Position numbers and translations under genes: made by a program. Source: Chthonomonadaceae bacterium (GTDB taxonomy: Bacteria > Armatimonadota > Chthonomonadetes > Chthonomonadales > Chthonomonadaceae). Taken from it: a stretch of DNA of 36,810 nucleotides. Positions 1 to 36,810 of this stretch are shown here, one piece after another. How positions within the stretch are numbered: the first letter of the stretch is position 1; each line of letters begins with the position of its first letter. Location of the stretch: NCBI GenBank assembly GCA_027450145.1, contig DAIDKH010000043.1, positions 1-36,810 on the forward strand. The letters are read 5' to 3'. The notes under the pieces are model-generated. The model saw only the letters and a program-made list of their open reading frames with translations, made no database searches and had not been told where the DNA came from.

Positions 1-1
1 T

Positions 2-199
2 ATTGCTACCGTAAGCGCTGGTCTACATGGGTTACCAGTCGCACTGGTCAACGATTGGCTGGCATACGCTCTAACCCCAGAGCAATACAAATCTGGGCGG
101 TATGAGGCTGGAATGTCGTTCTACGGTCCAGATCTTGGTCCCCTTTTACTTGCCCAATTGAAACACGCGTTGGTAAGCGAAGTTCACAGGCGTCAATAG
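2..199 (+). CDS. C-terminal end of probable neutral/alkaline ceramidase-like protein (partial)
   Basis: An open frame enters from the left edge and ends at TAG 197-199, giving the last 65 residues of a protein whose start lies outside the window. The pattern VNDWLAYALTPEQY, then SGRYEAG, then YGPDLGP resembles the segment of neutral/alkaline non-lysosomal ceramidase-family proteins in which a conserved N-D/G-Y-I-G-Y-x-x-T-P-E stretch is followed by a GGYE motif and a glycine-proline turn. That family hydrolyses ceramide, or in many bacteria is an uncharacterised homologue. The assignment rests on this short piece only. No terminator of good quality follows, and the next gene starts 158 bases downstream. 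Confidence 0.55.
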   Translation: MATVSAGLHGLPVALVNDWLAYALTPEQYKSGRYEAGMSFYGPDLGPLLLAQLKHALVSEVHRRQ

Positions 200-357
200 C
201 TGGCTCCTATCTCAACAAACCTGCTCTCCCCGCTATATTGTTCCTCTTATTGTAGGGTGCTTTTAACTTTCTGGCCCCGTGAAGGATTTTTCGGGTCACG
301 CGGATAACTCACCCCTAAAGCGCATTCGGCTAATTGCCATCGCCCCGGAGGATATCT

Positions 358-2403
358 ATGATTCGCAATGCTGCCTTTTTAGCAATGATCATTGCCGTTA
401 GTCCCTTAAGATGGGCAGGGGCGCAAACAATAAAGATTTACGTCTCTCCAAAGGGCCGAAGCAATTGGAGCGGACGAGTCGAGTATCCTACGGATCACGG
501 AAAGAATGGCCCCGTGGCTACGTTGGAAGCGGCTCGCGATGCAATTGCTGCAATTCGTCAGCTTAAGAAGAGCACGGCGACAGCGCAGTTTATTGTGGAA
601 ATAGAGCCCGGAACCTATCAGCTAAACCGTTCGCTGACCCTTGGGCCAGGTGACGGTGGTGGCGGCAACCAACCTGTAATCTACCGGGCGTTGCGCCCTG
701 GCACGGTGATAATTACTGGTGGGCCATCAGCTATTAGGTGGCACCACCGACTGCCTGCGGAAGCCACTACTCTATTTTCCTCGTTGGCCCTGCCTCATCT
801 CATAGCGTGTAGTCTTGCCGAAAGTGGTGTTCAATCACCAGGTGAGTTGGCCCACAGGGGGTTTGGGGCCGCAACACCGGTTGTTCCTACTGAGCTCTTC
901 TATGGTGGACGTAGGATGACGCTCGCTAGGTGGCCAGCTCGGGGATACATGCAAACCGCTTCACCAGTGACGCTAAAGTCGTTTGGATTTCGCGGACCCG
1001 TGCCACCGGGGATCACGAATGACCACGACGTGTGGGTCCACGGTTATTGGGACTTTGATTGGGCAGATACCTACGACGAGGTTCATTCGGTAGACACTCA
1101 GTCGCAAGTCGTTCATACAACAGGAACAGTTAGCGCGTACCCATACAAGGCCGATAGAAGGTTCTATTTTCTTAACGTACCGAGCGCATTAGTTGGGCAT
1201 GATCAGTACTATATTGACAGAACTTCGAACACTCTCTATTTCTGGCCACCACACGGCTTCAGAGCCAGTAATTGCACTCTGTCGAATATGACGCAGCCAC
1301 TTATTTCCATAACTGGCACGAAGAATCTCGAGGTCTCTGGTTGCACATTTGAGGCGGATCGAGGTGAAGGCATTCTTGTAAATGACGGTGGAAGCGTGGT
1401 TTTTAAGAACTGTATCATACGCGACATGGGACTAAATGGTATCGATTTTAACAACTGTACTGACAGCGGGGTCAACGGTTGTCAGGTTTACGACGTGGGT
1501 GATGCCGGCGTGGGACTCTTTTGTGGAGATAGGGCAACGCTTGTTCCTGCAAAGTGCTTTGTACGTAACTGTGCAATTCATGACTACGCTCAGTGGGACT
1601 TTACCTATCATCCCGGGGTCATGATAGGGGGTGTTGGAAACATCGTTGAGCACAACGACATTTACAATAGCCCACATCAGGCGATTCTATTTAACGGTAA
1701 CAATCACCTAATCCAATATAACAATATTCATAATGTCTGTACAGAAACCGGAGACGCTGGTGCTGTGTATGATGGGCGGGACCTTACTCAGCGGGGTACG
1801 GTTATTCGGTACAACTATTTTCATGACATTGTGCCTACACTGCATACACCAGGCAACTATGATGACGTAATGTCGGTCTATTTGGACGATTGCCTGTGCG
1901 GTACGACGATTGAGTATAACATTTTCGATAATGCGGGGCATAGCATAATGGTAGGGGGCGGAAGAGACAACATAGTAAAGGGTAATCTCTTCATCAATTG
2001 TCATCCGTGCATTTCTGTAGATGCCAGGGGGCTAGGGTGGGCAAAGGATTGGTACGCTTCCCCAAACGGAATAATGCTTCGCAGGCTTAACCGCGTGCAT
2101 TATAACCAGCCTCCGTACAGCACACAGTATCCTCATCTCGCGAATATTCTACAGGACGATCCACAGGCACCAAAGTACAATGTTATTGCTGGTAACCTTT
2201 CCATCGGCAGCAGTTGGCTAGTTGCGGATGGTCTGCCGAAGGGGGCAGTAGCAACTGACAACAATCAGCAGTTTGGTACTTTATCCGCTGCTGGTATTAA
2301 TCGTGATACATATGCGGTAATTCCTAACAGCCCAGCGGCAGCGATGGGTTTTAAGTCCCTTCCGATCGCAGAGATGGGCGTAATAAATGCGCGGCACCAT
2401 TAG
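358..2403 (+). CDS. Secreted right-handed parallel beta-helix protein
   Basis: A 681-residue protein. ATG 358 is preferred over the upstream in-frame TTG at 334 because GGAGG lies 6 bases before it and the product then begins with a clean signal peptide (MIRN, a hydrophobic stretch, cleavage near AGA-Q at about residue 23). The mature N-terminus (IYVSPKGRSNWSG, then a TLEAARDAI segment and a PGTYQL motif) is the usual opening of pectate-lyase-like, right-handed beta-helix proteins. Residues of about 300-560 are rich in N/D/G turns (NCIIRDMGLNGI, HNDIYNSP, IQYNNIHN, YNYFHDI, YNIFDNAGHSI) typical of the stacked coils. Such proteins bind or cleave polysaccharides in the envelope or outside. No catalytic residues can be assigned, so lyase, hydrolase or binding protein remain open. 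Confidence 0.8.
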   Translation: MIRNAAFLAMIIAVSPLRWAGAQTIKIYVSPKGRSNWSGRVEYPTDHGKNGPVATLEAARDAIAAIRQLKKSTATAQFIVEIEPGTYQLNRSLTLGPGDGGGGNQPVIYRALRPGTVIITGGPSAIRWHHRLPAEATTLFSSLALPHLIACSLAESGVQSPGELAHRGFGAATPVVPTELFYGGRRMTLARWPARGYMQTASPVTLKSFGFRGPVPPGITNDHDVWVHGYWDFDWADTYDEVHSVDTQSQVVHTTGTVSAYPYKADRRFYFLNVPSALVGHDQYYIDRTSNTLYFWPPHGFRASNCTLSNMTQPLISITGTKNLEVSGCTFEADRGEGILVNDGGSVVFKNCIIRDMGLNGIDFNNCTDSGVNGCQVYDVGDAGVGLFCGDRATLVPAKCFVRNCAIHDYAQWDFTYHPGVMIGGVGNIVEHNDIYNSPHQAILFNGNNHLIQYNNIHNVCTETGDAGAVYDGRDLTQRGTVIRYNYFHDIVPTLHTPGNYDDVMSVYLDDCLCGTTIEYNIFDNAGHSIMVGGGRDNIVKGNLFINCHPCISVDARGLGWAKDWYASPNGIMLRRLNRVHYNQPPYSTQYPHLANILQDDPQAPKYNVIAGNLSIGSSWLVADGLPKGAVATDNNQQFGTLSAAGINRDTYAVIPNSPAAAMGFKSLPIAEMGVINARHH

Positions 2404-2450
2404 GGGCCACTTCGAGCGGCTGTTAGATTTACAGCAACCAGGGGGCTGAA

Positions 2451-4484
2451 ATGTTGCAAGCCGGCCGCAAGTATGTGGTGTTAGCAATCCTGGTGGTAGC
2501 GCTTAGTGGATGCCGTCTTGGGTTAGGCAGTTTACATAGGAAGCTCGGGGCCAACAATGTATCTAATCGCGAACTTGATGGAATGCACGTGCCAGAGCTA
2601 CCTAACCCGGCCGTGTTTGTGCCTACGCCGCCGGTTAAGTTCGTAAACTCTTCTAATCCGTCGCCGAGTCCGGCACTTACCGGCGTTCATGGTTTCATCG
2701 TATGTATGCCAATAGTATCGATGGGACTAACGCGTGACGATGAGGCACTCGCAAACGCGTGCGCTTTGTGGCTTAAGCTTCAGGTGGAGGGATCACCCGC
2801 TGCGGGCGGTACTCAAAATTGGAACACGATCTTTCGTGCTGGTGCAGAGCAGGACCAGCCGAATGGCGTTATAGCGATACGGGGTTTGAGGCAATTAGGC
2901 CGTGCAACCGGCATAAGCCATGGCATAGTCACGCGACTAACCGGCAACCCGGGCAGTCTGGTGTTTTCGGCCCAGATATATAGCCTCAATAGTGGCAAGC
3001 CGGTTAGTACTGCCATGGCGATCGGCACTTCTCAAAGTGCAATTGTACACTCTCTACCTTTGTTGGCGAGGCAACTTGCCGATAAACTAGATTGCAAATG
3101 GAGCTCGTCGTTAACGCCTGTGGTAGTATCGCCATTGAGCAGGTTCAAGGCTCTTGGGAGGCTACCGTTCCGATTCGACCCGCGTGCCTACAGCGCACTG
3201 CTGCCGAGCCTGCTGCCCGGTGCTGAGCGCGATCCTCTAGCAGCCGTACTGCTGCTAGCAGACTCGGGTTCGGCTCGCCACCTACCCCAACTGCGCGGTG
3301 TTGCACTGCGGTTGCGTGAACTGGATCCACAGAATCAGTTTACAGTACAGTTACTAAGCAGGCTGACGTGGGGATTTGCCCTCCGTGAAGTTGCGACAGC
3401 AGCTCTAATAAAGCGGCACAGGCACGGTAACTGGCTGATGGGCGCTGTACTTGCACGAGATTATTCGCATTTTTGTAAAGATAGCAGGTTTGCCACGGCA
3501 GCCTCGTTGCCTCTCGTGCTCGCCTCAAATCTAGTTCACGACTCACCAACGTCACCCTCCGCCTATCGCCTCGCTGGGATGGTCTGCTCGCGTGCAGCCG
3601 AGAATCTCGTTGCACGTACAGAGAATCCATCCTCTTGGGAAGCTATACGGAATAAGGTCGAGAAGCTTAGGCATGAGGCGTACAAATTCAGTTTCAAAGC
3701 CGTGCGCCTTGACCCTGACTACGTAGCAGGTTGGCGGCAGCTTATATCTGCCGCGATTCTGGATAGTCATTTCAAAGTAGCTGCCCATGGAGTGGATCGG
3801 GCCGAGCAGCTTGCGCCGTATGATCCCAGTATTTATGAAGGCGCAATCGAACTCTACGGAGCACGTCGCCTCGCAAATGACAACGACCTGGTGGCGGCAA
3901 CTACTCACTACGCTGCACTCGTGTCCTCGCCGTACGCTCAGTACTCGGCCGTAGTTGCCCTACGTAAGAGTAAGCTGCAGAATGACGCAAACGGACTGCT
4001 CAACAACCTGATTAGATTGAACGAAAATTGGCGCAAAACCAGCGCGCTTGCACTCAGTTCTACTCTTAAACTAGGCGTCTTGGAGATGCTGTCGTTTCGA
4101 ACAGCCGATGCGAATCGCCATTTTGAACGGGTGTTACAGGTTGATCCGCATAATAGCGGGGCACTGGCCGGGTTGGGTACCCTTGCATACAGGGACCGAA
4201 ATGCAATTAAGACCAGACGTTACCTGGACGCGGCTATCAGCACGGACCCTTCGTTGTACCGTGTATACTCCATGGACGCCTGGGCATCGTTGGAACATCG
4301 GGATTGGTTACGTGCACGGCGGTTGATTTCCTCGGCGTTGGAAAACCAAGCAAATGATCGACTTGCGATACAACTTGCACATCAAAACCCAGACCTCGAG
4401 ACGGCGTATGTGGAGCAACTGGCGTATCTGAAACATCAAATTGCCTGGCTCGCCACTAGTCAGCCACGTACTTTTCGCAAATAG
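2451..4484 (+). CDS. TPR-containing lipoprotein with TolB/FlgO-like N-terminal domain
   Basis: A 677-residue product with a lipoprotein signal: K7, a hydrophobic core, and lipobox LSGC with Cys21. Residues of about 80-205 contain a predicted alpha/beta unit (LRQLGRATGISHGIVTRL, then LVFSAQIYSLNSGKPV) that looks like the TolB N-terminal / FlgO-type domain, in which a name-and-rank lookup of the form LGxxxxxxGxVxR precedes an AxxxxxxxGxxV strand. The C-terminal half has TPR-like helical pairs near residues 400-470 and more clearly 545-640 (HFERVLQVDPHNSGALAGLG, YLDAAISTDPS). It lies 47 bases after the beta-helix gene, so the two may be co-transcribed. The function is unknown; a scaffold at the membrane is plausible. 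Confidence 0.7.
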   Translation: MLQAGRKYVVLAILVVALSGCRLGLGSLHRKLGANNVSNRELDGMHVPELPNPAVFVPTPPVKFVNSSNPSPSPALTGVHGFIVCMPIVSMGLTRDDEALANACALWLKLQVEGSPAAGGTQNWNTIFRAGAEQDQPNGVIAIRGLRQLGRATGISHGIVTRLTGNPGSLVFSAQIYSLNSGKPVSTAMAIGTSQSAIVHSLPLLARQLADKLDCKWSSSLTPVVVSPLSRFKALGRLPFRFDPRAYSALLPSLLPGAERDPLAAVLLLADSGSARHLPQLRGVALRLRELDPQNQFTVQLLSRLTWGFALREVATAALIKRHRHGNWLMGAVLARDYSHFCKDSRFATAASLPLVLASNLVHDSPTSPSAYRLAGMVCSRAAENLVARTENPSSWEAIRNKVEKLRHEAYKFSFKAVRLDPDYVAGWRQLISAAILDSHFKVAAHGVDRAEQLAPYDPSIYEGAIELYGARRLANDNDLVAATTHYAALVSSPYAQYSAVVALRKSKLQNDANGLLNNLIRLNENWRKTSALALSSTLKLGVLEMLSFRTADANRHFERVLQVDPHNSGALAGLGTLAYRDRNAIKTRRYLDAAISTDPSLYRVYSMDAWASLEHRDWLRARRLISSALENQANDRLAIQLAHQNPDLETAYVEQLAYLKHQIAWLATSQPRTFRK

Positions 4485-4605
4485 GTAGGCTTAGCAAACA
4501 ACATTTTTAGGTTTATGTGTTTGTCTTTCCGCCAATATCCTTGTTTGGTCACGTCTTAACGGTATGAAGGATGAGCAAGAAGTGGCGGCTATTTCTAGTT
4601 TACTC

Positions 4606-4634
4606 TTGATATTTGCCGTAGCTTGTGCTATAGT
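4606..4634 (+). promoter_or_regulatory. Sigma-70-type promoter of tRNA-Ser
   Basis: TTGATA at 4606-4611 and TATAGT at 4629-4634 are separated by 17 bases. The tRNA begins 15 bases after the -10 box. Both boxes match consensus at 5 of 6 positions. Confidence 0.75.
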
Positions 4635-4648
4635 TTGTTGAGCGACGC

Positions 4649-4739
4649 GGAGAGATGGCTGAGTGGTCGAAAGCGGCTGACTGCTAATCAGTTGTAGCAC
4701 TAATTGGTGCTACCCCGGGTTCGAATCCCGGTCTCTCCG
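4649..4739 (+). tRNA. tRNA-Ser (anticodon GCT)
   Basis: Acceptor stem GGAGAGA (4649-4655) pairs with TCTCTCC (4732-4738), and the discriminator is G4739. The anticodon loop CTGCTAA gives anticodon GCT at 4683-4685. The long variable arm with GTAGCAC/GTGCTAC pairing is the class II hallmark of serine tRNA. The T arm is CCGGG-TTCGAAT-CCCGG. The 3' CCA is not encoded (TTC follows), so it would be added by the tRNA nucleotidyltransferase. Confidence 0.96.
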
Positions 4740-4823
4740 TTCTTCCGCATTAAAGCCTACAAACGAATTCTTCCCAGTTATAGTGCTATCTCTGTTGCCG
4801 CAGCAGAGGAAGGGTCAAGAAGA

Positions 4824-5909
4824 TTGGTTATTAAACGGCTGATACCAACGGTGGTCGCGGTTTTCATTTTAGCGGGTTCCTCGGCTTTTGGTTCTACTCC
4901 CTCACATTATGTTGGGCTGGCGAAGAAGTTTCATGCTATTTCTGGCGTTTCGGCTTCTAACCTCCAAAATGATCCTCAAGATTTTGCTAACAAAGTGGTG
5001 GACCTGAAGGGTACCGTTGTAGGTCAGACCGGAATTTCGAACGACCTTATGTTGATCCTCTCGTGTGCCGGTGGCAGTTCGCTCATTATAAATCACGTCA
5101 AGTCGTCGGAAGCAACGGTGCTTACTCAAGCAGGTGATGCATCAGTGCGGGTACTCGCTCGGGTAGTTGTTAGCAGTGGAAGCAATCAACCTGAACTAGA
5201 CGACATAGCGATCGCATTGGACTCGGCGGTTTCGAAAGTCGAGCTTGCCAGGTCACAACGCCAGGCTGAGCTTCATCGTGAGGCTTTGCTGCGTCAGCGT
5301 ATTTTGAATTCGAGCCAGCAGCCCGCACGTGGTTCTGTTCACAGATTGGCGATGGGCATTAGCGGTAACGCGTTGGCGCAACTGCAGTTTTACAGTGCAG
5401 CTCTTGATGAGCGTACTCGGCCATTGTTCGCGCCTTACTTTCAATTTATCGCCACACGAAACGGACGGCTGGATGACCAGACCGTTGGTAAGATCACATA
5501 CTATCTACTTAAGTACTCTGAGATGTACGCAGTAGATCCGCGGTTGGTTGTGGCGATGATTATAGCCGAATCCGATTTTGATCCCCAGTCAACATCGAGT
5601 ACCGGTGCTGCGGGACTGGGCCAACTCATGCCTGGTACAGGCAAAATGCTTGGGTTATCTAACCCGTATGACATAGAGCAGAATCTCGACGGATCAATAC
5701 GCTACCTGAAAACGCGCCTAGAGAAATTTGCGAACGCTGCGGCACCCGATGGCAGCATGACAGATCAGCAGATTAAGCTCTGCATGGCGGCATACAATGC
5801 TGGTGTTAGTGCTGTCATAAAATATGGTGGTGTTCCGCCGTTTCACGAAACACAAACATACGTGCGACGCGTACTGAGCTACTATCACCAGCTTTGCAGC
5901 AACGGCTAA
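4824..5909 (+). CDS. Lytic transglycosylase (SLT family), exported
   Basis: A 361-residue protein beginning at TTG 4824. The open frame extends upstream into the tRNA, but TTG 4824 is preceded by GAGGAAGGG about 10 bases away and yields a signal peptide (VIKRLIPTVVAVFILAGSSAFG). Residues of about 35-140 form an uncharacterised beta-rich region that could be OB-fold-like. The C-terminal domain from about residue 235 is the Slt/MltE-type fold: IAESDFDP with catalytic Glu249, then GLGQLMP, and AAYNAG. The family cleaves the MurNAc-GlcNAc bond of peptidoglycan and leaves 1,6-anhydromuropeptides. The start lies only 84 bases beyond the tRNA 3' end, so it may share the tRNA promoter; a weak TATAGT at 4779-4784 could be its own -10. 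Confidence 0.9.
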   Translation: MVIKRLIPTVVAVFILAGSSAFGSTPSHYVGLAKKFHAISGVSASNLQNDPQDFANKVVDLKGTVVGQTGISNDLMLILSCAGGSSLIINHVKSSEATVLTQAGDASVRVLARVVVSSGSNQPELDDIAIALDSAVSKVELARSQRQAELHREALLRQRILNSSQQPARGSVHRLAMGISGNALAQLQFYSAALDERTRPLFAPYFQFIATRNGRLDDQTVGKITYYLLKYSEMYAVDPRLVVAMIIAESDFDPQSTSSTGAAGLGQLMPGTGKMLGLSNPYDIEQNLDGSIRYLKTRLEKFANAAAPDGSMTDQQIKLCMAAYNAGVSAVIKYGGVPPFHETQTYVRRVLSYYHQLCSNG

Positions 5910-5914
5910 TAGGG

Positions 5915-6952
5915 TTACCCTATTAGCCTGGTTCCTTTGGATAGAGTGGAACCTGCAGCTACCACTGGTACAGTGGCGCCGCGACCTTCGATCAAGACCT
6001 CGTCTTGTATTCGTGCTCCCTCGTCCACAATCACATTTAGTAGTCGTACATGCTCGCCGATCACCACGTTATCCATAATGATGCAATTCTCCAGGCGAGA
6101 CCCACCACCAATGCGGCAGTTGCGACCTATAGACGTCAGCCCGTTGATCCATGTGCTGGGCGCAATCGTGGTACCGGCGCCTACTGCCTGTCCTGGGGCA
6201 GCAGCCTTAATTTGACCGGATAAAATAGCCTGAGTTGCAACAATCAACTGCTCTGCCCTGCCTACATCCATCCAGTATCCACCAGGCGAGATACCATAAA
6301 TTGGTGCACCTTCAGCAATTAGCCGTGGGAAAATATCTCGTTCTACCGACTGTGGAATACCATGGGGAATTGCGGAAAGAAACTGGGGCTCGAGCAGATA
6401 GAGCCCGGCGTTTATGAGATCCTTTCCGCCAGGCATTAACTCGGGATCGCTAGCAAGTGACTTTTTGGACTCTTCACTAGGCTCGCGCCACTCTCTTACG
6501 CGGCCCTCACCATCTATTATAATTACGCCAAAAGGGTGTGGGCTAGGTACTTCAGAGAGGGTAATAGTGGCGATGGCGCCTCGTTCCTTATGAAATTTAA
6601 GAGCTGCGCCCAGGTCGAAATCGGTTAGCACATCCCCATTAAACACGGCGACTGACTCACCCGGAAAATACTCAGAGGCGTTTCTGATTGCACCCCCGGT
6701 GCCCAGCGGAGTATCTTCCAGTGCATATTGCATACTCACGCCAAATGCGCTGCCATCACCAAAATGGTCTTCAATTTTGTCCGCCATGTAATTTGTGGCG
6801 AAGACAATGTCAGTGATACCGTATGAGCGAAGGAGCGCAACCTGATACTCGAGAAATGCACGATTTGCAACGGGAGTAAGGGGTTTGGGACGCTGATACG
6901 TCAGTGGTCGCAAGCGAGTACCTAGGCCCCCTGCAATGATGATTCCTTTCAA
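5915..6952 (-). CDS. Sugar-nucleotide pyrophosphorylase (mannose-1-phosphate guanylyltransferase-like)
   Basis: A 345-residue cytoplasmic protein. The start is TTG at 6952 with AGGAGGG 5 bases upstream. Residues 8-18 form the nucleotide-binding signature GGLGTRLRPLT followed by PKPL. FNGDVLTD near residue 105 binds the metal and nucleotide, and NAGLYLL and GYWMDVG are conserved in the family. From about residue 250 a left-handed beta-helix of hexapeptide repeats follows (IGRNCRIGGG, IIMDNVVIG, VIVDEGARI). This architecture fits GDP-mannose pyrophosphorylases and close glucose-1-phosphate nucleotidyltransferases, and substrate choice cannot be settled from sequence alone. It converges tail-to-tail with the transglycosylase gene with only 5 bases between them. 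It would supply activated sugar for envelope polysaccharide or glycoprotein. Confidence 0.88.
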   Translation of the reverse strand: MKGIIIAGGLGTRLRPLTYQRPKPLTPVANRAFLEYQVALLRSYGITDIVFATNYMADKIEDHFGDGSAFGVSMQYALEDTPLGTGGAIRNASEYFPGESVAVFNGDVLTDFDLGAALKFHKERGAIATITLSEVPSPHPFGVIIIDGEGRVREWREPSEESKKSLASDPELMPGGKDLINAGLYLLEPQFLSAIPHGIPQSVERDIFPRLIAEGAPIYGISPGGYWMDVGRAEQLIVATQAILSGQIKAAAPGQAVGAGTTIAPSTWINGLTSIGRNCRIGGGSRLENCIIMDNVVIGEHVRLLNVIVDEGARIQDEVLIEGRGATVPVVAAGSTLSKGTRLIG

Positions 6953-7098
6953 CTAATCCCTCCTGGTAAATATACAGGCTTGATCTGTAAGTATGCGCAA
7001 TTGTACCACTTAGTAGGGCCGCCTTCCACAAAATATGCCACAATAGCACAACGTGTAAGCATAAAGCACGATTACTACTAGTGTTAAGAGGACGAGAA

Positions 7099-8145
7099 GT
7101 GACAGCAGTTTCAGAAGCTAGCGCAGCGCAGCAGCCGGCCGCCGACGAAATCTCGGATGTAACTATAATTGGTGCGGGACCGGTAGGTTTATTTGGCTCC
7201 TTCTATGCGGGTTTGCGCAAAATGTCCGTTAAGATTATCGACAGCCTTCCAGAATTAGGAGGGCAACTAAGTACCCTGTACCCGGAAAAATATGTGTATG
7301 ATATGCCGGGTTTCCCCAAGGTTCTTGCTGGTAAGCTTGCCGAAGAGATGTCTGAACAGGCATTACGATTTAACCCGACCCTTTGCCTTGGCGAAATGGT
7401 GTTGAAATTTGAGCACGATGCAGATGGCGTTATTACGCTCACGACGCAGAAAGGTACACACCGCACTCGCACTATTATTATTGCCACGGGAGCGGGGGCC
7501 TTCAGCCCCAAAAAGCTCGATGCAGGCGGATTGGTTGAATTTGATGGTCGAGGCGTTCACTATTTTGTTAGGAACAAATCACAATTTGCCGGCAAAAGGA
7601 TCCTCATTGTGGGCGGAGGGGATTCGGCTGTGGATTGGGCGATGAACTTGGAAGAGTATGCAGATAGGATTACCCTTGTGCACCGCAGAGACAAATTTAG
7701 ATGCCATGAAGAGAGCCTGGATTGGTTGATGAACCGCTCTAGGGTGGAGACTTTGCTATGGCATGAACTGGATAGGGTAGAAGGCAACGACAAAGTTACC
7801 CGCGCCGTAATCTTCGATAACAGAAGCCAGGAGCGTAAATCGCTCGATGTCGATGCGGTGTTGTTGAATATTGGGTTCTCAGCTGATTTAGGCCCAATAA
7901 AGCAGTGGGGTATTAAACTAGAATCACAGTATATCCCCGTAAACCAGTTTATGCAGGTAAGCAATACAGACGGCGACCTTGTGCCGGGTGTTTATGCTGC
8001 CGGAGATATTGCAACGTTCCCTGGCAAGTTAAAGCTCATTGCAACAGGTTGTGGCGAGATCGCCACTGCGGTGTACCATGCTAAAACGGTCGTGGATCCC
8101 AGCGCCAAATTTACGCAGGTTCACAGCAGCGGCATGGATCTTTAG
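7099..8145 (+). CDS. Ferredoxin--NADP(+) reductase, thioredoxin-reductase-like type
   Basis: A 348-residue flavoprotein. GTG 7099 has AGAGGA upstream at normal spacing; an in-frame GTG at 7081 would add six residues. The FAD-binding dinucleotide motif is IIGAGPVG (residues 23-30), the NADPH-binding motif is IVGGGDSAVDWA, and the second FAD motif is YAAGDIATFPGK near the C-terminus. The CxxC redox centre of thioredoxin reductase is absent between the two nucleotide domains, which separates this YumC-like group from true thioredoxin reductases. It transfers electrons between NADPH and ferredoxin or flavodoxin. It is divergent from the pyrophosphorylase gene and followed closely by the GH30 gene on the same strand. 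Confidence 0.92.
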   Translation: MTAVSEASAAQQPAADEISDVTIIGAGPVGLFGSFYAGLRKMSVKIIDSLPELGGQLSTLYPEKYVYDMPGFPKVLAGKLAEEMSEQALRFNPTLCLGEMVLKFEHDADGVITLTTQKGTHRTRTIIIATGAGAFSPKKLDAGGLVEFDGRGVHYFVRNKSQFAGKRILIVGGGDSAVDWAMNLEEYADRITLVHRRDKFRCHEESLDWLMNRSRVETLLWHELDRVEGNDKVTRAVIFDNRSQERKSLDVDAVLLNIGFSADLGPIKQWGIKLESQYIPVNQFMQVSNTDGDLVPGVYAAGDIATFPGKLKLIATGCGEIATAVYHAKTVVDPSAKFTQVHSSGMDL

Positions 8146-8168
8146 GCAACCTTGAATAGACTGGTTCA

Positions 8169-9611
8169 GTGGTGAATGAGATGATCGTTCTTGATATCAA
8201 CCTGGCTGAAAGGCACCAGACTGTCAGACACTTTGGTGCCTCGGGTTGTTGGACGCTTGATCCAATCGGCGTGCAATGGTCAGAGGAAAACCGCGAGAAG
8301 TTGGCCCGATTACTGTTTTCTATTGAAGACGGTATCGGGCTTTCCAATTGGCGGTTCAACATTGGCGCAGGCAGCATATATGTTGATAAATTTGAGGATG
8401 CCTGGCGACTATCTGAGTGTTTTCGGCGTTCGTCCGATGAACCCTATGACTGGATGCGTCATGCAGGACAGCAATGGTTTCTGCAGGCTGCCATTAGGTA
8501 CAACGTGCCTAACTTCGCGGCATTTACCAACAGTCCTCCCTATTGGTTAACAAAAAATGGCCACGCCTGCTGTGACAAATCGTCTGGTTCTACCAATCTT
8601 CGGGACGGCGAACAGGTTTCTTTCGCCAAATTCCTAATCGATGTGCTAAACCACTTCTCACAAATTGGTATCGTTTTTGATACCATAGAACCGATTAACG
8701 AGCCATCCTGGGCTTGGGAAGGCACCCAAGAGGGTTGCCGTTACAACAACGACGACATAAAATCTGTACTTCGTCCGTTGCATGCATTGCTCAAAGCTAG
8801 TGGACTACCTACTCATATTAGCGCGCCTGATACGGGTGACCTCACGGTTCTGCTGGACGATGAAATATTTCTAAAATGGGCTGGCGGGCAAGAGTTTGCG
8901 AAGGGTCCCGGGCCAGGTAACTATAGAAACACAATTCGCGATTTCCTGCGTGATGTTGAAATTGCGCCGATGCTGGGCGGGCACATTGCTGCGCATTCCT
9001 ACTGGACAGATGAAGGGGAACGCAATCTGATAGATCTACGTAGGGCCGTACGCGATAATCTTCACTCGATATCCCCAGGGGCGGAATTTTGGATGACCGA
9101 GTATTGTGTGATGCAAGCCGGTAGGGATATTGGTATGGAGACCGCCTTGCATATGGCTCGAACCATCCATCATGACATGGTGGATTGTGATGCCGCCTCG
9201 TGGCAATGGTGGCTAGCAGTGTCGCCGCATGATTACAAGGATGGATTGATCTATACGAACTATCGCGAGACAGGTGAGGAGGACATCATACCGTCTTGTT
9301 TGCTTTGGGTGATGGGAAATTACAGCCGGTACGTTCGTCCCGGCGCGGTGCGTGTGACGTCAAGCCTGAATGGTGCCACAGGTAGCATTACTAGTTCCGC
9401 CTACATTAACCTTTCAGGCTCTCTCGCCGTGATAGTAACCAACCATGGGTTCTCGCCGGAGCAAATCTCTGTACCTTCGGAACATGGGTTCGCAACAATG
9501 ACCACCGCGATCACCACCGACTCTGATGCTCTGGTGGAGGGTGCAAGGCTGGCCTTACCGACGACTGTCACTCTTCCAGCGCGCTCTGTTACAACCCTTA
9601 TATTGAAATGA
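8169..9611 (+). CDS. Glycoside hydrolase family 30-type enzyme, cytosolic
   Basis: At most 480 residues. The start is uncertain: GTG 8169, GTG 8172 or ATG 8181, the last with GGTG seven bases before it. No signal peptide is seen. The (beta/alpha)8 barrel carries the GH30 acid/base in EPINEP (Glu at codon 8700-8702, residue 174 counting from 8181) and the nucleophile in WMTEYCVM (Glu at codon 9099-9101, residue 307). The conserved FTNSPPYWLTKNG loop and GGHIAAHSYW are also typical, and a beta-sandwich side domain forms the C-terminus. Members cleave beta-glucosyl, xylosyl, fucosyl or 1,6-galactosyl linkages, and the closest resemblance here is to endo-beta-1,6-galactanase-like proteins. Its stop overlaps the next start (ATGA), so translation is coupled. 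Confidence 0.85.
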   Translation: MVNEMIVLDINLAERHQTVRHFGASGCWTLDPIGVQWSEENREKLARLLFSIEDGIGLSNWRFNIGAGSIYVDKFEDAWRLSECFRRSSDEPYDWMRHAGQQWFLQAAIRYNVPNFAAFTNSPPYWLTKNGHACCDKSSGSTNLRDGEQVSFAKFLIDVLNHFSQIGIVFDTIEPINEPSWAWEGTQEGCRYNNDDIKSVLRPLHALLKASGLPTHISAPDTGDLTVLLDDEIFLKWAGGQEFAKGPGPGNYRNTIRDFLRDVEIAPMLGGHIAAHSYWTDEGERNLIDLRRAVRDNLHSISPGAEFWMTEYCVMQAGRDIGMETALHMARTIHHDMVDCDAASWQWWLAVSPHDYKDGLIYTNYRETGEEDIIPSCLLWVMGNYSRYVRPGAVRVTSSLNGATGSITSSAYINLSGSLAVIVTNHGFSPEQISVPSEHGFATMTTAITTDSDALVEGARLALPTTVTLPARSVTTLILK

Positions 9612-10243
9612 AATTAGTCGTGTTTGGAGCGACGGGGCGGACTGGCAAGCTAATCGTAGCGGAAGCGGCAAAGGCTGGCCACGAGGTTACTGCATTTGTG
9701 CGTCGACCACAAACTGGATCGACGCAACCAGCAGTCCACGAGGTAGTTGGAAATTCCGAAAATTACGAAGACGTGTACCGTGCGATAATTGGCCAGGACG
9801 CCTGCCTTTCTGCCTTAGGGGCTCGTGACCTTAAAACTGATGACCTGCTTACGAACAGTATGCGCAACATTTTACGAGCGATGGACAGTTCAGCCGTCTC
9901 TAGACTGGTGGTTTTGGGTGCCGCCGGGGCACTCCACAATGCGGGTGCGAACCAGAGTGCATTGCGACGGCTATCGTTCTACATCATTCGCTCAACTTTC
10001 CTGCGGCATCCATTTCAAGACTCTGCCGCTCAGCAACAGCTTATTGAAAATAGCACCACGGCCTACACCGTGGTATGCCCACCGCGCCTTACGGATGAGG
10101 CAGGGCGGGGGGTGTGGCGCGAGGACATGGCAGCACTGCCGCCTAGGGGACTTACAATCGCCCGTCAGGATGTTGCAGCATTCATGTTACATGTGTTGGA
10201 GGATCCCGCCTACTTTCGCAGATCGCCGCATGTTTCCTGGTAG
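9608..10243 (+). CDS. NAD(P)-binding atypical short-chain dehydrogenase (NmrA/BVR-B-like)
   Basis: A 211-residue protein whose ATG overlaps the TGA of the GH30 gene in ATGA. The N-terminal Rossmann motif is VVFGATGRTGKLIV (about residues 4-17), followed by GHEVTAFVRRP with the arginine pair expected for NADP binding. LVVLGAAGAL stands near residue 100 and a tyrosine-poor active site follows, as in flavin-reductase/biliverdin-reductase-B-type and NmrA-like proteins of the NAD(P)H-binding PF13460 class. The substrate is unknown. Coupling to a glycosidase may be incidental. Confidence 0.82.
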   Translation: MKLVVFGATGRTGKLIVAEAAKAGHEVTAFVRRPQTGSTQPAVHEVVGNSENYEDVYRAIIGQDACLSALGARDLKTDDLLTNSMRNILRAMDSSAVSRLVVLGAAGALHNAGANQSALRRLSFYIIRSTFLRHPFQDSAAQQQLIENSTTAYTVVCPPRLTDEAGRGVWREDMAALPPRGLTIARQDVAAFMLHVLEDPAYFRRSPHVSW

Positions 10244-10309
10244 AAGGCTCGAGCCTTACAGGAGTCTGCCTCAAGATTTGAATACAATGTGTATAGACCG
10301 GAATGTACA

Positions 10310-10338
10310 TTGCCCGCAGTCGATAATTCTGCGGGCAA
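10310..10338. terminator. Hairpin between convergent genes, possible bidirectional terminator
   Basis: A perfect 10-bp stem, TTGCCCGCAG (10310-10319) with CTGCGGGCAA (10329-10338), and a 9-base loop, placed between the SDR and GH5 stop codons. Neither side has a strong T-run, so intrinsic termination is only moderately supported. Confidence 0.5.
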
Positions 10339-10350
10339 TTATAGAGATTA

Positions 10351-11472
10351 CTACTTGGAGACTTGGGACGTTGAAGACGGCAGGTAAGGGGGGAGTTTAC
10401 CCGCTAACGCATCCTTTACAAACACGCCAAAGTAAGGTGTCGGCGTGTAATTCCAGTCGGAAATAAGGTCTGGACCCGCGCTTGGATGCAAGTCCCAAGC
10501 CGTCCAGTTCCAGTGATGTTTCTGCATTGCATTGAGGGTCTCCAGTATCCACCGATTGTTCTTTGCCCCTTTATCCGTGGCACTTGTACCAAACTCGCTA
10601 ACGATCACCGGGAATTTGGCTGTGGCCGCCTCCATCTCAGTTATCCACTGCCTTACGGTCTCTCCCTTAAAGGGATAGTCATGATTTGCGTAAATCACTC
10701 CACTACCATGCGGGTCCTGCAGTGCGTAGCCGTTAAGAATTCCGCTGAAGTCATAAGCCCAGTTCAACCCGCCTGCGAGCACTACATTCCTGGCTCCCGT
10801 GCTACGGATGGTGTTTAACAACGTCTGCAGACCAACAGCATGGTAACTCAAAACGGTACCTGTTTGATGATCGCTCTCAGTTACAGGGCCGCCATCTCGC
10901 CAAATCTTCCATGAAACACCATGCGGTTCATTGTACAAGTCAAAAATCACCGCAGGGTTGTTTGCATATACTTTTGCAAAACTCTTCCAGAAAGTGATGG
11001 TGTTGAGGTCTGGCATGAGATGTTGCCCGATATTTTTACCCCACTGATTTTCGTCAGACCAGTGATCGTCCAGAATAACATAGCTGTTCAACGAGGAAAT
11101 AGTCTTCACGATTTCGGCTACCAGCGCTCTGTAAGCCGCTCCACCATCTTTCTGCTCTGGTCCTCGGCCAAACCAGCGGTCCTGGGAAAGTGGCAGTCGA
11201 ATGATATTAGCGTGCCAGTCCTTAATCGCTGTGGCAACTGTGGTGAGGATATGGCCCTGTCCATCGCTTGTCCATTCCATACTTGCACAATCAACACCAC
11301 GCAATAGAACCGGCTGATTTTGTGCGTTAAGTATCTGGTTACCTTCTACATGCAATGGTGATGGAGCTGCGGACGCCCGCAACGCCCCCATTGCAATCGT
11401 AACCAACGATAGCGCAATCACAAAGTTACGTGAAGGTGAGATGCGTAAATCTTTATAAGAGTGCCGCTTCAT
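10351..11472 (-). CDS. Secreted GH5 endoglucanase/cellulase-like enzyme
   Basis: A 373-residue product starting at ATG 11472 with GGAG five bases upstream. The signal peptide has a basic n-region, a hydrophobic core and an ASA-A cleavage site near residue 36. The mature domain begins with the GH5 pattern of a line 'NxILNAQNQPVLLRGVDC', then IRLPLSQDRW. The acid/base is Glu182 in LYNEPHG and the nucleophile is Glu293 in VSEFGTS, as expected for the family. There is WTAWDLHP near the end. Family members hydrolyse beta-1,4-glucans, mannans or xylans, and the exact substrate is not readable. It has its own promoter and is not in an operon. With the intracellular GH30 and GH78 proteins, it suggests polysaccharide use. 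Confidence 0.9.
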   Translation of the reverse strand: MKRHSYKDLRISPSRNFVIALSLVTIAMGALRASAAPSPLHVEGNQILNAQNQPVLLRGVDCASMEWTSDGQGHILTTVATAIKDWHANIIRLPLSQDRWFGRGPEQKDGGAAYRALVAEIVKTISSLNSYVILDDHWSDENQWGKNIGQHLMPDLNTITFWKSFAKVYANNPAVIFDLYNEPHGVSWKIWRDGGPVTESDHQTGTVLSYHAVGLQTLLNTIRSTGARNVVLAGGLNWAYDFSGILNGYALQDPHGSGVIYANHDYPFKGETVRQWITEMEAATAKFPVIVSEFGTSATDKGAKNNRWILETLNAMQKHHWNWTAWDLHPSAGPDLISDWNYTPTPYFGVFVKDALAGKLPPYLPSSTSQVSK

Positions 11473-11506
11473 TACTGCTCCAATACTTGAGGAATTTGTT
11501 GGCTAT

Positions 11507-11535
11507 ATACTATCCGCTTTAACGTTTATTGTCAA
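11507..11535 (-). promoter_or_regulatory. Sigma-70-type promoter for the GH5 gene
   Basis: On the minus strand TTGACA (11530-11535, a perfect -35) stands 17 bases before TAGTAT (11507-11512). The start codon of the GH5 gene follows about 34 bases after the -10 box. Confidence 0.65.
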
Positions 11536-11608
11536 TCTAAATACTGCAACATTGAGAATGAGGACAATGGTGATGGCCAACACGATCGTAACAGCAATCA
11601 CAGCGGAC

Positions 11609-11638
11609 AAAAATATATTGCAGAACTACAGATCTGCA
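11609..11638 (-). terminator. Rho-independent terminator downstream of tsaB
   Basis: Read on the minus strand, the inverted repeat TGCAGA (11633-11638) and TCTGCA (11619-11624), with an 8-base loop, is followed by ATATATTTTT. It lies 115 bases beyond the tsaB stop and would separate the pyrF-tsaE-tsaB operon from the GH5 gene. The remaining spacer (11473-11753) shows no gene that I can support. Confidence 0.5.
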
Positions 11639-11753
11639 TGATCTTTTTAGCAAAACTTAATGGAATTGTCTAAAATATTCAACCTGGATGAAATAGGATT
11701 GCATCTGTCGAGCTTCCAATTGGGTTCATCCGTGTGCATTAGAGCCTGGACTA

Positions 11754-12485
11754 TTACGGTATCTTCACCGGTGAATGTTGCGGAATAGGTACCTTTGGTT
11801 GCGAAATTGGCGGCGGTGCAAGATATGCCGGTGCAAGCGTAATAGGATCTTCTCCTCCGTCCTCAGATAAATGGCGGGCATATGCAAGACGTCCAACAGA
11901 CTGCGCTGAGGGCCATTGCAACGCGTGTACGACCTGAATTTTATGTTCTGCCATACTGGCTGAAATGGCAGACGAACCCTCGCCACATAGTAATACCGGT
12001 TGGTCAAATCCCATTAACAGTTCGAGGAACTGTTCGATTTCTCGCGCCTCCGGAGGAAGCAACACAGATGGTACGCTTTTGCGGACGTGGTAAGCCGCTG
12101 CGAACACCACGGATTTTCGACACGGAAGCACACATGCTACGACATGCGACTCTAAACCATAGAACGGCTCCGCCAGGGCCGCGAGTGTAGAAATGCCATA
12201 AAGTGGACAGTGAAGCACTAGGGAAAGTGTCTTCGCGGTGGTCACTCCGATGCGAGTACCAGTGAATGAGCCTGGTCCCACGCCGACGGCTATACTGCAG
12301 ATCTGTTCAAGCACTACGCAATTATTCTTTAACACCTGGTTGATAATGTCCATAAGGCGTTCAGAGAGATGCATGTTATGCTTAAACGTAACCTCTTCAC
12401 GCAACTCGCCGCTGGACAAGAGCGCAACTGAGCAAATATCTCCCGATGTCTCTAAAGCAAGCATCCACTGTTGCCGTTCAGCCAT
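11754..12485 (-). CDS. tsaB: tRNA t6A biosynthesis protein TsaB
   Basis: A 243-residue cytoplasmic protein of the ASKHA fold, beginning at ATG 12485. MLALETSGDICSVAL opens the first phosphate-binding strand. The hallmark GPGSFTGTRIGV lies near residues 72-83, and HLSERLM is also conserved. TsaB pairs with TsaD and TsaE to make threonylcarbamoyl-adenosine at position 37 of ANN-reading tRNAs. TsaB itself lacks catalysis and scaffolds TsaD. It overlaps tsaE by 8 bases, which is a common arrangement, though tsaD and rimI are not in the window. The C-terminus after ITLAPAYL is proline-rich. Confidence 0.93.
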   Translation of the reverse strand: MAERQQWMLALETSGDICSVALLSSGELREEVTFKHNMHLSERLMDIINQVLKNNCVVLEQICSIAVGVGPGSFTGTRIGVTTAKTLSLVLHCPLYGISTLAALAEPFYGLESHVVACVLPCRKSVVFAAAYHVRKSVPSVLLPPEAREIEQFLELLMGFDQPVLLCGEGSSAISASMAEHKIQVVHALQWPSAQSVGRLAYARHLSEDGGEDPITLAPAYLAPPPISQPKVPIPQHSPVKIP

Positions 12486-12957
12486 GTTCGATTATGCCCT
12501 TCAAAGCGTCGATTCGACTCATCACAGGTGTAGCGGCGGAACTTATAGATATGTGTCGCTCGTCGCTATCAGCATTTATTGGTGTTATTTCGACCAGGAT
12601 GCAGTTCTCGGAAAGCGCTTCTATGATCCGGTCGGCCCATTCTACTATCAGTACTGCACTATCTACGGCGAGGTCATAGAATCCTAAATCATATAGGTCG
12701 TTGCTAGATGCAAGCCGATATGCATCCATGTGGATGATGGGAATATTACCGGGTAGGTGATTTATCAACGAGAATGTGGGACTAGTGGCAGGAACGTCGG
12801 CGTTCAGCGCACGTGCGATTCCGCGTACGAATGTTGTTTTACCTGCACCAAGATCACCTTTAAGAGCAATCGTATCTCCGGGCCGCAATAAGTGAGCGAG
12901 TTGCAACGCAACTTCTTCAGTTTCAGCAGCACTGGACGTCAGGAATGTGAGTGACAT
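12478..12957 (-). CDS. tsaE: tRNA t6A biosynthesis ATPase TsaE
   Basis: A 159-residue ATPase. The P-loop is GDLGAGKTT near residues 34-42, followed by FVRGIARAL. SPTFSLIN and HMDAYRL contain the conserved TsaE segments, and VEWADRI near residue 112 is the family signature. Its ATP hydrolysis resets the TsaBD complex during t6A synthesis. It overlaps pyrF by 19 bases upstream and tsaB by 8 bases downstream, so the three genes are almost surely one transcript with coupled translation. Confidence 0.94.
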   Translation of the reverse strand: MSLTFLTSSAAETEEVALQLAHLLRPGDTIALKGDLGAGKTTFVRGIARALNADVPATSPTFSLINHLPGNIPIIHMDAYRLASSNDLYDLGFYDLAVDSAVLIVEWADRIIEALSENCILVEITPINADSDERHISISSAATPVMSRIDALKGIIEHG

Positions 12958-13679
12958 CCCGTCACCATTTCTGCAGCAATGGCCTGTGCAGCTGCCACAG
13001 GATCATCCGCTCCCAAGATTGGGCGCCCGACCACAAGGTAATCAGAACCAGCAGCCACCGCCTCGGCAGGTGTCATTACTCTAGCCTGATCGCCATGGAG
13101 CGCGTTAGCAGGTCGTACACCAGGGGTTACAATCAGAAAATCTGGTTGTGGCACAGCGTTGCGTATAGCGCGTGCCTCATGTGGTGAAGCGATCACGCCG
13201 TCGCAACCTGCACTAGCCGCAAGCATAGCCAGGTGAACCGCGTGTGTCTTCGCTGTTCCCTCCACCAGGAGTTCATTGTTCAAAACTGTGTCCGAGATAC
13301 TAGTCAGTACTGTGACTGCGAAGAGTTTTGGGCGAGTGATTTGATGTAGGTTCGCTTCCTGTTCGGCTGCCTCTCGGGCAGCTTCGAGCATAGCTTTGCC
13401 GCCAGATGCATGAACGGTAACACACCAGACATGGAGGCGAGTAATCGCGCGCATTGCTGCGGCCACCGTATTAGGAATATCGTGGAGTTTCGCATCCAGA
13501 AATATCCGGTCGGCGCCGCTACTTCGTAATTCATCAAGTGCCCTTATTCCTGCACTATAGAGCAACTCAAAGCCAACCTTATAAACGCCAACATTATCCC
13601 CAAGCGTTGAAACTGCGTTACATGCCTGATCCACTGTTGGAAGGTCTAGCGGCAGAATAATTCTTGAACCAGGTTGCAT
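12939..13679 (-). CDS. pyrF: Orotidine-5'-phosphate decarboxylase
   Basis: A 246-residue TIM-barrel enzyme starting at ATG 13679 with GGAG six bases upstream. ILPLDLP at the start holds the first substrate aspartate, and [13 protein letters not shown] carries the catalytic D-x-K-x-x-D set. VTVHASGG and TPGVRP (phosphate-binding) follow, with VVGRPI near the end. It converts OMP to UMP, the last step of pyrimidine synthesis. It is the first gene of the minus-strand operon with tsaE and tsaB, and lies 88 bases downstream of the 3' end of tRNA-His, so the tRNA promoter may read into it. Confidence 0.95.
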
Positions 13680-13766
13680 GGAGAACTCCAGTGGGGAACG
13701 GCATCAGATTGAGTACAAACTCGGCAAAACTTTTACAATCGATGCAACAATGCTGCGAAAACAAAG

Positions 13767-13841
13767 GGCGACTGATCGGACTTGAACCGACGACCTCCAG
13801 GGCCACAACCTGGCACTCTAACCACCTGAGCTACAGTCGCC
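13767..13841 (-). tRNA. tRNA-His (anticodon GTG)
   Basis: On the minus strand the 5' GGCGACTG pairs with 3' CAGTCGCC over 8 positions. This is the histidine-specific eight-pair acceptor with an encoded G at -1 opposite C73. The anticodon loop TTGTGGC gives GTG at 13804-13806, and the T arm contains GGTTCAAGTCC. CCA is not encoded. Confidence 0.96.
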
Positions 13842-13852
13842 ATAACCTCAAG

Positions 13853-13882
13853 ATTATAGCATGACAAAATTCGCGCTGTCAA
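13853..13882 (-). promoter_or_regulatory. Near-consensus promoter of tRNA-His
   Basis: On the minus strand a perfect TTGACA (13877-13882) is followed after 18 bases by a perfect TATAAT (13853-13858). The tRNA begins 11 bases further on. It may also drive pyrF-tsaE-tsaB. Confidence 0.82.
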
Positions 13883-14049
13883 ATTCATGGTCGCGGTTTA
13901 AGTCCTCGTTGTCTCGTGGAGATTAGTGACCATAATGACCAGATCAACGTGTTTTAGGGCGGCAGGTTTTATCGGCCACTGCGTTGAACTATACTGTTGC
14001 TAGGTAGGTATCTTGCCACCTGTTGTCACCGTGACGGGAGTTACAGTTT

Positions 14050-16512
14050 ATGCGCACCACCATCGAGACCGATCCTTTTGCTGCCGAAATTGCCGGGGCC
14101 GAGTGGCACCGAGACGGCATATGGCCCGCCCAATGGGTAAAACCACCATCTTACGAGGCAATTCACCTGGCTAACAACACGCCATGCCGTGTTCCGGATT
14201 GGGTCACTGTGTTGGAGCTCGAGCCAGGCAAATTTGTCGCAGCATACCGCCTCTTCGTCGACGTGCAGTCCGACGTGGACGTACGCCTTCATGTGGCTGC
14301 GGATGAGCGCTACGTGTTTTTTCTTGATGGTGAATTGCAAGGGCGCGGTAGTGAGCGCGGCGATGCCAATCATTGGCGCTTTGAGACCTATGACCTTCAC
14401 CTGGCGGCAGGTACACACGTGCTGGTAATGCAAGTTTGGGCATTGGGGCAGCTGGCTCCATTCGCGCAACACAGTTTAAACCCGGGCTTGATGGTTGCAG
14501 CACAAGATCCGGATGCCCGCAGGTTGTTTAACACCGGGCAGGCATCGTGGCAGGTCAAGGTATTACCGGGGTACAGTTTTGTTGATCCAAATCCAGCCTG
14601 GGGAACAGGCGCCAACCTCCTGATTGATGGGTCGCAACATTGCTGGGGATTTCAACACGGCGAAGGTGAAGGCTGGCAGGATGTTGAGCCGGGAGAAGTA
14701 GCCGTTAATGCTCGCCGCAACGACCGGGTTCCTTCGCATTTGCTTCAGCCAGCATCGCTGCCGCCACAGCTGTCACAGCGGTTCACAAACTTAATTGTGA
14801 AGCATATTGAGCAGGTTGAAAGCGCCGAAACTGCGTCCATACCTGTTAGGTCCGACGCCTGCGATGAGCCAGCCGTAAGTTTGTGGCAGGCCATGTTGAC
14901 AGGGGATGGAAGCGTCGAGATTGGCCCCCATATGCGCTGGCGAGTGCTAATTGATCTGGAGTCGTACGTATGCGCCTATCCGTCGCTCTCGGTTAGTGGA
15001 GGCGACGGTGCCGTCATACGGCTGCACTGGCAGGAGGCGCTGTACAATGAACCCGACGCACACAATAAAGGGACCCGAAATGGTATTGAGGGCAAGTACT
15101 TTACATCGGTGTGGACACATCGAAGTGCAGTAGGCGATATCTTCGTACTGGATGGTGGACAAAACCGCACTTACGACACTCTGTGGTGGCAATGTGGGCG
15201 ATTCATTGAGATCTATGTGGAAACGCATAACGAGGCGGTTACATTTCACCGCCTAGCACTTACCGAGACCCGGTATCCGCTGGAAATGACCGGAACATTC
15301 TCGTCGTCTCATCGCGGACTCTCTGAGGTTGTCCCCATTATGTTGCGCGGGTTGCAGATGTGCAGCCATGAAACCTACATGGATTGCCCGTTCTATGAGC
15401 AGTTAATGTATGTCGGTGATACCAGGCTGGAGGCACTCACCACGTACGTACTCACTGCAGATGCGCGTTTACCCCACAAGGCAATTGGCATGTTTGATGC
15501 ATCCAGAATGCAGAGTGGACTGACCCAATCCAGGTATCCGAGCAGGGTACTACAAACGATACCGCCATTCTCACTGTGGTGGGTCGCAATGCTCTACGAT
15601 TATTGGTATTGGCGCGACGACGCTGCATCCGTGCAGCAGATGCTCTCTGGTGCGCGTGGTGTCGTAGACTGCTTTTTACGTGGGATGGACTCGCGAGGCT
15701 TAGTGACTGCACCGACCGGGTGGAACTATATGGACTGGGTTCCCGCTTGGAGAAGCGGAGTACCACCAGATGGCGATTATGGTGTGAGTGCGGTAATTAA
15801 CTGGCAATTGGTCATGGTGTTGGGGATGTTAGCTGAAATGGAAGGCAGCCTTGGCGAGCCAGAACTCGCAATGCGCAATGAACGAATAGCCACAGACCTG
15901 GCAGCAAGCCTTACATCGCATTTTTGGGTGCAAGAACGTAAGCTTTTCGCGGACAATTTGGATCACACACTGTTTTCAGAACATACTCAATGCCTAGCAA
16001 TACTGAGCCATCGGTTAACACCCCAGCGGATACGTGAAACGGTGGAGGGTCTTCTGCAGGCCGAGTCCATAGAACGTACTACGGTGTACTTCACTCACTA
16101 TCTGTTCGAGGCACTCACTATGACTGGGCACACCGAACGGCTGTTGGATCGAATGAAGTTATGGTTCGATCTGAAATCACAAGGCTTCGTAACTACTGTG
16201 GAGGAGCCGGAGCCATCTCGCTCAGATTGTCACGGGTGGGGTGCTCATCCGCTTTACCATTATTATGCCTCCCTTTTAGGAATACGGCCGGGAAGCCCGG
16301 GATTCCAAACTGTTGAGATTGCTCCACAGCCTGCGACTCTTACTAGGATTGGTGGTGAACTACCCCATCCTCACGGCACAATTGCTGCAGAGTTTGCTTT
16401 AGAAGGGGGCCGTTGGACGGGCTATGTACGGTTACCGGAGGGTTTAACTGGAACATTGAAGCTGAACGAACAGTTAATTCCGCTGCAGCCGGGCATTAAT
16501 TCGGTACATTAA
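14050..16512 (+). CDS. GH78 alpha-L-rhamnosidase, cytosolic
   Basis: An 820-residue protein from ATG 14050, with GGGAG 9 bases upstream and no signal peptide. The N-terminal third is beta-rich (a carbohydrate-binding-like module around residues 55-150 with VRLHVAADERYVFFLDG, then a second sandwich). The (alpha/alpha)6 catalytic domain contains MDCPFYEQLMYVGDTR near residues 440-455, corresponding to the CPxR(D/E)ExxGWxGD region that holds the general acid in GH78. GWNYMDWVP and HGWGAHPLYHYY also fit the family, and the C-terminal beta domain starts at about 745. It would remove terminal rhamnose from imported oligosaccharides or glycosides. A possible -10 TATACT (13990-13995), with a poor -35, lies upstream. 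Confidence 0.88.
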   Translation: MRTTIETDPFAAEIAGAEWHRDGIWPAQWVKPPSYEAIHLANNTPCRVPDWVTVLELEPGKFVAAYRLFVDVQSDVDVRLHVAADERYVFFLDGELQGRGSERGDANHWRFETYDLHLAAGTHVLVMQVWALGQLAPFAQHSLNPGLMVAAQDPDARRLFNTGQASWQVKVLPGYSFVDPNPAWGTGANLLIDGSQHCWGFQHGEGEGWQDVEPGEVAVNARRNDRVPSHLLQPASLPPQLSQRFTNLIVKHIEQVESAETASIPVRSDACDEPAVSLWQAMLTGDGSVEIGPHMRWRVLIDLESYVCAYPSLSVSGGDGAVIRLHWQEALYNEPDAHNKGTRNGIEGKYFTSVWTHRSAVGDIFVLDGGQNRTYDTLWWQCGRFIEIYVETHNEAVTFHRLALTETRYPLEMTGTFSSSHRGLSEVVPIMLRGLQMCSHETYMDCPFYEQLMYVGDTRLEALTTYVLTADARLPHKAIGMFDASRMQSGLTQSRYPSRVLQTIPPFSLWWVAMLYDYWYWRDDAASVQQMLSGARGVVDCFLRGMDSRGLVTAPTGWNYMDWVPAWRSGVPPDGDYGVSAVINWQLVMVLGMLAEMEGSLGEPELAMRNERIATDLAASLTSHFWVQERKLFADNLDHTLFSEHTQCLAILSHRLTPQRIRETVEGLLQAESIERTTVYFTHYLFEALTMTGHTERLLDRMKLWFDLKSQGFVTTVEEPEPSRSDCHGWGAHPLYHYYASLLGIRPGSPGFQTVEIAPQPATLTRIGGELPHPHGTIAAEFALEGGRWTGYVRLPEGLTGTLKLNEQLIPLQPGINSVH

Positions 16513-16613
16513 ATCTAATTCATTAGTAACGTGGCGTTAATGCCCTGTTATCTCACGTAGTAACAAGGTGAACCGCAAAAATTTGACCGTTAATTACAGG
16601 AGGAATCACGTAT

Positions 16614-17570
16614 TTGGAGCCTGAAGAGGTCGCTGCAAGAGCGCAACAGGTTGTACAGGCGGTTGAAGCCGTAATTGTTGGTAAAAACGATGTGGTATCT
16701 CTAGCTGTGGCTGTTATTTTGGCAAAGGGGCACTTGCTTATTGAGGATATCCCGGGAGTAGGGAAAACAACACTCGCACGAGCCCTCGCCGCAGCTCTTG
16801 GTCTTAAATTCAAGCGGATTCAATTCACACCAGACTTGTTGCCAAGTGACATTACTGGCTCGTCTGTTTTTAACCAGAAGACCTCAGAATTCGATGTTCG
16901 CACCGGCCCCGTTTTCGCCAACGTGGTGTTAGCGGATGAAATTAATCGCACCACCCCTAAAACGCAGGCAGCTCTCCTGGAGTGTATGGAGGAGAGTAAC
17001 GTCACCATTGATGGCTCTGCCTATTCTCTGCCAACACCGTTTTTCGTTATCGCCACGCAAAACAATATTGAGATGGCGGGTACCTATCCACTGCCAGAAG
17101 CTCAATTAGATAGGTTTATGGCACGAATCGCGATGGGGTATCCCGGGCGACAAGCAGAACTACAGATTCTTGATAGGCGGCATGGAACACCCGACGTTGA
17201 ATCCATCAAGCCCGTAACTTGTGGTGCCGAGATTTTACAGATGCAGGCGGAGGTTCTCAAGATTCACGTCGACTCGGTAGTTCAGGATTATCTGCTCGAT
17301 ATTGTGGACGGCACGCGAAAACATCAATCGGCACTACTGGGTGCATCACCGCGCGGGTCGTTGGCACTGCTGCATACATCGCAAGCGCTTGCCGCTCTGG
17401 AGGGCCGTCGTTTTGTAAAGCCGGACGACGTAAAGCGACTGGCACGCCTGGTATTGCCGCATCGCATTATTGTGCGACCCGAGCAACGCATGCGAGGCGT
17501 TTCAGCCGAGGATATCGTTGATCAGGTACTGCAACAGGTTCCAGCTCCGGTCTCAGGGAACCGTCGATAG
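16614..17570 (+). CDS. MoxR-type AAA+ ATPase
   Basis: A 318-residue AAA+ protein starting at TTG 16614, with AGGAGG ten bases upstream. Walker A is GVGKTT (residues 48-53), Walker B VLADEIN (about 105-111), and sensor-1 ATQN follows in FVIATQNNIEMAGTYPLPEAQLDRF. MoxR proteins act as chaperones for metal insertion or complex assembly and are normally encoded next to DUF58 and transglutaminase/VWA proteins, as here. The next gene starts 12 bases after its stop. Confidence 0.94.
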   Translation: MEPEEVAARAQQVVQAVEAVIVGKNDVVSLAVAVILAKGHLLIEDIPGVGKTTLARALAAALGLKFKRIQFTPDLLPSDITGSSVFNQKTSEFDVRTGPVFANVVLADEINRTTPKTQAALLECMEESNVTIDGSAYSLPTPFFVIATQNNIEMAGTYPLPEAQLDRFMARIAMGYPGRQAELQILDRRHGTPDVESIKPVTCGAEILQMQAEVLKIHVDSVVQDYLLDIVDGTRKHQSALLGASPRGSLALLHTSQALAALEGRRFVKPDDVKRLARLVLPHRIIVRPEQRMRGVSAEDIVDQVLQQVPAPVSGNRR

Positions 17571-17582
17571 TTGAGGTGCTGA

Positions 17583-18764
17583 GTGCAATTCAGTAAATGG
17601 ATCACCCTTGGTTTTGGAGCGTTGTGTCTCATCGCAGTTGCGACGGTGCTTCGTGCTGGCCACCTTTTTTATATGGCTGGTATCCTGTTGTCGCTGCCTG
17701 TAGTGTCTTACATCTTAGGTTGGTATTCTGTAAAGGGAATCACCATTACGCGTATGCTGCCGGCGACTACCTGGGAGGGTGAAACGGCCGAGATCTCCTA
17801 TGTCGTGCATAATAACTCACGAGCTCCTAGGTATTTTCTTTACGTCAAGGAACGATGGCCAGCCTGGATTGACCCTGGAGATGGTGAGCCTCCTCTATTT
17901 AATTTGGCAGCGCAGGATAGCACGACAATCACCGTACCTGTACGCTTTCACAGTCGTGGTGTCTATTCGCCAAAGTCCATCAATGTTGTGGCTCTAGATC
18001 CTCTTGGTGTTTTTGCCTTTAACCGCTCCGTACCTTGTAACCAAGAACTCGTAGTGTATCCGTCACCAGAGGCTGGAGTACCAATTCCTGAGGGCGGTGC
18101 CGAAAGATTTGGGTGGCAGGCATTTGTAACCTCGGCACTGCGCGGCTCCAGTGTGGAGCCAGACGGAGTTCGCGATTATGCGCCAGGCGATCCTCTGAAG
18201 CGAATTCACTGGAGACAGACAGCTCGCACCGGACGTCTAAATGTAATAGAGTTTTGCGAAACGGTTGCCGTCAACGTCGTTGTGGTCATTGACGCACTAG
18301 CGGGTTCGGAACGGGGCGCTTCCAGTTCAACCACGCTCGATCAGTGTGCGAGGATCGCTGCGGCAGTATTGATGGAGGCCTCTCGCCAGGGCGCATCCGT
18401 GCGAATTGTGACGGGCAACGGTGCCGACGTCGACCATGCATGGACCGACTCAGGCGTGGGTAAGGGCGAGGAGAGTCTGCTCGCCGCAATGGACACGCTT
18501 GCCCGCCTTCAGAGCAGTGGCATACTTGCGCCATCACAGCTTTTAAGCGAGGCTGTGGGGCCGTTGTCGCGCGGAACTTCGTTACTTGTGTTAACCTCGG
18601 CGGTAGACCGTGACCTGCCGCGCGCCATAGCACGCTATTCGGGTGCAGCGGTTCAATCGGTTGTAGTCTATGTGGATACAGATCAGGGTGATACTCTGGA
18701 GAGCACCAACTATCTAAAGTCAATTGCAGGTGTCGGTGCTTCGGCATATATTCAAGTTACTTGA
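17583..18764 (+). CDS. DUF58 family membrane protein
   Basis: A 393-residue protein from GTG 17583, 12 bases after the MoxR stop, with a GAGGTG upstream. One or two hydrophobic segments span residues 8-50 (GFGALCLIAVATVL; AGILLSLPVVSYILGW). A beta-sandwich follows, and then the DUF58 signature DGVRDYAPGDPLKRIHWRQTA at about 194-214. A VWA-like Rossmann fold occupies the C-terminal third (VVVVIDALAG). The role is unknown, but the gene travels with MoxR and TgpA-like transglutaminase genes, which suggests membrane-linked protein maturation. Confidence 0.92.
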   Translation: MQFSKWITLGFGALCLIAVATVLRAGHLFYMAGILLSLPVVSYILGWYSVKGITITRMLPATTWEGETAEISYVVHNNSRAPRYFLYVKERWPAWIDPGDGEPPLFNLAAQDSTTITVPVRFHSRGVYSPKSINVVALDPLGVFAFNRSVPCNQELVVYPSPEAGVPIPEGGAERFGWQAFVTSALRGSSVEPDGVRDYAPGDPLKRIHWRQTARTGRLNVIEFCETVAVNVVVVIDALAGSERGASSSTTLDQCARIAAAVLMEASRQGASVRIVTGNGADVDHAWTDSGVGKGEESLLAAMDTLARLQSSGILAPSQLLSEAVGPLSRGTSLLVLTSAVDRDLPRAIARYSGAAVQSVVVYVDTDQGDTLESTNYLKSIAGVGASAYIQVT

Positions 18765-18791
18765 GCGTGGGATCTGTGATCAGGAGTACCA

Positions 18792-20996
18792 ATGGCTAAT
18801 AGTGTTGCACTTCCAACCTTCACCAAGGGAACGGTGACAAACACCGAGCGGCCCACTGTAAGTCTATGGCTGTATGCCGCCGGTTTAGTAGTTACTCTGG
18901 TAGGCGTGTGCACTGTTGGCTACGGATTCGGTGACCCTAGTTTTACTGTACTCACCGTTGGACTGTCTATAATTGGATATCTGTTCAGTATCACTACCCG
19001 GAAGTTAAATTTGCGTATACAGGCGGTACAGGCACCCGCTTTTATTCTGCTGGCTCTTGCTGTTGTGGCGCTCACGTCATCTGGTAGTATGACATCGCTC
19101 ATCATCCCCGACGCAGCTTCAAAAGATAAGCTACTTACCTTGCAGGCAATAATTATGTGGGTAGCCGTCTTGCAGAGTTTTACACTTACTACAGACTCTA
19201 GCGTTCTCTTTGCTTGCGTACCGTGCATGACCTCGTTGTCACTTATGAGTGTTCGTGACACGGACCCGCTAATTCAGCAGGCATTTCTTCTTTTCATATG
19301 CGCTGCCACCTTCCTGATGGTACACGACAATTACCTTCAAACGCTGCGCTCTCGTCGGTTACGCCAGGTCTCAAGCACTCGCAGTTTCTTTATGGGGCAG
19401 ATGGGTCTCGCATTAGCTTGCCTATTTGGCTCATTGGCCCTTGCAAGTCTTATTCAGGTGCCGCTTCAGGCCATTGGTACAACCCTGTTTGGTAATGTTG
19501 CGGCTCCCGACGCCAACAAGGGATTGCTTAGTTCGCTCATGCCTGGCGTGCAGGTGTCGGAGCACCATCATATAAAATTGGCCACGGGACCCACCGCAAA
19601 CTCGGATGTTGCTGTGATGCAGGTTGACACCAAATACCCAGGGATTTTGTATTGGCAGGGTGCGACATTTACAGATTTTACCGGCCGATCGTTTGTGAAC
19701 CCTGATACCGGTACTCTCCCGCTTCAGCAGATTGGCACTGCATCTGACATGAACGATCCAGGGCAACTGCCAAATTCTGAATTCAAAATGGTGAATCAGG
19801 TTTTAGAACTGCCTGATTCCCAAATGCGCAGCAGCACGGTTATCCACCAGCATATCGTTGTTACAGGCGGGCGCTTTAGTGCGCTGTATGGTGCGGACAA
19901 GATAGAGCGCGTTCGTGGGGCGTTTTCTGCACTTTTGGGTGATAGTGGAGGAACCATTCTAACTGGGGATAACATTACGAAAGGTACAGAGTACACAGTT
20001 ACCTCGCGAATTCCTTGCCAGGACCCTGCTCAACTGCGACTTGCATCAACAAAGCCATCGGATATTCCTCTCGCAGTGCGGGATTTATGCCTTCAAACCG
20101 AAGTGCATGGAGAGACCGATGTTAAGCTACAAGACCTTGCCAGATCAATTACGGCGGGCTTAACAAACGAATATGATAAGGCATCGGCCATCAGGCAGTA
20201 CATTGCCTCGCATTGTGACTACAATCTTAACGCGCCCGCGGCACCCCCAGGCGTGAACGTAGTGGACTATTTCCTGTTCACCTCGCACCAGGGATATTGC
20301 GATCTTTTTGGCGCATCCATGGTGATGCTGTGTCGTTACGCAGGAATTCCTGCTCGATTGGCGAGTGGCTTTTTAGAAGGTGATCCCGGGTCCAATGGCA
20401 CCTGGATTGTGCGCTCGAGCCAGAAGCACCTGTGGGCACAGGTCTTTTTTGCGCACTACGGCTGGATAAACTTCGATGCCACAGGCGGTTCTAAGGATAT
20501 TACAAAACATCCGGCCATTTCGTCAAACGGCTCGTCGTTCCTCACTTGGGTGAAATCTAATGGACCGGCGCCTCTTGCTGCTGTGTTGATCGTGTTTTCC
20601 ATTTTGACGTACGTGCTTAAAGTCGAGATGCTCGATAAAATTCGATTTAAACGGTCTATGGGGCGGGCCGGTAAAACGGCAGCCTCTTCGCAGGTTTACG
20701 TTGCCTATTTTTCTGTCATAACAGCGCTTGAGAAGCATGGCATTAAGCGACCGTCCAACATGACTGCCTTTGAGTACGCCGATCAGGTTGCTCATAAGGT
20801 TTCGTGGGGCGACGAGCGGTTGTCGAACGCGCTAATTGAACTGACGGAAACTTTTGAGAAAGTAGCTTACGGCGCACACGAAGCAAATGCGATGGAAATT
20901 GCTGCGGTTCAAACTAACGCAACACTCCTTTTGAAGGCATTAACCGCGCAAAACAGCCGAAACAAGCTCAATACAAGGAGTTTTGCTTGGAGCTAA
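18792..20996 (+). CDS. TgpA-like transglutaminase-core membrane protein
   Basis: A 734-residue protein from ATG 18792 with AGGAG five bases upstream. About five or six hydrophobic segments lie between residues 25 and 225. The periplasmic transglutaminase core has Cys503 in GYCDLF, His546 in QKHLW and Asp562 in NFDATGG, which is a complete catalytic triad. One transmembrane helix follows (LAAVLIVFSILTYVLKV), then a cytoplasmic DUF4129-like tail. The family (DUF3488/TgpA type) may hydrolyse or cross-link peptides. It completes the MoxR-DUF58-transglutaminase set. Its stop overlaps the start of holA by 10 bases. Confidence 0.92.
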   Translation: MANSVALPTFTKGTVTNTERPTVSLWLYAAGLVVTLVGVCTVGYGFGDPSFTVLTVGLSIIGYLFSITTRKLNLRIQAVQAPAFILLALAVVALTSSGSMTSLIIPDAASKDKLLTLQAIIMWVAVLQSFTLTTDSSVLFACVPCMTSLSLMSVRDTDPLIQQAFLLFICAATFLMVHDNYLQTLRSRRLRQVSSTRSFFMGQMGLALACLFGSLALASLIQVPLQAIGTTLFGNVAAPDANKGLLSSLMPGVQVSEHHHIKLATGPTANSDVAVMQVDTKYPGILYWQGATFTDFTGRSFVNPDTGTLPLQQIGTASDMNDPGQLPNSEFKMVNQVLELPDSQMRSSTVIHQHIVVTGGRFSALYGADKIERVRGAFSALLGDSGGTILTGDNITKGTEYTVTSRIPCQDPAQLRLASTKPSDIPLAVRDLCLQTEVHGETDVKLQDLARSITAGLTNEYDKASAIRQYIASHCDYNLNAPAAPPGVNVVDYFLFTSHQGYCDLFGASMVMLCRYAGIPARLASGFLEGDPGSNGTWIVRSSQKHLWAQVFFAHYGWINFDATGGSKDITKHPAISSNGSSFLTWVKSNGPAPLAAVLIVFSILTYVLKVEMLDKIRFKRSMGRAGKTAASSQVYVAYFSVITALEKHGIKRPSNMTAFEYADQVAHKVSWGDERLSNALIELTETFEKVAYGAHEANAMEIAAVQTNATLLLKALTAQNSRNKLNTRSFAWS

Positions 20997-22102
20997 CCTT
21001 TAAGCCGGGTAAACCGCAGGAACTTTGGAGTACCGGGTTACAGCGGCTATACATGCTTTGGGGTGCTGAGGAGCGCTGGAAAGACATCGCAATCGGTGCA
21101 CTATCCGACCGGGCGGTACCCGAGGAGTGGCGAGACTTCGATTACGAGGTACTGCACCTAGCTGAGTGCGATGCGAACGCGATCATTAGGGCAGCCGGTC
21201 AGGTTCCGTTTGGCGCGGAGCGCCGCATGGTGCTGGTGAAGGGCGCCGAGAAGTGGAGAGAAAGAGGTGCGTCCTCCGATGCTGATACGTTTGCAGAAAA
21301 GGCGGCAGCCATCCCGGCGACGGCTTGTGTCGTGTTGGTTGCATCTGCCCTAGAGGATGAGGCGCGTCGCAAAACAATTATCTCACCGAAGTTTGACGCT
21401 GCAATTAAGAAGGTTGGAGCGACCGTGGCTTGCGGCCAACTTCAAGGAGAAGCACTCACCTCATGGATTGTGGATGAATGTAGACTGGCCGGCAAAGCAA
21501 TCTCACCAGAAACTGCGGCTGTGCTGGTAGAGACTGCAGGTAGTAGCCTGATACGCCTTGGACACGAGCTGCAAAAGCTTACGGCCTTTGTTGGCGAACG
21601 ACCATCGGTCACGGCTCAGGACATTCAGAACCTGGTATCTGACCTGCCCGAGGACACACTATTTCAGACAGTAGATGCCGTAATGCGCGGCGACACCGAT
21701 AACGCATTATTGTTACTCTCCGAGTTACATCGTCACGATCCACGGCCACAAGCGGTAGCCGGTAAGTTTCTTGCCATTTTAAGTCGGCAGGTTAAGCTTG
21801 TGTGGCAGGCGCGGTGGCTCAGTGAACAGCGCGTATCGTCTTCAAATGTTCGCAACCTTTCACCGCAAATACTGGAGCTGCTACCTACTGAGGCATGCAT
21901 CACGCAGGTTGCATTTAAGGCGGGGGCCATATTTAATATGGCAAAGAATTGGGGATTTACGAGGCTGACCAAAGCGCAGGAGTTGCTGCTTCAATGTGAT
22001 ATGGCTAACAAAGCTGGAGCAGACAACGACGATGTTGTATTTGGTCAGGATGTAGTCCGAAATCTACAGTTGTTGGTGATACTGCTTACCACAAACGCCT
22101 AA
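20987..22102 (+). CDS. holA: DNA polymerase III subunit delta
   Basis: A 371-residue AAA+-like clamp-loader subunit. The start TTG 20987 lies inside the end of the transglutaminase gene and has AAGGAG about 7 bases upstream. LYMLWGAEE opens the first strand, FGAERRMVLVKGAEKW and VVLVASALEDEARRK fit domain I, and DLPEDTLFQTVDAVMRGDTDNALLLL with LHRHDPRPQAVAGKFLAILSRQ fits domain III of HolA. Delta opens the beta sliding clamp for loading at primed DNA. The partner rpsT, convergent at 22187, commonly neighbours holA in bacterial genomes. Confidence 0.93.
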   Translation: MELTFKPGKPQELWSTGLQRLYMLWGAEERWKDIAIGALSDRAVPEEWRDFDYEVLHLAECDANAIIRAAGQVPFGAERRMVLVKGAEKWRERGASSDADTFAEKAAAIPATACVVLVASALEDEARRKTIISPKFDAAIKKVGATVACGQLQGEALTSWIVDECRLAGKAISPETAAVLVETAGSSLIRLGHELQKLTAFVGERPSVTAQDIQNLVSDLPEDTLFQTVDAVMRGDTDNALLLLSELHRHDPRPQAVAGKFLAILSRQVKLVWQARWLSEQRVSSSNVRNLSPQILELLPTEACITQVAFKAGAIFNMAKNWGFTRLTKAQELLLQCDMANKAGADNDDVVFGQDVVRNLQLLVILLTTNA

Positions 22103-22135
22103 ATCGCAGGAGTAAAGTACCGTGACAAAGACAAA

Positions 22136-22164
22136 GAGGCTGCCTGCTACGCGCAGACAGCCTC
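22136..22164. terminator. Bidirectional terminator between holA and rpsT
   Basis: GAGGCTG (22136-22142) pairs with CAGCCTC (22158-22164), and CTGC/GCAG extends the stem beyond a C-A mismatch. On the minus strand the hairpin is followed by TTTGTCTTTGTC, and on the plus strand by AAATCTTTG, so it best serves rpsT. Confidence 0.6.
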
Positions 22165-22186
22165 AAATCTTTGAGCACAGATCCTT

Positions 22187-22462
22187 TTAGGCTTGTGAAA
22201 CAGCGTTTGCATGTTTCATCAAACGACTCTTGCGGCGAGCTGCCTGATTTTTGTGGATAATGCCTCGCTGAGCGGTCTTATCAATTGCCTTGATCGCTAA
22301 CCTGAGAGCTTCTGTAGTCTCCGCGGCCTCAACAGCGGGAGTATCCACCGCAATTCGAGCCTTCTTAATGAAGGTTTTCATGGCAGACTTAGCAGAGATG
22401 TTGCGCTCGTGGTTCTTGCGCGATTTTATGACATCTTTTTTAACAGACTTAATGTTCGGCAC
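22187..22462 (-). CDS. rpsT: 30S ribosomal protein S20
   Basis: A 91-residue basic protein with a GTG start at 22462 and AAGGAGG seven bases upstream. The N-terminus MPNIKSVKKDVIKSRKNHERN, the SAMKTFIKKA helix and the C-terminal AIDKTAQRGIIHKNQAARRKSRL pattern are S20. It binds the 5' domain of 16S rRNA early in assembly. It is transcribed alone from the promoter at 22487-22515 and ends at the hairpin before holA. Confidence 0.97.
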   Translation of the reverse strand: MPNIKSVKKDVIKSRKNHERNISAKSAMKTFIKKARIAVDTPAVEAAETTEALRLAIKAIDKTAQRGIIHKNQAARRKSRLMKHANAVSQA

Positions 22463-22486
22463 CGATGGACCTCCTTAGATTGGGCT

Positions 22487-22515
22487 ATTGTACCCTAACC
22501 ACAAGCAAATATCAA
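22487..22515 (-). promoter_or_regulatory. Sigma-70-type promoter of rpsT
   Basis: TTGATA (22510-22515) and TACAAT (22487-22492), read on the minus strand, are 17 bases apart and each matches consensus at 5 of 6 positions. The start codon lies 24 bases beyond the -10 box. Confidence 0.8.
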
Positions 22516-22519
22516 GCTT

Positions 22520-22938
22520 GCTTGAATGAGGTCTCCTACCGATCGTTGTGTACCTATAAAGCCGCATCTAAATATGCAATGACGAGTTGGCAGCATATTG
22601 ACCAGACGGATATTCTGGTTATAAAGCTATGAGGAATTTTTAGAGGGATTAAGTGGGTCGAAATGGTTGGTTTCAACGGACTACCTTTATTGTTATATGC
22701 CAACAATTGATTGACATACAACTCTAGTTATCTTGTTCAATTAATGGTAACGATAGAAGGTTTCCGTATTGCGTAATATATAATCGCAATGAAGCGATTT
22801 CGCGCATAATTAGACAGTTTTGTATTAAATCGATTGTAAAATAAAACTATGGGCCGCATATTGCTATTTGTAGTATACTAAATTTGCATCGGTCTATTAT
22901 GTCCGAACACCCTGGATAGTTGAGAGGAGCGGTTACCA
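22520..22938. other. AT-rich intergenic region between rpsT and the polyphosphate-type operon
   Basis: No coding region is supported here. The stretch is visibly AT-rich compared with the genes around it. It holds an inverted repeat ATTGCG (22768-22773) and CGCAAT (22785-22790) flanking a perfect TATAAT (22779-22784) that has no good -35, plus a short palindrome GCGATTTCGC nearby. A TATACT at 22874-22879 is a possible -10 for the operon that starts at 22939, again without a convincing -35. A TTGACA also occurs near 22711. The repeat could be an operator. Confidence 0.45.
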
Positions 22939-23391
22939 GTGAACATTGTGGTACTAGGTTGCGGGCGCGTTGGCTCCACCTTCGCCCGAATGATGCATCG
23001 CGACGGGCATAACGTAACGGTAATTGATATCCAGAGTGAGGCGTTTCGGCGCTTAGGGTCTAAGTTTAGAGGTAACAGAATCGTAGGAAATGGAATTGAT
23101 GAAGACGTTCTGAAGCGGGCGGGAATTGAGACCGCCGACGTGTTTGTTGCGGCAACGCAGGGTGACAACCGTAACATTATGGCCGCTCAAATAGCGCAGC
23201 GGGTGTTTAAGGTAGAACGCGTCATCGCCAGGATTTATGATCCCGTTCGAGCTGACCGCTATCGTCAGTTAGGAATTGTAACGCTGTGTACCACCACCAT
23301 CGCATCGGGTTTATTGCGTGATTTTGTCACGACCAATGAGTGGGGGCTGGACAAAGACTACTCTGCCGAATATCTGCGGCTGAACGTTTAG
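22939..23391 (+). CDS. RCK/TrkA-N potassium channel regulatory protein (single domain)
   Basis: A 150-residue protein from GTG 22939 with AGGAG upstream. NIVVLGCGRVGST at the start is the Rossmann glycine loop, VIDIQ supplies the acidic residue at the end of strand 2, and NGIDEDVLKRAGI and VFVAATQGDNRNIMAAQ are typical TrkA-N/RCK segments. The C-terminal RCK_C (TrkA_C) domain is missing. These proteins bind NAD(H) or nucleotides and gate Trk/Ktr potassium transporters. It is the first gene of a compact seven-gene operon, and the next gene starts 14 bases on. No membrane subunit is in the window. Confidence 0.9.
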   Translation: MNIVVLGCGRVGSTFARMMHRDGHNVTVIDIQSEAFRRLGSKFRGNRIVGNGIDEDVLKRAGIETADVFVAATQGDNRNIMAAQIAQRVFKVERVIARIYDPVRADRYRQLGIVTLCTTTIASGLLRDFVTTNEWGLDKDYSAEYLRLNV

Positions 23392-23405
23392 GGAGAACTA
23401 ACTGC

Positions 23406-24065
23406 ATGTATGTGATTATAGTTGGCGGCGGTAATGTTGGCTACTATTTGGCAAAGACACTCGCCGATGAACGGCATGAGGTGTTATTACTGGAAAAAGA
23501 CCGTACCCGCTATCGCACGATTTCCGAGGAGTTGGGTGAGCTGGTCATGCAGGGCGACGGATGCGAAGTGGCCATACAATCGCAGGCGGGATTTGGGCGC
23601 GCAGATGCCGTAGTCGCAGTGACAGGTAGCGACGACGACAATCTCGTTGTGTGCCAGATGTCTAAAATGGAGCACAATGTACCACGTACTATCTCCCGAG
23701 TAAATGATCCGCGTAATGAGAAGCTTTTTCATGAACTCGGTATAGATGCAACTGTTAGCTCTACTAAGATTATCTATAACCTGTTAGAGCAAGAGGTTGG
23801 CGGCGGTGAGGTAATTCCGCTGGCGGCACTTAATCGCGGGAACATTGAGATTGTTGAAATTGAGATTAGTGCTAGGGCTCCTGTTTTGGGCCACGAGATA
23901 AAGCAGCTGCAAATGCCGCAGGAAGCGCTAATAATCTCGGTATTAAGGGACGACCATGCCATTCTGCCGTCGGGGGATACCCAGCTCGAGGCTGGCGATA
24001 AAATAATCGTATTGGTTCGTGCTGATCAGGAACACTCCCTTCGCGACATTTTTGCCGAGGATTAA
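23406..24065 (+). CDS. TrkA family protein with RCK_N and RCK_C domains
   Basis: A 219-residue protein. ATG 23406 is chosen because MYVIIVGGGNVGYYLA then begins directly with the nucleotide-binding strand; the longer open frame would overlap the previous gene in another frame. The Rossmann domain (residues 1-125) includes LLLEKD and VAVTGSDDDNLVVCQMSK. TrkA_C (about 140-219) shows LNRGNIEIVEIEI, LGHEIKQLQMP and AGDKIIVLV. Two TrkA-type proteins in tandem resemble the duplicated RCK units of E. coli TrkA or a CeuA/CvrA-type pair split in two. It regulates potassium uptake by inference. The next gene starts 5 bases after its stop. Confidence 0.92.
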   Translation: MYVIIVGGGNVGYYLAKTLADERHEVLLLEKDRTRYRTISEELGELVMQGDGCEVAIQSQAGFGRADAVVAVTGSDDDNLVVCQMSKMEHNVPRTISRVNDPRNEKLFHELGIDATVSSTKIIYNLLEQEVGGGEVIPLAALNRGNIEIVEIEISARAPVLGHEIKQLQMPQEALIISVLRDDHAILPSGDTQLEAGDKIIVLVRADQEHSLRDIFAED

Positions 24066-24069
24066 GATC

Positions 24070-24519
24070 GTGGGCGACGACAGAGTTTGGTGCGAGTTTG
24101 CGGCGTCAATGTTAGCGCGCCGGCTAGAAAGAATGTTCGCGCTGATGCCAGATGTAATGTCACCAAGCGGAACAGAGCCTATTCATCAAATGCGCGTTTG
24201 GTCGCGCAGGTCCCGTAGTGCATTTGAGTTGATTCTGTGCTGTGATAATTCCAAAGAGACCCAAAAATTGGAAACTGAGCTAAAGCGGGTGGCCTCTACA
24301 CTCTCTAAGGCACGTGATCTTGATGTAATGATCCAGAACCTCGAAGCTCGGACCGCTAAACTGCCCGAGGAGCAACGATCGGGCTTAAATGAATTTGTTG
24401 GACGGCTCAGTGCGCAGAGGATTACGGCCCAACGTGACGTAGAACGTGCTGTGGAACGTGTAAACGAAAAACACGTAATGCAACGCTTCAATGATCTGGT
24501 GGGCCATTGGAGCAAATAA
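24070..24519 (+). CDS. CHAD domain protein, N-terminal half (split CHAD, part 1)
   Basis: A 149-residue all-alpha protein from GTG 24070, with GAGG about 9 bases upstream. HQMRVWSRRSR at residues 39-49 is the first conserved histidine/arginine repeat of CHAD domains, and LKRVASTLSKARDLDVM at about 71-87 is the partner helix with the ARDLDV signature. The protein ends where the linker between the two halves of a normal CHAD domain would be. CHAD domains bind inorganic polyphosphate through a basic surface. The next gene starts one base after its stop and encodes the other half in a different frame. Either the domain is assembled from two chains, or the break is a programmed frameshift or a sequence error. 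Confidence 0.87.
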   Translation: MGDDRVWCEFAASMLARRLERMFALMPDVMSPSGTEPIHQMRVWSRRSRSAFELILCCDNSKETQKLETELKRVASTLSKARDLDVMIQNLEARTAKLPEEQRSGLNEFVGRLSAQRITAQRDVERAVERVNEKHVMQRFNDLVGHWSK

Positions 24520-24520
24520 C

Positions 24521-25066
24521 GTGGCTAAACCGCGACCACTGCCTAAACTTGGCGCGCACGCAGGGGTTTGGACCAATGCCGTAGAAGTTATTTCCACGAG
24601 GCTCCGTGATCTTCTAGACCTATCCCCATGCCTTCAGGATGCTTCGCGCGTCGAGCAGCTTCACGACATGCGTATCGCCGCTCGTCGACTTCGATACTCT
24701 CTCGAGATGTTCGTTGACGTGGTGCCCACTCATCTTGAATGTATCGTCACCGGCGCACTCAGTGCGTGCAAAGAACTGCAGGAATTATTGGGTGCGATCC
24801 ACGATGCAGACGTACTGATGCCACAGCTCGTAGAGCAGCTGCACCGAGAGTCGGAACCCGCGCTGGGCAACGATCAAAATGCCGCACCGTTTGGGGTACA
24901 TTTCATCAACTGGGATGCTTGTACGGGGCTAATATCTACTTGCAAAGATATTATGCTAGAGCGAGACAATGCGTTCGAAAGTGCAAGTGAAATGTGGCGG
25001 CAACACGCTGAATCAGGTGTCTTTGCAGCGCTCACCGAAGCCGTGGGAGACGGAAAAAGTGCGTAA
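24521..25066 (+). CDS. CHAD domain protein, C-terminal half (split CHAD, part 2)
   Basis: A 181-residue protein from GTG 24521, with GGAG eight bases upstream. HDMRIAARRLRYSLEMF at residues 48-64 is the second CHAD repeat, followed by CKELQELLGAIHDADVLM, in which the second conserved acidic/histidine helix appears. Residues 1-45 look like the linker helix that normally precedes repeat 2 in single-chain CHAD proteins. Together with the previous gene it would rebuild one full CHAD domain, which is expected to bind polyphosphate. Its stop overlaps the GTG of the next gene. Confidence 0.87.
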   Translation: MAKPRPLPKLGAHAGVWTNAVEVISTRLRDLLDLSPCLQDASRVEQLHDMRIAARRLRYSLEMFVDVVPTHLECIVTGALSACKELQELLGAIHDADVLMPQLVEQLHRESEPALGNDQNAAPFGVHFINWDACTGLISTCKDIMLERDNAFESASEMWRQHAESGVFAALTEAVGDGKSA

Positions 25067-25727
25067 GCGATCAGCGGAAAATCGAGTACCTGTAGCCAAT
25101 GTACCACGTCGGATGGAGGACATCCCCGGGCTAGGCATCATACGAGCTCGTGGTCTACGCAAAATCGGAATTCAGTCTGTCGCGGATTTGAGGGCTGCGT
25201 CAGTTGAGCTTGTGAGTACCGCACCGGGGCTAACGATTATTAAGGCCAGGCAGGTAGCCGCGTACCTTGAGCAGTTTGACGCGGATCTTCTGCTCACGGC
25301 TGCCGAAAACGAACTGGAGTACGTTCAGGCCAGTGCTCGATCAGAGCAGCTCAAGCAGGAACTGTTACCGCACATTGCGTCGTCTACTCACGACGAACTC
25401 GGGACCGCGGCTCAATTGCTCTCTCTCACCATCCTCAAGGTTATGACCTCACCGGCGGCAGCCGATTTTCGCGGCGCGATTTTCAGACAGTTGGTTCGCC
25501 TGGCTCGACAAGGTCAGAGCGCGCGAGCACTCACATCCGAGCGTCGAAGGGACCGGGCACTGCTGGCAATACATCAGGCAATTGCTGCACTTGCCAAAGT
25601 CGCTACTGCCAACGAGGTAGATCGAAAGGCGCAGGTGCGCCTAGCCGATTCGTTGGAGAGCTATGCTGATACGTTGACCGAATGTCTCGATGACCGAGGA
25701 TCCAATCGAAAGGGCGCCGCTGGCTGA
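25059..25727 (+). CDS. Helix-hairpin-helix protein of unknown function
   Basis: A 222-residue protein. GTG 25059 overlaps the stop of the CHAD-2 gene, with GGGAG upstream. The longer frame would extend deep into that gene and is unlikely. Residues of about 22-75 show two helix-hairpin-helix repeats (IPGLGIIRARGLRKIGI, then APGLTIIKARQVAAYL), which are usually non-specific DNA-backbone or subunit-binding elements. The remainder, about 85-222, is predicted alpha-helical and charged, with no motif that I recognise. Its place between CHAD and Ppx genes suggests a role in the same process, possibly linking polyphosphate to DNA, but this is speculation. Confidence 0.7.
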   Translation: MRKRSAENRVPVANVPRRMEDIPGLGIIRARGLRKIGIQSVADLRAASVELVSTAPGLTIIKARQVAAYLEQFDADLLLTAAENELEYVQASARSEQLKQELLPHIASSTHDELGTAAQLLSLTILKVMTSPAAADFRGAIFRQLVRLARQGQSARALTSERRRDRALLAIHQAIAALAKVATANEVDRKAQVRLADSLESYADTLTECLDDRGSNRKGAAG

Positions 25728-26665
25728 TGACGACCATGAGCAACCGAGTTTGTGCAGCGTTCGACATAGGAACCAATTCGGTAAAATTGCTTGTTGCCGA
25801 TCTTAATGACGGTGTGTCGGTGCTTCATGAGGAGACAGTGGTTACTCGCCTAGGTGCAGGCATGTTGCCAAATAACCCACGTCTATGGGAGTCACCAATG
25901 CATCGCACCATTGAAGCCGTGTCGTCAATGGTTCGAACTGCTCGCAACTTCGGCGTAGGCAACCGGATAACTACCGTTGGTACGGCTGCACTTAGGGAGG
26001 CTGTGAACAGCAATGAATTTGTTGATCGCCTAAAGCAGACATGTGGCCTCGACGTGCGAATTATATCCGGCCAGGAGGAAGCGCGCCTATCGTTCATGGC
26101 GGTTCGACTAGATCCGCTTTGGAGATCTCGTCCAGTTCTCCGCGTTATCGACATTGGTGGAGGAAGCACGGAAATAATTACCGGCACTGTAAATGAGGGC
26201 AAGGAGCCACACCGTACCAGTATTCCACTTGGTGCAGTTAGGCTAACCGAGAGGTTTCTAAAAGCCGATCCGCCAGCAGTAAAGGAATTGGCAGCCGCAA
26301 CTGCGGCAGTGCAAACTGCATTCGACGGCGTCGTATTACCAGATGGAGCCGGTACTGACCTAGTTGGGGTGGGAGGCACTGTCACAAACCTTGCCGCAAT
26401 CACTCAGGGACGGTTCTGTGCGCCCGAAGAGTTGCATGGTTGCGCATTGAGCCTTGAGCAAATTGAGGCGGTAATGAGCCGGCTCGTGGCTTGCACATTG
26501 GAGGAACGAAAACAGGTACCGGGGCTTGATCCAAGGAGAGCCGACATCATTATTGCTGGTGCAATTCTGTTGAATCATACGTTGGGCTGCACCGGTAGTG
26601 CTACTATAGAGGTCTCTACTCGGGGGTTGCGGTGGGGGGTCTTATATGACAGCTTCCTCAGTTAA
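25727..26665 (+). CDS. Ppx/GppA family exopolyphosphatase (catalytic core only)
   Basis: A 312-residue protein of the ASKHA fold. ATG 25727 shares one base with the previous stop (TGATG), and M4 is an alternative. The motifs are FDIGTNSVKLLV (residues 12-23), VGTAALREA, GQEEARLSF, VIDIGGGSTEI (about 141-151) and VGVGGTVTNLAA near 210-221, all of which are phosphate-binding loops of the family. It hydrolyses polyphosphate from the chain end or converts pppGpp to ppGpp. Its length matches proteins without the HD-like C-terminal domain of E. coli Ppx; that domain is the next gene, which overlaps by 20 bases. Confidence 0.94.
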   Translation: MTTMSNRVCAAFDIGTNSVKLLVADLNDGVSVLHEETVVTRLGAGMLPNNPRLWESPMHRTIEAVSSMVRTARNFGVGNRITTVGTAALREAVNSNEFVDRLKQTCGLDVRIISGQEEARLSFMAVRLDPLWRSRPVLRVIDIGGGSTEIITGTVNEGKEPHRTSIPLGAVRLTERFLKADPPAVKELAAATAAVQTAFDGVVLPDGAGTDLVGVGGTVTNLAAITQGRFCAPEELHGCALSLEQIEAVMSRLVACTLEERKQVPGLDPRRADIIIAGAILLNHTLGCTGSATIEVSTRGLRWGVLYDSFLS

Positions 26666-27299
26666 CGTGCCGGTACAATGTACCGACCACGATGTTCAAG
26701 AGAAAATTACTGCACGCCGTCGGGAGGCAATTCTCTCGCTTGCCGACAGATATACTTACGATAAAGCACATTCACATCAGGTCGAGTGCCTTGCAGGCAG
26801 CCTGTTTTTAGCCTTAGAACCGCTCCACAAACTTGGTGCGCACGAGCGGCGATTATTAGAATATGCCGCCATACTGCATGATATCGGTTACTTTCTTTGT
26901 GCCAAGAGCCACCATAAACACGTGCTTCAACTAGTTATGACGGAGCCCTTATCGGAATTTACCCGTGGCGAAAAGGGTGTCATTGCAAACGTGGCACGGT
27001 ATCATCGCAAGGCGCTTCCTTCCCCAATGCATACACTATTCGCTGTGTTAAGCGATGAGGATCAACATAGGGTCTTGTTGCTTGCGCCCATCTTGCGCAT
27101 AGCGGATGCTCTCGATCGATCCCACCAGGGAGCGGTGGAGGAACTACGGGTCGAGACTACGGACGACGCGGTTCACCTTTATATTGTTGCAAAATCGGAC
27201 ATTTCCATTGAATGTGAAGCCGTGAACCGCAAGGGTGATATGTTCAGGCAGATTTATGGGCGAGACATCGTTGTACACGTACAATCTACCGGGAAATAA
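26646..27299 (+). CDS. HD domain protein resembling the C-terminal domain of Ppx/GppA
   Basis: A 217-residue protein overlapping the ppx-like gene by 20 bases. AHSHQVECLA holds the first histidine, ILHDIGYF holds the HD pair (H78, D79), YHRKALP and RIADALDRSH (D154) complete the metal site, and KSHHKH near 88-92 is also conserved. This matches the HD-like domain III of Ppx/GppA rather than a typical signalling HD protein. It may act with the ppx-like product in trans. It is the last gene of the operon and is followed by a terminator-like hairpin. Confidence 0.9.
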   Translation: MTASSVNVPVQCTDHDVQEKITARRREAILSLADRYTYDKAHSHQVECLAGSLFLALEPLHKLGAHERRLLEYAAILHDIGYFLCAKSHHKHVLQLVMTEPLSEFTRGEKGVIANVARYHRKALPSPMHTLFAVLSDEDQHRVLLLAPILRIADALDRSHQGAVEELRVETTDDAVHLYIVAKSDISIECEAVNRKGDMFRQIYGRDIVVHVQSTGK

Positions 27300-27356
27300 A
27301 CTTCCTTTCGCCCTGCGACCGATTTCGACGCCTTGCAGGTCGTTAAATCTAATTTG

Positions 27357-27378
27357 ACGGTGGCACGCCGTGATTTTT
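27357..27378 (+). terminator. Rho-independent terminator of the CHAD/Ppx operon
   Basis: ACGGTG (27357-27362) pairs with CGCCGT (27366-27371) over a 3-base loop and is followed by GATTTTT. A second hairpin, CAGCCT/AGGCTG (27379-27398), comes immediately after it. Confidence 0.55.
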
Positions 27379-27444
27379 CAGCCTCTGCATGAAGGCTGCT
27401 TGTCTACAAACGTTCAACTCGTACTGCGCGCATCGCCCAAGTGT

Positions 27445-28275
27445 CTAGCGCGGAATTAGACTTGCAAAAATGGACGTAAAAACAAAACCTAGTACGGTCA
27501 CCACAACAGAAACCAGGAAATAAATAATCCCCGCAATAGCCCAAAAAGTTTGAACGTTAATAAAGTGCTCAACAGACTCGAACCGCCGGTAGCGCCACGC
27601 CAAACTGTTACCTTTTATCCCTAGGAACACTTGGATCGCTAGGCCGCAGGCCAGAATGAACCCAGAAGTCGCATAAGTAATTGGCGTTAGCTTATGGTGA
27701 GTATACAAACTCGCTGCAGTAGAAAGAGTCACACTAAAAAGCCCAAACCCTATCCAAAGTGCTATACCCACCATCACTCTGTTCATGCCACAAAGCCAAA
27801 TCCAACCCAATCCGAAGGCACCCCAGTTCCACTTCAACGCTGCTATCTCTGGTGGTATCTCCGTATTGGTTCCACTGGTATTCACCCACTGCGAACCTCG
27901 TTGTGCTATTGGTACCGGACGCGCCGTTTCTACAACAGTGCTAGTGGACGAACCATAAAGTGGTGCAATTGTCGGTGCAGGTGGCTGGGCAGGGGAAATC
28001 ACCGAAAGGTCAGAGCCTGCCTGATTGCCGACGGATGCTGACTGCATCTCCACGGGCGCCTCTGGTGCACTAATTGCGGGATTATGAGGAAAGGCAGTGC
28101 TTGGTAGTATCTGTATTGCTGGCAGTTGTAAACCGGTGTCTAGCCTTTCCAACAACGTTTGCTCCGTAATTCGACCCTCGGAACACCACGTAATGAGCGT
28201 ATCCATATCCGCCGGACCATATTTTTGCCCGTCAGCAGCAATTACCAAGTACTGTATAGAGTCTGCAGATTGCAC
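27445..28275 (-). CDS. GYF_2 domain membrane protein
   Basis: A 276-residue protein with a GTG start at 28275 and GGAG eight bases upstream. Residues of about 7-55 are a GYF_2 (DUF4339) domain (YLVIAADGQKYGPADMDTLITWCSEGRIT), usually a protein-interaction module at the N-terminus of membrane proteins. A low-complexity Pro/Ala/Ser linker spans about 60-135. At least three or four transmembrane helices follow (IALWIGFGLFSVTL, ATSGFILACGLAIQVFLG, FWAIAGIIYFLVSVVVTVLGFVF). The function is unknown. It lies 114 bases downstream of mqnC, and a perfect -10 TATAAT at 28317-28322 (minus) suggests its own promoter. Confidence 0.82.
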   Translation of the reverse strand: MQSADSIQYLVIAADGQKYGPADMDTLITWCSEGRITEQTLLERLDTGLQLPAIQILPSTAFPHNPAISAPEAPVEMQSASVGNQAGSDLSVISPAQPPAPTIAPLYGSSTSTVVETARPVPIAQRGSQWVNTSGTNTEIPPEIAALKWNWGAFGLGWIWLCGMNRVMVGIALWIGFGLFSVTLSTAASLYTHHKLTPITYATSGFILACGLAIQVFLGIKGNSLAWRYRRFESVEHFINVQTFWAIAGIIYFLVSVVVTVLGFVFTSIFASLIPR

Positions 28276-28389
28276 GTCGTGATCTCCGATTTTGCAGTTG
28301 TATTAATTTCAATTAAATTATAACCTGCATAGCGTGAAAATAAGTTGTTTGATGGTTTTCTTAACCAGTGCGAGCAGATAGAATGCAAT

Positions 28390-29535
28390 TCAGCCAGCTT
28401 TTCTGGTAAGCGGTGAGCCGTCGGGAACGCCGTTAGGTAATAGCTGATATTGCGTCGTTCTGCGCATTGGTGTGTAACCTGCCTCGCAAATCAGCCGCTC
28501 CATCTCTTCAATAGGCATTGTAAAGGCACAACCTGCCGATGAAACCACGTTTTCTTCCATCATTGTGCTGCCAAAGTCGTTAAGACCGTAACGCAACGCA
28601 ACTTGCGCAACCTTGGGGCCCTGTGTTACCCAACTCGCTTGCATGTGAGGTATGTTGTCCAACATTAGACGGGAAACTGCCACAGTACGCAGGTAGTCAA
28701 ATGCCGATGCTCGTTCGCGCTGGAGTTCTGTTCCATCTGGCTGAAACGACCAGGGTATAAATGCCGTGAAACCACCTGTTTCGTCCTGTAATTCTCGCGA
28801 CCGAACCAGGTGTTCCACACGATCTTCTATGGTATCGACGGAGCCATACATCATGGTAACCGTGGATTTTAAACCCGCAATGTGTGCTTCACGCATGCAG
28901 TTAAGCCATTCGTCGGCCGTATCCTTCAACGGCGCGATTTCATTCCTTACACGGTCAGTCAGAATTTCCGCACCGCCGCCCGGTACGCTGTCGAGGCCCG
29001 CATTCTTAAGTCGGGCAAACATTTCAGCTTGCGATAACTTGCTGATGCTTGCTATGTAAATAAGCTCGGCAGGGGAGAATGCGTGTAGAATAATCCCATA
29101 CGCTCCGAATTTCTCCTTTATAGATCGTAACAGGTCTTCATACCACTCAATTTTCAGGCGTGGGTTTAAGCCGCCCTGCATTAGGATCTCAATACCCCCA
29201 AGGTCTACCATCTGCTGAATTTTATCAAATATCTGTTCGCGGCTAAGGACGTAGCCGTCCTCGTGCCCGGGTACCCGGTAGAACGCGCAAAACTTACACC
29301 GTACCCAGCAAACATTTGTGTAGTTGATGTTTCTGCCGACAACATACGTTACCAGGTCGTTAGTGGTTGGATGGAGTCTCTCTTTGACGAAGTTGGCTAA
29401 TGTCGCGAGTTCTGGCAGGTTAGGATGATTAAATAATCTAAGACCGTCGTCAAAGCTCAATCTTTGGCCCGCATACACTTTATCAGCTATATCGTCGATC
29501 GAGGCCAACTTGGCACTCGGAAATGTTGAAACCAT
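28390..29535 (-). CDS. mqnC: Cyclic dehypoxanthine futalosine synthase
   Basis: A 381-residue radical-SAM enzyme from ATG 29535. The iron-sulphur ligands are C76, C80 and C83 in NVCWVRCKFCAFYR, and VVGRNINYTNVC is a strong MqnC/MqnE signature. GGIEILMQGGLNP, SPAELIYIA, PGGGAEIL and TVTMMYG follow, with DNIPHMQASWVTQGP further on. It cyclises dehypoxanthine futalosine in the futalosine route to menaquinone. Other mqn genes are not in the window. It follows the D-aminoacylase gene on the same strand after 79 bases. Confidence 0.95.
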   Translation of the reverse strand: MVSTFPSAKLASIDDIADKVYAGQRLSFDDGLRLFNHPNLPELATLANFVKERLHPTTNDLVTYVVGRNINYTNVCWVRCKFCAFYRVPGHEDGYVLSREQIFDKIQQMVDLGGIEILMQGGLNPRLKIEWYEDLLRSIKEKFGAYGIILHAFSPAELIYIASISKLSQAEMFARLKNAGLDSVPGGGAEILTDRVRNEIAPLKDTADEWLNCMREAHIAGLKSTVTMMYGSVDTIEDRVEHLVRSRELQDETGGFTAFIPWSFQPDGTELQRERASAFDYLRTVAVSRLMLDNIPHMQASWVTQGPKVAQVALRYGLNDFGSTMMEENVVSSAGCAFTMPIEEMERLICEAGYTPMRRTTQYQLLPNGVPDGSPLTRKAG

Positions 29536-29614
29536 TCAACTACATCCTCTCTAAAGATCTGCCCGATTCATCCTGCTATGGAATGGAGCAATGCTGTTCG
29601 CAAACAGCTCACTA

Positions 29615-31237
29615 CTAACTGGCGGTTATGTGGCGTAAGACCCGCCCTGCCAGAGACTCATTGAAAGTGTCTCCCTCGAAGGCGATCGTGCCGTTGATCA
29701 CTACCATCTTGATTCCCTCAGCAAATTGGTGGGGCGCGTCAAACGTGGCAGTATCGCCAATCGTATCGGGATCATACACTACCAGGTCCGCAAACGCGCC
29801 CGGGCGTACAACACCTCGGTCAGCTATCCCCATGCGAGCCGCGGGTAAAGAGGTCATGCGCCTCACAGCTTCCTCTTCGGTGAGTATCTTATGCTTCCTA
29901 ACATACTCCTTGAAGACCCGTGGAAACGTACCGTAGGCTCTGGGATGCACTAGATCCTTGCCACTCGGCCCGTCTGGTCGGGCGCCTACACCATCCGAAC
30001 CCACGGAGGTAAACGGAAATTTAAGCACACGTTCAATGTCCCCTGGCCCCATGGCAAAGTTAACTGCGCTGACGTACCCACCAGTTTCCGCGAGCGTATC
30101 GATGACCCAATCGACAGGTAACTTGCCGGCCCTAGCTGCGAGTTCCAGGACTGTCTTGCCTTGCATTTCCGGTCTACCTCGGCATACGCCAATCTGAACT
30201 CGGTTCCAATGGCTGTTTTCCGAGGTGTCTGCCCAATCCGGGTGAGCTGCCAGCATATCATCCGTTATTCGCTTACGTTCCGCAGGATCATTCAGGCGAG
30301 CGGCGACTTCTTCGGGCGTACCACTCTGAGCATACCAGGGCAGTGTTTGAACCGATAGCGCGGTCATAAATGCGTTATACGGGTATTGATCCATCTGGAC
30401 GTCCAGGCCTTTAGAACGTGCCTCCTCTACCATTTCCAATGTCACAGCAGTCTTGCCCCAGTTGTGATCACCTTCAGCTTTGTGATGTGAAAGTTGCAGT
30501 GGAACACCTGCGCCTCGAGCAACTTTGAGAGCTTCTTCAACCGATTCGACAAGCGTGTCGCCTTCGTTACGTAAATGGGTTGCGTAAATGCCTGAAAACT
30601 TCTTGACTACCGAACAGAGCTCTATCAGTTCCTCCGGCTGCGCATACCCACCCGGCGTGTATTCCAGGCCACTAGATAATCCCCAGGCTCCAGCTTCCAT
30701 AGCGCCTTCAAGGATGGACCTCATCTCGTTCATTTCAGCGTTGTCTGGAGGGCGATTATCTTGACCCATTACTCGCTTTCGTAATGTTCCGTGGCCAGCA
30801 AGCGGCACGTAGTTAGTGCCGGTTCCTTCTGACTCAACTCGGCTCAGGTGCTCGTCGAAACTATTCCAGTTAATTCTCGCCCCATGCGGCGCAAGCCAAC
30901 GCTTTTCGAATTCAAACCTCGTGGAATTTACAGCTAGACCCAGGGCAAGGCCGCAATTGCCGACAACTTGAGTTGTAACCCCCATAGCAATAGCGCTCAT
31001 CTGCTGAGGGTGATAGAGAACCGAGATATCGGAGTGGGTGTGGATATCGATGAAACCCGGCGAAATATGGAGTCCCTCTACCAGTATTCTGCGATTAGTG
31101 GTGGTGTGAGATAGGTCGCCGATTGCGGTAATTCGGTCGTCAAGGATCCCGATATCCACACGCTGCGCAGCGGTGCCGGTGCCGTCCAGTACCATCGCAC
31201 CCTGCAATATGAGGCTCATCGGCTCGGTTGCAATCAA
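29615..31237 (-). CDS. N-acyl-D-amino-acid deacylase family amidohydrolase
   Basis: A 540-residue protein. TTG 31237 is supported by AGGAG seven bases upstream; ATG at M7 is a weaker alternative. GFIDIHTHSD at residues 61-70 gives the first metal ligands (H66, H68). GNCG (C95) holds the bridging cysteine seen in D-aminoacylases, while YATHLRNE, LSHHKAE and VGSDGVG supply further ligands. The D-aminoacylase subfamily removes the acyl group from N-acyl-D-amino acids or dipeptides, though some members have other substrates. No signal peptide is seen. A possible -10 TATAAT (31274-31279, minus) precedes it. Confidence 0.92.
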   Translation of the reverse strand: MIATEPMSLILQGAMVLDGTGTAAQRVDIGILDDRITAIGDLSHTTTNRRILVEGLHISPGFIDIHTHSDISVLYHPQQMSAIAMGVTTQVVGNCGLALGLAVNSTRFEFEKRWLAPHGARINWNSFDEHLSRVESEGTGTNYVPLAGHGTLRKRVMGQDNRPPDNAEMNEMRSILEGAMEAGAWGLSSGLEYTPGGYAQPEELIELCSVVKKFSGIYATHLRNEGDTLVESVEEALKVARGAGVPLQLSHHKAEGDHNWGKTAVTLEMVEEARSKGLDVQMDQYPYNAFMTALSVQTLPWYAQSGTPEEVAARLNDPAERKRITDDMLAAHPDWADTSENSHWNRVQIGVCRGRPEMQGKTVLELAARAGKLPVDWVIDTLAETGGYVSAVNFAMGPGDIERVLKFPFTSVGSDGVGARPDGPSGKDLVHPRAYGTFPRVFKEYVRKHKILTEEEAVRRMTSLPAARMGIADRGVVRPGAFADLVVYDPDTIGDTATFDAPHQFAEGIKMVVINGTIAFEGDTFNESLAGRVLRHITAS

Positions 31238-31506
31238 ATGGCAACTCCTAAAGTTAGTAGAATATGATTAAGGATTATACCGATGATTTACGATTGACGA
31301 GGTGACTTAGGTTCTGTAAGGCTCCTTCGCGCTAGCTACAACGCAGATTAGTTTTACCCTTGCCTCGCACAGCGTAGGAAGAGTTGTGCAGGATTAGGTG
31401 TTTAAGGCAACAACACCCGAATGTGATCGTAGAACTGAGTGGGTGTGGGATAATTGATTGTGCGGGCGCGGTTTGCGAGTGAATTTGATCGTTTTGGGTA
31501 CTTAAA

Positions 31507-32286
31507 TTGACCGACATATTGGAGTTTCGTTCTGCAGAGTACTATAGTAGCGCATTACGCCAGTCGCAAAAGATAGGCTGGTGCTATTCTGCCACCGGTA
31601 AGTCGGTTGAGACCGATAGCTTCCCCACTGTGTTGTTTCTGCATGGCATGAGGAGCGATTACACTGGATGGTGGAACAATACCAAATTCGCCGCTACAGT
31701 GTCCAAATATCCGGGGCTTTATGTATTTGCAAATAGTGATTCTCATGGTTGGTATTCCGATGGTTTTAGCGATTCTCTTAGGTGCGAACAAGCAATTATA
31801 GAGGATCTCATCCCGTGGGTAAAAAGCACCCTTCCGGCTCCGCCATCCCGAAGTATGTGGGCAGTTGCAGGGCAATCAATGGGAGGTTATGGCGCGCTAA
31901 AACTGGCGCTTAAATACCCGCGGCTATTTGGCCACGCTCTATCGTTTAGCGGAGCGCTGAATGTTACGCGCCTGCCTGAATACCATCAGGTATTTGGCCA
32001 TCCCGTGGCAGATCGCGCCTACAGGCGAGCAAACGACCTCTTCTACCTTGCGGAAGAAGCCTTGTGCGAGATGCCGATCGAACGACCGCATATCTCGTTA
32101 AACTGTGGCACAGAAGATCCGTTTGTAGAGGCGTCCCGAGCGTTTCATCAGCACCTGCAATTCCTAGGTTATGGCCACAAATATTGGGAAGAGAAAGGGC
32201 AACATACCTGGCCCTATTGGAATAGAGCGTTGCGACGAGCGCTTCCTGAGCTTTTGGCCCAAATGTCACCCATTTCCGGAGGTTAA
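31507..32286 (+). CDS. Alpha/beta hydrolase, putative esterase (esterase D-like)
   Basis: A 259-residue protein. The start TTG 31507 has only a weak Shine-Dalgarno sequence, so the true start could be a few codons away. The oxyanion region is LFLHGMRSDYTGWW, the nucleophile is Ser124 in GQSMGGYGAL, and the triad is completed by Asp204 in GTEDPF and His233 in GQHTWPYW. The family includes S-formylglutathione hydrolases, feruloyl and acetyl xylan esterases, and other small carboxylesterases. No signal peptide is evident. The next gene begins 5 bases after its stop. Confidence 0.85.
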   Translation: MTDILEFRSAEYYSSALRQSQKIGWCYSATGKSVETDSFPTVLFLHGMRSDYTGWWNNTKFAATVSKYPGLYVFANSDSHGWYSDGFSDSLRCEQAIIEDLIPWVKSTLPAPPSRSMWAVAGQSMGGYGALKLALKYPRLFGHALSFSGALNVTRLPEYHQVFGHPVADRAYRRANDLFYLAEEALCEMPIERPHISLNCGTEDPFVEASRAFHQHLQFLGYGHKYWEEKGQHTWPYWNRALRRALPELLAQMSPISGG

Positions 32287-32290
32287 ACCC

Positions 32291-33676
32291 GTGCAGCATT
32301 ACGATCTATTTGTCATTGGCGGTGGCTCGGCTGGAATGAAAGCAGCACGAACGTCGGCCCGCATGGGCCGCAAAGTAGGTGTTGCAGAGGCGCGTGAACC
32401 AGGCGGTGAGTGTTTCTGGGCAGGTTGTGTGCCCACGAAGGCGTTAGTGCGCGCGGCGGACGTCTGGAACACGGTCCGCAATTCCGCACGATTTGGTATA
32501 CAGGTAGATATTTGTCGCGCTGATTTTCGAGAGGCAATGGCATATAAAGACCGCGCGATGAGGCGAGTTGGTGGAGATGGCCCAGTAGATGCTGGGCTAA
32601 GCCGGTTAGGGGCCGATTACTTTAATGAACGCGCGATGCTCGAATCGGCGCATGAGGTACGGGTTGGCAAGGATTTAGTGGTTCATGCAGATTATATCCT
32701 CATAGCCACCGGTACGGATCCCGCGGTGCCACCTATACCTGGTTTAAATGAAGCAGGGTTTCTGACTAACCGGGAAGCCCTGATATTGGAACGGCTTCCG
32801 TCGCGCATCGCCGTGATTGGCGGCGGGGCCATCGGCTTGGAGTTTGGTCAGATTTTCAGGCGATTCGGCTCTACTGTGACGGTCGTAGAGGCGGCTCCGC
32901 AGATACTACCACGAGACGATGCCGATATTGCCGCGTTGGTCACAACCTCCCTGCGTGCCGAAGGCATTAGTGTGCTTACTTCGTCAACGGTTATTCGCGC
33001 TGAGAGAACCTCATCCGGGAAACGCCTTACAATTACCAGCGGAGGGTGCGAATCTACGATTGATTGTGACGAGATCCTGGTAGCGGTGGGGCGGCGTCCG
33101 GCGACCAGGGGGTTGCAGCTAGCGGCAGCGGGGCTTCCTGATGACGGCCGGTCGTTACGAGTTGACGAGTTTATGCGCAGCGAAGTTCCACACATCCTCG
33201 CTGCCGGCGATGTTACAGGTGGCCTTCAATTTACTCACGTGGCGTCCTATGCAGGCGCTCTTGCAGCAAACAACATGTTTGGGGACACTTTGAAACCTGC
33301 GGATTTTCGCGTAGTGCCACGGTGCACCTACACCGATCCGGAGGTGGCGAGCGTGGGCCTCACAACTGCAGATGCGATGCAGCTGGGCATACCCATCAAA
33401 ACTCGCTGTGCTAAATACAGCGATGCGGATCGGCCTGTTCTTTACGGACAGGAGGACGGAATGGTCAAGCTGGTTTTAGATGCGCGTGACAACCAGATTC
33501 TTGGTGGACACGTTGCTGGCGCAAATGCATCGAGTGTACTTGCAGAGATCGCTGTATGCATGCAGAACAGGCTTCCTGTTGATGCTATAGCGGCTACAAT
33601 GCACGCCTACCCGAGTTTCCCAGAAGTGATTGAGGCCGCTGCGCTCTCACGCGACGAGTGTACTCGAAATGCATAG
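32291..33676 (+). CDS. Class-I pyridine nucleotide-disulfide oxidoreductase (MerA/Lpd-like)
   Basis: A 461-residue flavoprotein. GTG 32291 is chosen because GGAGG lies 9 bases upstream in the end of the esterase gene and because LFVIGGGSAG then follows directly. The redox pair is C41/C46 in GGECFWAGCVPTK. NADPH binding is at VIGGGAIGLEFG and the second FAD motif is LAAGDVTGG. The dimerisation domain ends HAYPSFPE (residues 438-445), where dihydrolipoamide dehydrogenase and glutathione reductase have a catalytic His before Pro; here it is Tyr440, as in mercuric reductases. There is no C-terminal CC pair and no N-terminal HMA domain, so true MerA is not supported. The substrate is unknown. Confidence 0.88.
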   Translation: MQHYDLFVIGGGSAGMKAARTSARMGRKVGVAEAREPGGECFWAGCVPTKALVRAADVWNTVRNSARFGIQVDICRADFREAMAYKDRAMRRVGGDGPVDAGLSRLGADYFNERAMLESAHEVRVGKDLVVHADYILIATGTDPAVPPIPGLNEAGFLTNREALILERLPSRIAVIGGGAIGLEFGQIFRRFGSTVTVVEAAPQILPRDDADIAALVTTSLRAEGISVLTSSTVIRAERTSSGKRLTITSGGCESTIDCDEILVAVGRRPATRGLQLAAAGLPDDGRSLRVDEFMRSEVPHILAAGDVTGGLQFTHVASYAGALAANNMFGDTLKPADFRVVPRCTYTDPEVASVGLTTADAMQLGIPIKTRCAKYSDADRPVLYGQEDGMVKLVLDARDNQILGGHVAGANASSVLAEIAVCMQNRLPVDAIAATMHAYPSFPEVIEAAALSRDECTRNA

Positions 33677-35543
33677 AGGTTCACTTTGGATGACAGCGCT
33701 TTTCCTGGTGGGCTTAGCGTTCTTTCCAATACGAGTGATAGCAGCAACGGTAACCACAAATCATGTGGCGCCCATTCCCATCAGGCAGTCGTTGGTTGCA
33801 CGCGCCTTGCAGGCAATAAACGATCAGGATGAAGATGCTTTGCAGCCGGTTGTAGTATCAGGCGCGCTGCGCTCATTTGACTGGATGCATGGTGAAGCTA
33901 CAACCCACTGGCAAGCCGGTATCCTTACACTTCCCGAAAAGTCCACTTTGGGAGGCGTTCATCAATATGCTATCTTTCACGCGTGGCATGGTTGTGAAAG
34001 CGATGGAGATCATATTCACCCTATAGTCCATAACGGGCAGGATTATCTTCTAGGTCCGGAGGTACCTGAATTTGATCCGATGGGTTTTGCTGTGCGGTCA
34101 CACGTTCTTCGCGTGAATCTCGACGTAGACCATCAGGCCGCGATGATTTCGGATACAATATTTGTAGACGCTCTGACCAGTAAGCCACCTTCAAATGTGA
34201 TTCTCCGGATCTCGCAGGATTTTCACGTCCAATCGGTTTCATGGCAAGATAAGGCGCTAGCGTTTTCCCAAGTCGGCGGTGTCCTTGCAGTAGCTGCACC
34301 ACCAAAAGCACAATTCCACCTTCTACTGAACTACGCTGGTGTGCTTAATCACCAAGGAAGCGACTACATTCTGCAGGATGAGGCAGTGCTTAACTCCTAC
34401 TGGTATCCTCACACTGCGCGTTTACCCGCAATCTCAACCGTGACCGTTACCGCGCCAGTGGGATGGACGGCAGTTGGACAGGGCAATCTTACCAGGAAGG
34501 TTACTGCCGCGGATGGTACAACGGAGTTTGTTTTCAAAAATCAGGTGCCAGTCTGTTTTCAATCTTTGGATTTGGGTGAATATACCGTCACCATTCGAAA
34601 AATCCCGGGTGTCGTGCTGGCTGTGTGCCTGCTAAAACCCGATCCAACGCTGGCAAACACATGTTTAGACAGACTTCAATCTGCCCTGCAGTTTTTCTCC
34701 AGTATATTTAGCAAATACCCATACAAATCGTACACCCTTGTGGAAACCGATGGACCGTTCGAGACGCCATTGGAAGGCTACTCCATGGCCACTTTTCGGC
34801 GTAAGGATCTGCCGGCAGTCATTGCCCATGAGGTAGCCCATACCTGGTGGGGTGGTTTGGTTCCCTGCACTTATCTCCATTCCATGTGGGATGAAGCATT
34901 TGCAGATTACTCTGATCAGCTATTTCAATCAAGTCTGCAGCCCGAAGCGGCTACGGGTACCGAACTGAAACCCGTAGATTGGGGCACCGCCTTCAATCGT
35001 GTTCCGTTGTCTCGGTGCCACGATACTCTTGATGAAAATCAGGCCGAAACAGGCTATAGGAAGGGCTCACTGGTTCTTAGAGCCCTCGCGGCGCAGATTG
35101 GTCACAGATCTATGCTTTCTAGCATGAGAGAGTTTCTGCGTGCTCACGTACCGGGTGCCCCAGCGGAATGGTCGGATTTTGAAAAGGCTGTCGCGACGAC
35201 TACAGGTACCAGTTATGCCTGGTTTTTTAGGGAGTGGCTTGATCGTACTGGACTTCCGTCACTAGCGGTCACACCTGTTAGTACGGCCCCCTCTAGCAAC
35301 GGGGGAACCGACCTAACGTTTGCTATTGTGCAGCAAGGCCCTGTCTACCAGCTGCAGGTACCTGTGCTTATCGTGCTGCGAGATGGAGGCAGGGTGATAG
35401 CAATACCAACGATTGATAGAGCCAGAACGGTACTTACGATCACGTGCCCTGCACCGCCTGTTCTCATCCGGCTAGATCCTGACAACACAGTGCCTTTAAG
35501 CAACGTCGGCGGCCTCGTTGCGAACGTTGGCTACAAGAACTAA
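33669..35543 (+). CDS. Exported M1-family (gluzincin) aminopeptidase-like protein
   Basis: A 624-residue protein. ATG 33669, which overlaps the reductase stop, gives a signal peptide with an arginine near the start. ATG 33690 is equally possible, with AGAGG upstream. The zinc site is HEVAH at residues 387-391, followed 18 residues later by Glu409 in WDEAF, which is the M1 metal-binding pattern. The GXMEN exopeptidase loop upstream is not recognisable: the corresponding stretch reads EGYSMATF. The C-terminal part has a beta-sandwich. Aminopeptidase or a related endopeptidase function is likely, but the missing GXMEN makes N-terminal specificity uncertain. Confidence 0.84.
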   Translation: MHRGSLWMTALFLVGLAFFPIRVIAATVTTNHVAPIPIRQSLVARALQAINDQDEDALQPVVVSGALRSFDWMHGEATTHWQAGILTLPEKSTLGGVHQYAIFHAWHGCESDGDHIHPIVHNGQDYLLGPEVPEFDPMGFAVRSHVLRVNLDVDHQAAMISDTIFVDALTSKPPSNVILRISQDFHVQSVSWQDKALAFSQVGGVLAVAAPPKAQFHLLLNYAGVLNHQGSDYILQDEAVLNSYWYPHTARLPAISTVTVTAPVGWTAVGQGNLTRKVTAADGTTEFVFKNQVPVCFQSLDLGEYTVTIRKIPGVVLAVCLLKPDPTLANTCLDRLQSALQFFSSIFSKYPYKSYTLVETDGPFETPLEGYSMATFRRKDLPAVIAHEVAHTWWGGLVPCTYLHSMWDEAFADYSDQLFQSSLQPEAATGTELKPVDWGTAFNRVPLSRCHDTLDENQAETGYRKGSLVLRALAAQIGHRSMLSSMREFLRAHVPGAPAEWSDFEKAVATTTGTSYAWFFREWLDRTGLPSLAVTPVSTAPSSNGGTDLTFAIVQQGPVYQLQVPVLIVLRDGGRVIAIPTIDRARTVLTITCPAPPVLIRLDPDNTVPLSNVGGLVANVGYKN

Positions 35544-35565
35544 GTGCCATGGTTAATCACTAAAC

Positions 35566-35583
35566 CTGCATAGGGCTATGCAG
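35566..35583 (+). promoter_or_regulatory. Perfect hairpin just upstream of queD
   Basis: CTGCATA (35566-35572) pairs with TATGCAG (35577-35583) over a GGGC loop, 13 bases before the queD start. No T-run follows, so it may be a structural element near the ribosome site rather than a terminator. It does not match a preQ1 riboswitch that I recognise. Confidence 0.4.
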
Positions 35584-35596
35584 TGAATGGGGCGTT

Positions 35597-35959
35597 ATGG
35601 AATTAAGCAAAGAGTTTAGGTTCGAGGCGGCACACAGGCTAACGGGAGTTCCGGAAGGTCATAAATGTGCGCGCCTGCACGGGCACTCGTTTGTCATCAC
35701 TGTGTATATCGAAGGACCAGTCGACCCTGCCATAGGTTGGGTAATGGATCTCGCAGAGATTAAACGATCGTGTCAACCTGTTATTGATATGCTTGATCAC
35801 ACTTATCTCAACGAGATAAGTGGCCTGGAAAATCCTACCAGTGAGGTGTTAGCTACGTGGTTGTGGGCGCGCTTCAAGCCGACCCTTCCGCTTCTATCGG
35901 CCGTCGTCGTACAGGAGACGTGCACGAGTCGTGTCACATACCGGGGGCCGAACTCCTAA
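35597..35959 (+). CDS. queD: 6-carboxy-tetrahydropterin synthase (QueD) / PTPS family
   Basis: A 120-residue protein from ATG 35597 with GGGG upstream. [10 protein letters not shown] gives zinc ligand H13, CARLHGHSF contains the catalytic Cys24 and H28/H30, WVMDLAEIK and LDHTYLN are the conserved substrate pocket, and VQETCTSRV contains the C-terminal glutamate. It converts dihydroneopterin triphosphate to 6-carboxytetrahydropterin in the route to queuosine, or acts as a pterin synthase. The length is standard. No other que genes are in the window. Confidence 0.93.
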
Positions 35960-36660
35960 CAGCTACTTCATGTAGCGTCAACCGCTTCCGCTGTACTTTT
36001 GGTAGTGTACCTTGGAGGCAGGAGTGCGGAGGCAGAGACTGCCACCTGGTCCTGCGGCGACGGGTTGTCTTGTTGCGGTATCCGGCTTGCATAGACTCCA
36101 CCGCATGTGCCCTGTGCCGCGGGGTTGAAACCCCCGTGCGGTCTCGCAAAAGTCCACTTTGTGGACTAAATGCGCGGAAGGCAGGACCTCTCCCCCGGTG
36201 CTATCGCACCGACCCCTCTCCCGGGTGGGCCGTTGGCCCTGAGCGAGGGGTAGCGACTGGCGGGGCCGTTGGCGGTTGTTTTGGGATTGCGCCGGGGAGT
36301 GAACGGACCGGTTGAGACGCAAAGCCCATCCGCGTGGTCCAAATGCGGCGGCTGTCCACCACTCCACCGCCAGTAGCGAATGACGAAGCAGAGTGCATTT
36401 AGCCGTGAGCAGTTTCAACAGGGTGGTGAACCTGCGTACCAGCGATGCGGCCGCTGCGCTGTGCAACACGGCAACCACAAAGCGAAATCGTCATCTGTAC
36501 CCATCGCTCAAGGAGCGTAGCGACTGCCCGGGAGAGGGGTGGCCTGCAGGGCCGGGGAGAGTTCACCCAACCTTGGCAGTTGGGGTTAGTTACATTCGTT
36601 GTGACGGTAATCACAATAAGACAAAGTTGAAATATTTATTAGAATTTATCGAAAAACGGC
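35960..36660. repeat. Palindrome-rich intergenic repeat region without a gene
   Basis: No coding region is supported here; the reading frames are proline/arginine-rich and look like repeat translation. Visible palindromes are GGGGTT-GA-AACCCC (36121-36134), AGTCCAC-TTT-GTGGACT (36151-36167), GGTGC-TATC-GCACC (36197-36210) and ACCCCTC/GAGGGGT (36212-36218 with 36245-36251) enclosing GGGCC-GTT-GGCCC. The 14-base arm at 36212-36225 is exactly inverted at 36527-36540, and a second, imperfect pair (36188-36198 with 36552-36561) lies outside it. A 9-base direct repeat gtagcgact occurs at 36250-36258 and 36517-36525. Such elements are commonly dispersed in the genome. Confidence 0.7.
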
Positions 36661-36670
36661 ATAAAAGCCC

Positions 36671-36699
36671 TTGACATGCATTAGTGATCCTGTTATAAT
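36671..36699 (+). promoter_or_regulatory. Perfect consensus sigma-70 promoter
   Basis: TTGACA (36671-36676), a 17-base spacer and TATAAT (36694-36699) match consensus at every position. Transcription would begin near 36706 and run off the window. The gene it serves is not seen. Confidence 0.88.
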
Positions 36700-36705
36700 C
36701 GCTAT

Positions 36706-36810
36706 GTAAGTGCTCTGCTGCACTTGCTTAGGTTGGTTTACGTAGTCGTTTGCTTAAGATTGGTCGGTCTATTTTTTGCAGGCGTATCTGCCTGCTTTGT
36801 TCCTCTACCC
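36706..36810 (+). ncRNA. Structured leader or small RNA downstream of the consensus promoter (incomplete)
   Basis: Directly after the promoter, AAGTGC (36708-36713) pairs with GCACTT (36720-36725). Near the edge GCAGGC (36778-36783) pairs with GCCTGC (36790-36795), followed by TTTGTT, which is terminator-like. There is no open reading frame of note. It could be an attenuated leader of a ribosomal protein or rRNA operon, or a short RNA; the window ends too soon to decide. Confidence 0.4.

Follow-up and report, generated by a model that had tools for sequence, protein, structure and literature searches.

In this study, we analysed a window of 36,810 nucleotides from a member of the Chthonomonadaceae, a family belonging to the little-studied phylum Armatimonadota. 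The ORF map placed seven of seven expected open reading frames on the + strand within positions 22939–27299, which confirmed the same-strand block with small gaps or overlaps proposed in a sequence-only reading, and Pfam backed every family named there. In order, the genes encode two RCK proteins (RckA and RckB), two halves of a CHAD domain (ChadN and ChadC), a helix-hairpin-helix (HhH) protein, a short Ppx/GppA-family phosphatase (Ppx) and an HD-fold protein (HD3). With coordinates set at likely start codons, successive genes are separated by 14, 4 and 1 bases and then overlap by 8, 1 and 20 bases. The intergenic region between a divergent S20 gene and RckA (22463–22938, no strand assigned) is, from the ORF map, the presumed promoter region. 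The block had been described as ending at a terminator-like hairpin, and a hairpin followed by a T run (GATTTTTCAG) is present at 27357–27371 on the + strand by consensus scan only, a scan in which such sites were about twice as common as in shuffled sequences (9 in the region versus 4.4 expected). No internal promoter stood out in the block, where the consensus scan gave no excess over shuffles and hence was uninformative.

The first two genes were found to encode a pair of unequal RCK proteins. RckA (22939–23391, 150 aa) has a TrkA_N domain only (Pfam, 2.2e-28) and is best matched in the PDB by TM1088A (3l4b_A, 5.7e-27), and RckB (23406–24065, 219 aa) has both TrkA_N (2e-27) and TrkA_C (5e-16) and is best matched by TM1088B (3l4b_C, 7.6e-35). 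The original RCK/TrkA label therefore holds for both genes with respect to TrkA_N, and RckA is without the TrkA_C half. An adjacent short N-only RCK and a longer N+C RCK is the arrangement of the two-subunit TM1088A/TM1088B ring of Thermotoga maritima (3l4b; PMC4380455), in keeping with the suggestion that these proteins may be of the potassium-gating type. Such rings bind nucleotides, and the structure record of the TM1088 assembly has AMP bound. The partner of TM1088A/B is TrkH (TM1089), whereas this genome lacks TrkH and carries the pair in an operon with polyphosphate genes. A second likeness, by description only, is to the paired TrkA proteins CeoB-CeoC of Mycobacterium tuberculosis, which have a reported role in K+ uptake, although polyphosphate genes are not mentioned for them in the available part of that source (PMC6375644). 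Control by c-di-AMP through an upstream ydaO riboswitch or an RckB motif was rejected, since an Rfam search of 22463–22938 matched no family and detected no ydaO riboswitch, and the motif of c-di-AMP-binding RCK_C domains, (I/L)(I/L)x2DxRx5N(I/L)(I/L) (PMC10117811), was found in none of 33 RckB proteins.

The next two genes, ChadN (24070–24519) and ChadC (24521–25066, with a GTG start at 24521 and an alternative ATG at 24491), each scored above cut-off against the CHAD profile (PF05235), ChadN covering profile positions 2–132 and ChadC 142–224. They correspond to the first and second four-helix bundles, respectively, and ChadC aligned over its full length with ChadN (probability 98), the two being matching four-helix-bundle proteins. 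The CHAD hallmark of two such bundles in one chain was not found, the halves being separate genes in different frames. A sequencing error was ruled out as the source of the split because a congener (G001) shares the stop, the one-base gap and the alternative start. CHAD is a single gene in 8 of 17 Chthonomonadaceae genomes, and the tree of split and fused forms, although poorly resolved, forces at least two changes. As relatives encode both halves as one gene, the two proteins probably work as one unit. H39, R42, R46 and R82 of ChadN are the equivalents of H253, R256, R260 and R296 of CtCHAD, and R42, R46 and R82 do not vary among 10 aligned proteins; R58 and Y59 of ChadC, invariant in 11 aligned proteins, are the equivalents of R418 and Y419. 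The equivalent of K441 is also kept, and that of R438 is a serine. The halves thus retain most of the residues whose role in polyphosphate binding has been established by mutagenesis, which supports the predicted membership of a polyphosphate-binding family. Both this Pfam family and the binding residues are shared with the CHAD proteins, or phosins, of Lorenzo-Orts 2019 (PMC6537752), where stand-alone CHAD proteins are often in operons with polyphosphate enzymes; in contrast, the bundles here are separate proteins, and the available part of that report describes no RCK or HhH partner.

The HhH protein (25059–25727, 222 aa, GTG start at 25059, with a longer ORF from 24969) consists of an N-terminal tandem helix-hairpin-helix domain and a C-terminal helical bundle in an AlphaFold2 model of mean pLDDT 88. 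It matched Pfam HHH_5 (1e-6), as did all 17 homologues, and structure comparison matched residues 17–73 to the HhH domains of UvrC and RadA (Z ~9). The tandem HhH with glycine hairpins is that of HhH DNA-binding proteins. The pI of the homologues varies from 5.1 to 10.4, which lends little weight to DNA tethering. We considered whether the C-terminal bundle is a third half-CHAD, and this was not supported by hhalign (probability 9 and 0.1); a search with the model gave no Foldseek match at E <= 0.001 and no CHAD among the structures listed.

The last two genes together encode the domains of a Ppx/GppA-family enzyme. Ppx (25727–26665, 312 aa) contains domains I–II only, of the ASKHA type (Pfam Ppx-GppA, PF02541, 2.5e-56), and its best PDB match, aligned over the full length, is the exopolyphosphatase 2j4r (3.7e-38). 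HD3 (26646–27299) is a free-standing Ppx/GppA domain III (Pfam Ppx-GppA_III, 1.5e-22), best matched by domain III of the exopolyphosphatase in 8jgo and 8jgt (3.3e-23), with its H...HD...D motif (H42, H78-D79, H120, D154) intact in 20 of 20 homologues. Therefore, of the label "HD protein" the HD fold stands, and an unrelated HD hydrolase of a separate family was dropped; the proposed split of CHAD stands also, with Ppx split as well. Both parts of the full-length exopolyphosphatases, of which E. coli PPX (1u6z) and 8jgo are examples, are present but encoded by two genes that overlap, and the HE of the 8jgo sequence is HD in HD3. Ppx appears by its closest models and structures to be of the exopolyphosphatase type; its TIGR03706 match (8e-65) reached 219 bits against a curated cut-off of 307, short of clear membership of that group. 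The genome also encodes PPK1 and a separate long Ppx neighbouring the locus. HD3 as a recent copy of this long Ppx was unsupported, a supported branch dividing HD3 from the long-Ppx domain III.

Conservation of gene order in relatives had been set beforehand as a test that could refute the unit, and the neighbourhood comparison upheld it. The order RckA-RckB-CHAD-HhH-Ppx-HD is maintained throughout the Chthonomonadaceae while the flanking genes vary, which argues for a conserved unit and for an arrangement beyond chance, since it recurs across the family and the flanks do not. Recent common ancestry was ruled out as the basis for the conserved order because the flanking HolA/S20 and MqnX-like genes are common only within the genus. 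The genome of the family's type species is reported to be disorganised and operon-poor (PMC4959169). A scan of 84,980 named genomes with one narrow HhH-family peptide pattern identified seven loci, five of them titled Chthonomonas or Chthonomonadaceae, one Armatimonadetes and one 'bacterium' only. All of the component families are known; for the gene combination (CHAD with TrkA in an operon), our literature search found no description.

The Trk-like K+ gate implied by the sequence-only reading was not borne out. No TrkH (PF02386) was detected in this genome (G000), and 59 of the 61 genomes searched lacked it, two being positive; the control gave a match in 11 of 14 known genomes. In addition, profile search of this genome gave no Kup or Ion_trans_2 match; it does encode KimA and KdpA. 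For the KimA of Bacillus, control by c-di-AMP has been reported, whereas control by an RCK ring is what we propose here. The gene for a permease like the KimA K+/H+ symporter (6s3k) lies away from the operon in this genome and adjoins the RCK pair in relatives of four families (f2, f3, f7 and f17). A KimA-type K+ permease is therefore a better candidate than TrkH, and most likely the best one, for the membrane partner of RckA and RckB. It is not a universal partner, as three genomes (G043, G051 and G056) carry the pair with neither a TrkH nor a KimA match.

The established part of our reading of this operon is that its genes belong to the families named, that their order is conserved, that binding residues are retained and that TrkH is absent. 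We give an even chance to its being a conserved polyphosphate-turnover operon that is co-expressed with a K+-uptake regulator, having absorbed a cytosolic K+-gating ring, and the gene content suggests that K+ uptake and polyphosphate turnover may be under joint control. As a large anion inside the cell, polyphosphate requires cation balance, for which K+ would be a natural counter-ion, although the literature searched yielded no support for that role. Under such an arrangement, ChadN and ChadC would come together as a reconstituted CHAD domain bound to polyphosphate or to a granule surface. The short Ppx would strip terminal phosphates, assisted in trans by HD3, a domain that fused Ppx enzymes have in cis and that would either hold the chain or serve as a second hydrolase. 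The HhH protein, the first half of which is of DNA-binding type, may tether the assembly to the nucleoid. RckA and RckB would form a TM1088A/B-type nucleotide-binding ring that acts on a membrane protein encoded outside the operon to set K+ uptake, and co-expression would match that uptake to synthesis and breakdown of the polyanion. The fuller version, polyphosphate-coupled K+ uptake in which a TrkH-free RCK ring controls KimA on a signal from a complex of the split CHAD and split exopolyphosphatase, we regard as unlikely.

Possibly, the locus is instead a neighbourhood of convenience, in which CHAD-HhH-Ppx-HD3 is the module and RckA/RckB are housekeeping proteins that share a promoter with it and have no link to polyphosphate. 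We consider this a substantial possibility while leaning against it. CHAD-HhH(-Ppx) occurs without RCK in family f24, and the RCK pair, across most of the phylum, adjoins unrelated genes and is unlinked to those for polyphosphate. Relative to the congener, in which RckA is 97% identical, pN/pS is 0.02 for RckA and 0.03 for RckB as against 0.17–0.32 for the other operon genes, a far slower evolution that does not suggest tight co-evolution. However, all Chthonomonadaceae genomes that allowed an assessment have RCK beside CHAD or Ppx, even where the cassette is broken in two (G004 with RCK-CHAD-HhH, G009 with RCK-Ppx). Family f5 of the same phylum, which the RCK tree does not place with the main group, has a second such linkage; there RCK adjoins Ppx, and CHAD also in one genome, in a differing order.

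It is improbable that the proteins form a direct complex in which the RCK ring gates K+ transport in response to polyphosphate, sensed by way of CHAD, or to a Ppx/HD3 product. The conserved RCK-CHAD neighbourhood and the nucleotide binding of RCK rings would fit such a complex, but adjacency of genes is no proof of contact, no RCK-CHAD or RCK-Ppx fusion was seen and the rates of evolution differ sharply. There is only a slim chance that this is a (p)ppGpp module in which Ppx dephosphorylates pppGpp in the manner of GppA, HD3 hydrolyses nucleotides and CHAD is incidental. Some members of the Ppx/GppA family are pppGpp phosphatases (6pc0, matched by Ppx at E 1e-29), and nucleotide hydrolysis is a frequent activity of HD folds. 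However, Ppx is closest to exopolyphosphatases among both models and structures (TIGR03706, 2j4r), the adjoining CHAD proteins keep polyphosphate-binding residues and the genome has its separate long Ppx.

To our knowledge, no bacterial system has been described in which polyphosphate turnover is tied to K+ transport. The conserved operon, together with the second linkage in another family, makes the co-expression of polyphosphate turnover with a K+-uptake regulator a concrete candidate for such coupling. In addition, the RCK pair is widespread in the phylum, mostly without TrkH, and KimA adjoins it in four families, which renders RCK regulation of KimA-type secondary transporters testable. 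If RCK rings do regulate such transporters, this would bear on the membrane partner of paired TrkA proteins more widely, for example that of the mycobacterial CeoBC.

The seven genes at 22939-27299 all lie on one strand in the ORF map of the window and, with their likely starts, are spaced from 5' to 3' by 14, 4 and 1 bases and then by overlaps of 8, 1 and 20 bases, with a T-tailed hairpin downstream (27357-27371). Their Pfam assignments are, in order, TrkA_N (RckA, 22939-23391), TrkA_N plus TrkA_C (RckB, 23406-24065), CHAD positions 2-132 (ChadN, 24070-24519), CHAD positions 142-224 (ChadC, 24521-25066), HHH_5 (the HhH protein, 25059-25727), Ppx-GppA (a short Ppx, 25727-26665) and Ppx-GppA_III (HD3, 26646-27299). 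On these assignments, two usually single proteins are divided into neighbouring genes: CHAD is cut between its two bundles, and Ppx/GppA so that domain III stands apart from domains I-II. By its sequence, the divergent upstream gene looks like that of ribosomal protein S20. The window makes up a single contig of the 4.14 Mb genome, in which PPK1 is encoded elsewhere.

The sequence-only reading had described this block as a seven-gene operon joining potassium gating to polyphosphate. That observation was right, and when gene order, the main point on which the proposal could fail, was compared in relatives from family f1 (Chthonomonadaceae, phylum Armatimonadota), it was found to be conserved. 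Relatives' loci were taken around Ppx, the RCK pair or CHAD, and their genes were mapped with profiles built from the window. The order RckA-RckB-CHAD-HhH-Ppx-HD3 recurs across the family: CHAD directly follows RckB in 14 of the 15 genomes with an assembled RCK pair (the exception is G009; G016 was counted from the match positions of the CHAD and RCK searches), HhH follows CHAD in all 16 checkable genomes, the short Ppx follows HhH in 14 of 16 (exceptions G004 and G009), and HD3 comes after Ppx in 13, not being seen there by profile mapping in G003, G009 and G011. The flanking genes, HolA/S20 upstream and MqnX-like downstream, are shared within the genus only; therefore, the unit survives while its surroundings reshuffle. 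The type species of the family is reported to have a disorganised genome with scattered pathways (PMC4959169). The unit is split in two in G004 (RCK-CHAD-HhH) and G009 (RCK-Ppx), and in both the RCK pair stays with a polyphosphate gene.

ChadN retains equivalents of H253, R256, R260 and R296 of CtCHAD, whose polyphosphate-binding residues are known by mutation, and ChadC those of R418, Y419 and K441, with S at R438; at the key positions the split homologues do not vary. Each half is probably a complete bundle, because the two align along their length (probability 98). That 8 of the 17 family genomes encode them as a single gene suggests joint action. Two tandem thymidylate-kinase-like genes (L051:4699-6158 and L098:3957-5443) stand immediately 5' of CHAD in G017 (family f2) and G009, a pair that the window lacks; they may be part of a wider polyphosphate gene set.

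The short Ppx can be aligned throughout with the short exopolyphosphatase 2j4r/1t6c, and HD3 has its match in domain III of full-length exopolyphosphatases. In a tree, a supported branch lies between the HD3 proteins and domain III of the long Ppx. HD3 may be hydrolytically active, more than a chain holder, since H42, H78-D79, H120 and D154 are kept in 20/20 homologues. Many relatives (L037, L042, L043, L047, L049, L051, L053) carry a full-length Ppx of 518-549 aa in tandem after HD3; that of the window's genome lies on another contig (G000:C8:60476-61402). The HhH protein, confidently modelled by AlphaFold2 (mean pLDDT 88), has a tandem HhH at about residues 17-73 resembling UvrC and RadA/Rad51 domains, the rest being a helical bundle with no clear relative in structure comparison and no relation to CHAD detectable by profile alignment. 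A role as DNA tether is a guess; the pI of its homologues is widely spread.

The best PDB matches of RckA and RckB are TM1088A and TM1088B, which form an octameric two-subunit gating ring with TrkH as partner in Thermotoga (PMC4380455), whereas the window's genome lacks TrkH, as do 59 of the 61 genomes searched (the control search was positive in 11 of 14 known genomes). Kup and Ion_trans_2 also gave no match in the window's genome, which has KdpA and one KimA-type permease; a KimA-type query from G017 matched solved KimA at 9.5e-135. KimA is the best candidate partner, because it adjoins the RCK pair in families f2 (G017), f3 (G018, G020, G021, G024), f7 (G048) and f17 (G044), with G017 carrying a single run of KimA-STAS/Usp-RckA-RckB-two thymidylate-kinase-like genes-ChadN-ChadC-HhH-Ppx-HD3-long Ppx. 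It is not a universal partner, since G043, G051 and G056 have the pair and gave neither a TrkH nor a KimA match. MreB-like and EPSP/MurA-like genes adjoin the pair in family f16 (L087, L088; G043, G056). In G011 (L035:1-9495), KimA and STAS/Usp genes lie beside the cassette on the opposite strand, so KimA linkage is not confined to f2. A protein with STAS and Usp domains, possibly an additional regulator of the KimA-RCK system, is encoded immediately before RckA in f2 and f3 (L081, L094, L051). Neighbouring locus numbers of KimA-like Vnz_27465 and the RCK_C protein Vnz_27460 in Streptomyces venezuelae (PMC10117811) hint at such pairing beyond Armatimonadota; the c-di-AMP motif published in that paper is absent from RckB.

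All seven genes are under purifying selection of clearly different strengths. Against the congener G001, pN/pS is 0.02-0.03 for RckA/RckB (97% identity; 22939-24065 versus L033:1262-2388) while the five remaining genes have values of 0.17-0.32 (61-80% identity). The strong constraint fits the tight structural interfaces of RCK proteins, and the contrast is a mild argument against their having co-evolved closely with the polyphosphate genes.

Family f5 also has the RCK pair next to Ppx, but on the downstream side of Ppx (ChadN-ChadC-Ppx-RckA-RckB in G059; Ppx-RckA-RckB in G032). In a tree built from RckA and RckB joined end to end, f5 does not group with f1/f2, and polyphosphate-linked pairs were united in 0 of 200 bootstrap trees, three label changes being required. 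An ancestral linkage with later losses is a possible alternative to a separate f5 linkage. By a rough hand estimate, the pair would lie by chance beside any of some four polyphosphate genes on the same strand in about 0.1% of genomes.

The component families are known; what is new is that they are combined in a conserved way, that the RCK pair lacks TrkH and has KimA as candidate partner, and that CHAD and Ppx are both split. A polyphosphate-K+ module is thus a plausible interpretation, better supported than before, in which polyphosphate sensing and K+ control are predicted.
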